This document shows positions 1 through 64,000 of a stretch of 64,000 bases of DNA, in pieces. Numbering within the stretch: the stretch's first letter is position 1; every line of letters begins with the position of its first letter. Under the pieces are notes generated by a model that made no database searches, was not told the DNA's origin, and saw nothing but the letters and a program-made list of their open reading frames with translations. This DNA is from Planctomycetales bacterium (GTDB taxonomy: Bacteria; Planctomycetota; Planctomycetia; Planctomycetales; Planctomycetaceae). A program made the translations under genes and the position numbers. The stretch covers positions 62,001 to 126,000 of the forward strand of contig JAPLOA010000098.1 of the NCBI GenBank assembly GCA_026400835.1, given 5' to 3'.

Positions 1-124
1 GACAATGCCAGACTTCCCATGCCCAGCGCGACAGCACTGGCCGTGGAAGTTTGTAGAAATCGACGACGACGAAGTTTGGCCATGATGGATTCTCCTTCAG
101 CCATTGAAATCAAGAGGCGGGATG

Positions 125-219
125 CGGCCTCAGAAAAGGGGTCACGGCCTCAGAAAAGGGGTCAGGAACCAATAGTGCGGAGCACCCTGCGGGCCATTTG
201 GCGATTGGTTCCTGACCCC
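125..219. repeat. 20-bp tandem duplication running into a long inverted repeat
   Basis: A 20-bp unit (CGGCCTCAGAAAAGGGGTCA) occurs twice without a gap at 125-144 and 145-164. The second unit runs into the left arm of a 16-bp perfect inverted repeat: 158-173 pairs with 204-219 across a 30-nt spacer. This looks like a REP-type palindrome next to a small duplication. No coding frame through 1-436 is convincing, so this leader region is otherwise empty of recognisable genes. Confidence 0.6.
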
Positions 220-436
220 TGTTCTGAACCGCGACAGAACACAAGTGGCGGAATTGCATCGTGATCACTTCACCGCCATCTTGCAAGTCGCTGCGAAAAC
301 TCGTAGCGTGTCATGGAATACAGACCGACACTGGTCTCGATGGTGTGATAACGTTCCTTGTTTAACCACAGACCACAGGCGTCGGCGCTCGCGAAATCTG
401 AATTCCGAATTCTCATCGTCAGGGGCATCAACCACT

Positions 437-1183
437 ATGACTTCATCAACGCGGCGTGAGTTTCATCAGAAGACTCTGGGAGCATTGTTGACGTGGTCTC
501 TTCTCGACACGTTGTTTGCCGGAGATGCGTTTGCCAGCGATGTTCGTCCGGTCGCATCTCAGTGGCTGGCAAAACTCAACACGATGAGTCTTGATCTGAA
601 GGGGAAAAAGCTTGAACAATTGGAATGGCAGAAGCAGGTAGAAGAACTCTTCAGCCAGGTTGATCTTCCGGAGTTGCTGAAATTTATTGACTTCGAAAAG
701 CTCACAGCCAACGTGAAATTCAAAGAGCGAGGCGAATTGAGTCTTCAGGCCACTTTGCCGGAAGTTGAGGGCTTGCCCACAAAACTTGTCTTCGGGCATC
801 AGGTGTTTGCTCTGAACAAAGGTCGCTCGGTGGTTCCACATGGCCACGACAACATGGCCACTGCATTTTTGATTTTGAAAGGCAACTTCCACGGCCGTCA
901 TTTTGATCGACTGGAAGACAACAAAGACCACATGATCGTGAAGCCAACAATCGATGGCTCATTCGCATCGGGATCTTATTCCACCGTGACTGACCTGAAG
1001 GACAATGTCCACTGGTTTACCGCCATGGATGACGGGGCGTTCATCTTCAACATTCACGTGATGAGCGTACAACCCGGACGAACCGGGCGAGTTTACATCG
1101 ATCCGGCTGGAGAAAAGCTGGCCGGAGACAAGCTCCGCTGCCGCAAGATTAATCATGCTCAGGCGGAAACGCTTTACGGTTAA
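437..1183 (+). CDS. Exported cupin-like protein (Tat-type leader)
   Basis: The frame is open from 245, but the first sensible start is ATG 437, about 10 nt after AGGGGC. It gives 248 aa. The N-terminus (MTSSTRREFHQKTLG, then a hydrophobic stretch ending near AGDAFA) resembles a Tat leader with an RRxF-type motif, so export is inferred. The C-terminal half holds HGHDNMAT and later HWF and NIHV motifs, as expected of a small metal-binding cupin barrel of the cysteine-dioxygenase-like kind. A carrier or isomerase-like role is equally possible. No substrate can be assigned. A glycosyltransferase follows on the same strand about 110 nt downstream with no obvious functional link. Confidence 0.7.
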   Translation: MTSSTRREFHQKTLGALLTWSLLDTLFAGDAFASDVRPVASQWLAKLNTMSLDLKGKKLEQLEWQKQVEELFSQVDLPELLKFIDFEKLTANVKFKERGELSLQATLPEVEGLPTKLVFGHQVFALNKGRSVVPHGHDNMATAFLILKGNFHGRHFDRLEDNKDHMIVKPTIDGSFASGSYSTVTDLKDNVHWFTAMDDGAFIFNIHVMSVQPGRTGRVYIDPAGEKLAGDKLRCRKINHAQAETLYG

Positions 1184-1295
1184 TGCCGCAGTTGCAATCT
1201 GATGCCAGATGACTGATGTGACAGGAATCGCCTGCTACACTTCCCGGAGAATTGCAACCTGGCGAATCAGGCTCTCGGCATCGTTTGAAAGAAAT

Positions 1296-2402
1296 GTGTT
1301 GATCCGAATTGCTTTTGTCATCCCAACGCTGGATCAGTCCGGCGCTGAACGACAGCTCACTTTGCTGGCGATGGGGCTGGCACGGGATGAGTTTTCGGTT
1401 CATGTGATCGCGTTGAATCGAGGCGGCCCGTTTGCGGATGAATTGCGAGCCGCAGGGATCTCCGTGGAAGTTCTGGGGAAGCGATTCAGATTTGATCCAT
1501 TGACATATCTGCGTTTGCGGAATGCACTGCGAGCCTTCAAGCCGGATATTGTGCAGTCATTTCTCTTCGCTGCAAACTCGTACGTCAGGCTACCGGGAAT
1601 CGTACCTGCGAACTGTCGGGTCGTTGTGTCCGAACGCTGTGTTGATTCGTGGAAGAGCGGTTGGCAACTAATGCTGGACCGCAGACTCATAGGTCGCACG
1701 AACGCGATGACGGCAAACTCTGCCAGCGTGGCTTCGTTTTACGAAGCAGTGGGCGTCCCCGGAAGCTTAATTACCGTTATCCCGAATGCTATCCCCAGTG
1801 GGCCCGCGGGATATACTCGAGATCAGGCTCGAGAAATTCTTGGGTTACGTCCCGAAGATCGCGTCGTTGGATTTTCCGGTCGGTTGGCTCCACAGAAACG
1901 ATTGCCCGATCTGATCTGGGGATTTCAACTGCTGCATCAGGTCGTCGAGAATGCTCGCCTGGTAATCGTTGGTGAGGGTCCTGAACGTGATTCACTCACC
2001 AGTTTCGCCAGTCAACTTGGCTGTCGCGAAAAGATTATCTTTGCCGGACATCGAGCAGACTCGTGGCCGCTGCTGGCAGCTCTCGATGCTTTTGTCCTGC
2101 CCAGTGAATTTGAAGGCATGTCAAATAGTCTGATGGAAGCAATGAGCCTTGGAGTTCCCTGCGTCGCCAGCGACATCGCGCCGAATCTTGAGCTGATTAT
2201 CAACGAAGAGACCGGACTGAACTTTCCACTTGGAAAAAGCCCTGAGCTGACAAAGGCTCTTGTGCGAGTTCTGCAATCTCCCGAATTAGCCGCAAAGTTT
2301 GGCAACGCGGGCAGGCAATTGATCGAGACTCAGCATTCCGTCGATCAGATGGTGAACCGACATCGAACGCTTTACAAACAGCTGTTGAACTCAGGGAAAT
2401 GA
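1296..2402 (+). CDS. Glycosyltransferase family 4 (GT-B fold)
   Basis: A retaining GT-B glycosyltransferase, about 368 aa from GTG 1296. The frame is open from 1209, but homology-like sequence begins only at IRIAFVIPTLDQSGAE, which is the classic first strand and SGAE loop of GT4 enzymes, so a GTG or TTG at 1296/1299 is preferred over ATG 1209. The C-terminal domain has GFSGRLAPQKR, then the diagnostic E-x7-E motif (E273 and E281 in SEFEGMSNSLME), followed by GVPCVASD. It probably transfers a sugar from a nucleotide donor onto a cell-surface glycan or lipid. The acceptor is unknown and no other glycan genes are adjacent. The gene ends in a strong hairpin shared with the convergent parvulin gene. 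Confidence 0.88.
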   Translation: MLIRIAFVIPTLDQSGAERQLTLLAMGLARDEFSVHVIALNRGGPFADELRAAGISVEVLGKRFRFDPLTYLRLRNALRAFKPDIVQSFLFAANSYVRLPGIVPANCRVVVSERCVDSWKSGWQLMLDRRLIGRTNAMTANSASVASFYEAVGVPGSLITVIPNAIPSGPAGYTRDQAREILGLRPEDRVVGFSGRLAPQKRLPDLIWGFQLLHQVVENARLVIVGEGPERDSLTSFASQLGCREKIIFAGHRADSWPLLAALDAFVLPSEFEGMSNSLMEAMSLGVPCVASDIAPNLELIINEETGLNFPLGKSPELTKALVRVLQSPELAAKFGNAGRQLIETQHSVDQMVNRHRTLYKQLLNSGK

Positions 2403-2403
2403 A

Positions 2404-2464
2404 AAGAGCCCGTTGATGGAGCGACGGGTGTACGGTCCACCAATCTTTCCATCAACGGGCTCTT
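2404..2464. terminator. Bidirectional hairpin terminator between convergent genes
   Basis: A 17-bp perfect inverted repeat (2404-2420 with 2448-2464, core GAGCCCGTTGATGG) begins 2 nt after the glycosyltransferase stop, with a 27-nt loop. Only a short T-run follows at 2474-2478. It sits between two convergent genes, so a shared terminator is the natural reading. Confidence 0.65.
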
Positions 2465-2554
2465 CTCGTGATCATTTTTCAATCGACGTTACCACTGGGT
2501 TTGCCCAGTGATTCAACGACTTCCGGACCACTTCCACTCGTCGGGCTTTGAGCA

Positions 2555-3619
2555 CTATCGCGTCGCTGGCTCATCAGCCGCGGTTGCAGTCCGGGAAGCC
2601 TTTTCAACGCGGCCTCGCGATTCACCGGTCAGGAAGTTGTCAACTCGAGCTGACTTCTGCAGGCTTTCGAAAGTTTCCCCGACGAGCTTCTGAACTTCGC
2701 GTTCTTCGAGTTCTGCATGTAACTGAGCTTCCACGTCTTCTGTTGAATGCTCAATTGGTTCTGTTCGGCCTTCGTACTTCAGGATCACGTACTGGCTCGG
2801 GCCAACCTGAATGATGCCGGAGATTTCGCCGACTTCCTTGAACTGGAACGCGGCTTTCCGCAGAGCTTCATGAGTTCCCTCGGAGTTCCTGCGAATCGGG
2901 GGAATTGTACCGCCGAGTGCTCGGCTGTTGGCTTCAACAGAATAATCGCGAGTCAGGCTTTCGAAGTCATCAGGATTTGTTTTGATCTTCTCCCACATTT
3001 CTGTGGCACGGCGAGGATTGTCCAGCACGATCATGCGAGCCTTCACTCGCGGACCGTAGTTGTCCTCGTAAGCCATCTTCAGCATTTCGCGAGTGATCGT
3101 GACTTCTTTACCAGCCAGCTTCTTCAACGCCAGCATCGGCCAGATGATATCGCGACGATACTGTTCAGCATTGAGGCCTCGTTCTGCTTCCAGCATCTTG
3201 TACCACTGATCAACAGCCAAACCGAACTTCTTGGAGATTTCAACAATCTCCTGATCCACTTCAGCTTCTGAAACTGTTACGCCATTTTCAGCACAAGCCT
3301 GACGAATGATCGTGCGGCTGATCATGTTCTCAAGAACTTCTTTGCCATGCTTTGCCACGCACTCTTTTGCCAGGGCTTCGTAGGTGATCGCTTCGCCATT
3401 GACTCGGGCAAACGCTGTCTTCGTCGCTTCAGACTCAGCAGGGACGGCCGCAGTTGCCGCTTTTTGCTCAGCGGCCTGACTGCTGCGAGCACGCCAGACC
3501 TGCATACCAATTCCGGCGGCAATCACGATGACGAGAGTACCGCCAACCAGAATACTGCCGCGTCCCGTGCGATTTCGCGTGACGGGCTTGTTGACGAAAG
3601 ACATGGATGCATCCTGCAT
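2555..3619 (-). CDS. Membrane-anchored parvulin-type peptidyl-prolyl isomerase (SurA/PpiC-like)
   Basis: A 354-aa PPIase-like chaperone of the envelope. ATG 3619 is chosen because AGGAGAC lies just upstream; the frame is open to 3646. Residues about 20-42 form one transmembrane anchor (ILVGGTLVIVIAAGIG). The region after it (VNGEAITYEALAKE, then ENMISRTIIRQ) matches the SurA N-terminal chaperone helices. The PPIC/rotamase domain lies near 185-280 (VKARMIVLD, then LTRDYSVEANSRALGG). The ending is charged and Thr/Ala-rich. The likely job is folding exported proteins, inferred from the family. It is transcribed divergently from gyrA with 350 bp between them. Confidence 0.85.
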   Translation of the reverse strand: MQDASMSFVNKPVTRNRTGRGSILVGGTLVIVIAAGIGMQVWRARSSQAAEQKAATAAVPAESEATKTAFARVNGEAITYEALAKECVAKHGKEVLENMISRTIIRQACAENGVTVSEAEVDQEIVEISKKFGLAVDQWYKMLEAERGLNAEQYRRDIIWPMLALKKLAGKEVTITREMLKMAYEDNYGPRVKARMIVLDNPRRATEMWEKIKTNPDDFESLTRDYSVEANSRALGGTIPPIRRNSEGTHEALRKAAFQFKEVGEISGIIQVGPSQYVILKYEGRTEPIEHSTEDVEAQLHAELEEREVQKLVGETFESLQKSARVDNFLTGESRGRVEKASRTATAADEPATR

Positions 3620-3861
3620 GACGAAGTCTCCTGAGAAGTGAGTCATCTCGGAACAAAGAGGGTGAGAAGGAGAGAGAGGATTTTGGGATGGGTGTTGCCG
3701 ATGAACACAGGGTTCACACGGCTTAAACGGCCGGCATGTTTCCGATCAGCATTTTTCACCGTTTCGCGTGCGGAGAAGTGCCCGATTAGACGGGGTTATA
3801 CGGAGATTTCGAAAAACGGGTCAAGTTCGGTTTTTCCCTGCACAGTGTGCCTCCAACAGAA

Positions 3862-3889
3862 TTGAGAAACCGGCAGATTCTGCTACAAT
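3862..3889 (+). promoter_or_regulatory. Sigma-70-like promoter for gyrA
   Basis: TTGAGA at 3862-3867 and TACAAT at 3884-3889 each match the sigma-70 consensus at five of six positions, with a 16-nt spacer. The predicted start is near 3896, giving a leader of about 75 nt before gyrA. The rest of the 350-bp divergent gap (3620-3861) shows nothing else I recognise. Confidence 0.6.
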
Positions 3890-3905
3890 TCCCTCCTGGC
3901 AAACG

Positions 3906-3927
3906 TGCGACATAAATCATTGTCGCA
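3906..3927 (+). promoter_or_regulatory. Hairpin/operator in the gyrA leader
   Basis: The 7-bp inverted repeat TGCGACA/TGTCGCA is separated by 8 nt. It lies immediately downstream of the predicted transcription start and about 24 nt before the AGGAG ribosome-binding site. It could be an operator or an mRNA stem. No regulator can be named. Confidence 0.4.
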
Positions 3928-3969
3928 AAAGAACTTGCGATTGCTCAGTCATTTTAGGAGATCTTCCGC

Positions 3970-6762
3970 TTGTCCACCGACAATCCTCAAAGCGACAGCA
4001 GTCTGCCTTTTGATCCTCGAGTGCTCCGAACGGACATTCAAAGTGAGATGCAGACCAGCTATCTGACTTATGCGATGAGCGTCATCATCAGTCGCGCTTT
4101 GCCGGATGTTCGAGATGGTCTGAAGCCATCACAGCGTCGAATTCTGGTCGCCATGAACGACCTGAATCTCGGCCCAACCGGTGGTCGAAAGAAATGCGCG
4201 AAGATCGCCGGTGACACCAGCGGTAACTATCACCCTCACGGTGAAGGTGCGATTTATCCCACGCTGGTCCGCATGGCTCAGGACTGGGTCATGCGTGAAG
4301 TGTTGATCGACAAGCAGGGGAACTTCGGTTCGCTCGCCGGTCTTCCTCCTGCGGCTATGCGATACACCGAAGCGCGTCTCTCGACTGCCGCCGCGGAAAT
4401 GATGCGCGACATTGATCGTGAGACTGTCGACTATACGCCGACTTATGACAACGATCGCCTTGAACCTGTTGTCCTGCCCGCTCGCTTTCCGAACCTGCTG
4501 GTCAATGGTTCGAACGGGATCGCAGTCGGTATGGCGACCAGCATTCCTCCGCACAACATGGCGGAAGTTTGCGAAGCCGTGATTCGAGTCATCGATAATC
4601 CTGATTTGATGCTCGATGAACTGCTCGATGCGATGCCAGGTCCGGACTTTCCGACCGGTGGTATCATCTGCGGGACGATGGGCATTCGTCAGGCGTTTAT
4701 CACAGGTCGCTCAACGCTGACATTGCGATCCCGCACGCACTTCGAGACGGAAGGTAAAGCCGACGTCATCGTTGTTACTGAGATTCCGTACCAGGAAACT
4801 CGCGACCGTATTCGTGAGAAGCTGGAAGTGCTGGTCCGCGACGAACGCATCGCCGGCATTTCGCGCATCGTCGACCTGACAGACCGTAACGTTCCGTCGT
4901 GGCAGGTGCGTCTGCATATCGTGCTCAAGCGCGATGCCGATAAAGATGTCGTACTCAATCAGCTTTATGAATTCTCACCGCTGCAGACAACCGTCAGCGT
5001 GATTATGCTGGCTCTGGACGGTAATCGTCCGCAGTTAATGCCGATCCGCTCGATGCTGGACGCATTTATTCGCCATCGAGTCGACGTGATTCGCCGCCGC
5101 ACCGAATTCATGCTGCGAGAAGCTCGCAAACGAAAACATACGGTCGAAGGCCTCTTGCTGGCTCAGATCGACATCGACCGCATTATCAAGACGATCCGCG
5201 ATTCTGCGAGTCGCGCGGCTGCGAAAGATGCATTGCAGACGATTCCGATACCATCGGCTTTGGTCTCACGGGCTCTTGGTGACGACGGGTTCAGGGCGTT
5301 CGTACTGGAGAACGGAGAAGCGACCGATTATTTCCTGTCGCTGAATCAGTCCGAAGCGATTGTTTCAATGCAGCTCGGTTCGCTGGCGAATCTGGAGCGC
5401 GAAAAGCTGGTCGCAGAACACCAGCATCTGCTCGACAACATCGCAGAATACCTGCGACTGCTGTCCGACGAAGCCAACCTGCGCGCGGTTGTGCGAGCCG
5501 ACATGGAAGAGCTGAAAGCTCGCTTCCCGAACAAACGCCGCACCACGATCTCAGAAGAGGAACTGGGCGACTACGACAAGGAAGCGCTGATCGCAGAACA
5601 GCCGATGGTCGTAACGATGTCTCAGCGAGGGTACATCAAGCGAACGCCGCTGGATGTGTACGAAGCTCAGAATCGCGGCGGTAAAGGTATCAAAGGCGCC
5701 ACATCGGACGAAGAGGATCCGATCGCTCATCTATTCGTGTCCAGCACTCATGATTATCTGCTGTTCTTCACCGACAAGGGCAAGGTTCACTGGATCAAGG
5801 TTTACGATCTTCCGCTGCAGGCTCGCACTGGTAAGGGTCGTGCACTGGCCAACCTTATGACGCTTGAGGAAGGCGAAGGAATCGCCAACTGCTTCAACGT
5901 ACGTTACTTTCCGGATGACAAGTATCTCGTCATTGCGACACGACAGGGCATCATCAAGAAGACCGCGCTGTCAGCCTATGGACGTCCTCAGAAGGGCGGC
6001 ATCATCGCAATTCGTCTCGACGACGGAGATGCTCTCGTCGACGTACGAATTGTTGAAGGTGACAACGATCTGATTCTGTCGACGTCAACCGGTATGGCCA
6101 TCCGTTTCAACCACGAAGACGCTCGCCCGCTTGGTCGTGCAACTCGCGGTGTAAAAGGTATCAACCTGTCGAAGGGCGATATCGTTGTGGGCATGGTTGT
6201 CGCAGATCCAGAACGGACGCTGCTGAGTATCTGCGAACACGGCTACGGTAAGCGGACGCCGTTCGGACCAGCGGAGGTCGCTCCGGATGACGCTTTGCCA
6301 ACTGATGATTCAGTAGTATCGAGTGATGACGCCGTTGTCGCCGACGAGCCTGCAGAAGCCGAAGCGGGTGATGAATCCAGCCCCGGCAGCAACATGAAGT
6401 ACCGCCGCCAGCGTCGAGGCGGCAAAGGACTTCGTGACATCAAGACGACCGCTCGCAACGGCAAGGTCGTGGACGTGTTGAGCGTCATTGATTCCGACGA
6501 AGTTCTGATGGTGACGTCTCGCGGCAAGATCCAGCGTATTCGAGCCTCGGACATCAATACAATCGGCCGTAATACTCAAGGTGTCCGGATCATCCGCCTC
6601 GATCAGGACGACACGCTTGTGTCCTGTGCGGTCATTCCTGGTGACGTGATTGACGAAGAAGCCGCAAGAGCTGCGGCGGCCGTGGCGAAGTTAGCGGCAG
6701 AGGCGCCACTGGTCACGCCGGCTCCGGAAATCGCACCTGTTGAAGAAGAGGATGGTGAGTAA
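3970..6762 (+). CDS. gyrA: DNA gyrase subunit A
   Basis: Type IIA topoisomerase subunit that makes and reseals the double-strand break during negative supercoiling, working with GyrB. TTG 3970 is the start, 10 nt after AGGAG; 930 aa. The breakage-reunion domain is canonical: [19 protein letters not shown] near residue 25, [20 protein letters not shown], and catalytic Tyr132 in AMRYTEARL. The C-terminal beta-pinwheel follows. At the usual GyrA-box position the motif is degenerate (QNRGGKG, 567-573). A perfect QRRGGKG occurs later (814-820), right after an acidic Asp/Glu/Ala-rich insert of about 40 aa. ParC is the alternative, but the GyrA boxes and length favour GyrA. Longer than E. coli GyrA mainly through this insert and the C-terminal tail. 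Confidence 0.95.
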
Positions 6763-6770
6763 TCCGGCGG

Positions 6771-6823
6771 CTTTGTCTGAGTGATTGCCGTGAATACGGC
6801 GAGGCCAATGTAACTCGGACAAA
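6771..6823 (+). terminator. Nested hairpins after gyrA
   Basis: An outer arm CTTTGTCTGAGT (6771-6782) pairs with ACTCGGACAAAG (6812-6823) with one mismatch. An inner stem GCCGT/ACGGC (6787-6791 with 6796-6800) sits within it. It starts 8 nt after the gyrA stop and ends 1 nt before the first repeat unit of the RAYT island. No T-run follows, so factor-independent termination is uncertain. Confidence 0.45.
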
Positions 6824-6824
6824 G

Positions 6825-6975
6825 TAGCCGTCTCGCTCCGCCGAGACGAGCCTTGCAGGACCGATCGTTGCGTAATCATGCTCGCCGATCCGTACTAAAC
6901 GTTGGCACATGGGTCTCTGCATTCTTTATTGAACGTAAAACCTGCAAGGCCCATCTCGGCGGAGCGAGATGGCTA
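6825..6975. repeat. BIME-like palindromic repeat unit A
   Basis: A unit of about 151 bp opening with TAGCCGTCTCGCTCCGCCGA and closing with its near-perfect inverse ending in GGCTA. The two 35-bp arms differ at only three positions. Each arm contains a smaller hairpin (TCTCG, six bases, CGAGA), so the unit is two facing REP hairpins. It ends 2 nt before the stop codon side of the transposase gene. Units B-D lie on the other side of that gene. Confidence 0.85.
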
Positions 6976-6977
6976 CA

Positions 6978-7643
6978 TTAGGAGGCTGGTGAAAGCGGCT
7001 TGGAGTAATGCAGATACTCAAGCGGAGCTAACTTAGCTTTCACGCCGTTGTTGGAGATATACCGCCGGAGGTGGAGAAACTGCTCTTCTGATCTCACGAG
7101 ATGATCGAAACCGTCCTGTTGCCAAAACCGACCTTTCGTCCTGAGTTCTCGATTGATCTTGTGGGCGGTGAAGTGTTTCCACGAATCACACTGAGCCAGC
7201 ATTGCCGTTTCGTTCAAGAACGCGACCAGCAAGTGGACATGATTTGGCATAACGATGAAGTCGAGAAGCTCGTATCGATCACCGTCAAAATGATGCAAAC
7301 TGTTCCCCACGATTTCTGCAATCTCTCGGCAACGCAGAACGCACGCTCCATGACATGCATCAAGATCGTCGTGCCAGCGTTTCGAGAAATGGTCATAGAA
7401 CTCCTCTTGAACCGATTTGTCCAGTTGCTGAAGCTGGTGTCGCCAATTGGAAGCGGTGGGATTGATCCCGTGTAATCGCAGCCAGCGTCCTCGCTCGCTC
7501 CGCCATCGTTCCACGACGTCCAGCGGAATTGAATCGTCCGTGCGAAATGTCAGAAAACAGACCACTCCAGGCTGAAGCCAATGAGGCAATCGCCGCTCAA
7601 TGACGGTGTACTCTGCGTTGCGATCGAAGAAATGCAGTTCCAT
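6978..7643 (-). CDS. REP-associated tyrosine transposase (RAYT, Y1_Tnp/IS200-like)
   Basis: A single-strand DNA transposase-like HUH enzyme of 221 aa. ATG 7643 is used because GGAG lies 3 nt upstream; the frame is open further into a repeat copy. The HUH histidines are visible in IVMPNHVHLLV near residues 132-142. The C-terminal RAYT signature follows: WKHFTAHKIN, then GRFWQQDGFDHLVRS, then RYISNNGVKA, which supplies the candidate nucleophilic tyrosine. Family knowledge: RAYTs bind and mobilise REP/BIME hairpins. Context fits exactly, since the gene is bracketed by four copies of one palindromic unit. The usual IHNP-like tail reads NNGV here, a mild deviation. It appears intact. Confidence 0.9.
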   Translation of the reverse strand: MELHFFDRNAEYTVIERRLPHWLQPGVVCFLTFRTDDSIPLDVVERWRSERGRWLRLHGINPTASNWRHQLQQLDKSVQEEFYDHFSKRWHDDLDACHGACVLRCREIAEIVGNSLHHFDGDRYELLDFIVMPNHVHLLVAFLNETAMLAQCDSWKHFTAHKINRELRTKGRFWQQDGFDHLVRSEEQFLHLRRYISNNGVKAKLAPLEYLHYSKPLSPAS

Positions 7644-7654
7644 GTACTCCAATG

Positions 7655-8096
7655 TAGCCGTCTCGCTCCGCCGAGACGAGCCTTTCAGGGCCGATCGTTG
7701 CGTAATCATGCTCGCCGATTCGTACTACACGTTGGCACATGGGTCTCTGCATTCTTTATTGAACTAAAACCTGCAAGGCCCATCTCGGCGGAGCGAGATG
7801 GCTACGTTGCTCCGCCGAGACGAGCCTTACAGGTCCGATCGTTGCGTAATCATGCTCGCCGATTCGTACTACACGTTGGCACATGGGTCTCTGCATTCTT
7901 TATTGAACGTAAAACCTGCAAGGCCCATCTCGGCGGAGCGAGATGGCTACGTTGCTCCGCCGAGACGAGCCTTGCAGGACCGATCGTTGCGTAATCATGC
8001 TCGCCGATCCGTATTACACGTTGTGGGACATTGGGCTCTGCATTGGTTATTGAATTTGAAACCTCGAGGGCACATCCCGGCGGAGCGAGATGGCTG
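7655..8096. repeat. Three tandem BIME-like units (B, C, D) next to the RAYT gene
   Basis: Unit B at 7655-7804 is complete. Unit C (about 7806-7949) and unit D (about 7951-8096) have lost the outer TAGCCGTCTCG of their left ends and are fused head-to-tail with the preceding unit, giving a period near 145-150 bp. D is the most diverged: its right arm reads CCCGGCGGAGCG and its centre has substitutions and small length changes. B and C are nearly identical to A in the core (GATCGTTGCGTAATCATGCT). Copy age therefore seems to increase away from the transposase gene. Confidence 0.85.
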
Positions 8097-8207
8097 CGAT
8101 AAAGCCCAGGACAGAAAAGAATTCAGCACTGACTGGAGCCGTTTCTGCGTGAAACGTCAGGCCCGCGCGGGAGCGAAAGTTTGTTGCAGTAAGCTGCCCG
8201 GCCGACA

Positions 8208-9269
8208 TCACATTCTGGCGTGACCGGGATTGCCTGTCAGATGACGAACGACCACAGAAACGGCAGCCATCGCGAAGGCAGCGGTCATGAAGGTCGATGT
8301 CCCATAGATCACTCGGCGCTTTTCGCAGGCATGGGGCGAATCGGCTCGGTGAGGACAAATGCATTGGAAGCCTTTTTCAACATCCCATTCAGGAACCTCG
8401 GGAGCTCGAACTTCTTCCTCAGAGAAAACAACAGGAAGCCCCACATCGCCTTCGGCCACGAATCCTCGTCGAGCCAGTTCCTTTCGGAGTACTCGTGCCA
8501 AAGGATCGACTTTGGTGCGGCTGAGATCGTCGATGCGAATCTGTGTGGGATCCATTCGCGCACCGGCCCCGGTAATGCTGATGACAGGAATGCCCTGCTT
8601 GAGACAGGTTTCCAGAAGCAACACTTTTGATGTAACGTTGTCGATGGCGTCAACGACAAAATCAGGGCGAGGTGTCAGCAGAGCATCAGACGTTGATGCA
8701 TCATAAAACGCCTGAATCGGGTCGACCCACGCTTCCGGATGAATGGCTCGTACTCGCTCCGCAAGCAGCTGAGCTTTCGACTGGCCAACCGTCGCAGGGA
8801 AAGCCTGAAGTTGCCGGTTGACGTTCGTGAGGCAGACATCATCAAAATCTACGAGCGTCATTCTTCCAACGGCGGAACGCGCCAGTGCCTCGGCAGCATA
8901 GCTGCCAACACCGCCCAGTCCGAAGATAGTGACGTGAGAGTTCAGCAGTCTGCGAATGCCGTCATTGCCGACGAGACGAATCAGGCGATCCCAGCGACGG
9001 TGAACGCGTTCGGGGGGGGCCGGTAAGTCTTCACGATTTGGTCGTGAGCCGGCTTCGAGCGAACCTTCCCAGGCACGGATCCTGGTCTGCCGCGGCAGTG
9101 CAGCGCTGAGTTCAGGAATGGCAGAGCCTGCTGTTGATTCACAGGATGCGGATTCGCATTCTTCTCCAGTCTCACCATCATGGTGATGGTCGCAATGCTC
9201 GTTCTCTGCACATTCTGCCTGATTAAAGGTGTCTTCGGGTCTGATCGCACGTTCAGATGAGTGGCTCAG
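8208..9269 (-). CDS. tcdA: TcdA/ThiF-family E1-like enzyme with long N-terminal extension
   Basis: An ATP-dependent adenylating enzyme of the ThiF/MoeB fold, closest by eye to TcdA (cyclises t6A37 of tRNA to ct6A). The first ATG is at 8861, but that would delete the nucleotide-binding loop: reading upstream in frame gives GLGGVGSYAAEALARS, essential for the family. No ATG, GTG or TTG exists between 8861 and the in-frame stop near 9321. CTG 9267-9269, 9 nt after GGAG, is the best start and puts GLGGVGS at 117-123. The first ~100 aa are acidic and rich in Cys/His (C20, H25, C26, H28-H30, C38, C43). A run of eight G (9012-9019) lies in the extension, so a frameshift is the alternative. The C-terminal CICPHRA and YGTSTFMTAAF blocks fit TcdA. 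Confidence 0.75.
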   Translation of the reverse strand: MSHSSERAIRPEDTFNQAECAENEHCDHHHDGETGEECESASCESTAGSAIPELSAALPRQTRIRAWEGSLEAGSRPNREDLPAPPERVHRRWDRLIRLVGNDGIRRLLNSHVTIFGLGGVGSYAAEALARSAVGRMTLVDFDDVCLTNVNRQLQAFPATVGQSKAQLLAERVRAIHPEAWVDPIQAFYDASTSDALLTPRPDFVVDAIDNVTSKVLLLETCLKQGIPVISITGAGARMDPTQIRIDDLSRTKVDPLARVLRKELARRGFVAEGDVGLPVVFSEEEVRAPEVPEWDVEKGFQCICPHRADSPHACEKRRVIYGTSTFMTAAFAMAAVSVVVRHLTGNPGHARM

Positions 9270-9454
9270 GGCTGTTTTCTCCGGCTTGGGGATTGAATTG
9301 ACAACGGGATTGTAATCACAGGAATTCCAGAGTCACGAGAATCTGAAAGATTGGGCGACACCCAAACGATGGAACAGTGTTTGCGTCCTGAAGCCTGCAG
9401 TTGAGTACTTGAAGAAGACCCAATTAAACACCCGAACCCTGCAGGGGATTTATA

Positions 9455-9625
9455 ATGACGACAATGTTGACATTTGCATATCTGGACCCTGGTACCGGCA
9501 GCATGTTGCTCCAGGCGATTGTTGGTGGCGGTGCGGGAATTGTTGTTCTCGTGAGGCATTTCTGGCGAACGATGCGGGTTTCTCGAAAACCCCTTAAGCC
9601 AAATACTTCAGGCGCCGATGCCTGA
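9455..9625 (+). CDS. 56-aa membrane microprotein (YLDPGTGS family)
   Basis: A short gene starting ATG 9455, preceded by AGGGGA, and ending TGA 9623-9625. The protein begins MTTMLTFAYLDPGTGSM, continues as one glycine-rich hydrophobic helix (about residues 17-34), then HFWRTMR and a basic C-tail. I recognise the YLDPGTGS plus single helix plus FWR pattern as a widespread small membrane protein of unknown function. It lies 5 nt before the methyltransferase gene, so the two are translationally linked. A role as membrane partner or anchor for the two downstream enzymes is inferred only from the operon. Confidence 0.82.
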   Translation: MTTMLTFAYLDPGTGSMLLQAIVGGGAGIVVLVRHFWRTMRVSRKPLKPNTSGADA

Positions 9626-9630
9626 CAGCC

Positions 9631-11031
9631 ATGGTGCCAACACAAGAGTTTGCCCACGGGTCATTTCGAGACCGGTCGGCGCGAGTGTTTTATAGCGATG
9701 GCTTGATCTGTCGGGCGATTGATGCCTCAGCGCTTGAGGAATGGACCTGGGTTTCATCCCGGCCATTTTTTCCGGAGGCCATGAATGCGCAGAAGATTAT
9801 TCAAACGAGTCTGGCGTCGACAGAAAAAAGCCGGGTGCCGAACACTGGCTTCGTTGCCACACTCCGGCATGAACGTGTGCCGTTGATCACGTGGCCCTAT
9901 GAATGGTGTTTTTCGATGCTGCGCGAAGCCGCGCTGCTGCAGCTGGAGCTAATGGAACGGAGCCTGAAGGAGGATTGTATTCTGAAAGATGCTTCAGCGT
10001 ACAACTTTCAGTTCCAGGGAACTCAGCCGGTCCTGATCGACACACCGTCAATCATTCGAATGAATCCCGGGACGCCCTGGGAAGGCTATCGTCAGTTCTG
10101 TCAGATGTTTCTTTATCCGCTGATGTTGCAGGCATGGAAGGGTGTTCATTTTCAGCCGTGGTTGCGAGGCAGTCTGGAAGGGATTCTGCCCGAACAGTTT
10201 GCGCGAGTATTGTCGTGGTTTGACCTGTTTCGTTCTGGCGCCATGACTCACGTTTGGCTGCATGCTCGCTTGCAGGCAGTCGCCGAAACGCAGGTTTCGA
10301 CAGCATCGTCATTGCAGGCCCACGGCTTCAATAAGCAGATGATACAGAACAACGTTGCAGGGCTAACACGCCTGGTGGACCGCCTGCAATGGAAAGAAGT
10401 AAAGTCGGTCTGGTCTGACTATGACAACGTCACAGGGCCGGTCAGTCGGGACGGGTACGAAAAAGAGCAATTCGTTGAAAAGGTCTGCGCTTCGGGTCAT
10501 TGGAAGACCGTTTGGGATCTTGGTTGCAATCAGGGACGTTATTCGCGGATTGCGGCGAAGCGCTCTGAAGTCGTTTTGGCGATGGATGCTGACCATTTGA
10601 CGATTGATCGACTTTATCGAGCTTTGAGTGAAGAGAAGAATCGCATCATCGTGCCGCTCGTGACAGACCTGAGCGATCCTTCTCCCGGTCTGGGGTGGAG
10701 AGGCCAGGAGCGGTCACCACTGGAGCAACGTTCTCGACCGGATCTTGTGCTGTGTCTCGCGTTGATTCATCATCTGGTGATTGGACGCAATCTGCTGCTG
10801 AGTGACGTTATCCGTTGGCTGGCTTCGCTGCAGGCGACAGTCGTCATCGAGTTTATCGATCGGAACGATGAACAGGTTCAGCGGTTACTGCGAAACCGTA
10901 CTGATGTCTTTAATGACTACAGCAAGGAAGAGTTTCTCAGACTTGTGGAGAGCCACTTTGTTGTGCAGGAGCAATTTGGCTTACAGTCGGGCACTCGTAC
11001 TCTGTTCCGGTTGAGGCCGATGAAACCATAA
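9631..11031 (+). CDS. Kinase-like N-terminal domain fused to a class I SAM methyltransferase
   Basis: 466 aa. The C-terminal half is a Rossmann methyltransferase: DLGCNQGRYS at 296-305 is the SAM-binding loop, VLAMDAD the acidic strand 2, and DLVLCLALIHHL strand 4. The N-terminal half has ILKDASAYNFQF (117-128) followed by PVLIDTPSI (LIDTPS at 135-140). This spacing recalls a protein-kinase-fold catalytic loop (D-x4-N) and a DFG-like strand, though no convincing Gly-rich loop is visible. Similar proteins are loosely called nodulation NoeA-like methyltransferases. The substrate is unknown. It sits 5 nt after the microprotein gene and 18 nt before the AlkP-like gene, so the three form an operon probably modifying a surface lipid or glycan. 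Confidence 0.82.
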   Translation: MVPTQEFAHGSFRDRSARVFYSDGLICRAIDASALEEWTWVSSRPFFPEAMNAQKIIQTSLASTEKSRVPNTGFVATLRHERVPLITWPYEWCFSMLREAALLQLELMERSLKEDCILKDASAYNFQFQGTQPVLIDTPSIIRMNPGTPWEGYRQFCQMFLYPLMLQAWKGVHFQPWLRGSLEGILPEQFARVLSWFDLFRSGAMTHVWLHARLQAVAETQVSTASSLQAHGFNKQMIQNNVAGLTRLVDRLQWKEVKSVWSDYDNVTGPVSRDGYEKEQFVEKVCASGHWKTVWDLGCNQGRYSRIAAKRSEVVLAMDADHLTIDRLYRALSEEKNRIIVPLVTDLSDPSPGLGWRGQERSPLEQRSRPDLVLCLALIHHLVIGRNLLLSDVIRWLASLQATVVIEFIDRNDEQVQRLLRNRTDVFNDYSKEEFLRLVESHFVVQEQFGLQSGTRTLFRLRPMKP

Positions 11032-11049
11032 GCATTTCGGAAACTGTAT

Positions 11050-13200
11050 ATGGAATCAATGGATTCAACATTCGACCGTCGGGCACAGAGCTACCGCCCC
11101 ACCACAGTTCAGGAATTTCTGCATCTGTCCGCGTTGACCTCGTTTGCGGTCGTGCAGCCGATCCTGAACAGCCTTGTCAATAATGTGGCTTTTCTGCGGT
11201 ACTACGATTACTCCCCAGCGGCTGTCCTGCTGGCTGTCGTACTGCTCACACTGGGGATTCCCGTTTCGTTTCTGAGTCTGCGTGTTGTACTGCATCGTCT
11301 GGGCTATCCGAAGTTCGCAGATGTGATTCGTACGATCCTGGTGGTCGTGCTGATGTTGCTCGCGCTGTTGTATACCGCGCGATGGGCATCAGCCACACTT
11401 TGGCGAGCTCTGTATAGTCTGTCGCAGGATGTTCTTTTTCTGCCTGCGATTTTCACCGCGGGCTGGCTGGCAAGACTGTACTTTCGGGCAGAGATCTTTC
11501 GACAACTGCTTTCTACAAGTGCTGCTGGAGTTATCCTGTTTCCTATGGTGTTTTTTCTGAACCCAGCTGTTCAGGAACAAGTACTCATGGTGCCGGCTCG
11601 CGAGTATTTTCAGCCGGTCATCGCACGCTCTCCGGCTTCTGTCATCTTCGTTGTTTTCGACGGGCTGAGTGGGATGGCATTGCTGGATGAAAATCACGAA
11701 GTTGATCGAGCGCGGTATCCGTCGTTTGCAGGACTGAGTGATCGCTGCAACTTTTATCGCAATGCTTCAACGGTACATACACGAACGGATCATGCGCTAC
11801 CCGCGATACTCTCCGGCAGTCTTCCGACCGGACTTCAACGTCCTGTGGAAAGTGAGTACCCGCTGAATCTGTTCAGGCTCCTCGATAACTCGCGACAATT
11901 TCAGCAGTCGATCTTTGAACCGTATACTCAGCTTGCTCCGGAGCATCTTCAGCGGATGGATCGCCAGGCGAGTATTCCCCGCCAGACTCTTGATTTATTG
12001 GATACTGTTCTTCGTGTTTACCAAAGGATGTGCCTGCCCCGGTTGGTGGACTCACTTGCTCTTGATGTACCCCGAGAATGGTTTCGCCTTCTGCCGCCAG
12101 CTCCGGCCGACGCGAAAGTTCTGGACGGGAAAATTGTTTACCTCTGGGATGCGGATCAGGATCTGCAAGTGGATCATTTCGTTAAATGTCTGAGGCCATC
12201 TGCACAACCCGCGTTACGATTCCTGCATATTTCTGCACCACATGACCCATGGACACGGCTTGATTCCGGAAAACTATACAGACGCATGAATATTGGCCCG
12301 GATGCGATACCCGGAGACGATTCAGGCTCCTGGGGCGATGATGAGTGGCTGGTCAATCAAGGATGGCAGAGGTATCTGCTTCAGGTCCGGTTTGCCGATC
12401 TTTGTCTGGGCAGAATACTTGATCGGCTGGAAGAAACAGGACTTTTCGACGAGTCCATGATCGTTGTCACGGCTGATCATGGTTTCGCATTTCGGGCTCG
12501 ATGCAGCCGACGAGATCCGCAGGGGGCAACTCTTTCTGACCTGATTCCTGTTCCGTTGTTTATCAAGTATCCGCATCAGACAAAATCGATGATCTCTGAT
12601 CGAAACGTGGAGACCATAGATATTCTGCCAACGATTGCGGACGTTCTGGGGTTGCCGAAGGACTCAAATTGGGATGGGCAATCGCTGATGACTGAAGTTC
12701 CGGAGCGACCACGAAAGATGGTCGTTGCCTCCCCTGCAATCATCCTTGAAGCCGCGTTCCCCGGTCGATTCGAATACGTTGATCGGCTTCATAAAGTTTT
12801 TGGCAAAGGTGTTGAGGGAGCATTTACCGACCTGCAGTTTCTTCCCGAGTTGTCTGGTCGAGAGTCTTCGCCACTTCTGAGTTCAACGCAATCGAAACTC
12901 ACGCTCACTTTAAGCGAAGGACGTTTGTCTTCTGAAGCTGGCGAGCAGAATCTGGTTCCCTGCTATTATCAGGGCCAGGTAAGCGGTACGACGTCGGCTG
13001 ACAAACCGGCAATTCTTGCTGTCGCCGTCAACGGCAGAATTCAGGCGACAACAAGAACATCCGTTGCTCCGACGAGCCATGGTAAATGGTCCGTCATGGT
13101 TCCTCCCAATGCCTTCACTGACGCGACGGATCGCGTCCAGTTTTTCGAGGTGGAGCAGAAAGCGGGAGGCATTAAACTCCACGAACTCCTGCTTGAATAA
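11050..13200 (+). CDS. Membrane AlkP-superfamily (sulfatase/phosphoglycerol transferase-like) enzyme
   Basis: 716 aa. The first ~170 residues contain four or five hydrophobic helices, and the rest is a periplasmic-type alkaline-phosphatase-superfamily domain. Metal-site motifs are FVVFDGLSG (D204), the nucleophile region VHTRTDHALP (T246, with D247-H248), and TADHGF (D476, H477). No CxPxR formylglycine motif is present, so a Thr-based phosphotransferase is more likely than a true sulfatase. The tail after about 610 is beta-rich. ATG 11050 is used; ATG 11059 is also possible. Likely activity is transfer or hydrolysis of a phosphate-linked group on a lipid or glycan outside the cytoplasmic membrane. 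Last member of the microprotein/methyltransferase operon. Confidence 0.82.
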   Translation: MESMDSTFDRRAQSYRPTTVQEFLHLSALTSFAVVQPILNSLVNNVAFLRYYDYSPAAVLLAVVLLTLGIPVSFLSLRVVLHRLGYPKFADVIRTILVVVLMLLALLYTARWASATLWRALYSLSQDVLFLPAIFTAGWLARLYFRAEIFRQLLSTSAAGVILFPMVFFLNPAVQEQVLMVPAREYFQPVIARSPASVIFVVFDGLSGMALLDENHEVDRARYPSFAGLSDRCNFYRNASTVHTRTDHALPAILSGSLPTGLQRPVESEYPLNLFRLLDNSRQFQQSIFEPYTQLAPEHLQRMDRQASIPRQTLDLLDTVLRVYQRMCLPRLVDSLALDVPREWFRLLPPAPADAKVLDGKIVYLWDADQDLQVDHFVKCLRPSAQPALRFLHISAPHDPWTRLDSGKLYRRMNIGPDAIPGDDSGSWGDDEWLVNQGWQRYLLQVRFADLCLGRILDRLEETGLFDESMIVVTADHGFAFRARCSRRDPQGATLSDLIPVPLFIKYPHQTKSMISDRNVETIDILPTIADVLGLPKDSNWDGQSLMTEVPERPRKMVVASPAIILEAAFPGRFEYVDRLHKVFGKGVEGAFTDLQFLPELSGRESSPLLSSTQSKLTLTLSEGRLSSEAGEQNLVPCYYQGQVSGTTSADKPAILAVAVNGRIQATTRTSVAPTSHGKWSVMVPPNAFTDATDRVQFFEVEQKAGGIKLHELLLE

Positions 13201-13409
13201 TTTTGTAATCCCCCAGTATGTTTCTCGGGAGATTTTCACAGCGATCAGGAAATGTCGCCTGCAGGTTCCGCAGATGCCGAGAAGTTCCGTCGCGGGTGCG
13301 ATCGAAAAATGCCGTTTTCCGATCAAAGAGTACTTGACGAACGTAACGATCATGCCACGGAGACTTCGTCTGCTGAAAGCAATGACGAATCCTGTCGATA
13401 CAGATTTGC

Positions 13410-13769
13410 ATGAGCACAACGCAGACACCGCCAGACACCTTTGATCAGAACTGCCTTACAGTTCTTGAGTGTTATGCTGTGCGAGACCTGGCTGCCAAAG
13501 CGACAAACACAGACTATGCTGGCTGGCTGGACAGAATTCTCGAAGTGCCAGGACTTGAGTCCTCATCATTGACTTCGATTCATGGCTTTTTGATTGCTCA
13601 GGGACTCATCAAGTTCGAATTCACGGGCCGTAGTGTGGGGCTCCAGTACCAGCTCAGTAACCTCGGCAAGGAATGCGTAGCCAGAAAATCGCTGTGCTTT
13701 TCTGATGATCTTCGCAACACAGACAACGTGATGGACTGTGCATCCGAGGCGAAAGCTCAGGCCGCCTGA
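13410..13769 (+). CDS. Small conserved-looking protein, possible winged helix
   Basis: 119 aa from ATG 13410, 209 nt after the AlkP-like gene on the same strand. No family recognised. Residues about 48-90 (LTSIHGFLIAQGLIKF, then GLQYQLSNLGKECV) have the helix, helix, beta-wing rhythm of a winged-helix domain. The Cys residues are scattered, not paired. Base composition fits the neighbours. It could be a small regulator, but this is only a pattern-level guess. Confidence 0.55.
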   Translation: MSTTQTPPDTFDQNCLTVLECYAVRDLAAKATNTDYAGWLDRILEVPGLESSSLTSIHGFLIAQGLIKFEFTGRSVGLQYQLSNLGKECVARKSLCFSDDLRNTDNVMDCASEAKAQAA

Positions 13770-14090
13770 CAGGAGTGGGCTGTAAGGCATCGGCTGCGGC
13801 CAGTAAGCCGTTGGAGTGGCAACCTGCTGCTTTAGTCTCCCATTCAGCATCATCACTTAGTGAAGCGATTGAAAAACCAGCGGAGCATCGCGAACTGCCC
13901 GGTGTGAGCCCGTGAAATCATAGGGGCACTGGACGGCTGCCGCCGGTGCTGCCAGAAGACAGATCGTTCAACGGTTCGTCCGTACATCTGATTTCCACAG
14001 GGGTTTCGGCTCTGGTTCCCGATTCAGGACTGCCGCTGTCTGTGCTAGAGTTCGGCGTCACCGATTCTGTGCATACCGGAGCCTGAAACC
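13770..14090. other. Intergenic stretch without recognised content
   Basis: These 321 bp separate the small protein from the cytochrome gene. Both strands contain frames, but none with a start, composition or motif I would support. A CGGAG about 9 nt before ATG 14091 serves the next gene. No clear promoter hexamers or long inverted repeats. Confidence 0.5.
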
Positions 14091-17000
14091 ATGCAAAGTC
14101 GATCAATTCCGCCTGCAACCCACGTCGCGCTCGTGCTGATACTGCTCTGTGGTATTGATCAGTCGGCCCTGTCCGACGAAGAGACCACTCGCCCCGGTTT
14201 AGCCGGTCTCTTTTCAGACTCAATATCCATCGTTCGGAAAGTTGACGATCGGATTGCGTTTGACTGGACTGATTCTTCTCCCGACAGCCGACTCGGGGAC
14301 GACTATCAGGCAAAGTGGCAGGGCCGCCTTCTGGTTCGTCAGCCGGGAAAACACACCTTCCACGCGATGGTGTCCGGACGACTGACCATCGTTGTTAACG
14401 GAAAGTTGGCGCTGCAGTCGGAAGGAGAGAATCTCTTTCATTCGGCTGAACCAATCGAACTGACGGCGGGCGATCATCTTCTGGAGATTTCCTTCAAACG
14501 CACAGTCAATGTTGATGCCAGGCTCCAGCTTTTCTGGTCATCTCCGGAGTTTACATTGGAACCCTTGCCAGCCGATGTGTTGACTCATGAGGCACCCAAT
14601 ACGACAGCCGGGGATCAGGAGTCCGGAAGACTTCTGGCCGACGCGATGCGCTGTTCGGCCTGTCATTCCGGCCTTGCAGAAGCTTCGACTCTCAAAGCCC
14701 CGTCGCTGAAGTATGTGAACGAAACGCCGATTGATCAGCTTGTCCGGCGTCTGATGGACCCGAGGTCTATTAATTCTCACAGTGCGATGCCTTCGTTTGG
14801 ACTGACGGCCGAGGAAGCTCATGATGTCGCGCTGTTTTTGATGGATGCAGCCGACAAAGAATCACCATTGGATGAGAAAGAACTCAAATTCAAAGCCGAT
14901 GACGTCGATGCTGGCTCAAAACTTCTGTTGACGACCGGATGTATCGCGTGTCACCGATTGTCGCAGTTCAACAGGGAAGCTGCTGAGTCGGAGTCAGAAT
15001 CATCCGAGGCTCTGCCCGATGCCAGTCCCTATCATGGGCCGGAGCTTGTTGGCATTGAAAAACGTCGCACTGCGAAGTGGCTTTCAAAGTGGCTGCAAGC
15101 TCCCGGAGAATTGAATCCAAATCATCGCATGCCGGTCTTCTCGCTTTCAGACGATGAACGCCGTCAGATCGTCGCTGCACTTGTATTGAGCACTTCGGAA
15201 GAAAAGGCTGATCCAGGGGCCGGCGTTTCAAAAGAAAAAAGCTCACCACCGTTACTTGAAGCCTCGATCGCTAACGGTCGTCGTATCGCAACGGCCGCGA
15301 ACTGTGCTGGATGTCATAGCATCAAAGGCCTTGAACCATCGGCAATAAAGATTGCTCGGCCCACAGGAATTCAGTCTGCAGATTCCACTCACAATTGCCT
15401 TGCCGTCAAGAAGCCGGAGTCAAACACCGTAGACAATTCTGAGCCCAATCACCGGCCGTGGTTTCAGGCGACGGATGTTGAGCGTCAACAACTGAATGCG
15501 TGGTTGACTTCAATACGAACTGACATTCAGCACGTAACGGGGGCTGCTTTGGGTTCGCTGCTGATGCATCGTAACGGCTGCCTTGCGTGTCATGATCGAG
15601 ATCTCAAAAAGGGGCTTTCGACTCATGCCGGAGTCATCTCCTCCCTGCGAAGTGACCTCAATGGTCAAAGCCAGGCACTGATCCCACCCGCACTGACGGC
15701 AGCTGGTGACAAACTGAAAGATGAGTATTTGATGTCTGCGGTCAGCGGAGAACAAGCCGGTCGCAGGTTGCCATGGCTGCTGGTGCGAATGCCGAAGTTT
15801 AGGTTCTCTGCCGATGAGAAGACAGCCGTCACTCGGTACCTGGTCGGGGCCGATCGAATACCAGACGCTGCCGATGTCGCTCGCGAGGAGCTGTTCCGGC
15901 ATCTGAATCCGCATCATCCGGTCATTGCAACACCTGCTGATCTATTGACCGGGAATCATCTGATCGGAGCCGGTGGCTTCAACTGTATTGCGTGCCACAA
16001 AGCCGGTCCGTACGAACCTCGCAATGTGGCCATGGGCACGCGCGGGTCTGACATCATGTCGATGGGGCAACGAATTCGTCCGCGCTACTTTATGCGCTGG
16101 ATGGAGAATCCCATTCGAGTAGTCCCCGGAATTGAAATGCCGGCTATTCGGAAGCCCATCCCCGGGGTCCTTGAAGATTCACTACCGCAGCAGATCGCTC
16201 TGATGTGGACCGCACTCGCCGATCCGAAATTCTCTCCTCCAACGGTCGTAAGCCGCTATGAACAGTTTGTGACCGTCGCGCCGGGACAACCACCACGGGT
16301 GGTGCGAGATGTCTTTACAGTGGGAGATCCCAAAGATCGCAACAGTGTTGCTCGTTCGATGGCTGTCGGCTTCAACAATGGTCACAACATTCTGATCGAT
16401 CTGGACACCATGCGGCTGCGGCAATGGACGATCGGCGAGTTTGCTCGCCAAAGAACGGAAGGCAAAAGCTGGTTCTGGGATATGGCAGGCGTCACCGTCT
16501 CGCTGGATCCACAGATCACGTTGCTGAGCCGGCTCGTCAGCAAGACTGCGAAAGATAAAGAGCCACCCAGCCCGGTGACCGATCAGCGTCGTCACGCGGA
16601 ATTGATTTCCAGTAAGGTGACTGATCAGTCGGTCATACTTCGAGTGCGATACTATTTCGATCCTTCACCTCTTGCGAGCCAGCAGACAGGGAAGGACACG
16701 AAGAGCTCGGCCGCGCTTTCACGGCATACGGCCATCACGGCCTGGAATGATCCGACCCGGAGTCTGCTGACGTCGGTCGTCACGTTCACGATTCAGCCAT
16801 CCGGTCAATCGGGCGACCAAACCGGTTGGTTGGTCAAAGCCGATGTTGAAGAATCACCAAACGGCTATCTCGTACAGTTGCATGGCTGGTCTGATGCGGA
16901 ATCATTGGCTGGGATTCCGTGGAGTGTGAAAGCTCGCACTGCGAACAATGCGAATGCTGAGGTTCGTCTGCAGAATGGAGAAACGGCCACGTTGCAGTTT

Positions 17001-18416
17001 TTCACCTCGGTCAAACCGCCGGTGATTGTTCCGCCAGGAATTCCACGAGCGATGAGTTCGCCAGATCAAGTCACAGCCCTGCCCGGATTCGAAGGTCGGA
17101 GACTTCCGATTGATACCGCGATTATGCCCACGGCGATGACGTGGCTGGCCGATGGTCGCCTGGCTTTTACGTCTTTGCGTGGTCAGGTCTGGATCGCAGA
17201 CGATCGGGACAAGGACGGCAGCCCGGATGCTCTGACATTATTTGCGGAAGGCCTTGCGGCGCCATATGGAATTCAGGCTGATGGCAGTTCGATATTGGTA
17301 TCACATAAGCCCGAGATTCTGCGGCTCCGCGATACTAATCAGGACGGGCGAGCTGACGAGTTTGATGTGTTTGCTTCAGGCTGGGGATTCAGCGACGACT
17401 ATCACGACTGGACCACGGCACTGGCTCGCGATCAGAACGGCGACTATTTCGTTGGCCTCGGCAGTGACTATTCTCAGAACAATCGTCCGGCGGATAATGA
17501 TCGCTGGCGAGGAACCGTGCTGAAAGTCAACTCCGCCGGAACGATCACGCCGATTGCGTTTTCCATGCGGTTCCCGATGGGCCTGGCGTTCGATAGTCAG
17601 AATCGATTATTCGCGACCGATAACCAGGGAGTTCAGAATACGTTCAATGAAATCAATCACATTATTGAAGGCAAACACTACGGGGTTCCATCGCGACACG
17701 AAACAGCCAAGGATGTGACTGTGGAAACGCCGGGCCTGATGATTCCGCATCCATGGACACGCAGTGTGAACAGTATCACCTTCTTTCCGAAAGACTATGC
17801 GATCTCTGAACTGGCCGGGCATGGTGTTGGTTGTGAATATGATACGCGTTGTCTGATTCGCTTCACGATTCAGGATGTGAACGGCACCATGCAGGGAGCC
17901 AGTTATCGCTTCAGTCTGCCCGATCAGCCGAGCGGTGGCGGTAACTTCGTAGGGCCTGTTGCGTCGGCTATTGGGCCAGACGGGGGCCTCTACATCGGCA
18001 GCATCTGGGACAGCGGCTGGCAGGGCGGCACGAACACGGGAACGATCGAGCGGATGGTTCCGGCAAAGAAAATGCCCAATGGGATTCGTGAAATTCGAGC
18101 GACGGCCCAGGGATTTGAAGTCTCCTTTTTTCACCCAGTAACAGCCAGCAAAGCGACCGATGTAAGCAACTGGAGTCTGCAGGGTTACACGAGATCCTGG
18201 GGCGGCAGTTATGCCACTCCTGATTCAGATCGACACCCGATTGTTCCTTCGGCATTGACAGTTTCTGAGGACCTCAAAACAGTCTCCATTCAAACGGCAG
18301 CGTTGAAGGCAGGCTATGTTTATGAGATCTCAGTCAAAAAGCCGCTTGATGAATCAGCCGCAGCAGATTTCTGGCCGACTGAGGGACACTATTCCATGAA
18401 GGTGGTGCCCAAGTGA
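14091..18416 (+). CDS. Pentaheme PA14-cytochrome c-propeller protein (planctomycete membrane-bound dehydrogenase-like)
   Basis: 1441 aa with a signal peptide (residues about 1-29). Domain order: a PA14-like beta domain (about 30-160), then five c-type heme sites CxxCH at C188 (CSACH), C284 (CIACH), C405 (CAGCH), C497 (CLACH) and C632 (CIACH), then a beta-rich region, then a six-bladed glucose/sorbosone-dehydrogenase-like propeller from about 985 (LPGFEGRRLP, WLADGRLAFTS, FPMGLAFD), ending in an Ig-like tail. Such giant exported cytochromes are characteristic of Planctomycetes and are thought to couple sugar or polysaccharide oxidation to electron transfer. The substrate here is unknown. It stands alone, with a convergent histidine kinase downstream. 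Confidence 0.85.
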   Translation: MQSRSIPPATHVALVLILLCGIDQSALSDEETTRPGLAGLFSDSISIVRKVDDRIAFDWTDSSPDSRLGDDYQAKWQGRLLVRQPGKHTFHAMVSGRLTIVVNGKLALQSEGENLFHSAEPIELTAGDHLLEISFKRTVNVDARLQLFWSSPEFTLEPLPADVLTHEAPNTTAGDQESGRLLADAMRCSACHSGLAEASTLKAPSLKYVNETPIDQLVRRLMDPRSINSHSAMPSFGLTAEEAHDVALFLMDAADKESPLDEKELKFKADDVDAGSKLLLTTGCIACHRLSQFNREAAESESESSEALPDASPYHGPELVGIEKRRTAKWLSKWLQAPGELNPNHRMPVFSLSDDERRQIVAALVLSTSEEKADPGAGVSKEKSSPPLLEASIANGRRIATAANCAGCHSIKGLEPSAIKIARPTGIQSADSTHNCLAVKKPESNTVDNSEPNHRPWFQATDVERQQLNAWLTSIRTDIQHVTGAALGSLLMHRNGCLACHDRDLKKGLSTHAGVISSLRSDLNGQSQALIPPALTAAGDKLKDEYLMSAVSGEQAGRRLPWLLVRMPKFRFSADEKTAVTRYLVGADRIPDAADVAREELFRHLNPHHPVIATPADLLTGNHLIGAGGFNCIACHKAGPYEPRNVAMGTRGSDIMSMGQRIRPRYFMRWMENPIRVVPGIEMPAIRKPIPGVLEDSLPQQIALMWTALADPKFSPPTVVSRYEQFVTVAPGQPPRVVRDVFTVGDPKDRNSVARSMAVGFNNGHNILIDLDTMRLRQWTIGEFARQRTEGKSWFWDMAGVTVSLDPQITLLSRLVSKTAKDKEPPSPVTDQRRHAELISSKVTDQSVILRVRYYFDPSPLASQQTGKDTKSSAALSRHTAITAWNDPTRSLLTSVVTFTIQPSGQSGDQTGWLVKADVEESPNGYLVQLHGWSDAESLAGIPWSVKARTANNANAEVRLQNGETATLQFFTSVKPPVIVPPGIPRAMSSPDQVTALPGFEGRRLPIDTAIMPTAMTWLADGRLAFTSLRGQVWIADDRDKDGSPDALTLFAEGLAAPYGIQADGSSILVSHKPEILRLRDTNQDGRADEFDVFASGWGFSDDYHDWTTALARDQNGDYFVGLGSDYSQNNRPADNDRWRGTVLKVNSAGTITPIAFSMRFPMGLAFDSQNRLFATDNQGVQNTFNEINHIIEGKHYGVPSRHETAKDVTVETPGLMIPHPWTRSVNSITFFPKDYAISELAGHGVGCEYDTRCLIRFTIQDVNGTMQGASYRFSLPDQPSGGGNFVGPVASAIGPDGGLYIGSIWDSGWQGGTNTGTIERMVPAKKMPNGIREIRATAQGFEVSFFHPVTASKATDVSNWSLQGYTRSWGGSYATPDSDRHPIVPSALTVSEDLKTVSIQTAALKAGYVYEISVKKPLDESAAADFWPTEGHYSMKVVPK

Positions 18417-18456
18417 GGCGATAAACGGTGATCGCAGAGTTGGCATGCCATGGAAT

Positions 18457-21072
18457 TCATGGCTTTGCCGATTCAATGGGAGCCTTCACCATTGGCGATT
18501 CGTCGGACCGCAGATCATTGATCATTGAGATCAATTCTTCAGGTCTAAACGGCTTCTGGAGCACCCCGTGAACCTGTAGATCGCCAGTCACTGCTGGAAT
18601 TCCTTCCGTGGAACAGCCAGTCATCAGAATAACCGGCAACTGAATTCCCTTTGCGTGCAACACTTCCAGCATCGACGGACCATCCACCGGAGACATCACC
18701 AAGTCAAGCAGCAGGCAATCAACATCTTTGTGCTCCACAAGATACTCCAGTGCATCCGTCGCACATGTAAACAAGTCTGCCTTGCCACCAAGCAGTCCCA
18801 TGGTGCGTCCAATGACCTCCAGTGTTTCGGTCTGATCGTCTACCGCCACAATTCGAAGGACACGTGATACCGTTGACAGTGCTGAAGGGTGCGAGCTAAC
18901 AGGTTCGATTCGTGCCGGCATTGCAGACCTGGGCAGGAGAATGCGGAAGCGGCTGCCCTCGCCCGGACACGAAGTTAGCTGAATCAGGCCATCATGGCGA
19001 TTCACGTGACCATACACCACAGACAGTCCGAATCCATGTCCGTCCGGTTTGGACCTGGTTGAGAAAAATGGCTGGAACACTCGGGCGAAATCTGATTCTG
19101 CGATTCCCTTGCCGCAATCAATGACCTCAAACCAGACGAACTCCCCACCAGCTCGGCGATGTCCAAACGTCGGTGTATCGACCGGAACATCGGGAAGGAA
19201 ATCGCACCCGGTTCGAATCCGGATTACTCCCTGAACATCAATCATGGCCTGAGCCGCATTGGTCACAAGGTTCAAAAGGATCTGATCAATCTGTTCCGCA
19301 TCGCCCTCCGTTTGCAGAGGAATCGGATACGGATCAAACAAGATCGAATGACGTCCACCAAGACCGGCCCGAAGAAGTGGCAGCATTCGATTCACTGAAT
19401 CATTCAGATCAATGACCTTCTTCGTGGCAGGCTGTTTTCCGGCATAGGCCAACATCCTGCGACTGAGTCCGGCCGCCGTTTCAGCAGAACGGATGATTCC
19501 TTCCAGGCACTGTGAACCTGCCGGCGAGCCGGGTTCCAGGTACTTCAGCAGGTCGGCATTCCCTATCACGCCGACCAGAAGATTGTTGAAATCATGCGCG
19601 ATTCCACCGGCCAGTGCTCCAAGACTTTCCAGTCGTTCCGTCTGAGCCAGCCGCAGTTCGATACGTTCAGTCTGATGTCGCTGTTGTTCCGTATTCAGGA
19701 TTTCCTCTTTGAGTCTGCGATTGGCATTTCGCAGCTTCCGGCGTTCTCTCAGAAGGATGATGGCCAATCCACAAAACACGGCAAATCCAATGCGCGAAGA
19801 CCTTAAGGAGCGTTGGCTTTCTTCATCCGCTCGCAATTGTGCTGCGGTAATTCGCTCGGACTGTATCGTCATCATCCGGTTTGCTCTGGAAGCATTCCAT
19901 TCTCCCAGCATCTGAGACGTCAGGCGAGCTGTGGTCTTGACACATTGCACTCGTGAAGCGAGAAGTTTTCGTAACTCCTGTCGATTGTGGAGTCCCGTTC
20001 CGTTTGCTGGCAGGTTGAGTACTGCTCCTGCAAACTTGCGCAACGTGTCCTGGCAGTTGATCATCGGAATGGAGTGATAGAGAGAGTCGAAGATCGACTG
20101 CATCCGTACGAGATCATCCTGCCTTTGAAAGATATCGATCATGGTGAATCGACATCTGGCAATCAACGTTTGATGCTTCAATTCGCAGGCCAGCTTCAGA
20201 GCTTCCTCCAGCGTCAACAACGCGGCTGAATCATCCTCGCACTGCTGTTCCAGATCGGCTATCAGCAGGAGAGTCGAGATTCGTAAATCGCGGGACAGAG
20301 CCGAAAATTCCGGCCTCCGTCTGATCGCATCACACTGCTGCAGGAACTCCGAAACGGGTTTCTCAGGATTTGACTTTAAATCGCAGCGAAGCGTCAGAAT
20401 CTCGTGTCGTGTTTGAACATCAGACTTCACCTTTGATGACAGAACAGAGGAACATTCCAACAGATGGGCGTCCGGCATCATGCCATCATCAAGCCGGCAA
20501 GCCAACAGATCCTGCAGAAGCCGGCAACGGATCTCGCAGTTGCCGTTCGGAGTCGGCATCGTCAGTTCTGAAATCGGTGGCATCGGGACAAAAATCGTAT
20601 GACTGAGTCCCGGAATCTGCTGGTGCTGAAACAAGGCGTGCGTAAAAAAAAGTTGGTAGCTCTGATGATTGCTGAGAGGAAATAGTTCCAGTGCCCGACG
20701 GAAATCGTTGTCTCCCGCTTCTATTCCTTCCAAACTCGACCTTGCACCTGCCCTTTGCATCATGGCGATGGCAACGACGGCTGGCTGATCGCAAGCCTGC
20801 GCGAGCTGAATTGTTTCCGTGCATAGCCGGATGGACTCTTCGAGGTCCTGGTCGAGTTGAACGGCATTTCGGCCGAGGAGCCGCGACCAATCTTCGAGGC
20901 CGTAGTCCTTTTTAGGCGACTCCTGCACCGGCGAACTTGCAACAATCACATCAGCCGAATCTGAATACCGAAAATCGCTGGCCCAAACACTACGCTGCGG
21001 GATCATCAATGCCACTAGTACCAGCAGTTCTGGCAACAGCATTGTTTTTCGGACCATGATTCTGACATCCAT
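18457..21072 (-). CDS. Hybrid sensor histidine kinase with TPR-like sensor and C-terminal receiver
   Basis: About 871 aa from ATG 21072; ATG 21057 is equally possible, and the frame is open to 21174. A signal-anchor (LLPELLVLVALMIP) is followed by a ~400-aa helical region with repeated A/L-rich pairs, resembling degenerate TPRs. A second membrane helix (IGFAVFCGLAIILL) and a coiled-coil linker lead to the kinase core. HisKA phospho-acceptor is H493 in GGIAHDFNNLL. The HATPase has NLVTNAAQAM and FGLSVVYGHV. The receiver phospho-acceptor is D790 in LLLDLVM, followed by LQKPF. No output domain, so it presumably signals by phosphotransfer. Convergent with the cytochrome gene. Confidence 0.87.
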   Translation of the reverse strand: MDVRIMVRKTMLLPELLVLVALMIPQRSVWASDFRYSDSADVIVASSPVQESPKKDYGLEDWSRLLGRNAVQLDQDLEESIRLCTETIQLAQACDQPAVVAIAMMQRAGARSSLEGIEAGDNDFRRALELFPLSNHQSYQLFFTHALFQHQQIPGLSHTIFVPMPPISELTMPTPNGNCEIRCRLLQDLLACRLDDGMMPDAHLLECSSVLSSKVKSDVQTRHEILTLRCDLKSNPEKPVSEFLQQCDAIRRRPEFSALSRDLRISTLLLIADLEQQCEDDSAALLTLEEALKLACELKHQTLIARCRFTMIDIFQRQDDLVRMQSIFDSLYHSIPMINCQDTLRKFAGAVLNLPANGTGLHNRQELRKLLASRVQCVKTTARLTSQMLGEWNASRANRMMTIQSERITAAQLRADEESQRSLRSSRIGFAVFCGLAIILLRERRKLRNANRRLKEEILNTEQQRHQTERIELRLAQTERLESLGALAGGIAHDFNNLLVGVIGNADLLKYLEPGSPAGSQCLEGIIRSAETAAGLSRRMLAYAGKQPATKKVIDLNDSVNRMLPLLRAGLGGRHSILFDPYPIPLQTEGDAEQIDQILLNLVTNAAQAMIDVQGVIRIRTGCDFLPDVPVDTPTFGHRRAGGEFVWFEVIDCGKGIAESDFARVFQPFFSTRSKPDGHGFGLSVVYGHVNRHDGLIQLTSCPGEGSRFRILLPRSAMPARIEPVSSHPSALSTVSRVLRIVAVDDQTETLEVIGRTMGLLGGKADLFTCATDALEYLVEHKDVDCLLLDLVMSPVDGPSMLEVLHAKGIQLPVILMTGCSTEGIPAVTGDLQVHGVLQKPFRPEELISMINDLRSDESPMVKAPIESAKP

Positions 21073-21252
21073 TTCGACCGCACGCCCGTGTGATACACTT
21101 CGAGGACTGTTAAGGATTGCGAATTCCTTACGGAGATTCAATCCAGGCTCCCGTCGGAACCTCGATATCTTCACTTCGAAGTCGTCGGGGCCTGGACTTC
21201 TTCAACGTCAAACGCTGCCACTCATTGGTTTGTGTGATCCCAGGAGATTTCA

Positions 21253-22395
21253 ATGCGCCCGCTGAAAACAGCCATTATTGGCACAGGCTTTATGAGCTGG
21301 GTTCATCTGGATGCCCTTCGCAGAATAGGCGTCCACGTCACAGGGATGCTGGGATCATCCGAAGCAAAGAGCCTTGCTGCGGCAAGCAAGTTTGGCTTGA
21401 ATCGTACTTACCTGTCAATTGAGGAGGTTCTGGAAGAATCGGAGGTTGACTGCGTTCATGTTTGTACTCCGAATCAATCCCACTTCGATCTGGTTTCCCG
21501 AGCCTTGAAAGCCGGCAAGCATGTCCTGTGCGAAAAGCCTCTGGCAATGGACAGCCATGAATCTGCTGAGCTTGTCCATCTGGCGAGCCAGTTCAATCAA
21601 CAGGCGACCGCCGTTAACTACAACATCCGCTTTTATCCGCTTTGCTCTGAGGTGCGTTGCCGAATTCAAAATGGAAATCTGGGGGAAGTTCTGCATGTGA
21701 ACGGAAGCTATATTCAGGACTGGCTTCTCAAGTCTACCGACTACAACTGGAGAGTGCTGGCCGGTCAGGGAGGTGCTCTGAGAGCTGTTGCCGACATTGG
21801 CACTCACTGGCTCGATCTGATCACATGGATGACGGGGCTGAGAATCTCTGCTGTCTGTGCAGATCTGATGACAGTCCATCCCGTTCGCAACAGACCTGTT
21901 GGTGAGATCACGACGTTCGCGGCCGCAGACGAATCCGCAAGGAAGCCCGTTGAGATTACGACCGACGACTACGGCGCGATTCTTTTGCAGTTCGAAAACG
22001 GCGCAAGGGGAAGCCTGCATGTGTCTCAGGTAAATGCCGGGAGAAAAAACTGTCTGCGGTTTGAGGTCGCGGGTTCGGAGTCTGCCTGTGCGTGGAACAG
22101 CGAAGTCCCCAACGAGCTTTGGATGGGCCATCGAGATCGCTCGAATGAAGCATTGATTCGCGATCCGGCCCTGCTTTCGCCAGCAGCAGCAATTCATGCG
22201 GCTTATCCCGGCGGTCATAATGAAGGCTACGCGGACTCTTTCCGCGGCTGTTTTGCTGCGTTCTACAATGCAATTCAGCAGCGGGATTTTTCGGGGCGGA
22301 GTTATCCGACATTTTCCGATGGAGATCGCGAAATCAGGATTTGCGAGGCAATTCTCAGAAGCCATCAATCTCGAAGCTGGGTCGAAGTGCCCTGA
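21253..22395 (+). CDS. Gfo/Idh/MocA family NAD(P)-dependent oxidoreductase
   Basis: 380 aa, ATG 21253 preceded by AGGAG. An N-terminal Rossmann fold (KTAIIGTGFMSW), then VDCVHVCTPNQSH and the family hallmark CEKPLAMD carrying the catalytic Lys. The C-terminal alpha/beta half has GGALRAVADIGTHWLDL. Family members oxidise or reduce sugars and related polyols with NAD(P). The substrate cannot be read from sequence. No signal peptide, so it is cytoplasmic, unlike many planctomycete relatives with Tat leaders. The DUF1501 gene follows about 155 bp downstream on the same strand. Confidence 0.9.
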   Translation: MRPLKTAIIGTGFMSWVHLDALRRIGVHVTGMLGSSEAKSLAAASKFGLNRTYLSIEEVLEESEVDCVHVCTPNQSHFDLVSRALKAGKHVLCEKPLAMDSHESAELVHLASQFNQQATAVNYNIRFYPLCSEVRCRIQNGNLGEVLHVNGSYIQDWLLKSTDYNWRVLAGQGGALRAVADIGTHWLDLITWMTGLRISAVCADLMTVHPVRNRPVGEITTFAAADESARKPVEITTDDYGAILLQFENGARGSLHVSQVNAGRKNCLRFEVAGSESACAWNSEVPNELWMGHRDRSNEALIRDPALLSPAAAIHAAYPGGHNEGYADSFRGCFAAFYNAIQQRDFSGRSYPTFSDGDREIRICEAILRSHQSRSWVEVP

Positions 22396-22550
22396 GGCCG
22401 GAGTTCTTCGTTTCGCCTGAGCAGCAATTCCGGGTATGATTAAGAGTCGGCTTTGGCTCGTCTGGAATCCCGAATTCACTAATTGCGAATTCACGGAGCC
22501 TGAGCCGACCAGCCCATCCTGCCTTGTGTTCCTCGCTCGAGAGTGTCCTC

Positions 22551-24038
22551 ATGCGAAACGATATTCTGAAATCACTTCCGACGAATCCGGATATCGCGTT
22601 TTCCGGGCTCCGCTCAATTGCCGCACCGGTATCTGTTCTTCAGGAGACATCCGATCGTCGTTCAATGCTGCAGCGTTCTGCGCTGGGTATTGGCGCGCTC
22701 GGTCTGGCCCATGTGCTGAATGCAGACGGTCGATTGAACGCGATGGAAGCTGGTCCATTGAATGATCGGCCTTCTCCCTTTCTGCCGAAGGCCAAACGGG
22801 TCATTCACTTCTTTCTGAATGGTGGTCCGTCACACGTTGACACGTTTGACCATAAGCCGTTGCTGAGCAAATACGCCGGGCAGTCGCTGGGAGATAATCT
22901 GCTGACCGAACGGAAGACCGGGGCGGCATTTCCTTCACCGTTTAAGTTTCGCCGCTACGGTCAGTCGGGTATCGAAGTCAGTGAGATTTTCTCCCGGACG
23001 GCCGCCCACATCGACGACATTGCCGTGATTCGTTCCATGTATGCGCAGGTGCCGAATCATGAACCCTCGCTGATGCTGATGAATTGCGGCGACTCCGTGC
23101 AACCGCGGCCAAGCATGGGAGCATGGGTTCTGTACGGGCTTGGGACCGAGAATCAAAATCTTCCGGGGTTTGTCGCTATGTGTCCCGGTGGGCTTCCGAT
23201 CAAGGACACGGAAAACTGGCAGTCGGCATTTCTCCCCGGTGCGTTTCAGGGCACCTATGTTGATTCACAGCATAAGGAGCTGAGCAGGCTCATTGAAAAC
23301 ATCGAACATCCCCAGATCGCAACAGACGCGCAGCGCAGGCAGTTAAGTCTGCTGGCTCGACTGAATGCAGAACATCGGGCTCAGCGAATCGATCAAAGAC
23401 TCGACGCGCGGATTCAGTCGTTTGAACTGGCGTTTCGTATGCAGCACGATGCGGCCGATGCGTTTGACGTGACTCGTGAACCTGCTCATATCCAGCAGAT
23501 GTACGGAGAAGGAATTCATGCACGTCAAACGCTGATCGCGCGTCGTCTGCTGGAGCGAGGTGTGCGTTATGTTCAGCTATGGCATGGTGCCGGGCAGCCG
23601 TGGGATAATCATGCGGGCATTGAGGCCGCCCATCGAAATCTGGCCGGACAAATTGATCAGCCAATTGCTGCTCTCATGACGGATTTGAAACAGCGAGGTC
23701 TGTTTGAGGATACTTTGATCTTATGGGGAGGCGAGTTTGGTCGGACACCGACGGTCGAACTCTCCGGAGACGGTAAACCTCAATCCGGTCGCGATCACAA
23801 CCACTGGGGCTTCAGTGTGTGGCTGGCTGGCGGTGGAATCAAGGGCGGTACGGTCTACGGAGCGACTGATGACATTGGATTTAAGGCTGTCGACAAGCCG
23901 ACCAGTGTTCATGATTTGCATGCGACGATGCTGCATTGTCTTGGTTTTGATCACAAGAAGCTTACGTTCCGTTATGCCGGCAGAGACTTTCGCCTGACCG
24001 ATGTCCATGGCGAAGTAATCCACGATATTCTTGCCTGA
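22551..24038 (+). CDS. DUF1501 domain protein with Tat-type leader
   Basis: 495 aa from ATG 22551. Residues 36-60 (DRRSMLQRSALGIGALGLA) form a Tat-type leader. The rest is the DUF1501 domain, related to the alkaline phosphatase/sulfatase fold: FFLNGGPSHVDTFDHKP, LWHGAGQPWDNH, LILWGGEFGRTPT and GRDHNHWGFSVWLAGGGIKGG are all conserved blocks. In Planctomycetes these proteins usually pair with a PSD1 cytochrome partner. Here no partner is adjacent (one PSD1 gene lies 30 kb away). The substrate is unknown. Confidence 0.9.
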   Translation: MRNDILKSLPTNPDIAFSGLRSIAAPVSVLQETSDRRSMLQRSALGIGALGLAHVLNADGRLNAMEAGPLNDRPSPFLPKAKRVIHFFLNGGPSHVDTFDHKPLLSKYAGQSLGDNLLTERKTGAAFPSPFKFRRYGQSGIEVSEIFSRTAAHIDDIAVIRSMYAQVPNHEPSLMLMNCGDSVQPRPSMGAWVLYGLGTENQNLPGFVAMCPGGLPIKDTENWQSAFLPGAFQGTYVDSQHKELSRLIENIEHPQIATDAQRRQLSLLARLNAEHRAQRIDQRLDARIQSFELAFRMQHDAADAFDVTREPAHIQQMYGEGIHARQTLIARRLLERGVRYVQLWHGAGQPWDNHAGIEAAHRNLAGQIDQPIAALMTDLKQRGLFEDTLILWGGEFGRTPTVELSGDGKPQSGRDHNHWGFSVWLAGGGIKGGTVYGATDDIGFKAVDKPTSVHDLHATMLHCLGFDHKKLTFRYAGRDFRLTDVHGEVIHDILA

Positions 24039-24129
24039 GCACGCTCAGATTGATGTGGGGCTCACGCTGCATCGGGCTGAAGATTACTCCCGGGGATCAC
24101 CGGGCCGAAAACACAGGGAATTATCATAA

Positions 24130-24254
24130 CGCGACGCGTCAGCGAGGGATTTACGCAGACACTTGTAAAACGCGACAGCTCGATCCCTCACTTACGTTTC
24201 GGGTTGTGATGGACGCAAACGCGCAACTTCAAAACTGACGCGTCGGGTTGTGAT
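24130..24254. repeat. Dispersed hairpin repeat (TCGGGTTGTGAT family), one full and one partial copy
   Basis: A left arm at 24130-24150 (GACGCGTCAGCGAGGGAT) and a right arm at 24183-24205 form an imperfect hairpin ending in TCGGGTTGTGAT (24199-24210). A second, arm-only copy of the same end lies at 24235-24254. It fills most of the gap between convergent genes. The same family recurs at 31173-31240. Confidence 0.65.
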
Positions 24255-24258
24255 GAAA

Positions 24259-26805
24259 TCAACACCCCGCCGTGCTGCCGGCTTCGCGAACGGCGTTTGA
24301 TAAACGTTGCAGATCAAAAGGTTTTGTCAAAACTTTAAACGGATGACTGGACGCCCCCCGGCCAATAGTAATGTAGTCCCCTAGTCCGGACATAAAGACG
24401 AATCGCATGGTGGGATGAATCTCCTGAATCTCACGTGCGAGCGTCCAGCCATTTCCTCCACCCAAGACAACGTCGGTCAGGACAACATCGATCGATGGTC
24501 CCTGTGCTCGAACCTTCTGAATGGCCTCGTCGATCGTGGTCGCGACCAGAACTTTGTAGCCCAGTTGCCGCAGCGATAATTTTCCGATCCTGAGCATTGC
24601 GGGCTCATTTTCCACAAGCAGAACCGTGCCGCCTTTGGGTACGGTCGCCTCATCGGCCTGAGCTGGGGTCTCTTTCTCCGGGCCACCATGCCTTGGCAGA
24701 TAGATTCTGAATGTGGTGCCGATTTCGGGACTGCTTTCGACGTCGATGGAACCGCCGTTCTGCTTGACGATTCCGTAGACCGTTGCAAGCCCCAATCCTG
24801 GTCCCGGGCCCTCGCCTGCTGGCTTGGCCGTCTTATGCGGCTCGAAGAGATGTGCGAGAGTCGCTTCGCTGATCCCGCATCCCGTATCGGAGACCGTTAC
24901 GACAACATATTTTCCTGGACGAACCTCGTGCGCGCGAAACTTGCGAGTGGTCCGGAGTGTTTCATTCCGCGTCGACAATATGATCCGACCGTGATCTGAA
25001 ATGGCATCGCGAGAGTTAATACAAAGATTGACGAGAATCTGATCCAACTGAACAGGATCGATGTTCACCGTCCATGCCCCTTCTCCGGGCATCCAGTCGA
25101 TCTCGATTTCTTCTCCCATGGATTTCCGCAGCAGATCGAGCATTCTTTCGACGGCTTTGTTGATATTCACAATTTGAGGCGATGCATTTTGTTTCCGTGC
25201 GAAAGTCAGGAGTTGCTGAGTCATCGCTGCCGAACGATGTCCGGCAGTCTGAATTGCTTTGAGATGAACTTTGTACTTTGATGGCAGCGTTTCATCCAAC
25301 ATCATCATTTCTGAATGACCGAGGATCACCGCCAGCATATTGTTGAAGTCATGCGCGATACCACCGGCCAGCCGACCAACGGAATCCATGCGATGTGATC
25401 GAGTGACCTGCTCCTGCAGACGCTCGCGTTCCTCAGCAATCAGGCGACGCTCTGTGATGTCTTTGATAGAGCCAAACAATCGTACAACTTGACTATCTTC
25501 CGAGGCTGCATGACCGATCGTACGCATCCAGCGATGACGTCCCTTCTCGGTGATGAAAGGCAGTTCAAGATCCCATGCTGTACCATCCAGAACGGCCTTT
25601 GTAACGGCATCACGAATCAAATGCCTCGACTCCGGGGCGTAAAAGTTGATCGCGGTATGAACTGTCGGCACATAGTCTGCGGTAACCTCGTGCATCCTGT
25701 ATGTCTGAGCAGACCACCGCAGAGTCATCGTGGTCAAGTCAATTTGCCAGGCTCCAACTTCCGCCGCACGCCCGGTTTCTTCAAGCCATTCTTCGGTCTG
25801 ACGCAGCGAACGCTCCGTCTCACGACGCTGAATATCCCTGCGATGAGCATCGATCAGTTGACCGATCGCCGTGACCAATGGCTGCAAAAACGTCACGTCG
25901 GCTTCGGAATAACCGTCCGGACAATTGGCGATCCCAATCAGTCCTGCCAGTGAATTGTCGCGAATAATGGGAAGAGCCAGAAACTGTTTCAGAGGAGGAT
26001 GCCCCTCCGGAATTCCCCCCCGCCTTTCACTCATCGATGGCGAATTACTGATGACCGGACGTCCCGTCACCAGAGCTTCACCAAACAGCGTCTTCAGGTT
26101 TCTGAATTCAAATCCTTTGGCCGCACTGTCTTTATAAAGCTGATGCGTCGCTTTGTTCCAGGAGATGTCAGAGAGAGCAAGCGTTCGCAGCCACGGCTCT
26201 CCGGACTCTTTAAAACAGACTTCGCCGATGAATCCGTACTCACTGGAGGTTAACGCCAGCAGACGTGCCAGCAGATCTTCAAAGGCGATGCGAGGATTAT
26301 CGGTTGAAAAAGACTTGCTGAGGCAGACACTGACGGTTTCCAGCAGCCAGTGCTCTCGCAACAACGCGGCTTCGAATCGCTTGCGATCCGAAATGTCACT
26401 CTGGACCGACAGATAGCCAATCAGTTTTCCACTTTGATCGGTGATCGGCTGAGCATCCAGCGAGATCCAGAAGATACTGCCGTCACGTTTGTAGTTCAGG
26501 ATCTCACATTGAAATTCTTTGCGGGCCGCGACGTTTTCGTTGATCAGGCGAACGACAGTGGGATCCGTTTTTGGACCATGGAGAAACTCACGCGGCTTCA
26601 GTCCGACAATTTCATTCAGTGGCCAGCCGGAAACACGAGTAAACGCTTCATTGACCCAGACGGTGCCGCCGTCAATGTCGGAGATCATCACAGGATGAGT
26701 CGTGAGGCTGGCCACAAACGGAAGGAACGAAACCGCGTTGAATGCCGCCGATCCCGTTCCCGCCGCAATGAACTCCGTTTGCTTAGGCTGATGCGTCCGT
26801 TGCAC
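24259..26805 (-). CDS. PAS-GAF-PAS hybrid histidine kinase with receiver
   Basis: 848 aa, no membrane segments, so cytoplasmic. A PAS domain (about 30-145: DGGTVWVNEAFTRVSGWP), a GAF domain (about 160-325), a second PAS (about 340-450, MHEVTADYVP), then HisKA with H485 in GGIAHDFNNML. The HATPase has NLCINSRDAI, DTGCGIS and GLGLATVYGIV. The receiver carries D778 in LTDVVL, followed by KPF. The F-box reads FEPHKTAKPAG, where most relatives have FEPFFTTK. The input ligand is unknown; GAF and PAS suggest a small molecule or redox signal. Its 3' end faces the DUF1501 gene across repeats. Confidence 0.88.
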   Translation of the reverse strand: MQRTHQPKQTEFIAAGTGSAAFNAVSFLPFVASLTTHPVMISDIDGGTVWVNEAFTRVSGWPLNEIVGLKPREFLHGPKTDPTVVRLINENVAARKEFQCEILNYKRDGSIFWISLDAQPITDQSGKLIGYLSVQSDISDRKRFEAALLREHWLLETVSVCLSKSFSTDNPRIAFEDLLARLLALTSSEYGFIGEVCFKESGEPWLRTLALSDISWNKATHQLYKDSAAKGFEFRNLKTLFGEALVTGRPVISNSPSMSERRGGIPEGHPPLKQFLALPIIRDNSLAGLIGIANCPDGYSEADVTFLQPLVTAIGQLIDAHRRDIQRRETERSLRQTEEWLEETGRAAEVGAWQIDLTTMTLRWSAQTYRMHEVTADYVPTVHTAINFYAPESRHLIRDAVTKAVLDGTAWDLELPFITEKGRHRWMRTIGHAASEDSQVVRLFGSIKDITERRLIAEERERLQEQVTRSHRMDSVGRLAGGIAHDFNNMLAVILGHSEMMMLDETLPSKYKVHLKAIQTAGHRSAAMTQQLLTFARKQNASPQIVNINKAVERMLDLLRKSMGEEIEIDWMPGEGAWTVNIDPVQLDQILVNLCINSRDAISDHGRIILSTRNETLRTTRKFRAHEVRPGKYVVVTVSDTGCGISEATLAHLFEPHKTAKPAGEGPGPGLGLATVYGIVKQNGGSIDVESSPEIGTTFRIYLPRHGGPEKETPAQADEATVPKGGTVLLVENEPAMLRIGKLSLRQLGYKVLVATTIDEAIQKVRAQGPSIDVVLTDVVLGGGNGWTLAREIQEIHPTMRFVFMSGLGDYITIGRGASSHPFKVLTKPFDLQRLSNAVREAGSTAGC

Positions 26806-26822
26806 AGTGATCTTCTGACCTG

Positions 26823-28124
26823 TCAGTGACCTGTTACAGGGGTCCCGGAGGCGACCGCATTAATCTTTGGCGGATGGAAGAAGATCGCCATTGCCAATGA
26901 CGCAACAATGGCAGCGGCCATCGGCACAAGGAACAAACCGTGGAAGTCAATCACTCCGTCTTTGGTGTAGACTTCCTGCATCAGATAAGGGCAAACCGTA
27001 TTCGCGACCAATGCGCCTACGCCAAGAATCATCACATTAAACAACCCCTGTGCGCTGGAACGTACGTCCTTCGGAAAATGCTCGTCCACGAAAATGTAGA
27101 CCGTCGCGAAGAAAAACGCGTAGCAGACACCATGGACAATCTGGACAACGATGATCAGCTCTTTCTGAGGCATGAAGGAGTAAACAGCGAATCTCAGGGC
27201 ATGCCCCAGAACTCCCACGATCATCGTGGTCCGCCAGCCCAGAGCCTTCAGCGTAGCCCCCAGCACAAACATGGTCAGAATTTCTGCGATCTGTCCGATA
27301 CTCATCACGGGCATCACCCAGTTGCCGGGAATGCCAACTTCTTTGCTGGAGAGAAATGTCCCCGTCCAGTTGAAGTAACAGTTGTGGACGAACGAATCGA
27401 TAAAGGCCACGATCCACAGGATCAGCACAAAAGGATGCTTTAACAGTTTGGCAGCCTGCAACCAGGCTAATGACTGAGCTTCTCCTTCGACCGCAGCTTT
27501 CGGAGGAGTGTGCGGCAGTGTCAGGCTGAATGCGGCCAGCACCAATGACGCCACTCCGGCCACGATGTAGGTCCACTTCGTGGCATCCTGAAGCGGTTCG
27601 CCTGTCAGCCCGTTCGCCAGAACTGCTCCCAGCCATCCCACAAAACCTTCTGGTTTGGCCGCATCGACCTTCGCCCAGTCCACAAGAATGAAAGTGAACG
27701 GCCAGGCGGCAAAAATCCAGCCAATGGTTCCGCCCATTCGCACGATCCCGAACTCCTTTTGAGCATCCTTCACATTAGCGAAGGCAATCGAGTTCGTAAT
27801 CGAGATCGTCGGGACGTAAAGCAAACAGTGCAGCGACATCAGGCCAAAGAATGGCCAGAACGATTTCGTAAATGCCAGCCCCAGAATTGCGAGCCCGCCA
27901 ACCAGATGACTGAAGGCAAGGAAACGCTCAGCCGAGAAATTTCGGTCGGCAAATTGGTTACTGAAGAACATTCCGATAATGGAAGCGATTGGAAACGCGT
28001 TCAAAATCCAGGACTGCTGAGCTGTTGTAAAACCGAGCCCTGGCAGGTAACCAAAAATAAGTGGCAACCACGCCCCCCAAATGAAGAACTCCAGAAACAT
28101 CATGGCAAAGAGGCGAGTTTTCAT
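26823..28124 (-). CDS. MFS permease of the nucleoside:H+ symporter type
   Basis: 433 aa from ATG 28124; the upstream frame to 28259 lacks a helix-like start. The N-terminus MKTRLFAMMFLEFFIWGAW is the signature of the Nuc_H_symport (NupG/XapB) MFS family, with about 12 helices. WGAW and FGIVRMGGTIGW are conserved. It is predicted to import nucleosides or related sugars. Planctomycete members are often annotated simply as MFS transporters, so substrate is uncertain. It ends 17 bp before the hybrid kinase start on the same strand, which suggests co-transcription. Confidence 0.87.
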   Translation of the reverse strand: MKTRLFAMMFLEFFIWGAWLPLIFGYLPGLGFTTAQQSWILNAFPIASIIGMFFSNQFADRNFSAERFLAFSHLVGGLAILGLAFTKSFWPFFGLMSLHCLLYVPTISITNSIAFANVKDAQKEFGIVRMGGTIGWIFAAWPFTFILVDWAKVDAAKPEGFVGWLGAVLANGLTGEPLQDATKWTYIVAGVASLVLAAFSLTLPHTPPKAAVEGEAQSLAWLQAAKLLKHPFVLILWIVAFIDSFVHNCYFNWTGTFLSSKEVGIPGNWVMPVMSIGQIAEILTMFVLGATLKALGWRTTMIVGVLGHALRFAVYSFMPQKELIIVVQIVHGVCYAFFFATVYIFVDEHFPKDVRSSAQGLFNVMILGVGALVANTVCPYLMQEVYTKDGVIDFHGLFLVPMAAAIVASLAMAIFFHPPKINAVASGTPVTGH

Positions 28125-28321
28125 AGTGTTCTTCAATAATCCTTGCAAAAAAGTGTCTGCGGGATAAGGCGGACCTGAATCCAACGATGTCGGATGATGA
28201 CAGCCTGATTTACCGAGGGCAACCGTCTGCCACACGTTCTTTGACAGGACTGACGGCATTTTTGCCGTTCAGTTGAATCTTTACCGCCCTTGCCGATTCC
28301 TGTTAGACTTCGATACTCAGT

Positions 28322-28400
28322 TTTTATTCAGTGCGCGGTCACAATTGAACTATTGCTCCAGATGCTGTTCCCGCGAACACCTGGTCTCAATGTCATGCCG
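28322..28400 (+). repeat. Crossing-stem repeat, copy 1
   Basis: A copy of the ~78-bp element also found at 45345, 46645 (minus) and 49987. Shared blocks: TATTCA, then GCGCGG (28333-28338), ATTGA (28344-28348), a 21-nt variable middle, CCCGCG (28370-28375) and TCAAT (28387-28391). GCGCGG can pair with CCCGCG and ATTGA with TCAAT, in crossing order. It lies 57 nt upstream of the DUF6263-like gene, in sense. The rest of the 332-bp divergent gap 28125-28456 has no other feature I recognise. Confidence 0.7.
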
Positions 28401-28456
28401 TGCATGGAATTACGATCTCCCGAATGGATTCCCGGGACTCCAGGAGTTGCTGAATC

Positions 28457-29725
28457 ATGGATCGATTCCGTCATCAAAAGCGTCTTTTGCTGCTGTCCGG
28501 TGCAGGTTTTCTGTTGACCGGCTGCGGTTCAACGGAACCTGCTCCCGCCGATGCAGACACCGCCCTGATCGATGAACTGCTGAGCTCCGGTGGTGATTCC
28601 ACCGCCAAACTCAAGGAGCCTGCTGAACCCGTCTACACCGAAGACAATCACACAGATCACACTCAGACCGTCAGCCGCACTCGACCCGCAGACCGTCGCT
28701 CCGGCCAATCCAGTGCTCGTGGTGATCGTCTGGAGCTGCGTCTCCAGAAAGGCGACCGGTTTCCGCTGGTCAAAACGGTCCATCAGACGTTGGTTCAGAG
28801 ATCCGAGCAGGCTCCGGCCCTCGCTGAAACCCGGCTGGAGCTCACACTGGTGATCACCGTTGAAGAGGTCCGCGACGATGCGATCCTGCTGGGAGTCCGT
28901 TATTCCCGAGTCAACTATGCTCACGACGTGGCCGGACAGCAACTGGCTTATGACTCATCGACTCACGCCGGAGCCGTTCCATGGGATGCTCTGCCATACG
29001 CAGGAATGATTAACAATGGCTTCTCGTTCTGGCTCGGTCGTGATAACAGCATTCGCGAAATGGTAGGCTATAAGGAGTTTCTGGAGCGTTGCGTGGCAGA
29101 AGTTCCTCTCGAACGACGAGAAACGCTGCTCTCAGAAATCAGCAATCGATTCGGTGACGACGGCGTGGCCAACTTTGTGGATGATTCCATCGGCCTCCTT
29201 CCCTACGACGCCACTGTCGATCCCGATGCGGCCACTCGAGTCCTGCCTGGTGACGTCTGGACTCGCGAACGTCGTCTGATGCAGCCGGTTCCGGTTCAAT
29301 TGACTTCCACTTATCGCCTTACAGAAATCAACGATACAACGGCAGAAATTGATATTACTGGCCGCATCGCCTCTGGTGATGCTGCAGCCTCGAACACAGC
29401 GGGGCGATTGAGAATTTCCGGAGGACACAGCCTTGGTCGCTGCATTGTCGACCGAGCGACCGGACTTCCACTGGAGATGAATCTGACCCGTTACATCACG
29501 ATGAAACTGACCACGGCTGACGAAAAAGAAGTCGTGCAGGAAAAAACCATCGTGACCACAATTCGAGCGTTCCCGGAAACTCGAGGCCCGGTTGCTGCCG
29601 CCCCTGTTTCCACTCCGATTCAGCGCGTCTCAGGATTCAACGAGCCTCAGAATCCACAGTCATCATCAGCGCAGCCCAACTCCAACACTGGCCGCCGCGC
29701 GGTTCGAGCCGTGTATCCGGAATAG
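28457..29725 (+). CDS. DUF6263-like lipoprotein
   Basis: 422 aa from ATG 28457, with CAGGAG about 10 nt upstream. The lipobox is LLTGC at about residue 22, so the protein is lipid-anchored. A low-complexity acidic linker (to about residue 90) leads into a beta-rich domain beginning LELRLQKGDRFPLVKTV, which resembles the planctomycete DUF6263 family. A Pro/Ser/Gln-rich tail follows. The function is unknown. Convergent with the next lipoprotein; the 143-bp gap contains a repeated GAACTGACGCTG. Confidence 0.75.
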   Translation: MDRFRHQKRLLLLSGAGFLLTGCGSTEPAPADADTALIDELLSSGGDSTAKLKEPAEPVYTEDNHTDHTQTVSRTRPADRRSGQSSARGDRLELRLQKGDRFPLVKTVHQTLVQRSEQAPALAETRLELTLVITVEEVRDDAILLGVRYSRVNYAHDVAGQQLAYDSSTHAGAVPWDALPYAGMINNGFSFWLGRDNSIREMVGYKEFLERCVAEVPLERRETLLSEISNRFGDDGVANFVDDSIGLLPYDATVDPDAATRVLPGDVWTRERRLMQPVPVQLTSTYRLTEINDTTAEIDITGRIASGDAAASNTAGRLRISGGHSLGRCIVDRATGLPLEMNLTRYITMKLTTADEKEVVQEKTIVTTIRAFPETRGPVAAAPVSTPIQRVSGFNEPQNPQSSSAQPNSNTGRRAVRAVYPE

Positions 29726-29868
29726 AATGGCAGTGACATCTTTGAACTGACGCTGGTGAACTGACGCTGTGGTCGATCAGCCAAGGTTTCACCTGTGCCA
29801 TGCGGTCACTGTTTGCACAGAGATGGTCACACGGTCGTTTCTTGTCACAAGACGGTACGAGCCGCTCT

Positions 29869-31083
29869 TTACTTCTTCCAGAACTGGAACCAGCGTTTCT
29901 TGCCACGGGAAGGTGAACGTGGTGCCACAACATCGAACTCAGGAACCAGCGACTCTTCTGTCAGAGCCCGCTCCCAATCCTCTTCGCTGGTTTGGTTTTG
30001 TCCTGAAAACTGGTCGTTAAAAGAGTCATCTCCGTCGGGAGAATAAAATTTCTCGTTTCCAGCCAGGTGAAGATTTGGTGACTGGGTATCGAATGACGGT
30101 TCGTCATCCAACGATGGCTCTGAGTCGCTATCCGCGTTGCCTTTGGCAGTTCCATGATTGGCAGAATTGAATGCTGTTTTAACACCGGGATCCGCGTTTG
30201 CTGCAGAACCAGAACGTCCGCGAGGAGCGAATTGCGGATCGTGCTGCATCTGAAGACGAACGTAGTCTCCCAGGTCCATGACTTCCACGTTTCGAGGCGG
30301 CTGCCATAACGCTTCCGCCATCTGATAACCTGTTTCGATACCAGAGAACTTCAGGGTCAGTTGAGTTTCTGTTTTGGGGAAGTCGATACGAACAGTATGG
30401 GGCAGCTCATGCTTACCACAGGACTTGTAGTCGCTGAGATCTGCAATCAGAAGCGGCTGAGCATCGCTGTCATAAAGTGCATGACGGCGGATTACTCCCT
30501 GCACGGTGTCCACTTTGATGACTCGTCGCAATGATGAGCCGTCCGGAGCGTCTTCAATGGCAACCAGCCAGACTTCTTTGGATCCCATTGGGGCATGCTG
30601 CAGATCGTATCGATCGGCATCGAGTGGTTCGACACCCAGCACGGTCATCAGCCACTCAGGCTCCAGCCGCGGTAAGCCGCCGGGCAAGTGCTGCAGCAAA
30701 GCTGAATCTTCATGTTTCCATGTCATGACGACCGACTTGCCCGGCTTCACATAAGCCCAGCAAATATTTTCATTGGAGCCGAAATCCGCATGGCCAACGG
30801 TATTGTCGCAAACGAGTCGAAATTGTCCGGGGGCAGAACAGGCCAAAGTCCCCTTGAGTTTCTGAGCGATCATCAGATCAGGGCTTCTGACATGAACCTG
30901 AGTATTCATGCAACGCCAGCTCTGCAGTCCGGCGGTTTTGCCGTTCAGATATTCCACCAGCTCGATCCGGCCGATTGACTCCGGCAGCACTGGGTCAACG
31001 ATACGAACTTCCTGTCGACGCCCGCCCAACTGACAACCAGTGGCTGTCAGAGCAATCAGCAGGATGATTCGAGCAGGGTTCAT
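29869..31083 (-). CDS. Lipoprotein with LolA/LppX-like features
   Basis: 404 aa, lipobox ATGC at residues 14-17 (MNPARIILLIALTATGC). The first ~270 residues are beta-rich with LKGTLACSAPGQFRLVCDN and RYDLQHAP, suggestive of an outer-membrane-lipoprotein-sorting (LolA/LppX-like) half-barrel; this assignment is tentative. The remaining ~110 residues are Ser/Asp/Asn-rich and end in the basic aromatic tail KKRWFQFWKK. No partner gene is adjacent. Confidence 0.65.
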   Translation of the reverse strand: MNPARIILLIALTATGCQLGGRRQEVRIVDPVLPESIGRIELVEYLNGKTAGLQSWRCMNTQVHVRSPDLMIAQKLKGTLACSAPGQFRLVCDNTVGHADFGSNENICWAYVKPGKSVVMTWKHEDSALLQHLPGGLPRLEPEWLMTVLGVEPLDADRYDLQHAPMGSKEVWLVAIEDAPDGSSLRRVIKVDTVQGVIRRHALYDSDAQPLLIADLSDYKSCGKHELPHTVRIDFPKTETQLTLKFSGIETGYQMAEALWQPPRNVEVMDLGDYVRLQMQHDPQFAPRGRSGSAANADPGVKTAFNSANHGTAKGNADSDSEPSLDDEPSFDTQSPNLHLAGNEKFYSPDGDDSFNDQFSGQNQTSEEDWERALTEESLVPEFDVVAPRSPSRGKKRWFQFWKK

Positions 31084-31172
31084 TAACGGGTGTTCCAGAC
31101 AAGACCAGTAAGATCAAAGGTTAAGGCAGAGTCTCAAATCGAGTTCTCGATATTTCGGTGACTTAGAATCCC

Positions 31173-31240
31173 AACCCGAAACGTCAGTGAGGGATTTTAC
31201 AATGGAACTTTGATCCCTCGCTGACGCTTCGGGTTGTGAT
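31173..31240. repeat. Dispersed hairpin repeat (TCGGGTTGTGAT family)
   Basis: Arms at 31173-31195 and 31213-31235 pair over 23 positions with one A-C mismatch and one G-T wobble; loop 17 nt. It ends in TCGGGTTGTGAT (31229-31240), identical to the ends at 24199-24210 and 24243-24254. It lies between two minus-strand genes and could act as a terminator for the 31267-31755 gene. Confidence 0.7.
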
Positions 31241-31266
31241 AACGGGAGCTCACTTCGTGACTGTTC

Positions 31267-31755
31267 CTAAGCGGCGACGGAACGACCAGAGTCAAACAGT
31301 TGATGCTGAAGCCTTTCGATCTGATCCTCTGATAGTTCCTCTTCAGGAACGTCAAATGGGCCTTCGCCGGCACTGCCGACCAGATGCATCACAGGACGAT
31401 CATCAATGTCAATGACCTGCTCCAGAATTAATCGTCGTTTTCGTAACAGCAGCAGGGCCAGCACATAGCGATATTGCTGCTGGACGATGTTTGGAGAATC
31501 ACTTAACTGAAGGAAGTAATCAAACAGTGAGTCCGCATCCAGCTTTGGGCGACCGGCATCTGCAGATTCGGCAACCTGGCATCGCCAGTGTCCAATTGCA
31601 CCTGTCGGCGGACCGGCCCACACTTCGGCGCTAAAATCCTGTCTGACCAGTTGTCCGTCTTTTTCGAACAACACAGACCAGCACGTATCACCCGGACGGA
31701 ACGCCCGGCCTGATTTCGCGCAGGCTTTGCCGACAGGGCGAATATTGAAATCCAT
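31267..31755 (-). CDS. Conserved-looking 162-aa cytoplasmic protein
   Basis: ATG 31755 is chosen because GAGGCG precedes it; the frame is open to 31821. No family recognised with confidence. The start CAKSGRAFRPGDTCWSVLFE is well structured, with two Cys and an aromatic core, then a helical region (YRYVLALLLLRKRRLILEQV) and an acidic C-terminal tail. No signal peptide. Planctomycete-specific unknown proteins often look like this. Neighbours give no clue. Confidence 0.7.
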   Translation of the reverse strand: MDFNIRPVGKACAKSGRAFRPGDTCWSVLFEKDGQLVRQDFSAEVWAGPPTGAIGHWRCQVAESADAGRPKLDADSLFDYFLQLSDSPNIVQQQYRYVLALLLLRKRRLILEQVIDIDDRPVMHLVGSAGEGPFDVPEEELSEDQIERLQHQLFDSGRSVAA

Positions 31756-32046
31756 TTCGAAATCGCCTCGAATCAACCTTTGAGTGAGCAACGGGGCACG
31801 TCCCAGTGCCTTCGCGACCAATCACAATTCAACAAAGCCCGGGATAGTACTCCGAATTCTGATTTCCGGCCAAGAGGAACTTGGGTCATGAAAAACGGGC
31901 GATTTGGGCGACCTGCGTTGCTATTCTGGCATTTGGTTTCTGAGAGGACGTTGCGAAGTGTTTTGAGCAGATAACACCGGGCGGCTCTCGTGTTGTACCA
32001 TGCTTCATCGGCCCGCTGCACATTTTCACTCGGATGACCAAAACTC

Positions 32047-32751
32047 GTGTCTCGAGATTTCTACAATTTGGATGAACTGGTTCAGAAGCTCGGACGAGAT
32101 CGACGTCTTGTCGAGAAGCTTGTGAATCGAGGTGTCATTCCAGGGCGACGCATCGCGGGCGAATGGCGATTTAACGAGATCGAGATCACTCACTGGCTCG
32201 AACAGGATATTCGGAGTCTTGATGATGAGGGCCTGGCTCAGTTTGAGCAGTCTCAGCAGAATACGGAACTTCGGACCCCCAACGCGATAGCTGAGCTGCT
32301 GCATCCCGACACCTGTCAGGTTCCGCTTGATGCCGGAACACGTCCGGCGGTTCTTCAGGCTTTGATTGAGGTGGCTGGCCGAACGTGGCATGTCTGGGAT
32401 CCGGCGGCCGTGCTGAAGGCCGTGAAGGAACGTGAAGATGTCATGTCGACGGGGTTCGAGAATGGAGTTGCCATTCCGCATCCAAGAAATCCACTTCCGG
32501 ATGCTCTGGGCCAGTCAGTGATTGCCTATGGCCGAACGCTTTCCGGAATCCCATTCGGTGCTCCGCGACGGGTGATGACGGATCTGTTCTTTCTGGTTCT
32601 CGCCCGGGATTCCGCCACGCATCTTCAGATCCTGGCCCGCCTGGGACGAATTCTGCAGCGTGAGGGTGTGATCGATCAACTTCGTCAGTTGGAGTATTCG
32701 CAGGAATCCTACCAACTGCTGGTTGACACAGACGAACAGGTTAATAAGTAG
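32047..32751 (+). CDS. HTH domain fused to PTS EIIA (fructose/Ntr type)
   Basis: 234 aa from GTG 32047. Residues 5-58 ([19 protein letters not shown], then [15 protein letters not shown]) form an excisionase/MerR-like winged HTH. Residues about 85-230 are a type-2 EIIA domain with phospho-acceptor H145 in GVAIPHPRN. This domain pair is known in Planctomycetes as an EIIA regulator, not a sugar transporter component. No EI, HPr or EIIBC gene is in the window, so any phosphorylation would come from elsewhere. It probably links nitrogen- or energy-status phosphorelay to DNA binding, which is inference. Confidence 0.85.
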
Positions 32752-32872
32752 TCGAGGTGGTTTAAAAACCGTTACAGGCACTGCTGAAAATTCAAAATTT
32801 CTGGTCATTCAGATGATCGTCGGGAGCCAGTCCCGTTTTAGAAACGTGTTCCAGTCGAAAGACTGTCCCTGC

Positions 32873-34408
32873 ATGACTTCCATCGTCCTGACAACACTCA
32901 ACGCCCGTTACATTCACTCCAGCTTCGGGCTTCGCTATCTGCAGGCTAACCTCGGAGTCCTGCAGGCTGATTCAGTCATCCGCGAGTTCACAATCAACGA
33001 TAACCTTCAGGACGTTCTGGCCGCGATTCTGAGCGAAGCTCCGCGGATCGTGGGCTTTGGAGTTTATATCTGGAATGTCGACCAGACACTGCGATTGATT
33101 GCTGATCTAAAGCAGGTCGCTCCTGATGTCGTCGTGGTGCTGGGCGGTCCTGAGGTGAGTTACGAAACGGAGACACAGTCAATTGTGGCTCTCGCAGATT
33201 TCATCATCACCGGTGAAGCGGATCTGGAATTTCGGTTGTTATGCGAACGATTGCTGTCGACCGGAGACGCCGAGTCTCGCCGTTCGATTCCTAAGATTCT
33301 GCATGCACCAGTCCCTCAACTGGATCAGATTCATTTGCCTTATGAACATTACTCAGCGGAAGATCTTGCTCATCGAGTTCTCTACGTTGAAGCGTCGCGG
33401 GGCTGTCCATTTACCTGTGAGTTTTGTCTGTCGGCTCTCGAGATTCCCGTCCGCGCGTTTTCGCTGCCGCTGTTTCTGGAGTCGATGCAGAAGCTTATGA
33501 ATCGAGGCGCGAAGCAATTCAAATTTGTCGATCGAACATTCAATCTGAATCTGCGGATCAGTCGAGCAATTCTGGAGTTCTTTCTTGAGCGATGGACGCC
33601 CGGTTTGTTCCTGCATTTTGAGCTGATTCCCGACCGACTTCCGGAGTCATTGCGTGAGATTATTCAGCGATTTCCTGCCGGGTCTCTGCAGTTCGAAATC
33701 GGAGTTCAGACCTTCAGCGATGATGTGAGCCAGTTGATCAGTCGACCTCAGGACAATTTAAAGCTGGAAGAGAATCTGCGATTTCTGCGTAGCGAGACTG
33801 GCGTTCATATTCACACAGATCTGATCGTTGGTCTGCCGGGTGAATCGCTGGACAGTTTTGCTGCCGGGTTTGATCGCTTGTATATTCTTCATCCCCAGGA
33901 AATTCAGGTCGGCATTCTCAAACGTCTGCGAGGTACGCCGATTATTCGCCATGACTTTGAATGGCAGATGGTTTATAGCCGAAATGCTCCGTATGAAATT
34001 CTATCGAATCGGTTATTGTCGTTTGAACAGGTGAATGGGCTGAGACGTTTCGCGAGATATTGGGATCTTGTCGGCAACAGCGGGAATTTTTCGGCCACGT
34101 TACGGATGATGCTCGACGATTCAACTTCGGCCTTCGCGGAGTTTCAGGTCTTTTGCGACTGGCTCTATGAGAAAGAACAGCGACGACACGGGATTTCGCT
34201 CAGCCGTTTATTTGAGCGTGTGTTTGAGTACCTCACTGATGTCCGTGGACTCGAAGAGCGAAGCGTCGCACTGGAGATCTGGGCCGACTACACTCGCTCC
34301 GGTCGCCGTGATCGCCCTGCGTTTTTAAGGAAGTTTGACCTGCCGTCGCCGGCTGCTCGTCATGTCTCTGAGGTTGATCTTCCGGAACGTCAGTTGCGGC
34401 ATCTTTAG
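32873..34408 (+). CDS. B12-binding radical SAM protein (DUF4080-type)
   Basis: 511 aa from ATG 32873; the longer frame to 32723 overlaps the previous gene and lacks homology-like sequence. An N-terminal cobalamin-binding Rossmann domain ([22 protein letters not shown]) is followed by a radical SAM barrel with the cluster motif C178-x3-C182-x2-C185 in [12 protein letters not shown]. The C-terminal part (about 390-490) matches the DUF4080 region. It probably uses a [4Fe-4S] cluster and SAM, perhaps with B12, on an unknown substrate. Standing directly after the EIIA regulator (121 bp), it may share its transcript. Confidence 0.88.
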
Positions 34409-34467
34409 GCGTTCCACGTTTGATTGTTCAGTCTCTGCTCTGAATCGTGCCTGAAAGGAATTACGAA

Positions 34468-35250
34468 ATGTCGTCTGCAAATAAAGTGGCCATCGTGACT
34501 GGTGGAGGAACCGGAGTGGGTCGAGCCACCTCGGTGGCATTGGCTCGAATCGGTTATTGTGTGGTCGTCAATTACTCCCGTTCGGAGGCCGATGCGGAAT
34601 CGACGGTTCAGGAGATCGTTGCTCTGGGCTCACAGGCGATTGCTGTGAAAGCTGATGTTGCCGATGACGCAGCTTGTCGCACTATGGTCTCAAAGACGAT
34701 GGAAGTCTTTGGACGCATTGATGTTCTGGTCAACTGCGCGGGCACAACGGATTTTATTGCCTTTCAGAATCTCGAAGCTGCCACCGATGAGTCCTGGGAA
34801 CGACTTTGGAAAGTTAATGTCGTTGGTGCCTTCCATTGTGCCCGAGCAGTGCGAGAACCGATGACGACATCGGGTGGCGGCATGATTGTCAACGTTTCCA
34901 GCGTGGCCGCTCAGTTGGGACAGGGAAGTTCGATTCCTTATTGCTGCACCAAGGCCGCTCTGGACAACCTGACTGTCTCGCTGGCTCGCACCTTTGCCCC
35001 TCTGATTCGAGTTAACGGCGTCGCACCAGGATTCGTGGAAACTCGCTGGACTCATGCGGGGCTTGGCGATCGGTTTGACACACTCGTCGAGGCCTATAAG
35101 AAGAGCCTTCCTCTGGGCCGAACATGTCAGCCTGAAGATATTGCCGACGGCATTGTCAGTCTGATCACTGGTAGCCGCATTGTCACAGGTCAGACCCTGA
35201 CCGTAGATGCGGGAATGATGATCTCCGGGTTTCAGGTCAAGTTTGACTGA
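34468..35250 (+). CDS. Short-chain dehydrogenase/reductase (3-oxoacyl-ACP reductase-like)
   Basis: 260 aa; ATG 34468 has AGGA upstream and is preferred over GTG 34447. A classical SDR: TGGGTGVG (11-18) for NAD(P), NCAG after strand 4, catalytic Ser in VNVSSVAA, and Y158-x3-K162 in YCCTK. FabG-like by overall pattern, but SDR substrates cannot be assigned by sequence. It follows the radical SAM gene by 59 bp. Confidence 0.9.
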   Translation: MSSANKVAIVTGGGTGVGRATSVALARIGYCVVVNYSRSEADAESTVQEIVALGSQAIAVKADVADDAACRTMVSKTMEVFGRIDVLVNCAGTTDFIAFQNLEAATDESWERLWKVNVVGAFHCARAVREPMTTSGGGMIVNVSSVAAQLGQGSSIPYCCTKAALDNLTVSLARTFAPLIRVNGVAPGFVETRWTHAGLGDRFDTLVEAYKKSLPLGRTCQPEDIADGIVSLITGSRIVTGQTLTVDAGMMISGFQVKFD

Positions 35251-35561
35251 CGTGAAGTGTTGTTCATCAGCCTGCGATTGTGTCGTTTAACGGCAAGCCG
35301 AAGGCGTCGGTGTTCACTGATGCTGTCATCTGCGGCTTTTCCTTAACCGAAAACGCTACTCACGTCTTCAGAATACCCTCTGTATCAACAACGCCGCGGT
35401 CGCCAATGCCGGACTGCTTTTAAAAATTCTGCTTTTCCGCCTTGATGATTGTAGCCTTGGCTACAATACTTTCCTGGCACGGGTGATCTGAGAGCGTTTC
35501 TGCGGTTTCACGACCTGGTGGAACTTAACGCTCAGTGATGAACACCAATCGGGAGAACCTC
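35251..35561. promoter_or_regulatory. Upstream region of the DUF1559 pair, with a 9-bp palindrome
   Basis: These 311 bp hold no gene. A palindrome ATTGTAGCC-TT-GGCTACAAT lies at 35448-35467, about 95 bp before the start codon. It has the shape of a dimeric-repressor operator; no regulator is identified. GGGAG just before ATG 35562 is the ribosome-binding site. Confidence 0.4.
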
Positions 35562-36644
35562 ATGGAGTTTGTTTCTTCGACTGTGGCGGGGCGGAAAAAG
35601 ACGTCCCACTGTGGCTTTACCCTGATCGAGCTTCTGGTCGTAATCGCCGTTATTGCGATTCTGATTTCATTGTTATTGCCGGCAGTACAGCAGGCCCGCG
35701 AGTCCGCTCGTCGGACGCAATGTCGCAACCACTTGAAGCAGATCGGACTTGCGCTGCACAATTATCACGATGCACACAGCGTTTTTCCGCCGGCCTATTT
35801 TGGCAGTCCTGCTGCCAGCGGAACGGCGTTTGGCGTCAGTTTCCCCGATGACAATCGCAATGGACCGTCCGGGTTGGGCTGGGGCGTGATGATTCTGCCC
35901 TATCTTGAGCAGTCTTCGCTCTATCAGCAATTTGATCCAACAATTCCGTTATGGGCTCCGCAACAAACCGTTGCGCTGCGATCGAAGGTCACCGCGTTTC
36001 TCTGCCCCAGCGCTGTTGGAGGCAGTGACGGTTTTGCTCTGCGGCGATATACGTCCGGCGACAACGAGTCGCCCGGGAATCCTCAACCTTATTCTCCGGG
36101 TCTTACGCTGGCACATTCGCACTATGTGACCATGGCGGGAACTCAGGGACCATGGGCTCGACCAGCGGCGTGGTCGACTGATTTTTCAGTTCCGGAACCT
36201 GTTTTGGGGGCCGGTTCAGCCACTATTGACGGGCCATTTTTCAGGAACAGTCGAGTTCGAATGGCAGACATCACGGATGGCACGTCGAATACGGTCTTTA
36301 TCGGCGAACACACTTCACGGTTGAGTGATAAAACGTGGGTTGGCGTCGTGCCATTTTCTGTAACCTGCAAAAAACAAAATGGCGTTGTCACCGACGACTG
36401 TGACAGCGGTGGTGCATTGGTTCAGGGTCACAGTGGTCCGGATCTGCACGATCATCCGCAGGTAATAATCCATCAGCCCAATCATCCTGCTCAGCATCCT
36501 GATCAGTTAGAGTCTGATCATGCTGGCGGCTGTCATTGTCTGTTGGGAGATGGCTCAGTCAGGTTCTTTTCGCAATACATGGATGGTTTTACGTGGGCCG
36601 GTTTGTGTACTCGAGCCAGTGGTGAAGTCACGGGAGAATTCTGA
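35562..36644 (+). CDS. DUF1559 pseudopilin-like protein
   Basis: 360 aa. ATG 35562 follows GGGAGAACCTC; an upstream in-frame GTG/ATG at 35535/35538 is possible. A type II pseudopilin-like N-terminus (CGFTLIELLVVIAVIAILIS) with the prepilin peptidase site G-F-T-L-I-E. It is followed by the DUF1559 signature LLPAVQQARESARRTQC, LKQIGLALHNYHD, and the H-x-G-G near C-terminal ADGS-like block (CHCLLGDGSVRFFS). Planctomycete genomes carry dozens of these. The role is unknown, probably cell-envelope or matrix. The stop TGA overlaps the next ATG by one base. Confidence 0.92.
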   Translation: MEFVSSTVAGRKKTSHCGFTLIELLVVIAVIAILISLLLPAVQQARESARRTQCRNHLKQIGLALHNYHDAHSVFPPAYFGSPAASGTAFGVSFPDDNRNGPSGLGWGVMILPYLEQSSLYQQFDPTIPLWAPQQTVALRSKVTAFLCPSAVGGSDGFALRRYTSGDNESPGNPQPYSPGLTLAHSHYVTMAGTQGPWARPAAWSTDFSVPEPVLGAGSATIDGPFFRNSRVRMADITDGTSNTVFIGEHTSRLSDKTWVGVVPFSVTCKKQNGVVTDDCDSGGALVQGHSGPDLHDHPQVIIHQPNHPAQHPDQLESDHAGGCHCLLGDGSVRFFSQYMDGFTWAGLCTRASGEVTGEF

Positions 36645-36979
36645 TGTCTGTTGCTCGCCTGTGTGTTTCTTGGCGTGCCTTGTTGCAAACGTTGTCCGCG
36701 TTGTTGATTTTCATTGCGGCCGTTGGTTGTAACTCCGCGCCGCCGCTGGGGTCCGAGGAAGTCAGCAGCACGGCTGATGCTCTCTACACCGCTGTAACAT
36801 CTCGACGCCTGGAACTGGTCGATGCTGTGGAGGAGAGCCTGAAAAGACTGCAGGCAGAACAGCAGGTATCACCAGCCGCGATGACAGCGCTACAGGCCAT
36901 TATTGCTCAGGCTCGAGCTGGCGAGTGGCAGGCCGCCGCAGAAGAGCTCGATCAGCTCATTCGAAACCAACCAGCATAA
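36644..36979 (+). CDS. Small lipoprotein paired with DUF1559
   Basis: 111 aa, ATG 36644 sharing one base with the previous stop (TGATG). Lipobox AVGC near residue 29 after a hydrophobic leader. The mature part is helical, Ala/Glu/Gln-rich (ALYTAVTSRRLELVDAVEESL). The gene position matches that of the lipoprotein at 62194, although the two sequences share only leader and composition. Function unknown. Confidence 0.78.
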   Translation: MSVARLCVSWRALLQTLSALLIFIAAVGCNSAPPLGSEEVSSTADALYTAVTSRRLELVDAVEESLKRLQAEQQVSPAAMTALQAIIAQARAGEWQAAAEELDQLIRNQPA

Positions 36980-37028
36980 TCTGACGGCGTTGTCATGGGT
37001 CGACGACCTTCACTGAGCCGCAGCCACA

Positions 37029-38189
37029 CTATTCCGTCAGTTGCTTCACATGAGCGAAGCGTGCTCGAAAGGCGGCAGATTCTGCAGCGGTGGTGGTCCA
37101 TAGAAACAGCATTCCACCTTCATCGACTCGCACATCAAAACCCAGTTGAAGTTTATCTCCGATTGAAGTCAACAAACGCGAGGGCGCGATTTTTTTCTCG
37201 CTGCGTGAATAGGTCAACTCATCCAGATTCTTTCCTGCAGCGGCCAGTTCGAAGCTGGAATTAAAGACCGGGATCTTTAGTCGCTCTGAGACGACTGCCA
37301 GCAAGGCCGAGACTTCTGCGTCTTCGACATCAACGGGAATTGATTTCAGATAAGCCGGCAGGATCTTTGCCACGGTTTCCTGAGTTTTCCAGCCGGTCGG
37401 CCAGAGATTGTTGGTTTCTCCGCCCGCATCAATCTGGAGTTCGAAACGATCCGCGGCAATGCGTTGAGGACGAAAGCCCAGACCGTATTGCGCAAGGACA
37501 ATCGCGATGCCGCTGCCTTTGCTGCAACCTTTCAGGTCCAGTTCTTCCGGAGCGGATTCCGGTCGACGCCCAAGGGCACGTTCGCGAGCGGCGTCAGCGA
37601 ATGTCAGTTTCACTCCTTCCGGCAGCCCCAGCGATTCTACCGCCACGAGCGGTGATTCCAGATGAACGACTTCGGTGACCGGTTCACTAAGAAGTTTCAT
37701 GACTTCCAGCAGTTGTTTTTCAGTCATGCCCCATGTGGGATTTCTTTGGGGTGGTCCGCCGCTTCCGTAATCTCGAAGTTCATCAAGGACGATGCGGAGC
37801 TTATTGGAGTCCGTCAGCGTAAACTTCTGGCGACCGATGCGAATCGAGCCGTCGGACGACATGCCGCAGACGATATGCACGGTGACACGGTCCCCCTCAA
37901 CAATGTCTTCGATGCGAATTTCTTCACCGGGTTTGGGCTGTCGAAACTTTGGCGTATATCCCAATTCCTGAAGCAGTCGGCCCCACTCCTGAGCCTTAAC
38001 CCGGTAATTCGGCGCTGACTGGATCAGGACATCCAGTTCCACAGTGCGAATGACGGGCCGCTTCGGCTCGGTGCTGTTTTTCCCGGGTGGTAGTTTTGGT
38101 GTGGAATCGGATTGTCCGTAGGCCGCAGGCGAGAAGCACAGCGCCAGAGTAAGGATACACCAGCCGGAGAGATACTGTTTGCTGCACAT
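37029..38189 (-). CDS. Exported planctomycete protein of unknown function
   Basis: 386 aa with a signal peptide (MCSKQYLSGWCILTLALCF, cleaved near AAYGQS). No family recognised. Two alpha/beta units are apparent: about 50-130 (VELDVLIQSAPNYRVKAQE, rich in strands) and about 250-350 (ETVAKILPAYLKSIPVDVED, a secretin- or STN-like rhythm). The tail ends RARFAHVKQLTE. It faces the DUF1559 pair convergently. Confidence 0.7.
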   Translation of the reverse strand: MCSKQYLSGWCILTLALCFSPAAYGQSDSTPKLPPGKNSTEPKRPVIRTVELDVLIQSAPNYRVKAQEWGRLLQELGYTPKFRQPKPGEEIRIEDIVEGDRVTVHIVCGMSSDGSIRIGRQKFTLTDSNKLRIVLDELRDYGSGGPPQRNPTWGMTEKQLLEVMKLLSEPVTEVVHLESPLVAVESLGLPEGVKLTFADAARERALGRRPESAPEELDLKGCSKGSGIAIVLAQYGLGFRPQRIAADRFELQIDAGGETNNLWPTGWKTQETVAKILPAYLKSIPVDVEDAEVSALLAVVSERLKIPVFNSSFELAAAGKNLDELTYSRSEKKIAPSRLLTSIGDKLQLGFDVRVDEGGMLFLWTTTAAESAAFRARFAHVKQLTE

Positions 38190-38271
38190 GGAAGCTCACT
38201 CGTCTGTCAGGAGATTTGTGAATGTGTGTCTGCTTTTCGTTGACCGCCGAGTTGCGGGCGACGCAGTTCAC

Positions 38272-38348
38272 CCAGGCCGCAGACCTCGCCCACGGCCTGG
38301 TGATAAACGCAATACCGTTCAACAAGCAGCAGGCACACTTCGTGTGCC
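38272..38348. terminator. Paired hairpins in a minus-strand gap
   Basis: CCAGGCCG/CGGCCTGG (38272-38279 with 38293-38300) and GGCACAC/GTGTGCC (38332-38338 with 38342-38348, 3-nt loop). Together they lie about 100 bp past the 3' end of the large spermidine-synthase-like gene (read on the minus strand) and 80 bp before the next gene. They could terminate the former or shape the leader of the latter. Confidence 0.4.
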
Positions 38349-38450
38349 GTCCGCTGATTCGCAAAAGCTCGGCTTTATCCGGATCATGACACAGGAGATA
38401 TGCGTAGGACAGTGCTTCTTTTAACGGTGTCGGCGATAAATGAAAGGCTG

Positions 38451-41400
38451 TCAGTTCGTGCTGAGATCGCTATCAGGATTCAGCATCAATGGCGTATCGT
38501 TTGGATCTTCAGAGTCGTTTTCGACAGGCTTCTCAGACTTGATTCGGTGAGACAGAACCTGGTCACGGTAAGCTCGCAATGGGCTAATGAGAGCCGCGTT
38601 GATGTAGCGTCGTCGACACAGAAAATCTGCCTGACTTACGTTTGCAGCACAGGCCTGTTGCTCCATCTGATCCAGCGCCAGGTTTGTGACTCTGATCGAC
38701 TGATCCACATCATGCTGGACTCGAACGGCCGACTTGGGTTCCCAGTTCGTTCGTGCTTCCCAGCGTTCGATCAGCTTTTGCACGAGTGAGTTCAGCATGT
38801 CATATCGGTCGGCGTCAGCCTTGACCAGTTCTGGCTGATGCACCAGTTGCTCAATCGCTGCCATCACGGGACGGACGGATGCGTCGGTTGACGTTGTGAA
38901 GAAGACGGTATGCAGCCGGTGTTGAAACTCACTGGCGGGATCAGGGTGATTGGTCAGTTCGTGCAACCGCACGATTTCGTAGTGCGCAAAGTGGCTCAGC
39001 AGCGGTTCCGGGCTGGTCGTAAATCGCTCCAGTTCCGCGATTTTCTCGTTGGCTGGCAATTGCTGAGTTGCCGCAGAGAGAGCATCTCCCAACGCCACAA
39101 AATAATCACGACCGAAGATGTCTAAAGGGTGAGACGTCTTGACGACATGTCCCGCCTGAATAATCTCCTGGGGAGGACGGGGGCTTCGCTGCATTTCCAT
39201 TCGCAGTGACTTGCGATAGGTCCAGGGCTGATCCGGCATACCGGCCAGAATCTCCTGCTGTTGAGACAAGGCATTCAGGCGTCGTTGAACCTCGGCATGA
39301 TCGTCGCCTTCCGGGATTCTGGCGAGAAGCTGCATCTGATGCGGCCCAAAGGCTACTCGGATTTCTTCGCCGCGTGAGCCTGCTTTTGCAGTGTTGAACG
39401 GCAATTGCATCGCAAATCCACCGTGACTGATGGAGATTGCGTGAGGAGGCCGTTCGTGGTTGAAAATCCCGATGGGATCTCGCGCATCCACAAGAGGAAG
39501 AACAGCAACCTGAGACCAGTCCCATCCGGTCGTCGCGATTTCCTGCTGGACATGTTCTCGCTGCAAGCGAGAGAGAATTTCCGGATTAACCAGTCCACTA
39601 CTGCTGTCCGTGGCAAACAGCAGGATTTCTCCGGGCACTGTTTGAACAGCACCCACATGAGAAAACACCTGCAGCATAGTTGCCATCGATTGCTTAACAG
39701 GCTCCGGCCCAAGTTCATGCTGACGAAAACGCTGGCAGAATACGCTCTCTGAGTTCATTCGCGAACGTGCTGCTGCATAAAACTCGACAGTGAACTGCGC
39801 GATACCCGATAATCGTTGAGCCGCATCAGCCGACGCGACAACCACGTCGAATGATTTCAAGCTGCGATCTTTAAGAGCGACGATCTGCGGAACATGCAGT
39901 ATTCGAACTCGTTCATCTTTGTCGACTGGAATATCCTGGCTGCCCCACGTGAACTCATGCGCCAGATCTGTCAGGCTGACATCGGAACGAATGGCCACGA
40001 TTTCCTGAACCGGGAAGTGGCTGCAGGATCGCAGGCAGGCACCGGTATCATCGCCCAGGACAAGTACTCGAGACGGCCTTGGATGGCTAACCAGAGCCAT
40101 GATCGCCGGTAAGATTTCTTCTGCGGGCTGAGGCGACAGATTTGTGTTTGTGCTGACTTTCCCCAAAGAAACGCCGTTTCTGAGGAACTCCACGACATTC
40201 CCGGCTCGTTTCCAGACAGAAAATTCTCCGGTCGGGCCCGTCGCCGTTTTCATCAGTCGATTGGCATCTGACTGGGCGATCAGGTCCTGATCAACGCCTC
40301 GTTCGATGGCTGCCTGAGTTCGAGGTGAGAAGATTAGTGACGATGTCCGGACTGTGTCAAAACTGCCGAGAAGAGTTAACAGGGGAATCAACAGCATCGA
40401 CGTTGAGGCACGTATTTCGAAAGTGCGTTGTTTGATCTGAAGATGCCAGACTGTGTCTGAATTCGTGGATCGGATCTGAAGGAACAGCCCCAGGGCATGC
40501 AGAAGTAATCCAAGGGTCAGCGCGAGCATGGGGGACAGACCACGTCCGATAGAGACGAGCCCGAATACCATTCCCAATGTTATTGCCTGGATCTCGATTC
40601 GTCCTCCCGAAGGGCGAACTTCCTGACGCGAAGCAAGAACTGCTGGCATCAACAGGGCCGTGGCCAGGAAAGCACATTCGGTAGCCTGGAACAAAATGGT
40701 CAGCACGGCAGAACTGTTCGCGCTGCTGATGTTCAGATTCACTTCGGCGAGTCGTCCAAACAGCACCGGGAGCAATGCAAGAATACACAGCGCGATGGCA
40801 TTCATTCCTTTGACGCGCAGCAATCGCTCCGCAGTCGGAGACGAAAGAGTCAGAGTTGCCACGGAAGTGATACCGGCGGCGATGACCAGAACAGGCACCG
40901 TGATCGCCAGGAGGTGATTCATAATCTGAGCAACGGCGACACTCAGAATTCCAACGGTCGTAAAGTGCAGAGGCACGAGCCAGTCCGGAGAGTTCTCCGT
41001 TTTTCGCGGCGTTTTAGGAGTGTTGGCCGTATTTGCGGTCGAGAGCTTAAACACCGTATAGAATGCGAACGCGCCGAGCACGGTGCATGTGGGAATCAGA
41101 GCTAATGGCCAGGCAAACAGGCACAACAGAGTGGTCAGTGAAAAACCAAGTCCTCCCGTCAGAAAGGAACGGATCCAGGTTCCGCCAGCCACAGGAGTGA
41201 TTGACTGGAAGAAGATGCCGGCCAGGGCTGTCATGGTGGCCACGATGGCAGACGGAAACAGCAGGGCCAACATTGCCTGAAAGGAACTGCCCGTGCCGAC
41301 TGTTTCACATCCGGCCAGCAAAGTCGAACTCAGCAGTTCCGGAAGCAGCCAGCTCAGAGGTAACAAAGCCAGCGTGAGCGCAAGGGCAGGAACATTAATA

Positions 41401-41621
41401 CGGTTTCGCCGTACAATATGCACCGGAAGGGAATCCCCCAACCAGCGGGACACAGTGACACCAGCGGTAAAGCCAACCATTAATGCGGTGATTGAAATCG
41501 GAGAAGTCCCGCACAGGCTCAGCCAACCGATTGCCAGTTGCGCGACGATGGTTCCCGCAGCCATTGCGGCAAACACACGATTCAGGACGATTTCACAGTT
41601 ATTTCGTAGAAACGCGAACAT
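38451..41621 (-). CDS. Large polytopic protein with spermidine-synthase-like domain
   Basis: 1056 aa from ATG 41621. The first ~430 residues form about 11-13 hydrophobic helices, resembling the membrane part of fused MFS/spermidine-synthase proteins. Residues about 500-650 resemble an aminopropyltransferase-type Rossmann domain: PSRVLVLGDDTGACLRSC for the nucleotide loop, SFDVVVASADAAQRLSG for the later strand. The canonical GGGDG and catalytic Asp pattern is altered (GDDTG), so catalysis is doubtful. The C-terminal ~250 residues are helical with no known domain. Function unknown; polyamine synthesis should not be assumed. Confidence 0.75.
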   Translation of the reverse strand: MFAFLRNNCEIVLNRVFAAMAAGTIVAQLAIGWLSLCGTSPISITALMVGFTAGVTVSRWLGDSLPVHIVRRNRINVPALALTLALLPLSWLLPELLSSTLLAGCETVGTGSSFQAMLALLFPSAIVATMTALAGIFFQSITPVAGGTWIRSFLTGGLGFSLTTLLCLFAWPLALIPTCTVLGAFAFYTVFKLSTANTANTPKTPRKTENSPDWLVPLHFTTVGILSVAVAQIMNHLLAITVPVLVIAAGITSVATLTLSSPTAERLLRVKGMNAIALCILALLPVLFGRLAEVNLNISSANSSAVLTILFQATECAFLATALLMPAVLASRQEVRPSGGRIEIQAITLGMVFGLVSIGRGLSPMLALTLGLLLHALGLFLQIRSTNSDTVWHLQIKQRTFEIRASTSMLLIPLLTLLGSFDTVRTSSLIFSPRTQAAIERGVDQDLIAQSDANRLMKTATGPTGEFSVWKRAGNVVEFLRNGVSLGKVSTNTNLSPQPAEEILPAIMALVSHPRPSRVLVLGDDTGACLRSCSHFPVQEIVAIRSDVSLTDLAHEFTWGSQDIPVDKDERVRILHVPQIVALKDRSLKSFDVVVASADAAQRLSGIAQFTVEFYAAARSRMNSESVFCQRFRQHELGPEPVKQSMATMLQVFSHVGAVQTVPGEILLFATDSSSGLVNPEILSRLQREHVQQEIATTGWDWSQVAVLPLVDARDPIGIFNHERPPHAISISHGGFAMQLPFNTAKAGSRGEEIRVAFGPHQMQLLARIPEGDDHAEVQRRLNALSQQQEILAGMPDQPWTYRKSLRMEMQRSPRPPQEIIQAGHVVKTSHPLDIFGRDYFVALGDALSAATQQLPANEKIAELERFTTSPEPLLSHFAHYEIVRLHELTNHPDPASEFQHRLHTVFFTTSTDASVRPVMAAIEQLVHQPELVKADADRYDMLNSLVQKLIERWEARTNWEPKSAVRVQHDVDQSIRVTNLALDQMEQQACAANVSQADFLCRRRYINAALISPLRAYRDQVLSHRIKSEKPVENDSEDPNDTPLMLNPDSDLSTN

Positions 41622-41724
41622 CGCTTCCTTGCCTGAGATGTATTTGAGACGTCAGCCATAAAAAGTATAACGCACGCTTTCTAACGGACAATCAGCATTT
41701 GCCTCAAGACTGAAGCCTGCACCC

Positions 41725-42969
41725 ATGCATACGTCGCTGGAATGTTCACTCACCGGGGAGATTCATGATCACTTGAGGCTGCAGGGGCTGAGTCGAGCAG
41801 GGAAGCCGCTTTTAGCCCGATACGACCTGGGTCAAATCAAGGGTCGACTGACTCCAGCCATGATCAGGGCACGTTCCGAACGCTCGATGTGGCGATTTTA
41901 CGACGTATTGCCGGTTGACTCTCCGGATCAGGCGATTTCTTTGGGAGAAGGCTTGACGCCATTACTGACGTGTTGCCGCCGCGGCGTCTTTCGGGAATTC
42001 GAGAATCTTCTGGTCAAAGACGAGAGCTTCAATCCTACTCAAAGTTTTAAAGCCCGCGGAATGTCGGCCGCGATTACTCGCGCCGCTGCGTTGGGGGTGC
42101 AAACGGTGGCTCTTCCTTCAGCGGGAAATGCGGCCGGAGCTGCGGCGGCCTATGCGGCTCGAGCAGGAATGAAGTGTGTCATCTTTGTTCCGGAAGATAC
42201 TCCGCCAGCGAATATTCTGGAATCAGCCTGTGGTGGGGCACAGGTTTGCCTGGTCAATGGATTGATCAGTGATTGTGGTCGTTTGTGTCGAGCCGCTTGT
42301 GATCGATTCGGATGGTTTGATCTCTCCACTTTGAAGGAGCCATTTCGCATTGAAGGCAAGAAGACGATGGGCTATGAGCTGGCGTTCGATCTTGCGGACC
42401 TTCGCAAAACATCAGAACTGCAAGTGCCGGATGTGATTCTGTACCCCACCGGTGGCGGTACAGGATTGATCGGGATGTGGAAGGCCTTTGACGAAATGGA
42501 AGCGCTGGGCTGGATTGGTACAAAGCGACCTCGCATGGTCGTGGTTCAGGCGGAAGGTTGTGCTCCGATCGTGAAAGCATTTCGTGATGGAGCGACATCC
42601 GCGCCGATGTTCCCGAATGCTCATACTATCGCTTCGGGATTGCGAGTGCCTGCGGCGGTCGGTGACTTCATCATGCTGGATATACTTCGCCGCAGTCATG
42701 GGACTGCATTGACAGTGACCGATGCTGAACTGATGCAGGGCGTAGAAGAGTTGGCTCGAGTCCAGGGACTGCACTGTGCTCCGGAAGGTGGAGCCATCTG
42801 GATTGCGGCGAAACAGTTAAAGGACTCGGGTTGGATTGCCCCACACGAAACGGTGGTATTGTTCAACACCGGGGCCGCTGTAAAATACAACCATTTGCTG
42901 AAGTGCGAAAACGCCGTGCGACTTGATCACACGAACCCGCAATGCATAGACCAACTGACTGATGTCTGA
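41725..42969 (+). CDS. thrC: Threonine synthase
   Basis: 414 aa. PLP-dependent fold-type II enzyme converting O-phosphohomoserine to threonine. Schiff-base Lys109 in SFKARG, substrate/phosphate loop SAGNAAGAAAAYAA, GGGTGLIGMWKAF for the PLP phosphate, and a C-terminal NTGAAVKY block. The N-terminus (CSLTGEIHDH) holds the usual Cys-containing start of class I threonine synthases. Threonine dehydratase-like paralogues are the main alternative. It stands alone between divergent blocks. Confidence 0.88.
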   Translation: MHTSLECSLTGEIHDHLRLQGLSRAGKPLLARYDLGQIKGRLTPAMIRARSERSMWRFYDVLPVDSPDQAISLGEGLTPLLTCCRRGVFREFENLLVKDESFNPTQSFKARGMSAAITRAAALGVQTVALPSAGNAAGAAAAYAARAGMKCVIFVPEDTPPANILESACGGAQVCLVNGLISDCGRLCRAACDRFGWFDLSTLKEPFRIEGKKTMGYELAFDLADLRKTSELQVPDVILYPTGGGTGLIGMWKAFDEMEALGWIGTKRPRMVVVQAEGCAPIVKAFRDGATSAPMFPNAHTIASGLRVPAAVGDFIMLDILRRSHGTALTVTDAELMQGVEELARVQGLHCAPEGGAIWIAAKQLKDSGWIAPHETVVLFNTGAAVKYNHLLKCENAVRLDHTNPQCIDQLTDV

Positions 42970-43053
42970 AGGTGTATGGGCCTCAATGGCAGTTGCGGAT
43001 GTTGCGGCTGAGATGATCGCGCTGAGATCTGCTGCTAATCAGGCGGCAACTAT

Positions 43054-44145
43054 TCAGTGAATGGCCGCAGCGTTGGGATTGGAGACATTCGTCGGCTGTG
43101 GTAAGGAGTCCGCGGCGGGCGGAGCCGGAAGAACCGGAGGCATGTCTGCAGGAAAGGTCTCCGGAACTGTGACTGGTGGAACATTCTCGGGGATGTTCAT
43201 AGGTGTCACCGGTGCCGTTGACAGGGGAGGCGACGTTGACGGGGGAGGCGACGTTGAAGATCCGGACGATGTGGGGCATGGAGAAGCAGGCGGACAGGCG
43301 CCATTTTTGAATAGTTTTTTCCAACTGTCACGCCACGACTTTTCTGGTTTCGCTGGCGTCACCATGAGTGAGGTTGAAGCATAGTTGTACCAGGCTGCGA
43401 GATCATTGGCGATTTCATGGATCAGGGCTTGCGGGCTATTGTGTCCTGGTGCAGGCTGACATGCGGGCTCACGGCAGAACAGTGCCTTCTTCAAACTGAA
43501 TTTTTTACCTTCGCACTCATATTCTTCCCCCGACCAGGTCGCCGTTGTTGCGAAGACCGGATCCTGAGACTGTCCATCAAGGACCTTAACCTCCAGCGTA
43601 GCGCGAATTGGATAGTATGGGCGATACTCAATCACGCGGACAACCAGAATCTGGTCAACGATCGGCAGTGATTCCGAATGATACATGGGATTGGGTGGCA
43701 ATTGCGGTGGGAGGCCATCCTGCGGAGATGTGAACGCGACAGAAATAATGCCATCAGAAGATTGCTGCGGAAACTGAGGTACGGCAGATCGCGGTTGAAG
43801 CGAAACCAGCGGTTCCACGGCCAAAGCCGCTGAGGACAATTGCAGTTCACGCATCAACACGGTTCCCAGATTCGATGCAAAGTGGCTGTGGACCGGGTCG
43901 ATGCCGCTCTGCATATTCAGTCCCATCCTGAGACCAGGAGTGGATACAGGAGGTGGCACATAGTTGCGATCAAATTTTTCATGAGCGAGAGGGTTCGTGG
44001 TGAATCTTGTGGACACATTGGGGCCACACAATTCATTCGCCGACGGTCCGGCATGACAACCGACCAGCAACGCGAGACTCGCCAGGAGACTTCTTCGGAA
44101 GACTCCTGTTGCCTGATGGCTTGAATAGCGAGAGTTCGAAATCAC
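43054..44145 (-). CDS. Flagellar-block lipoprotein with Pro/Ser-rich tail
   Basis: 363 aa, lipobox LVGC near residue 30. A central domain (about 95-215) has LPIVDQILVVRVIEYRPYYP, then ATLEVKVLDGQSQDPVFATT, a beta pattern reminiscent of envelope flagellar accessory proteins, which is only a guess. The C-terminus is a Pro/Thr/Ser run with an 18-bp tandem repeat in the DNA (43217-43234 and 43235-43252). Its start overlaps the stop of the preceding gene by 4 bp (ATGA), so the two are coupled. Confidence 0.72.
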   Translation of the reverse strand: MISNSRYSSHQATGVFRRSLLASLALLVGCHAGPSANELCGPNVSTRFTTNPLAHEKFDRNYVPPPVSTPGLRMGLNMQSGIDPVHSHFASNLGTVLMRELQLSSAALAVEPLVSLQPRSAVPQFPQQSSDGIISVAFTSPQDGLPPQLPPNPMYHSESLPIVDQILVVRVIEYRPYYPIRATLEVKVLDGQSQDPVFATTATWSGEEYECEGKKFSLKKALFCREPACQPAPGHNSPQALIHEIANDLAAWYNYASTSLMVTPAKPEKSWRDSWKKLFKNGACPPASPCPTSSGSSTSPPPSTSPPLSTAPVTPMNIPENVPPVTVPETFPADMPPVLPAPPAADSLPQPTNVSNPNAAAIH

Positions 44146-45200
44146 AAAGATTGTCCGGCTGCGGACTGTGGAACTGGTCGCAGTGGATTCGTACCACGCG
44201 ATGGTTTGGCGGCGGGATTTGACTTGTTGGCGGAGCCTGTCTGAGAAACGACTTCCCCAACAATCTCTGACAGCGAATCCAGCTCTTCAAGATATCGCTG
44301 GTCGGCCACTTCAGCTCGCCGACGAAGTTGTTCGTTGTCCAGGAGCAACTGCCTTTGTTGTTCCGCCATTTGCTGCATGGTCGTTTTTGCCTTCAACGTA
44401 TCAAGCTGAAGTTCACTTAATTTTTGATTCATCTCGTGAACTTGCTTCTCGCACTCCGCTATCTTCTCGGGAGGCGAGATTGCGTCGGTAAGGTATCCGT
44501 GGTTGGGAACCATTCCGGGAGGACACACGACTGCCGGTAATGACCCTGAATGGGCCTGAGCCCGAAACGCTGAAGCGGGTGCTGCTGTCAGCTCTGGCCC
44601 ACTGAGAGCCTTTGAGCCCGGGAGTCCAGCTTGAACTGTCGCTGGTGGCAACCCGGGCGTCGTCAATTCAGATTGCCCGGGGACAAAGGCAGTCGCAGCG
44701 GGGATCGCCTGAGCAGTCTGCCCTTGTGCCCGACTTGTCGCAGCGAGGTCTGCAACCGGCGGCATGACCTCAGCAACTTGTTGCGATGTCTGTTGCTGAA
44801 CCGGCTGCTGTAGAGTAGCCGAAGCTTGCTGGGGCACAGCCGAGAGATCCACAGGCTGCTGCACATATGGCTGCTGTGCGACCGGCTGTTGCTGCATTGC
44901 TGGCTGCTGCTGTGTTCCATTATTGACCGGAGCGAAGTTCGCCACTGCTTGAGTCGCTGGCAGCGGAGCGACGGGTAGAGCGGTCAATGCATCAGCGCGA
45001 GGCGGCATTGAGGGAGCCGCACAGTCAGCTTTGGCCATCTCGGGATTGGCTGTCACCGGGGCCGGGAGAACTGGCTGTGCAAGCTTCGACTTACCGAGCA
45101 GATTCTTCGAGAACGCGCAGCCAGTGGAAAGACAGAGGCACAGTGCGATGATCAAGTGCAGCGATTGTGATGTTCTGATTAGGATTGAAGTTTGCGGCAT
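44142..45200 (-). CDS. Coiled-coil, Gln-rich lipoprotein
   Basis: 352 aa from ATG 45200 (GGAAG upstream); the frame is open to 45497 without a leader. Lipobox STGC at about residue 27. Residues 60-200 are low complexity, Gln/Pro/Ala-rich (QQQPAMQQQPVAQQPYVQQP). Residues about 235-325 form a heptad coiled coil (QVHEMNQKLSELQLDTLKA, then QRQLLLDNEQLRRR). Coupled to the next lipoprotein gene by an ATGA overlap. Placement after fliA suggests a flagellar or envelope structural role. Confidence 0.7.
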   Translation of the reverse strand: MPQTSILIRTSQSLHLIIALCLCLSTGCAFSKNLLGKSKLAQPVLPAPVTANPEMAKADCAAPSMPPRADALTALPVAPLPATQAVANFAPVNNGTQQQPAMQQQPVAQQPYVQQPVDLSAVPQQASATLQQPVQQQTSQQVAEVMPPVADLAATSRAQGQTAQAIPAATAFVPGQSELTTPGLPPATVQAGLPGSKALSGPELTAAPASAFRAQAHSGSLPAVVCPPGMVPNHGYLTDAISPPEKIAECEKQVHEMNQKLSELQLDTLKAKTTMQQMAEQQRQLLLDNEQLRRRAEVADQRYLEELDSLSEIVGEVVSQTGSANKSNPAAKPSRGTNPLRPVPQSAAGQSL

Positions 45201-45344
45201 GACCGTCTTCCGTTGCGAATTAAAAACGGAGTCAGCCGCGACACAGGCAATTGGATCACCGTGTCCTGCAGTCATTGCAACTGCTGACAATCGTTCGTTC
45301 ATCACCAGAGACTCCCGAATAACGTCGTTCAGGCACTCCACATG

Positions 45345-45423
45345 TTTATTCACTGCGCGGCCATGATTGAGGTAATGATGGGGATCATATGTCCCGCGAA
45401 CACCCGGACTCAATTTATGCCGC
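45345..45423 (+). repeat. Crossing-stem repeat, copy 2
   Basis: GCGCGG at 45355-45360, ATTGAGG 45366-45372, CCCGCG 45393-45398, CTCAAT 45409-45414. The middle also holds ATGAT-GGGG-ATCAT. It lies between two minus-strand genes, antisense to both. The remainder of the 336-bp gap 45201-45536 shows no other feature. Confidence 0.75.
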
Positions 45424-45536
45424 CCCAGGAATAATGGCTGGAACGCCTGACGAAAAAAGCTTTTACTGACTGAAAGAACTGAGATCGCTCGGGACAAGGT
45501 CAGGGAATGTACCTGTCCCGATTTGGTTCACGTTAG

Positions 45537-45764
45537 TTACTGGAGGGTCACACTGCCGTAAGCACATTCGACGACAGTGACTTCACCACACCCGCAGTGA
45601 ACCATGATTGCAACGACATCACCGGTCTCCGGATCAGTTTGAACGGAGACAGTGGATGGCTCCTTTGAGCAACGAGTTTGTTGTCCTAAGCGAACCGGGG
45701 CTTCACTGAATCGAACCTGCTGGCTTGATAAGACGCGACCTCGAGATGACAGCACGGTACTCAT
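45537..45764 (-). CDS. Small Cys-containing protein downstream of fliA
   Basis: 75 aa from ATG 45764. Unknown family. The first half is Ser/Arg/Gln-rich. The second half is a compact beta-like segment with three Cys (MVHCGCGEVTVVECAYG), which could bind a metal. It lies in line with the flagellar block, 129 bp after fliA. The composition and frame fit a real gene, but the small size keeps confidence moderate. Confidence 0.6.
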   Translation of the reverse strand: MSTVLSSRGRVLSSQQVRFSEAPVRLGQQTRCSKEPSTVSVQTDPETGDVVAIMVHCGCGEVTVVECAYGSVTLQ

Positions 45765-45893
45765 GTTTCAATCCGTTCCAGTTTCAATTCAGGGATGAAT
45801 TTTCAGGGTCGGCTATCAACTGGCTGTATTCAAAACCACACGTTGCCAGGAGAGATGCCGCAAAGAGTTTGGCTGCGGAAGCTGTCGTGTTGC

Positions 45894-46613
45894 TCAGCCT
45901 GTTTTCCGTCTGATGATTGACTTGAGCTGTAATTCTGCGGCTGCCAGAAGTCGAGACACGCGGGATTCCGACAGTCCCAGCACCTGTCCGATTTCCTTCA
46001 TTCGCATGTCTTCCATGTGATACATCGTGACCGCGAGCCGCATCTTTTTAGGGAGTTGTTCGATCGCATCGGCCAAAGCCATTCTTTCTTCGGCCCGGTG
46101 GGATCCTGCGTCGACCTGAGAATGGCGATGATCGGGTGTGGGCAGTTCTCCCAATTCATCCGCCCAGTTTTCGGGACGAGTTAACCGCATGGCGGTCAGG
46201 CAGTCTTCCACTTCGCGGACCGATAGACCGGTGGCATCTGACAGTTTCTCCGGAGTCAGGGGAGGTGCCATGTGAACGGATGCGTCTCTAATCAGAGCCC
46301 AGCTCTGGAGAATCGCCTGCGGGACCGGACAGTTGCGTCGCAGTTCATCCAGAATCGCACCGCGGATTCGCTGGTAAGCGAACGTTGTAAACGAGGCACC
46401 TCGATCCGGATCGTACTGTCCTGCGGCTTCCACAAGCCCCAGAATGCCAGCCGATTCAAGGTTTTCGTTATCAACATATTCCGGCAGTGATCCCAGAAGT
46501 TTTCCGAGGATGTGACGAACGTAAGAAAGATGTTCGATGATCAGACGATCTCGAAGATCCATCGTACAGACTTTATTGTACGCTTTTACAGCGGAATTCA
46601 TGCGAGTGCTCAT
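45894..46613 (-). CDS. fliA: Flagellar sigma factor FliA/WhiG (sigma-28)
   Basis: 239 aa. Region 2: RLIIEHLSYVRHILGKL, then LESAGILGLVEAAGQYDPDRGASFTTFAYQRIRGAI split over the -10 recognition helix. Region 3 follows (LTPEKLSDATGLSVREVEDC). Region 4 has LPKKMRLAVTMYHMEDMRM and the HTH LGLSESRVSRLLA. This is the FliA signature, directing late flagellar promoters. ATG 46613 or 46601 may be used. Copy 3 of the crossing-stem repeat lies 32 nt upstream in sense orientation. Confidence 0.92.
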   Translation of the reverse strand: MSTRMNSAVKAYNKVCTMDLRDRLIIEHLSYVRHILGKLLGSLPEYVDNENLESAGILGLVEAAGQYDPDRGASFTTFAYQRIRGAILDELRRNCPVPQAILQSWALIRDASVHMAPPLTPEKLSDATGLSVREVEDCLTAMRLTRPENWADELGELPTPDHRHSQVDAGSHRAEERMALADAIEQLPKKMRLAVTMYHMEDMRMKEIGQVLGLSESRVSRLLAAAELQLKSIIRRKTG

Positions 46614-46644
46614 TTGGATGATTTCGCAGTCTTATTCTTGGCAC

Positions 46645-46721
46645 AATTTGAAATGAGGCCGGGTGTGCGCGGGACATACCCTTGAGTGGTTAGCCTCAAT
46701 CGTGACCGCGGACTGAATAGT
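46645..46721 (-). repeat. Crossing-stem repeat, copy 3 (sense, upstream of fliA)
   Basis: Read on the minus strand: TATTCA (46719-46714), CCGCGG (46711-46706), ATTGAGG (46700-46694), CCCGCG (46673-46668), CCTCATT (46658-46652). Spacing from TATTCA to CCCGCG is identical to copy 2. Confidence 0.75.
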
Positions 46722-46764
46722 TGCTTCGTACCACTCGGAATTCTGGCCCAACGAATTCTGAGAT

Positions 46765-46989
46765 TTACTCAGAACGATTTTCAGCGCCGGGGTCTGCCAT
46801 CGTCTGCAGCAGTCTCACAAACCCGCGGATGCATATGGCAGAGATGATCGCGGCCGTGAAGGCACGCAGCACGATCTCTGCTGGTCCGGTGTTGCGAATT
46901 ATGCCGACGATCATCACCAAACAACTCACAAGCAGTCCGCAGGCCCGGCCCCACGGACGTCGATCGAGTATGATTTGATTGATATGCAT
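46765..46989 (-). CDS. Small membrane protein between flhA and fliA
   Basis: 74 aa from ATG 46989. A basic start (ILDRRPWGRA) precedes two hydrophobic helices (LLVSCLVMIVGII and AFTAAIISAICIRGFV). No family recognised. Its in-line position between flhA and fliA and the plausible membrane topology support a real gene. There is no strong ribosome-binding site. Confidence 0.55.
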   Translation of the reverse strand: MHINQIILDRRPWGRACGLLVSCLVMIVGIIRNTGPAEIVLRAFTAAIISAICIRGFVRLLQTMADPGAENRSE

Positions 46990-47089
46990 TGGATTCAGAT
47001 CTGTTACAACGAATTCTGATTAAGAGACCATGATGTTCAGAGCGATGAGGCAGTCCTCGGGATCGATCCGAGTTTCTTTGTTTTCATTG

Positions 47090-49204
47090 TCAGGCCGCAC
47101 CGCGAAGCTGTCCGGCTTCGTTGCTGGTTTCCGGACCAATAATGTCGTCGAACTGCAGCATCACTGCGGAATCAATCACCAGATCATTGGGGACTTCCTG
47201 GTAGGCGATTACTCCCACGTCGGGAGTTGTGCGTGCGAGCAATCGCTTGAGAGGACGCCGTACCTTCTGATCCACCAGCAGAGCCAGCGGTAATTGATTT
47301 CGCTCAGATTCCCGCGCGGCTTTGCCGACGGCTTCAATCAATCGCGTCAGCGGGCCAGCGCCCAACGCCAGCTGATCCTGATGCAGTGACTGCCGCATAC
47401 GCGAATCCAGTTTTGGCTCCATCGCGACAACTCGCAGACGACCATCGGTTCCACGGAAGCGTTCACAGACCAATCGGCCCAGATCAACGCGAACGTGATC
47501 GGTCAGATCTTCGCTGGTCTTGGTCTGAGGAGCATGATTCACGATGGACTCGAGAATCAGAGTAATATCGGCGAGGGGAATCCGATCCTCGGCCAGTTGA
47601 ACAAGAACCTGATGCAGCATTCCCATACGGATAGTCTCCGGTTTAATCTCTTCAACAATGGTGGGGGCAAACTCTTTGGCTCGATCGAGCATCTGCTTCA
47701 GAGCTTCACGCGTGAGCAATTCATGCGCGAAACGTTTCAGTACTTCACCAAGATGAGTAATCAGAACACTAAGCGGATCAACAACGGTGCATCCCTGAAT
47801 TTCAGCCAGCCTTCGGCTCTCGGAAACAATCCAGCGGGCATTCAGACCAAAAGCGGGTTCAGTTGTTGGTTCACCGGGCACACTGGAATGACGACCTTCA
47901 GGCAGGATCGCCAGCAACTGTTCCGTTCGAAGTTCACCGCCTGCGACTCTGCGACCTGCGACGAGGATGCGATACTCCTCGGGCTGCAAACCAGACAGAT
48001 TACTGTTCACGCGAATCGGAGGTATCCAAAGTCCCTGAGAACGGGAGAACTCCCTACGTAGAGCTGTGATTCGCTCTGAGAGACCCTTGACTCGCTTACT
48101 CTGAATGAACGGAACCAGCCGGGCTCCGACTTCAACGACAGCTCGGTCTGTCAGCAGGAACTCATCGAGATGGCGTTCATCGTCAGGCTGCGTCGGCTTG
48201 TCCGGATCTGTACCTGCAGGAGCAGCCTCGACCGAAGGAGCCGGTTTACTTCGATTGGCAATCAGCAACAACGCCACGGCAACACCCAGAAATGGCATTT
48301 TGGGAAGTCCGGGCATCAGAGCAATCAAGGCCAGAATGCCAGCCCCGATCCACATGGATCGTTGCGAATGAAAAAGCTGTCCGCCGATTTCATCACTGAG
48401 GCTGTCGTCCGACGTTGTTTTGGTAACCAGAATACCGGCCGAAGTTGCGATCACGAGTGCCGGGATCTGAGTGACCAGACCGTCGCCGACGCTCAGAATG
48501 GAGTAGGTTCGAACGGACTGGGCGAATGACATTCCGTTGACGACGCCCATGATGACGCCACCGACGAGATTCACGCCGGTAATGATCAATCCGGCGATTG
48601 CATCTCCACGGACGAATTTGCTGGCACCGTCCATCGCCCCGTAGAATTCTGTCTCACGAGATAACTCATCGCGTCGTCGACGGGCTTCTTTGTCGTTGAT
48701 GCTTCCGGCATTCAGTTCTGCATCGATCGCCATCTGCTTGCCGGGCATCGCATCCAATGTAAATCGAGCCGACACTTCGGCGATTCGCCCTGCACCTTTG
48801 GTGATCACCATAAACTGAATGGTCACCAGAATGAGGAAGATCGTCAGGCCGACGACCAGCTCTCCGCCCACGACGTAGTTACCGAACGCCGTCACGATAT
48901 GCCCCGCATCGCCTTCCAGCAGAATCAGTCGCGTTGTGGCGACGTTCAGTGACAGGCGATAAAGCGTGAGCAGCAGAAGCAGCGAAGGGAAGACGGTCAG
49001 CTCAAGGGCCCGTTTAGCGCTGAGCGTCACCAGCAGCAGCAGAACTGTCGCCGCCAAATTTGCCGCCAACAGCAAGTCCAGCAGCCACTGGGGCAGCGGA
49101 ACCAGCATGACCACCAGGCCGATAATCATGCCGAATGAAAGCAGAGTTTCGCTCTGCTTCATCCAGCTGCCGGTCGGAGGTATGGCGATTGCGGGCGTTG
49201 ACAT
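47090..49204 (-). CDS. flhA: Flagellar export gate protein FlhA
   Basis: 704 aa. Type III export gate subunit that forms the nonameric cytoplasmic ring and couples proton flow to secretion. N-terminal half with about eight helices and the FHIPEP block (YRLSLNVATTRLIL, then GAGRIAEVSARFTLDAMPGKQM). The cytoplasmic half follows from about residue 340 and ends in a short Gly/Ala tail. It lies 64 bp after fliP, without fliQ, fliR or flhB between. Confidence 0.95.
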   Translation of the reverse strand: MSTPAIAIPPTGSWMKQSETLLSFGMIIGLVVMLVPLPQWLLDLLLAANLAATVLLLLVTLSAKRALELTVFPSLLLLLTLYRLSLNVATTRLILLEGDAGHIVTAFGNYVVGGELVVGLTIFLILVTIQFMVITKGAGRIAEVSARFTLDAMPGKQMAIDAELNAGSINDKEARRRRDELSRETEFYGAMDGASKFVRGDAIAGLIITGVNLVGGVIMGVVNGMSFAQSVRTYSILSVGDGLVTQIPALVIATSAGILVTKTTSDDSLSDEIGGQLFHSQRSMWIGAGILALIALMPGLPKMPFLGVAVALLLIANRSKPAPSVEAAPAGTDPDKPTQPDDERHLDEFLLTDRAVVEVGARLVPFIQSKRVKGLSERITALRREFSRSQGLWIPPIRVNSNLSGLQPEEYRILVAGRRVAGGELRTEQLLAILPEGRHSSVPGEPTTEPAFGLNARWIVSESRRLAEIQGCTVVDPLSVLITHLGEVLKRFAHELLTREALKQMLDRAKEFAPTIVEEIKPETIRMGMLHQVLVQLAEDRIPLADITLILESIVNHAPQTKTSEDLTDHVRVDLGRLVCERFRGTDGRLRVVAMEPKLDSRMRQSLHQDQLALGAGPLTRLIEAVGKAARESERNQLPLALLVDQKVRRPLKRLLARTTPDVGVIAYQEVPNDLVIDSAVMLQFDDIIGPETSNEAGQLRGAA

Positions 49205-49268
49205 AAGTGATCTGGAAACTCAGTAAAGGATCAGGATTACGATGAACGATTCCGGGATTCGACTGTGC

Positions 49269-49946
49269 TCAATGAAAACTCAGACTCAGCACTTTGGCGA
49301 TAAGTTGCCAGCCATCGACCAGAACAAACAACAGAATTTTGAACGGTGTAGAGATCACCATTGGCGGCATCATCATCATGCCCAGTGACATGAGAATGAC
49401 TGAAACCACAAGGTCGATGAGAATGAACGGGATGTAGAGACAAAAGCCCATGATGAAGGCGGTCTTGAGTTCGCTGATGACATAGGCCGGGATCAGGACA
49501 TCAAACGGAGTACTCTCGGGACGTTCGATCGTGGTGACGTTGGCCATTCTCGCGAACAGAATGATGTCTGCTTTCCGAGTTTGGCGGATCATGAAGTCGT
49601 GAAGTGCGAAACGACCATTGTTCCAGGCAGCCTGACCGGTAATGGTCTCAGCCAGATAAGGCCGAATTGCTTCCTGTTCAATCTTTGTGAGCGTCGGCCC
49701 CATGACAAACAGAGTCAAAAACAGCGACAGGCCAAGGACAACCTGAGTCGGCGGAATTTCCTGTGTTGAAAGCGCGCGGCGAACGAAGGACAGGACGATC
49801 ACAATCCGAGTGAACGCCGTCATGGTAACGAGTGCTGCAGAAATCAGAGCCATCCCGCCGAGGAACAAGGCAACCTTGATCTGCGGCGAGAGTCCCTGAA
49901 ATGCTTCAGACTCCAGTATTTGTTGAACTGTTTGTGCGGAATCCAT
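49269..49946 (-). CDS. fliP: Flagellar export gate protein FliP
   Basis: 225 aa from ATG 49946; the frame extends to 50132, overlapping fliO. Core export-pore subunit. The family blocks MTAFTRIVIVLSFVRRAL, LFLTLFVMGPTL, AFIMGFCLYIPFILIDLVVS and MMMMPPMVIS are all intact. No separate signal peptide is obvious in the short form (MDSAQTVQQILE), unlike enteric FliP. Confidence 0.93.
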   Translation of the reverse strand: MDSAQTVQQILESEAFQGLSPQIKVALFLGGMALISAALVTMTAFTRIVIVLSFVRRALSTQEIPPTQVVLGLSLFLTLFVMGPTLTKIEQEAIRPYLAETITGQAAWNNGRFALHDFMIRQTRKADIILFARMANVTTIERPESTPFDVLIPAYVISELKTAFIMGFCLYIPFILIDLVVSVILMSLGMMMMPPMVISTPFKILLFVLVDGWQLIAKVLSLSFH

Positions 49947-49986
49947 TCCGACAGCCAGACGATTGAAAAAGGTAACTTGGCGAGAG

Positions 49987-50057
49987 CTTATTCTATACGT
50001 GGCCACTATTGAGGCGATTCTCGATAGGCTATCCCACGAATGATCGGCCTCAATTAA
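49987..50057 (+). repeat. Crossing-stem repeat, copy 4 (diverged)
   Basis: TATTCT, ACGTGG (49997-50002), ATTGAGG (50008-50014), CCCACG (50033-50038), CCTCAAT (50048-50054). The first stem has changed from CGCGG/CCGCG to CGTGG/CCACG, keeping pairing. The 3' end overlaps the fliO stop codon. It lies in the fliO-fliP gap, antisense to both genes. Confidence 0.65.
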
Positions 50058-51180
50058 AACTGTGCGAAGAATCGGTTTGTGTTTCAGAGGCAAGGACGGT
50101 GAGGTCTGTCCGAGCCTTTGCGGGACGTTCATAAATCAATGGCTCATCCGCTTCCGTCAATTCATCCTGAAAAGATGGAGGAGTCAGAACCAGTTGTTTG
50201 ATACCGCCAGCATCGAAGGCTACTAACGCTCGATGTCCAGCCATTTCGATCAGTGACACAGACCGACCCGGTCCGAGTGACAGAGTTTCAATCACGCGTG
50301 ATCGTGATCCAGGGGTTGGGAGCAGGCCACGTTGGCGTTGCCAGCGGCGAACTCCCAGAGCAGCCAAACTGAAGAGGCACAACGCGATCACAATCCACGC
50401 AACAGCTCGCGATAGAACCTGCACAGGACTGGTCTCAATAGCAACTTCGGCCCCGCGTTCCCCGATCGGGGCAGACGCACTCTTTGGTTTGGCATCATCT
50501 CGCAGGTCCAGAAACATGCCGGTATCGGCAGATGATTTGAGAGGCATTGAGATATCAGCAGGCTTTTGCTCAGACGCGGCCGATGGCGTTGGCTGAAGTT
50601 CAGAGATCGTTTCAGACTGACGGAGTGCAGTCAATGAACTACCTCTTGCCGCTGAGTTGCCAGGAGCCGTATCCGATTCTGGTTCCCATGCGGCTTGTTT
50701 GATGGCCGGTGAATTTTCGTCACCGCCGTGCGAGATCTCGCGATCATCAGTTTGATCCGGGACTCTGGTTCCATTGACCGAAGTCGCCGAGCGAGTGGAA
50801 CGGAGCGCAGAGGAACTCTGCTGCGTATTTCGGTGAGATTCGCTGCCGTTGCCATTGGAGCGAACCTGTGTCCGTGCCGTGCGCTGTGGCGTTTGTTCGA
50901 TCTGTTGAGGCTGTTCGATTCCGGCTTGCTGTTCGAGGAATCCCTTGAGCTTTGAATCGATGGCAGATGATTCACCGGCACCTGTTGTCGAACGTCTGCG
51001 GAATTGTCCAGAACCGCTGTGCGACTGCTGGCCCACCGCCGAGGAGGACACAACAGATGAAGCAAGAATTCCAGCGAAAACGACCAGAATCAGCGGCGAT
51101 ACCCATCGCGCACCGGGACGTCGGGTCAGAGTTGAACTCTGTACGCTGGTCGTCGTGGATGCTGATTCGAAAAGCCGCAT
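50050..51180 (-). CDS. fliO: FliO-like flagellar export protein with long periplasmic-type region
   Basis: 376 aa, far longer than typical FliO (about 100-150 aa). An N-terminal hydrophobic leader (WVSPLILVVFAGILA) is followed by ~210 residues of Ser/Gln/Arg-rich low complexity, then a transmembrane helix (VAWIVIALCLFSLAAL) and the FliO cytoplasmic domain (RVIETLSLGPGRSVSLIEM, then ALVAFDAGGIKQLVLTPP). FliO helps assemble the FliP ring, and it directly precedes fliP. The C-terminal domain makes the assignment good; the extension is unexplained. Confidence 0.85.
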   Translation of the reverse strand: MRLFESASTTTSVQSSTLTRRPGARWVSPLILVVFAGILASSVVSSSAVGQQSHSGSGQFRRRSTTGAGESSAIDSKLKGFLEQQAGIEQPQQIEQTPQRTARTQVRSNGNGSESHRNTQQSSSALRSTRSATSVNGTRVPDQTDDREISHGGDENSPAIKQAAWEPESDTAPGNSAARGSSLTALRQSETISELQPTPSAASEQKPADISMPLKSSADTGMFLDLRDDAKPKSASAPIGERGAEVAIETSPVQVLSRAVAWIVIALCLFSLAALGVRRWQRQRGLLPTPGSRSRVIETLSLGPGRSVSLIEMAGHRALVAFDAGGIKQLVLTPPSFQDELTEADEPLIYERPAKARTDLTVLASETQTDSSHSFN

Positions 51181-51301
51181 GATAAGTTTTCTGATGTGAA
51201 GTCTTTGAGCGTCTCCTGACGCTCAATCCTGTTCTGCTGTTTCGCCGTATCAGCCGGAACGCGTTAGCGTCCGGTTTCCCGAAGCTCTGTCCAATTCCTG
51301 T

Positions 51302-51718
51302 CTACCGTTTGCGAGCGGCCGAAGAGCGAGACGCATCTCGTCCTTCTTCCGCATTCACAATTTCTGTGATGCGAACGGCGAATCGATCATCGATGACGAC
51401 CACTTCGCCGCTGGCAATTCTGACGCCCTGAGCCATCACGTCGACTGGTTCCGAGACAGCTCGATTCAGTTCGACAACAGCTCCCTCACCCAATTTCAAC
51501 AGTTCACCGATCGGCATGGTGACTCGACCAATCTCCACAGAGATTTCGATGCTCACTTCTGCAAAACGTTCCAGCGGCATAGCCGTGCTGGCTCGAGTTC
51601 GCGATACCTGCGGAAACTCCACCGGATGTGCCTCAGGAACGGAGGGATCTCCGCCCGGCATAATCTGGTCGAGCGCCGATTCGGTCGCTTCGAGGGTCTC
51701 GGCTGACGGTTCGCTCAC
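51302..51718 (-). CDS. fliN: Flagellar motor switch protein FliN
   Basis: 138 aa from GTG 51718, with GAGGAG six bases upstream. The SPOA domain occupies about 45-125: VSIEISVEIGRVTMPIGEL, LGEGAVVELNR, then VRIASGEVVVIDDRFAVRI. The N-terminal ~40 residues are acidic (ATESALDQIMPGG) and could be an adaptor segment. It forms the C-ring with FliM, whose gene ends 10 bp upstream. Confidence 0.93.
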   Translation of the reverse strand: MSEPSAETLEATESALDQIMPGGDPSVPEAHPVEFPQVSRTRASTAMPLERFAEVSIEISVEIGRVTMPIGELLKLGEGAVVELNRAVSEPVDVMAQGVRIASGEVVVIDDRFAVRITEIVNAEEGRDASRSSAARKR

Positions 51719-51728
51719 GCCTGTCTCC

Positions 51729-52601
51729 TCATTCTTTTCTGGATGCCATAATACGGAACCCCTGTCGCTGCCCCAGACGACAAGGGAAGCCTAACCACTG
51801 CAGATGTCCGGAAACTCGCGCTTCCAGAGGACTGCCCGATGACTGATCAAGAATCAATGTGTCGCCCACGGCGAGGTTATTCATGTCGCCAAGCGTCAGA
51901 GTCGCTTTGCCAAGACTGACTGACATTGTGACCGGAAGCGTTTCCGCCAGGGCTCGCATCTGTGGTGAAACAGACTGATCAACGGCAGGAGGAATTGCGG
52001 ATTCATTGATGCCGATGGAGGCCAGACCGGCCTGAGGCATCAGCATCACAAACGTTTCTTCACCCACGGCCGTATTGATCTGACCCACGATTCGAACAAG
52101 ATTCTCGCGAGGCTGAAAGACACGGCTACGAAGGGGGCGAACGATGACCTGATCCATCTCGACGGGCAGCGGTGTCACTTCCGGCCAGCCCTGACTGAGA
52201 GCTCGAGCAATCTCGCCGAACAACAACTCAACCAGCGAAAGTTCCGCGGCAGTGAGTGCTCGCTGTTCCGGCCATTCTTCGCCCAACGTTCCCAGCATTT
52301 CACTGACGACAGTCAGAACGAGGCGATTGGAGAAGGCAACCATGCCGTCGAAGCGATCCGGACCAATCTTCAGGAGAGCCGCATAGCCGGGATCCGGAAG
52401 AGTCTGCTGAGCCTTTTGTGCGACCGATGAATCGATCCGAGCCGGCTGCATGGTGATTCGATCTCCAGCCAGCGCTTGCCAGTATTCCTGGAGCATCGAC
52501 GTGGCCGTCGCATTCCATGAAGACAGCGCGCGATTCGCCGATCCGGCCAGTCGGCGCGGTGCGGAGAAGTCGACACTGGAGAGTGAATCAGGACTCGTCA
52601 T
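51729..52601 (-). CDS. fliM: Flagellar motor switch protein FliM (short form)
   Basis: 290 aa, shorter than the usual ~330. The middle domain is present (FDGMVAFSNRLVLTVVSEML, then LTAAELSLVELLFGEI) and the C-terminal SPOA domain too (TMSVSLGKATLTLGDM, then LILDQSSGSPLEARV). The canonical N-terminal CheY-P-binding peptide (consensus SQxEIDALL) is not seen; the protein begins with MTSPDSLSSVDFSAP. Overlaps fliL by 4 bp (ATGA). Confidence 0.87.
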   Translation of the reverse strand: MTSPDSLSSVDFSAPRRLAGSANRALSSWNATATSMLQEYWQALAGDRITMQPARIDSSVAQKAQQTLPDPGYAALLKIGPDRFDGMVAFSNRLVLTVVSEMLGTLGEEWPEQRALTAAELSLVELLFGEIARALSQGWPEVTPLPVEMDQVIVRPLRSRVFQPRENLVRIVGQINTAVGEETFVMLMPQAGLASIGINESAIPPAVDQSVSPQMRALAETLPVTMSVSLGKATLTLGDMNNLAVGDTLILDQSSGSPLEARVSGHLQWLGFPCRLGQRQGFRIMASRKE

Positions 52602-53245
52602 TGAACGTTAAACTCTTCAAACAGAACGTCATAAATCTGGTCGTAACCATCGGGGCACAACACACTGTTGAAGTGATCGCGAATCTCTCGACGAAGCCGA
52701 TTCTGCCCGGCCGCTCCTCGGATATCTTCAATGCTCAGGTCCGAAACCTTGCTGAGCAGCCAGTTTCGCAGTACAAATTTCTTCGCGTCGACCTTCTTTT
52801 TGAATTCGTCTTCAACGGACTTGGGTATCTGCAGCGTGATCGAGAAGCTTAGAAACCGTGTGAGGCGACCTTCGTTCAGATTGACAGCGATCCGTTGATC
52901 TTTGTCAGGCTCACCAAACGGCTGGAAAATTGTTTCTTCATCTTTTGGCAACGTGAAGGCTTTCACCTTCTTTGACTTTGTGGAGCCACCGTGGCCAGTA
53001 GCACTGGGCGGGGTGCTGCCGTGCGATTCTTCGGCAACTGGTTCTCCGTGTTCGCCTTCGGTTGTTTCTTCAGCATGTTCCGCGTCGGCCGGAGCGTGAC
53101 TTTGTCCCGCCAGCATAAACGGCATCGCGCTTCCCAGCCCCGCGCTGATCACTCCGACCGCGATCCAGGGAACAATGCTGCCACCACCAGAAGGTTTTTC
53201 GTGACCTTCTGCGGCGGGCGCTTCCTGTTTAGCATGGTCTGACAT
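52598..53245 (-). CDS. fliL: Flagellar basal body protein FliL
   Basis: 215 aa from ATG 53245; the frame is open to 53314. One transmembrane helix (WIAVGVISAGLGSAMPFML) follows a short cytoplasmic start. A periplasmic His/Glu-rich linker precedes the FliL domain (IAVNLNEGRLTRFLSFSITLQ, split, then LNVQ-like end EEFNVQ). FliL supports the stator units around the motor. It heads the flagellar run visible here; no convincing FliA or sigma-54 promoter is seen upstream. Confidence 0.88.
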   Translation of the reverse strand: MSDHAKQEAPAAEGHEKPSGGGSIVPWIAVGVISAGLGSAMPFMLAGQSHAPADAEHAEETTEGEHGEPVAEESHGSTPPSATGHGGSTKSKKVKAFTLPKDEETIFQPFGEPDKDQRIAVNLNEGRLTRFLSFSITLQIPKSVEDEFKKKVDAKKFVLRNWLLSKVSDLSIEDIRGAAGQNRLRREIRDHFNSVLCPDGYDQIYDVLFEEFNVQ

Positions 53246-53547
53246 GACAACAACTCTTGTTCTGACTGATAAAGGTTCGTCGATTCGGTCCACCCGAAAT
53301 CGTCTCTCCCACAAACAAAGCAGCGCATGGCCGTCTGTGCGGCTGGCATCTGCCCGTGTCTTCTCAATCGACCGTTGTTGTCGAGGTACATAGTGGATTT
53401 ACCGATCAGGTAAACTCTGACGCCTGCGTTGTGTTGACCGGCGAAGGTTTTGCCATACTGGAACAGTGGTGAAACCCCTTAGCGCAGGGGAACTTCCTGT
53501 GAATGAGGGAAAACACTCAGCGATGAGTTCTCAATCACTGATGTTCA

Positions 53548-53615
53548 AATCTTTCGGTCCTGCAATCTTCCGGTCGAGGGCTATGCGTGTGGCGAAGAGC
53601 TCGGACCGAAAGATT
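53548..53615. repeat. 13-bp perfect inverted repeat
   Basis: AATCTTTCGGTCC (53548-53560) and GGACCGAAAGATT (53603-53615), 42-nt spacer. It lies in the 678-bp gap between fliL and the PSD1 gene. The spacing and the TCTTCCGGTC/GATTCCGGG echoes inside suggest a REP-like unit. No other copy in the window. Confidence 0.55.
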
Positions 53616-53672
53616 CCGGGACAGAAAGATGGCTTTCGATTAGGGCCAGATTGTCGTCGTGTATGGTTGTGA

Positions 53673-53817
53673 AAGTAGGTCCTTTCTGCCGGAAAGGACT
53701 TTCGCCGCAAGGCGAACCCTGTGTGCAATTCGGTGAGGATTGCAGGCGGCATCGAATTTCACATGCACCGAGGTCGCGGCAAGCCGCGAAGTCCCGCCCG
53801 GCAGGCGTGACCTACTT
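53673..53817. other. Multibranched structured element (~145 nt), function unknown
   Basis: The closing stem AAGTAGGTC/GACCTACTT (53673-53681 with 53809-53817) continues inward as CTGCCGG/CCGGCAG (53686-53692 with 53798-53804). Inside are three hairpins: TTCGCC-GCAA-GGCGAA (53701-53716, a GNRA loop), GTGCAATTCG with CGAATTTCAC (53722-53731 with 53753-53762, one mismatch), and TCGCGG-CAAG-CCGCGA (53774-53789). Either a structured RNA or a mobile palindromic unit. It lies 106 bp before the PSD1 start. Confidence 0.55.
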
Positions 53818-53923
53818 GAGGTGCTTCTTGTTGGGAACCGGGCGAGATTCCTGGTAGACTACCGGCCCGCGAGTTTTCCAGTGATCTTGCCCAGCCTCAC
53901 CATTTCGTGACGTGAGCCCTCCG

Positions 53924-56900
53924 ATGAATTCAAACTTCTTCCGGCAATATCCCGGCAGGATCCGACGTTTCGGCTTTGTTTCCCGACTGCTTCTCTTATT
54001 AGTGCTCCTGCAACGGGACGCTGGTGGTCAACAGGCATCTGGCACACCGGCGAAGGTCGATTTCAATCGAGACATTCGGCCCATTCTTTCCAATCACTGC
54101 TTTCAGTGTCATGGTGCGGATGAGGAATCTCGTGCGGCGGATCTGCGATTGGATGTTCGTGAGTCTGCCGTTGAACATGGTGCGATCGACGCCAACACTC
54201 CAGATAAGAGTTCTCTGGTGGCTCGAATTCTGGCGACGGATCCGGAGGAGCGGATGCCTCCAGCCGAGACCAACAAACCTCTGACCGAACAACAGATTGG
54301 TTTGCTCAAACAATGGGTTGCGGAAGGTGCAGCGTATCAGGATCACTGGGCGTTTCGTCGTGTGGAACGACCGGCTGTCCCGATGATTGAGAATGACACC
54401 TGGAGTCGGAATGAGATCGATCGATTTATTCTGCAACGACTTCAACAGAGCGGCCTGCAACCTTCTCCGGCTGCGGATTCGGCGACTTTGATTCGTCGAG
54501 CCACTCAGGATGTGCTCGGATTATTGCCGACCGTGGAAGAGGCAAAAGCGTTCTCAGAGGATTCTGCTCCTGACGCGTGGAATCGACTAATCGATCGACT
54601 GCTGGCAAGTCCTCATTATGGCGAACGCTGGGGCCGTCACTGGCTCGACCAGGCGCGGTATGCGGACTCCAATGGGTACACGATCGACGGACCTCGCGTG
54701 ATGTGGCCGTATCGTGACTGGGTCATTAATGCACTCAATCGAGATGTCCCGTTCGATCAGTTTACGATCGAGCAACTGGCGGGCGATTTGCTTCCGAATG
54801 CGACGAAGTCACAACTGGTGGCGTCCGCATTTCATCGCAATACGATGATTAACGAAGAAGGCGGCGTGAAGCCCGACCAGTATCGACACGAAGCCTTAAT
54901 CGACCGCGTCAGTACCACTGGAGCCGTCTGGATGGGGCTGACGATCGGCTGTGCGCAATGTCATTCGCACAAGTTCGATCCGATCACACATGATGAGTAT
55001 TATCGGCTCTATGCGTTCTTCAACGGAGCTGCGGATGCCAACAGTGCGGGTGAGCTGGTTGAGGTACGAGCCGATGAAATGTTCGGCTGGTCCGATGCTC
55101 AGTTTCAGCAACTGGAAGAATTACAGACGCTGCAAAAGGAAAAATCTCAACTGGAGAAAAATGCGCCGGATCAACCGAACTTGTCAAGTCTGGATTGGCA
55201 ATGGCAGTCGGCGAAAGTGACTGCTGTGCGAGCCTCCGGCAGTATTATCCTGAAGATTAACCCGGACAGTTCGCTGCTGGTGAAATCCGAGCCGAATGCC
55301 AACGATGCCTACACCATTACCATTCAGAAGCCGGAAGCTGCAGATGCCTCCACGAAGATTACAGCCATTCGTTTGCGAACAATGACGGACCCCAGTCTTC
55401 CGGGCGGAGGCCCTGGAACGGCCAGCAATGGTAACTTTGTGTTGACGGATTTTTACGTGAAGTCCGGCGTGAACGAACATCGCTTCGCGCGAGCGTGGGC
55501 TGATCATAGTCAGCCAAAGTATCCGGTTGTTGACGCAATCGATGAACTGCCAACGACGGGCTGGGCGATCAATGTGGACGACGCACAAAAGGCGGCCGGA
55601 GCAAAAATGAATGCTCCTCATGAGGCCATCTTTGCTCTTTCTGACCCCGTTGCATTTACCGACGGCGTTCTGAATGTGCTGATGCGTCATGACCTGAATA
55701 AGAATTATCTGACCGGGCACTTTGCGATTGATTTTTCGACGGCCCGAGTTTCACTCGATTCGCCCGGAAGCATTTCTGCGATGCGTCTGGCGGAGATCAA
55801 GAAACGCATTGATGAGCTGGAAGCCGCATTGCCCGCCAAGGGAGCGTCCTTCAAACAGATGGTGATGAAAGATCTCGAAAAGCCGCCAGAGACTTATTTG
55901 TTGACTCGTGGTGACTTTCTGAGTCCGGACAAGGATCATGGACCACTATCGGCCGGTGTTCCTGCGGCTCTGATGAGCGAGGACTCATCGCCGACATTTT
56001 CGAATCGTCAGGATCTCGCGCAATGGCTCGTGCATCGAGATAATCCGTTAACCGCTCGCGTCACCGTGAATCGTGTCTGGGCACGGTACTTTGGGCGAGG
56101 TCTCGTTGAGACAGAAAATGATTTTGGTTACCAGGGAACTCTGCCAACGCATCCGGAACTTCTGGACTGGCTGGCAGTCGAGTTTATGGAGAATGGCTGG
56201 TCATTGAAGCATCTGCATCGCACCATTTTGAACTCAGCGACCTATCGCCAGAGTTCTCAATTGTCGCCAGAGAATCACTTGGCAATGACAGTGGATCCCG
56301 ACAATTATCTGCTGTCACGTCAGACTCGTTTTCGAGTTGAAGCAGAGATTGTGCGAGACCTGGCCGTGGTGGCGAGTGGATTATTCTCGGAGAAGATAGG
56401 CGGCCCGAGCGTCTACCTGCCTCAGCCAGACGGCATTTACGATTTCACGCAGAACAAAAAGGACTGGCCGACCTCAACAGGGCCTGATCGATATCGTCGC
56501 ACGATGTATACGATGTTTTATCGAAGTGCTCCGTATCCGTTACTGCAGACGTTTGATGCGCCGGATTTTAGTACCGTGTGTACTCGCCGATCGCGTTCGA
56601 ATACCCCGTTGCAGTCGTTGACCGTTGCCAATGACAAGGTGTTTACGGAGCTGGCCGAGGGGCTTGCGAGGCGGACTCTGGCTGCTACCGAATTAACAAC
56701 TGACAAAGACCGCTGTCGGCAGATGTTTCTGACCTGCCTGACTCGAGAACCGTCGCCGCGTGAAGTCGCTGTTTTGGAGGACTTTTTGAGTCGTGAGCTG
56801 TCTCGATTTGTCTCCGCTCCCGTGGAAGCCGCCAGGTTTGTCACACGGACTGAGACCGATTCGCCAGTCGAAAATTTGGCCGCCTGGACCAGCGTGGCAC

Positions 56901-56941
56901 GGGCGTTGTTTAATACGGATGAGTTCCTGATGCGGAATTGA
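53924..56941 (+). CDS. PSD1-type cytochrome c protein (DUF1549/DUF1553)
   Basis: 1005 aa from ATG 53924; GTG 53912 is possible. A hydrophobic signal (VSRLLLLLVLLQ) is followed by a PSCyt1 heme site at C59 (CFQCH) with DIRPILSNHC just before it. Then DUF1549 (about 150-370: YGERWGRHWLDQARYADSN, then GCAQCHSHKFDP, a second CxxCH), an inserted beta-rich domain (about 430-620), and DUF1553 near the C-terminus (LTARVTVNRVWARYFGRG, then CTRRSRSNTPLQSL). This is a hallmark exported planctomycete protein, thought to act in polysaccharide or sulfated-glycan breakdown with a DUF1501 partner. No DUF1501 gene follows it here. Confidence 0.92.
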   Translation: MNSNFFRQYPGRIRRFGFVSRLLLLLVLLQRDAGGQQASGTPAKVDFNRDIRPILSNHCFQCHGADEESRAADLRLDVRESAVEHGAIDANTPDKSSLVARILATDPEERMPPAETNKPLTEQQIGLLKQWVAEGAAYQDHWAFRRVERPAVPMIENDTWSRNEIDRFILQRLQQSGLQPSPAADSATLIRRATQDVLGLLPTVEEAKAFSEDSAPDAWNRLIDRLLASPHYGERWGRHWLDQARYADSNGYTIDGPRVMWPYRDWVINALNRDVPFDQFTIEQLAGDLLPNATKSQLVASAFHRNTMINEEGGVKPDQYRHEALIDRVSTTGAVWMGLTIGCAQCHSHKFDPITHDEYYRLYAFFNGAADANSAGELVEVRADEMFGWSDAQFQQLEELQTLQKEKSQLEKNAPDQPNLSSLDWQWQSAKVTAVRASGSIILKINPDSSLLVKSEPNANDAYTITIQKPEAADASTKITAIRLRTMTDPSLPGGGPGTASNGNFVLTDFYVKSGVNEHRFARAWADHSQPKYPVVDAIDELPTTGWAINVDDAQKAAGAKMNAPHEAIFALSDPVAFTDGVLNVLMRHDLNKNYLTGHFAIDFSTARVSLDSPGSISAMRLAEIKKRIDELEAALPAKGASFKQMVMKDLEKPPETYLLTRGDFLSPDKDHGPLSAGVPAALMSEDSSPTFSNRQDLAQWLVHRDNPLTARVTVNRVWARYFGRGLVETENDFGYQGTLPTHPELLDWLAVEFMENGWSLKHLHRTILNSATYRQSSQLSPENHLAMTVDPDNYLLSRQTRFRVEAEIVRDLAVVASGLFSEKIGGPSVYLPQPDGIYDFTQNKKDWPTSTGPDRYRRTMYTMFYRSAPYPLLQTFDAPDFSTVCTRRSRSNTPLQSLTVANDKVFTELAEGLARRTLAATELTTDKDRCRQMFLTCLTREPSPREVAVLEDFLSRELSRFVSAPVEAARFVTRTETDSPVENLAAWTSVARALFNTDEFLMRN

Positions 56942-57002
56942 GCGGTGTTTTCGGACGATCAGCCGGAACGCGTGATACTTTGAGTGGTGTGTGTTGTGAG
57001 TC

Positions 57003-57137
57003 GCCGGATTCGTGAGAATTCGGAAGGCTTCCGATAGTCCCACCGAATTCTCACGAATCCGGCTACAAAGAAACATTGACTCTTAGCGGAACATCGCAAG
57101 CTGTTCGGCGAAGCCGAAATGCCGACTGAAGTCGGCA
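57003..57137. repeat. Hairpin cluster: 21-bp perfect inverted repeat plus two small hairpins
   Basis: 57003-57023 pairs perfectly with 57043-57063 (core GGATTCGTGAGAATTC, 19-nt spacer). Then TTCGGC-GAA-GCCGAA (57104-57118) and TGCCGACT-GA-AGTCGGCA (57120-57137). It fills the gap after the PSD1 gene, whose stop is 62 bp upstream. REP-like, or a terminator for PSD1. Confidence 0.65.
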
Positions 57138-57255
57138 CTACGAAATGCACTCAGGGACTGCCTGAAGTGTGCCAATGACGGGATTCCGGTTGTACTGATT
57201 CGCAATGAAGGGTAAAACCTGCGAAATTCAGTGGTCCTAACCACCACTGTTTTCA

Positions 57256-57630
57256 GTGACCAGGAAGTCACCGCGTGGAGTTCAGAGCGTGTCCGTGTTG
57301 CCGAACCATGGATTTCAGTCGGGCGATCTTGTCGTCTATACCGTAACAAAACAAAGTCCTCACCCAGGACCGCGCGCTCGGTCTGTCCATCCTGCGGAGT
57401 TAGGCGAAGACTATTCTTACGTTGTCGACAAATTCTGGATGGTGGTCGGACCTGCTGCTGGCAACAAGCTCACGATCGTGACTCGCAAAGGTAAGACTCG
57501 CGTTGTCGACGCGACGGATCCGCTGTTGCGAAAAGCCAACTGGTGGCAGAAATTTCGCTACCGGGATCGCTTCCCCAGCCCCGAAATTCTGCAGACCGTG
57601 AATGCTGATGGCGAGACGTCGCAGGCATAG
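57256..57630 (+). CDS. Small conserved planctomycete protein (SH3-like)
   Basis: 124 aa from GTG 57256; a GTG or TTG inside QSVSVLPNHGFQ may be the true start. The core GFQSGDLVVYTVTKQS, then YSYVVDKFWMVVGP and NKLTIVTRKGKTRVV has alternating strands like a small barrel, followed by a WWQKFRYRDRFPSP helix. From memory, similar short proteins occur across Planctomycetes; function unknown. Confidence 0.65.
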   Translation: MTRKSPRGVQSVSVLPNHGFQSGDLVVYTVTKQSPHPGPRARSVHPAELGEDYSYVVDKFWMVVGPAAGNKLTIVTRKGKTRVVDATDPLLRKANWWQKFRYRDRFPSPEILQTVNADGETSQA

Positions 57631-57902
57631 CAGCAGTGCTGATTGCGTCCGTCAGGTCAAATGAGAAGGCCTTTCAGGAGCAAGTGGAGGCCTTGAACTT
57701 ATCACGCTCTGCGGATGGCTCAGGCCAAATATCGTGGACGGCAACTCCCACCGACACCAAACGCCTTGCCGTGACAGTGATCGCAGCTTGAACATCGAGA
57801 TCGAATCGCGCCCACTGGCTTTGAGCAATGCGCATCCGCTAGAATTTGCAGCATTGGTTTGATTCCTTCATCACGGCGGCCCTCATTGGGGATTCGATTC
57901 GC

Positions 57903-59294
57903 GTGTCCGAAATACAGTTTGATATCTCCCGGGCATTGAAGCTTACGCCGAAACGTTGGGCTCGTCGCAGAATTTGGATCTGGTGGATTGCTGTAATCTG
58001 CACCGGAATCTTTGTTTTCTGGGCTGGGGGCGGCGTGGGGCGAACATTAGACGCGGCGATCGCGAATTCGATTTCACGGCGGGATTATGAACAGGCGGAG
58101 GGGTGGCTGAGGTTCTGCGAGAATCTTGGATGTTCGACGCCGGAAACGCTGCTTCTGAAGGCGCGCCTCTTCAGAAAGCAACTGAAGATCAGTGAAGTTC
58201 CGGAACTCCTGGTAGCGGCCGATGCTGCTGGCGTTAATCGGGCGAGAATACGAATAGAATATCTACTACTGGAAGCACAAACCGGGAGAATCCGGCATGT
58301 CGCTGAGCAATTAAACGCTCTGCTGCAGCAAGGTGGTGAAGATGGCGCAGAGATCTGTGAGGCGTATGTAAACGGCGCAATGATGATCGGAGCTACCGAG
58401 GTGGCGATGACGATACTGCCGGTCTGGAAACAAGAGTATCCTCAGGACCCTCAGCCCTATTATGCAATGGCGAGAATTCTGGAATATCAGCAGAACATTC
58501 CGGATGCAATCCGTGAACTTGAAACCGCAAATTCAAAAGATAGTCGACACTGGCCGTCCCGATATGCCCTGGCCAGAATACTTTATGGCGAAAACAGAAT
58601 CGAAGAAGCTCAGCAGCAGTTGGAGATCGCAACACAGATGCAGTCCAACGCAGCACCTCTGTTATTAAAAGCAAAGTGCCTTCGGGCCCTGGGACAACTG
58701 CAGGAGGCTCACTCTGCACTTGCACCATTTGCCACACTGGATCGGAATACTGTACTGGAGAGTTTCTCGATCGTTGGCGAACCGGAACGTGGTTATCCCA
58801 TCGAGTATGAGCTGGGAACACTGGAAGCTGCGCTGGGAAATCACGCTGAGGCACGACGCCTGCTGGAAAAAGTGCTGCAGAACGATCCAAACCACCTGGA
58901 TGCTCGTTATGCAAGAGCGTTATCGTTGCGTGATCTCGGAGAATCAAAATTGGCGGAAACGGAATTGGCGGAAGTGCACCGGATTCGGACTGTGCTGACA
59001 GAAATCGACCGGTTGGTCGATGACATCAATAAGAGTCCGGCAGAACCTCATCTGGAAGCACGATGTCGAATTGGCGAGTTGTTCCTGAAATATGAAAACG
59101 CTCGCCGTGGAGTCTTCTGGCTGCAGGAAGCACTGAATAAAGATCCGAGTTACCGTCCGGCCCACAAACTTCTGGCCGATTACTATGACAGTCTCAAAGT
59201 TCGCGAGCCGGAATACGCAGCTCTCGCTGATCGACACCGCAAGGCCGCGGATGGGCCTGCCGAGCTGCCGCCTGAAGCAGGAGTTAAGCCGTGA
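57903..59294 (+). CDS. TPR-repeat protein with membrane anchor
   Basis: 463 aa from GTG 57903 (GGGGA about 10 nt upstream); TTG 57846 is an alternative. One transmembrane helix (IWWIAVICTGIFVFWAG, about 25-42). Then about ten TPR-like helix pairs: ILEYQQNIPDAIRELETAN, LEAALGNHAEARRLLEKVL, HLDARYARALSLRDLGES. A scaffold-like role is inferred. Its stop overlaps the next GTG start (GTGA), so it is translationally coupled with the CRTAC1 gene. Confidence 0.82.
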   Translation: MSEIQFDISRALKLTPKRWARRRIWIWWIAVICTGIFVFWAGGGVGRTLDAAIANSISRRDYEQAEGWLRFCENLGCSTPETLLLKARLFRKQLKISEVPELLVAADAAGVNRARIRIEYLLLEAQTGRIRHVAEQLNALLQQGGEDGAEICEAYVNGAMMIGATEVAMTILPVWKQEYPQDPQPYYAMARILEYQQNIPDAIRELETANSKDSRHWPSRYALARILYGENRIEEAQQQLEIATQMQSNAAPLLLKAKCLRALGQLQEAHSALAPFATLDRNTVLESFSIVGEPERGYPIEYELGTLEAALGNHAEARRLLEKVLQNDPNHLDARYARALSLRDLGESKLAETELAEVHRIRTVLTEIDRLVDDINKSPAEPHLEARCRIGELFLKYENARRGVFWLQEALNKDPSYRPAHKLLADYYDSLKVREPEYAALADRHRKAADGPAELPPEAGVKP

Positions 59295-60997
59295 GGACGT
59301 TTGCACATGCACTAGTCCCTGTACTCGTTGTCTTGGCGGGCTGTCAGGAACATTCGCCGACAAAGCGCGATGTGACACGGCCAGCGGTAAAGGAGTCGGC
59401 GAACTTTGTGGACATCACGGAGCAGACGGAGCTCCATTTTGACTACCAGAACGGTCGCGAAGCCGGGTTGTATGCCATTCTGGAGTCACTCGGCGGTGGT
59501 TGCGCGGTTCTGGATTACGATCGAGACAATCAACTTGACGTCTTCGCGCCAGGGGGAGGCGGATTTGTCGATCAAATGCTGATTGTTGGCCGAGATTCAT
59601 TCCTATGTCGCGGCCGACCAGGACTCAGGTTTGAGCCCGTTGCTGAGGTTGCGAGGTGTGCGACGTCGAAACACTATTCACATGGTTGTGCAGTGGCCGA
59701 TTCGGACAATGACGGCTTCGCCGACATTCTGATGACAGGGTACGGTGGCTTGCAGTTTTATCACAATCTGGGTGACGGCACCTTTGAAGAAGTCGCAGCC
59801 GAGTCTCAATTGGTTGATTCACAGTGGAGTTCAAGTGCCGGCTGGGGAGATCTGAATGGCGATGGCTTGCCGGACCTCTATGTGTGCCATTACGCAAACT
59901 GGTCATTTGATAACAATCCCGTTTGTGCAGGTTCTGGTCCCGACAGGCGAGATGTTTGTCCGCCTCGGGAATTCGAGGCCTTGAATGATACACTCTACGA
60001 GAACAACGGAGACGGAACGTTTTCCAATAGCAGCCAAGCAGCCGGACTTGTGCCAGGCGGCAAGGGACTTGGTGTTGTGCTCGCGGATTTTGACCACGAT
60101 TTTGACACGGACATTTATGTGGCCAATGACACGACCCCAAATTTCCTCTATCAAAACGATGGGACAGGAAAGCTGACAGAGATTGGTGTCGCCAGCGGGA
60201 CAGCTTTAGATGAACGAGGAGCCCCGACCGGAAGCATGGGAACTGCCGTGGGGGACTTTGACTCGGACGGCCTGACCGACCTGTGGGTCACCAATTTCGA
60301 AATGGAAACTTTTGGACTCTACCGAAACCGAGGCCAATGTCAGTTTCAGCACATCAGTCGTGACTCCGGCGTGAATGCCATTGGATCAAAATTTGTTGGG
60401 TTCGGTACTGCCACCGAAGACTTTGATGTTGATGGGGATCTTGATATCGCGGTTTCCAACGGGCACGTCATTTGTTATCCGAACGATGGAAATGCCGAGC
60501 AGTTACCGGTATACCTTGAAAACCAGGGAAAGGGAATTTTCCGGAAAATCGACCCGGGAAAGGACGGACAGTATTTTTACCGGAAGCATGTCGGCAGAGG
60601 GCTGGCAACGGGTGACTTTGACAAGGATGGAAAAATTGATCTGGTCTTTACGCACCTGAATAGTGCGGGCTGCATTCTCCACAACGAAACCGTGACCACA
60701 GGGCGGTCAATGCGAGTTGAACTGATTGGGACTCGTTCCAATCGAGACGGTCTGGGAGCTCGTATCCTTCTGGAGACATCGGCTGGCAGTCAAATCCGTC
60801 ATCTCGCCGGGGGTGGCAGTTACCTCAGTCAAAGCGAATCCGCAGTGACATTCGGGGTTGCTGCCGGAATCGAATGTAAAAAGGTCACTGTGATCTGGCC
60901 CAAATCGGGGCTTGAGCAGTCGATCCCAATCGCGGAAAGTGATTGTATCATCACTTTTAAGGAGTCCGATGGGGTTCGAAATTCTGTACATGAGTAA
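59291..60997 (+). CDS. CRTAC1-type FG-GAP/ASPIC-UnbV lipoprotein
   Basis: 568 aa from GTG 59291. Lipobox VLAGC at about residue 18. FG-GAP-like calcium-binding propeller repeats with D-x-D-x-D-G loops: DYDRDNQLDVF, DSDNDGFADIL, DLNGDGLPDLY, DFDSDGLTDLW, DFDKDGKIDLV. A C-terminal ASPIC/UnbV domain (VELIGTRSNRDGLGARI, then AGGGSYLSQSE). These exported proteins are common with TPR partners in Planctomycetes and Acidobacteria; the function is unknown, perhaps adhesion or matrix interaction. Confidence 0.9.
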   Translation: MRTFAHALVPVLVVLAGCQEHSPTKRDVTRPAVKESANFVDITEQTELHFDYQNGREAGLYAILESLGGGCAVLDYDRDNQLDVFAPGGGGFVDQMLIVGRDSFLCRGRPGLRFEPVAEVARCATSKHYSHGCAVADSDNDGFADILMTGYGGLQFYHNLGDGTFEEVAAESQLVDSQWSSSAGWGDLNGDGLPDLYVCHYANWSFDNNPVCAGSGPDRRDVCPPREFEALNDTLYENNGDGTFSNSSQAAGLVPGGKGLGVVLADFDHDFDTDIYVANDTTPNFLYQNDGTGKLTEIGVASGTALDERGAPTGSMGTAVGDFDSDGLTDLWVTNFEMETFGLYRNRGQCQFQHISRDSGVNAIGSKFVGFGTATEDFDVDGDLDIAVSNGHVICYPNDGNAEQLPVYLENQGKGIFRKIDPGKDGQYFYRKHVGRGLATGDFDKDGKIDLVFTHLNSAGCILHNETVTTGRSMRVELIGTRSNRDGLGARILLETSAGSQIRHLAGGGSYLSQSESAVTFGVAAGIECKKVTVIWPKSGLEQSIPIAESDCIITFKESDGVRNSVHE

Positions 60998-61168
60998 TCA
61001 TATTTTCGCTGATTTGCTGATATTTTTTGCGACAGTGCCTAGAATCCTGCGATCGGAAATTGATTTGAACCGAATTCTGGCATAAAGTCTCAGGTTCTGG
61101 ACGATTCGCAGGGAGACCGCTTTCTGCGAGCTGTTTTTCTTTTTCCCTTCTTCTTGGAGGTACAGTCA

Positions 61169-62194
61169 ATGCTCATTCGTGGACGTTCCCGAAGTCGCGG
61201 GTTCACACTCATCGAACTGCTCGTGGTCATTGCAATTATTGCGATTCTGATTGCGCTTTTGCTTCCAGCGGTTCAGCAGGCTCGTGAAGCTGCTCGCCGC
61301 ACGCAGTGTAAAAACAATTTAAAGCAACTGGGGTTGGCGCTTCATAACTACCATGACACGTTCAACACGTTTCCTCCGGCACACATTCGAACTCAATCTG
61401 CTGTGCCTGCGAACGGCACCTTGACAGGATGGCGAGGTTTTAGCGTGCATTCGATGCTGTTGCCTTACATCGAGCAGGCCCCGTTGTACTCGTCAATTGA
61501 CTTCAACACGTATTTTGATGCGACGGCTGGCAACAACACCGCACGTCGTACTCAAATCACGGCATTCCTTTGCCCCTCAGACACTCCGTTCCCAGGATCG
61601 GTTGAGCGTGGAAACAATAGCTATCCAGGCTGTATGGGTGCAGACGGTGGTCAGTACGGACTGCCAACAAGCACCATTGGGCTACGTCAGGGGCTGTTTC
61701 CATTCGACGTGAACGTGAAAATGCGAGATATCACAGATGGTACGGCCAATACGATTGCTTTCGGGGAACATTTGATTGGTGACAACGACAACTCAACGTA
61801 CCGACCCGGCGATGTGGTACGGGGGATCGTATGGTCAGGAACCAACTTGACAAAGCCAACTGCGGCTGAACTGGAGACTTATGGCACAGCGTGTAATGCT
61901 GGCAGAGCAAGCCACCACAGTCACGGTGGACGCGAATGGGCGATTGGGATGCCAGCCCAGACTTTGTTTAACACTTTTGTCCCTCCGAACTGGAAGTATC
62001 CAACCTGTCAGCCTTGCGTAGGTTGTGGCTGGATGGATTCTGCGGGAGCTTTCCCAGCCAGAAGTCGCCATACTGGCGGAGTTCAGGTGACATTGGCTGA
62101 TGGTTCTTCTCGGTTTGTTTCTGAGAACATCGATCTGACGACCTGGCAAAATCTGGGAACCACCCGCGGTGGCGAAGTGCTTGGAGAATTCTAA
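61169..62194 (+). CDS. DUF1559 pseudopilin-like protein
   Basis: 341 aa. ATG 61169 follows GGAGG by 8 nt. The prepilin-like start RGFTLIELLVVIAIIAILIA is followed by LLPAVQQAREAARRTQC and LKQLGLALHNYHD. The C-terminal block ends VTLADGSSRFVSENID and GEVLGEF. Closely parallels the protein at 35562. Its stop (TAA) shares one base with the next ATG. Confidence 0.93.
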   Translation: MLIRGRSRSRGFTLIELLVVIAIIAILIALLLPAVQQAREAARRTQCKNNLKQLGLALHNYHDTFNTFPPAHIRTQSAVPANGTLTGWRGFSVHSMLLPYIEQAPLYSSIDFNTYFDATAGNNTARRTQITAFLCPSDTPFPGSVERGNNSYPGCMGADGGQYGLPTSTIGLRQGLFPFDVNVKMRDITDGTANTIAFGEHLIGDNDNSTYRPGDVVRGIVWSGTNLTKPTAAELETYGTACNAGRASHHSHGGREWAIGMPAQTLFNTFVPPNWKYPTCQPCVGCGWMDSAGAFPARSRHTGGVQVTLADGSSRFVSENIDLTTWQNLGTTRGGEVLGEF

Positions 62195-62508
62195 TGACTT
62201 TTTCGAAAAACTTTTTGATCGGAATGGCCCTCGTTTCACTCGCTGGATGCGGCGGTGGGACTGCGAATATTCCTGAAGAGGCTGTGACACCTCCGGCAGC
62301 ACCTCCTGCAAAGGCGATGCTGACCGATGTTGCCAACAGTGGTGAATTAGGTAGCGGTGCCTCAATGATTCGAGAGGCTCTCGAAGCAATGAAGGCCACT
62401 GATGCCGCAAAGGTGGAGCCGCTACTCAAGGAAATGACTGAACTGGAAGGTATGAGCGATCCAGCCAAGATCAAAGCCAAAGCAAAGGCGATGGCTGACA
62501 AGCTCTGA
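62194..62508 (+). CDS. Small lipoprotein paired with DUF1559
   Basis: 104 aa, lipobox LAGC at about residue 18, then a Pro/Ala-rich linker and an Ala/Lys/Glu-rich helix (MIREALEAMKATDAAKVEPL, then KIKAKAKAMADKL). Overlaps the DUF1559 stop by one base, the same arrangement as at 36644. Terminated by the hairpin 62537-62572. Confidence 0.82.
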   Translation: MTFSKNFLIGMALVSLAGCGGGTANIPEEAVTPPAAPPAKAMLTDVANSGELGSGASMIREALEAMKATDAAKVEPLLKEMTELEGMSDPAKIKAKAKAMADKL

Positions 62509-62536
62509 TTCTTCTGTTTCATGAAACGCCGAATTG

Positions 62537-62572
62537 AAACGGCCCCGAACATTTTTATGTTCGGGGCCGTTT
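62537..62572 (+). terminator. Strong intrinsic terminator
   Basis: A 16-bp perfect stem (AACGGCCCCGAACAT core, 62537-62552 with 62557-62572), a TTTT loop and a T-rich exit. It lies 28 nt after the lipoprotein stop and closes the DUF1559/lipoprotein transcript. Confidence 0.92.
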
Positions 62573-63112
62573 TCATGTGGCCCGTCAGATTTGATTTAGA
62601 GACGCAAACAAAACCTGGGCAGGCACCCTCCCAAAGCGTGTTTCAGGCTTTTTCGGGAGCCGGTCCCGGTTTTGTAAGGCGTTCTTATTGGGTGATAATC
62701 GAACGGCGAAATCCTGCCCACACTGCACGTGTAGATCAACAGAATCACCCGAGGAAAGACATACCGGAGTATTCTGGTTTTCTGGAAAGGAGATAGTCCT
62801 CCTGCTCTCGAATGGAAATGCTGAAATCACAGAGAGTGGGGGCTACTCCATACCGCTTGTCCTGGAGTTTGTGCGTTGCGATTGCCGGCGCGCTTTTGTC
62901 GGATGAAGGTTCGAATCGCTTTCACAATTTCCTGACATCCGCGTATGTGATGTCCGAACAGGGGTTTGCAGTATTGGAGCCGTTGCTGCCGGGGCGGGTT
63001 TTAGCGAACTCACACAGGAATGCAGAAAAGCTGATTTGCAGTCCGGTTGCCCTGAGTATCATGCCATGGTGCTGATAGTGGTCTTTCCGGTTCCTGCTGG
63101 CTGATCGTCCGG
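62573..63112. other. 540-bp intergenic region without recognised gene
   Basis: A frame at 62812-63075 (87 aa) opens with MEMLKSQRVG but has no ribosome-binding site, domain or coding-like composition, so it is not called. No long inverted repeats or convincing promoter hexamers were seen. Confidence 0.5.
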
Positions 63113-64000
63113 ATGAAACGTCGCTCACTGATTCTGATGATTCTGATCGTACTGCTCCCCGTCAGTCTGCTGACATGGCTTGGGGTTCGCATGGCGCGGG
63201 ATGAGCAGTCGGTGACGCAGCAACGATTTCGCAGTGTGATGCAGCAACGGCTGGATGATGTCAACCGGCAGGTCGCTTTGCGGTTTGAGGAATCTCAACG
63301 GCGACTTCATCAGATCACCTCTGTGGATGATTTTGATCTGTCGGTATTGCGGGAGGTTGTTCGATCGGAACCGCAGGTCACGCAGTTGTTTGTGCTTTCT
63401 CCCGATGGTCGGCTGATGTATCCGAACCCGGCCGGGGTACTGAATGGTTCAGAGCTGACGTTTCTGAATCAGGCGGCCCGGATGTTTACTCAGTGGGATC
63501 TTCAGAACGCCATCGCACGGACGGAAGCCGGAGCTGGTGGTGATCGTTCTGCTGTCGCGATGTCCGGTAGCGGCGGGGGAGCATTCCGCTCGGAAGGCGA
63601 ACAGCGACTATCTCGTTCACAGCAGCAAGCGGATCCGTCCTATGGGTCTGCGGAGAATGTTGTGAACGATCAGATCGCAGCAGGTTCGATGTCCGCTGAA
63701 GCGATTGCACAGCAGGAGGCTCCGATGGTGGGTGATGCGCCCCCAGCTCCGAGTCCATTGGAGGAGCTGATAGCGGCGATTAAGTCGGTGAAAGACGCTG
63801 GGGCCGAAAAGAAAGCGACGACACTGGATTCTGCGGTTCTGGACGAGAATGCCAGCCCCAGTGTCAGGATGCCCGCTCAGCCGGGGAATTCTGTTCGATC
63901 AAAAGCCGAAGTGTCACAACAGCCTGCCCCTTCGGATCCCTTTGAAGCGGCAGCTCCTGAGATGGCGGAGGGGGCTCGCGGTAATCTAAGTGCTCCTGCG
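63113..64000 (+). CDS. Sensor-like membrane protein, 5' part only
   Basis: Open from ATG 63113 to the window edge (296 codons, no stop), so the 3' end is missing. The N-terminus (MKRRSLILMILIVLLPVSLL) is a signal anchor, followed by a helical region (QQRFRSVMQQRLDDVNRQVA) and a possible extracytoplasmic sensor fold with VTQLFVLSPDGRLMYPNP. From about residue 130 it becomes Ser/Ala/Gln/Gly-rich. The layout resembles the sensing half of a membrane histidine kinase, but no kinase motif lies within the window. Confidence 0.65.
   Translation, partial: MKRRSLILMILIVLLPVSLLTWLGVRMARDEQSVTQQRFRSVMQQRLDDVNRQVALRFEESQRRLHQITSVDDFDLSVLREVVRSEPQVTQLFVLSPDGRLMYPNPAGVLNGSELTFLNQAARMFTQWDLQNAIARTEAGAGGDRSAVAMSGSGGGAFRSEGEQRLSRSQQQADPSYGSAENVVNDQIAAGSMSAEAIAQQEAPMVGDAPPAPSPLEELIAAIKSVKDAGAEKKATTLDSAVLDENASPSVRMPAQPGNSVRSKAEVSQQPAPSDPFEAAAPEMAEGARGNLSAPA

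Follow-up and report, generated by a model that had tools for sequence, protein, structure and literature searches.

The imperfect palindrome that recurs in the window (the whole stretch of 64,000 nucleotides analysed here) is, with a probability that we put at roughly 85%, a relic non-autonomous MITE-like element that has no gene and was mobilised in trans by a putative transposase. This reading, which the first-pass annotation had offered alongside that of a protein-binding or RNA module, draws its support from about 105 dispersed copies in the genome, subfamilies among them, a patchy distribution in the genus, a site that is empty in congeners, and related ends in other phyla. Several of the features by which a MITE is recognised were found: the sequence is multicopy, short (89 bp) and non-coding, it has inverted-repeat ends, and the site of one window copy (copy 3 below) is empty in five congeners. 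We propose that a transposase supplied in trans would have recognised ends of the type TATACTYCGCGCGGYCA, that the element would have spread by transposition into intergenic DNA, chiefly in the ancestor that its own species shares with the two nearest relatives, and that the inserted copies would now be inert and mutating at a near-neutral rate. What had been a candidate RNA pseudoknot is removed and replaced by a mobile-element family that can be tested.

The four copies, with the sequence blocks that had been described for them, were found at the places first given. The length of about 78 bp needed correction: alignment with flanks and further copies showed that conservation runs 11-17 nt past the 3' ends originally noted and then stops, giving a true length of 89 bp. 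The consensus is TTATTCTGTGCGCGGCCACGATTGAGGCAATGATCTGAATGATGTATCCCGCGAACACCCGGCCTCAATTCATACCGTGCGAAGAATAA, with a centre of variable length (column counts in the alignment of copies). The scores below come from a covariance model whose 26 training sequences included all four window copies (70.6-87.5 bits).

28324..28412, plus strand: copy 1, 70.6 bits (model positions 1-90 at 28323-28413); its neighbours are a nucleoside-H+-symporter-like gene (26823-28259, minus) and a DUF6263 gene (28457-29725, plus)
45346..45434, plus strand: copy 2, 87.5 bits; within the 5' part of a called but unassigned minus-strand ORF (44142-45497) with a TTG start, its true start uncertain
45346..45360, plus strand: 5' arm of copy 2; family consensus TTATTCTGTGCGCGG, from alignments
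45420..45434, plus strand: 3' arm of copy 2; family consensus CCGTGCRRAGAATAA, from alignments; mostly beyond the 3' end first assigned
46632..46720, minus strand: copy 3, 73.2 bits; precedes a FliA/WhiG-like sigma factor gene (45894-46613, minus) in the sense orientation
49988..50074, plus strand: copy 4, 70.9 bits; antisense, between a fliO-like gene (50050-51180 as called, minus) and fliP (49269-49946 or -50132, minus)

The ORF ends of the fliO-like gene and fliP overlap copy 4, and their starts and frames are uncertain.

A flagellar cluster (FliA/WhiG-like sigma factor, FlhA, FliP, FliO) contains or adjoins copies 2-4, and the first-pass annotation had described the element as concentrated around flagellar genes. 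That proved a local impression, since copies 2-4 are three of about 105, and the element is not specific to flagellar genes. A 15-base core pattern has 49 exact sites in the 7.58-Mb genome, 23 of the first 30 of which were elements by eye. The covariance model was built from 26 copies, 22 of them outside the window, leaving out the partial and diverged L016, and was run on 30 genomes (the own genome, 17 congeners and 12 genomes outside the genus). At E<=0.001 it returned at least 101 matches in the own genome, 104 in sister species G004 and 81 in sister species G015. At least 75 of the own-genome matches were absent from the training set, which excludes chance, and the further copies anticipated from such a search were thereby found; the own-genome count is a minimum, as the search scored 150 of the 2067 candidates from the first look. 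Among the other 15 congeners six gave 1-3 matches, some of them longer relatives of the element, and nine gave none, as did the 12 genomes outside the genus at the same threshold.

A total of 109 matches from 98 sources were aligned and three that were the same palindrome on the opposite strand were dropped, leaving 106 copies. Mean identity is 76% to the consensus and 64% between copies, and subfamilies exist among them. Ten pairs of neighbours lie less than 2.5 kb apart in the own genome, against a random mean of 3.4 and a maximum of 9 in 1000 simulations, and a blind 400-kb sample held no copy, although 105 copies in 7.58 Mb would lead one to expect about 5.5 there; the copies are therefore clustered genome-wide. 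Close neighbours occur on contigs C16, C31, C52, C53, C73 and others.

Of these 106 copies, 98 are intergenic with called genes on either side, six overlap called ORFs and two have no called gene on one side in the stretch examined. The intergenic copies comprise 31 between divergent genes, 59 between codirectional genes and 8 between convergent genes, against length-weighted expectations of 29.9, 56.0 and 12.1 (background of 464 kb, made up of 20 stretches and the window), so that placement among intergenic regions is as random insertion by length predicts. An initial background of element-bearing loci had suggested a divergent excess and a convergent deficit, which vanished with length weighting over the 464 kb. 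Nor is there a sense-strand bias among the codirectional copies (26 sense, 33 antisense).

Both sister species carry copy 3 at the corresponding position (93-95% identity in that region). It is missing from the aligned site in G017, G005, G014, G012 and G011, where the flanking genes are syntenic and 72-78% identical; the intergenic DNA of these five congeners is too diverged for both insertion boundaries to be read. An ortholog of copy 2 is present in G015, and the contigs of G004 end near the site. The empty-site evidence comes from few sites, namely copy 3 and one aligned boundary of a Methylomonas copy. Orthologs were sought among 71 loci of G015 and 73 of G004, and the 32 of 106 copies that have none there cannot be counted as absent, because these loci were chosen for holding elements.

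Comparison of orthologs indicates how the inserted copies evolve. With positions in called ORFs left out, they diverge by 10.0% (G015) and 12.4% (G004), against 5.6% and 9.3% for flanking intergenic DNA in the same alignments and 10.1% and 15.4% for third codon positions (home-made gene calls); the element thus outpaces the intergenic DNA around it and evolves at, or close to, the synonymous rate. For first and second codon positions the divergence is 1.7% and 2.8%, and element positions inside called ORFs by 11.8% and 15.9%. Rates vary among sites (p=4e-4), and sites that are conserved between paralogs tend to be the slower ones (rho -0.54), so that weak constraint is conceivable; the loop core, though well conserved, changes by 10.4% between orthologs, against a mean of 11.0%.

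Given an imperfect palindrome that is intergenic, occurs in both orientations and has some positions slower than average, one might consider a family of DNA-binding sites for a regulator or nucleoid protein, maintained in promoters. We regard this as most improbable: upstream enrichment is absent when intergenic length is taken into account, the copies diverge more than the intergenic DNA that flanks them, and 15 of the 17 congeners have few or no copies.

The other functional proposal was an RNA module with crossing, pseudoknot-like stems, and here the full 3' end matters. In the consensus the outer pairing joins the 5' arm TTATTCTGTGCGCGG to the 3' end, and within it ATTGAGGC is paired to GCCTCAAT; the minimum-energy fold is one nested hairpin, and the 89-bp element is accordingly predicted to be a single long, nested, imperfect hairpin with a variable tip. 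GCGCGG has two possible partners: the 3' arm, which gives nesting, and the CCCGCG of the loop, which gives a crossing. The crossing pairing, of 5 bp and drawing on bases of the same 5' arm, is a partial alternative to the nested hairpin. The crossing order first described arose because most of the 3' arm fell outside the coordinates first used.

Were the element a structured RNA (an H-type pseudoknot that works as a small RNA or, in cis, within leader sequences), compensatory base changes would be expected in its stems. In the 26 copies both structures are far more complementary than their slid versions, and the crossing blocks are paired in 94.6% of cells, but pairing and covariation measured against shuffles of these copies showed no excess for either the nested or the crossing stems. 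When covariation was ranked over the 106 copies, the 27 structural pairs fell between 359th and 3151st of 3741 column pairs; the strongest covarying columns, which include 29, 33, 34, 43, 71, 73, 74, 78, 79 and 82 and lie mostly in the centre and 3' part, look subfamily-diagnostic.

Double changes between orthologs (112 comparisons of 74 elements, with the expectation taken from site rates) likewise revealed no compensation in the hairpin arms (16 observed, 20.9 expected) or in the ATTGAG/CTCAAT stem (10 observed, 9.5 expected). For these stems the first-pass annotation's own ground for refutation, variation that is not compensated, therefore applies. The crossing stem gave 11 comparisons with double changes against 4.5 expected, five of which keep the pair; they lie in eight elements, three of which appear in both species comparisons. 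Pair-to-pair changes were seen in window copy 4, L128 and L101, that of copy 4 being a clean compensatory change (CGTGG/CCACG, against CGCGG/CCGCG in both sister species). This excess speaks against the mobile-element reading, yet 304 of 3003 possible 5-bp helices match or beat the crossing stem in pair-keeping double changes. The lack of sense bias and a divergence above that of flanking intergenic DNA also count against a structured RNA, as does the fold of example elements from other lineages, a long nested hairpin around a different centre. Rfam gave no relevant match in the whole window at gathering scores and no relevant weak match in E-value mode over 45200-46850, which holds copies 2 and 3. 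Taken together, we consider the RNA module very unlikely.

The variation in the arms is better read as that of a mobile palindrome. Among ten example elements from several lineages, two were cut off-register and not used, and in the other eight the arms are complementary at 18-22 of 26 positions. Arm position 5, for example, is T on both arms in the consensus of the own genome and A on both in the G014, G001, G033, N. communis and Methylomonas examples. Between lineages, then, the two arms differ in concert; concerted arms between lineages, with no such concert within one genome, are the pattern expected of a mobile palindrome whose copies decay after insertion.

Congeners, other planctomycetes, Nitrosomonas communis and Methylomonas harbour elements whose ends are related (TATACTYCGCGCGGYCA) but whose lengths and centres differ. 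The model matches in G011, G014 and G001 include longer elements that have ends TTATACTCCGCGCGGCCA and a different centre. With as many as 2 mismatches allowed, the end pattern TTATACTCCGCGCGGYCA occurs 91 times in G001, 31 times in G011 and 30 times in G014, and its reversed-pattern control not once in any of them. With as many as 3, the pattern and its control give 98 against 2 in a Methylomonas MAG, 13 against 2 in N. communis, 15 against 3 in G032 and 24 against 4 in G033, whereas in G034 the pattern is no commoner than its control (11 vs 9). A scan of species-representative genomes for the frame that these versions have in common found 28 stretches, 26 of them in planctomycete records; 14 of the 28 stand under the record title Candidatus Kuenenia, and the remaining two belong to Nitrosomonas communis Nm44 and the Methylomonas MAG, one each. 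Viral contigs gave no match to the exact frame pattern, plasmids none to the Methylomonas element and phages none to the element of the own genome, and a search of literature text with five 14-base versions of the ends found no paper.

The Methylomonas MAG, 354-166, holds 40-50 copies of about 164 bp, at least about 40 of which are 90-99% identical to one of them; L444:1354-1517 and 2642-2805 are examples, and one copy has shrunk to a 34-bp palindrome (L434:1484-1517). From three genomes of that genus (G031, G035, G036) 27 distinct copies were located by the end pattern at up to 4 mismatches. They start with TATAC (one with CATAC) and end with GTATA (four with one change), five are 149, 34, 163, 171 and 158 bp long and the rest 164 bp, and their flanks are unrelated by eye beyond a weak A/T preference. 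Four copies of 106 bp were read in N. communis, and that at L379:1449-1554 of Nm44 sits between two ABC-transporter permease genes, pstC- and pstA-like by eye.

These junctions bear on the kind of enzyme that would have moved the element. No target duplication was detected at the junctions of 103 own-genome copies, which show a weakly purine-rich left and pyrimidine-rich right flank, and none beyond a possible TA was seen in these or in the 27 Methylomonas copies, where a possible TA target merges with the element ends. A TA-targeting DDE transposase would agree with the symmetry of the ends and with the absence of any longer duplication, and IS630 elements are associated with TA targets; we give about even odds to a cut-and-paste enzyme of this kind.

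None of the transposase loci inspected (PF13358, PF01797) has convincing ends on both sides. Six genomes were profile-searched for PF13358 (IS630-type): N. communis gave 75 matches and the three Methylomonas genomes, which may be incomplete, none, and at the 30 loci inspected outside Methylomonas, most of them in N. communis, the only end pairs have 5 mismatches in 17 (L481, L491). A relic of an IS630-type gene in G001 appears to interrupt a related element (L485:1275-1420) and not to mobilise it.

Alternatively, the elements could have moved as single-stranded hairpins by means of a Y1 (HUH) tyrosine transposase, in the manner of TIRYT/TIRtrons or REPINs, and not by a DDE enzyme. This is possible, though we doubt it. 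The long single hairpin and the lack of a detectable target duplication would suit it, and Y1 genes (PF01797) are present in 12 of the 18 genomes of the genus and in Methylomonas and Nitrosomonas genomes, but each of the 19 Y1 matches in the own genome is farther than 5 kb from any listed copy, and the symmetrical ends, with no GTAG-like tag noticed, also argue against it. Thirty Y1 loci of the genus had no model match and no ends on both sides (L365 and L370 have one weak end each). Ends on both sides were equally missing at 30 loci from four other genomes, among which are all six that the Methylomonas MAG has (L522 has one weak end). The window itself contains a Y1 transposase-like PF01797 match at 7047-7280 on the minus strand (E 1e-6), about 21 kb from the nearest listed window copy.

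REPINs, or REP doublets, which occur with RAYT, consist of two inverted arms with a variable spacer and form hairpins of about 100 nt. Our element has the same architecture and a hairpin of about that size, but differs in lacking a noticeable GTAG-type tag and, in the own genome, a Y1 match less than 5 kb from a listed copy. Bacterial MITE-like intergenic palindromes include ERIC, Correia/NEMIS and RUP. Like them, the present family is about 90-170 bp long, has inverted-repeat ends, is mainly intergenic, reaches about 100 copies, carries no gene, folds as a long hairpin and possibly targets TA. Unlike them, it has a different end sequence, no autonomous partner among the PF13358 and PF01797 loci inspected, and related ends that, around different centres, recur in planctomycetes, a gammaproteobacterium and a betaproteobacterium. 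For TIRtrons/TIRYT, the account of Di Nocera et al. 2013 (PMC3733652) describes families of terminal inverted repeats beside Y1 genes, moderately abundant in several species, and in both respects (such families, and Y1 genes in the same genomes) our element resembles them. It differs in that no examined Y1 gene has the element's ends on both sides, and the GGGGWSAS motif given in that account is not evident by eye in those ends. The element is best placed with the MITE-like palindromes and, at the loci tested, fails the association that defines the REP/RAYT and TIRtron systems.

The planctomycete, Nitrosomonas and Methylomonas versions have the frame in common and not the centre. A bolder, and in our judgement rather unlikely, extension of the MITE-like reading is a class of hairpin mobile elements across phyla, in which a conserved frame, formed by TATACTYCGCGCGGYCA ends together with TGAG or something like it, would carry unrelated palindromic centres exchanged at the exposed tip, moved by an undescribed transposase. 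We also weighed whether the centres might be REPs native to their hosts, a notion that the motif positions weakened: at the planctomycete loci examined REPa lies near frame ends only (13 of 13), and REPb does so in 12 of 14.

Related ends common to planctomycetes and proteobacteria point to a widespread transposase not yet linked to its MITEs. Since the Methylomonas copies are young, being mostly 90-99% identical, their transposase may still be present. Within the same genus, four loci of G035 (L467, L470, L473 and L476) have a centre like that of the 164-bp element between outer arms TTTAACAACTG..CAGTTGTTAAA, and there are further partial matches.
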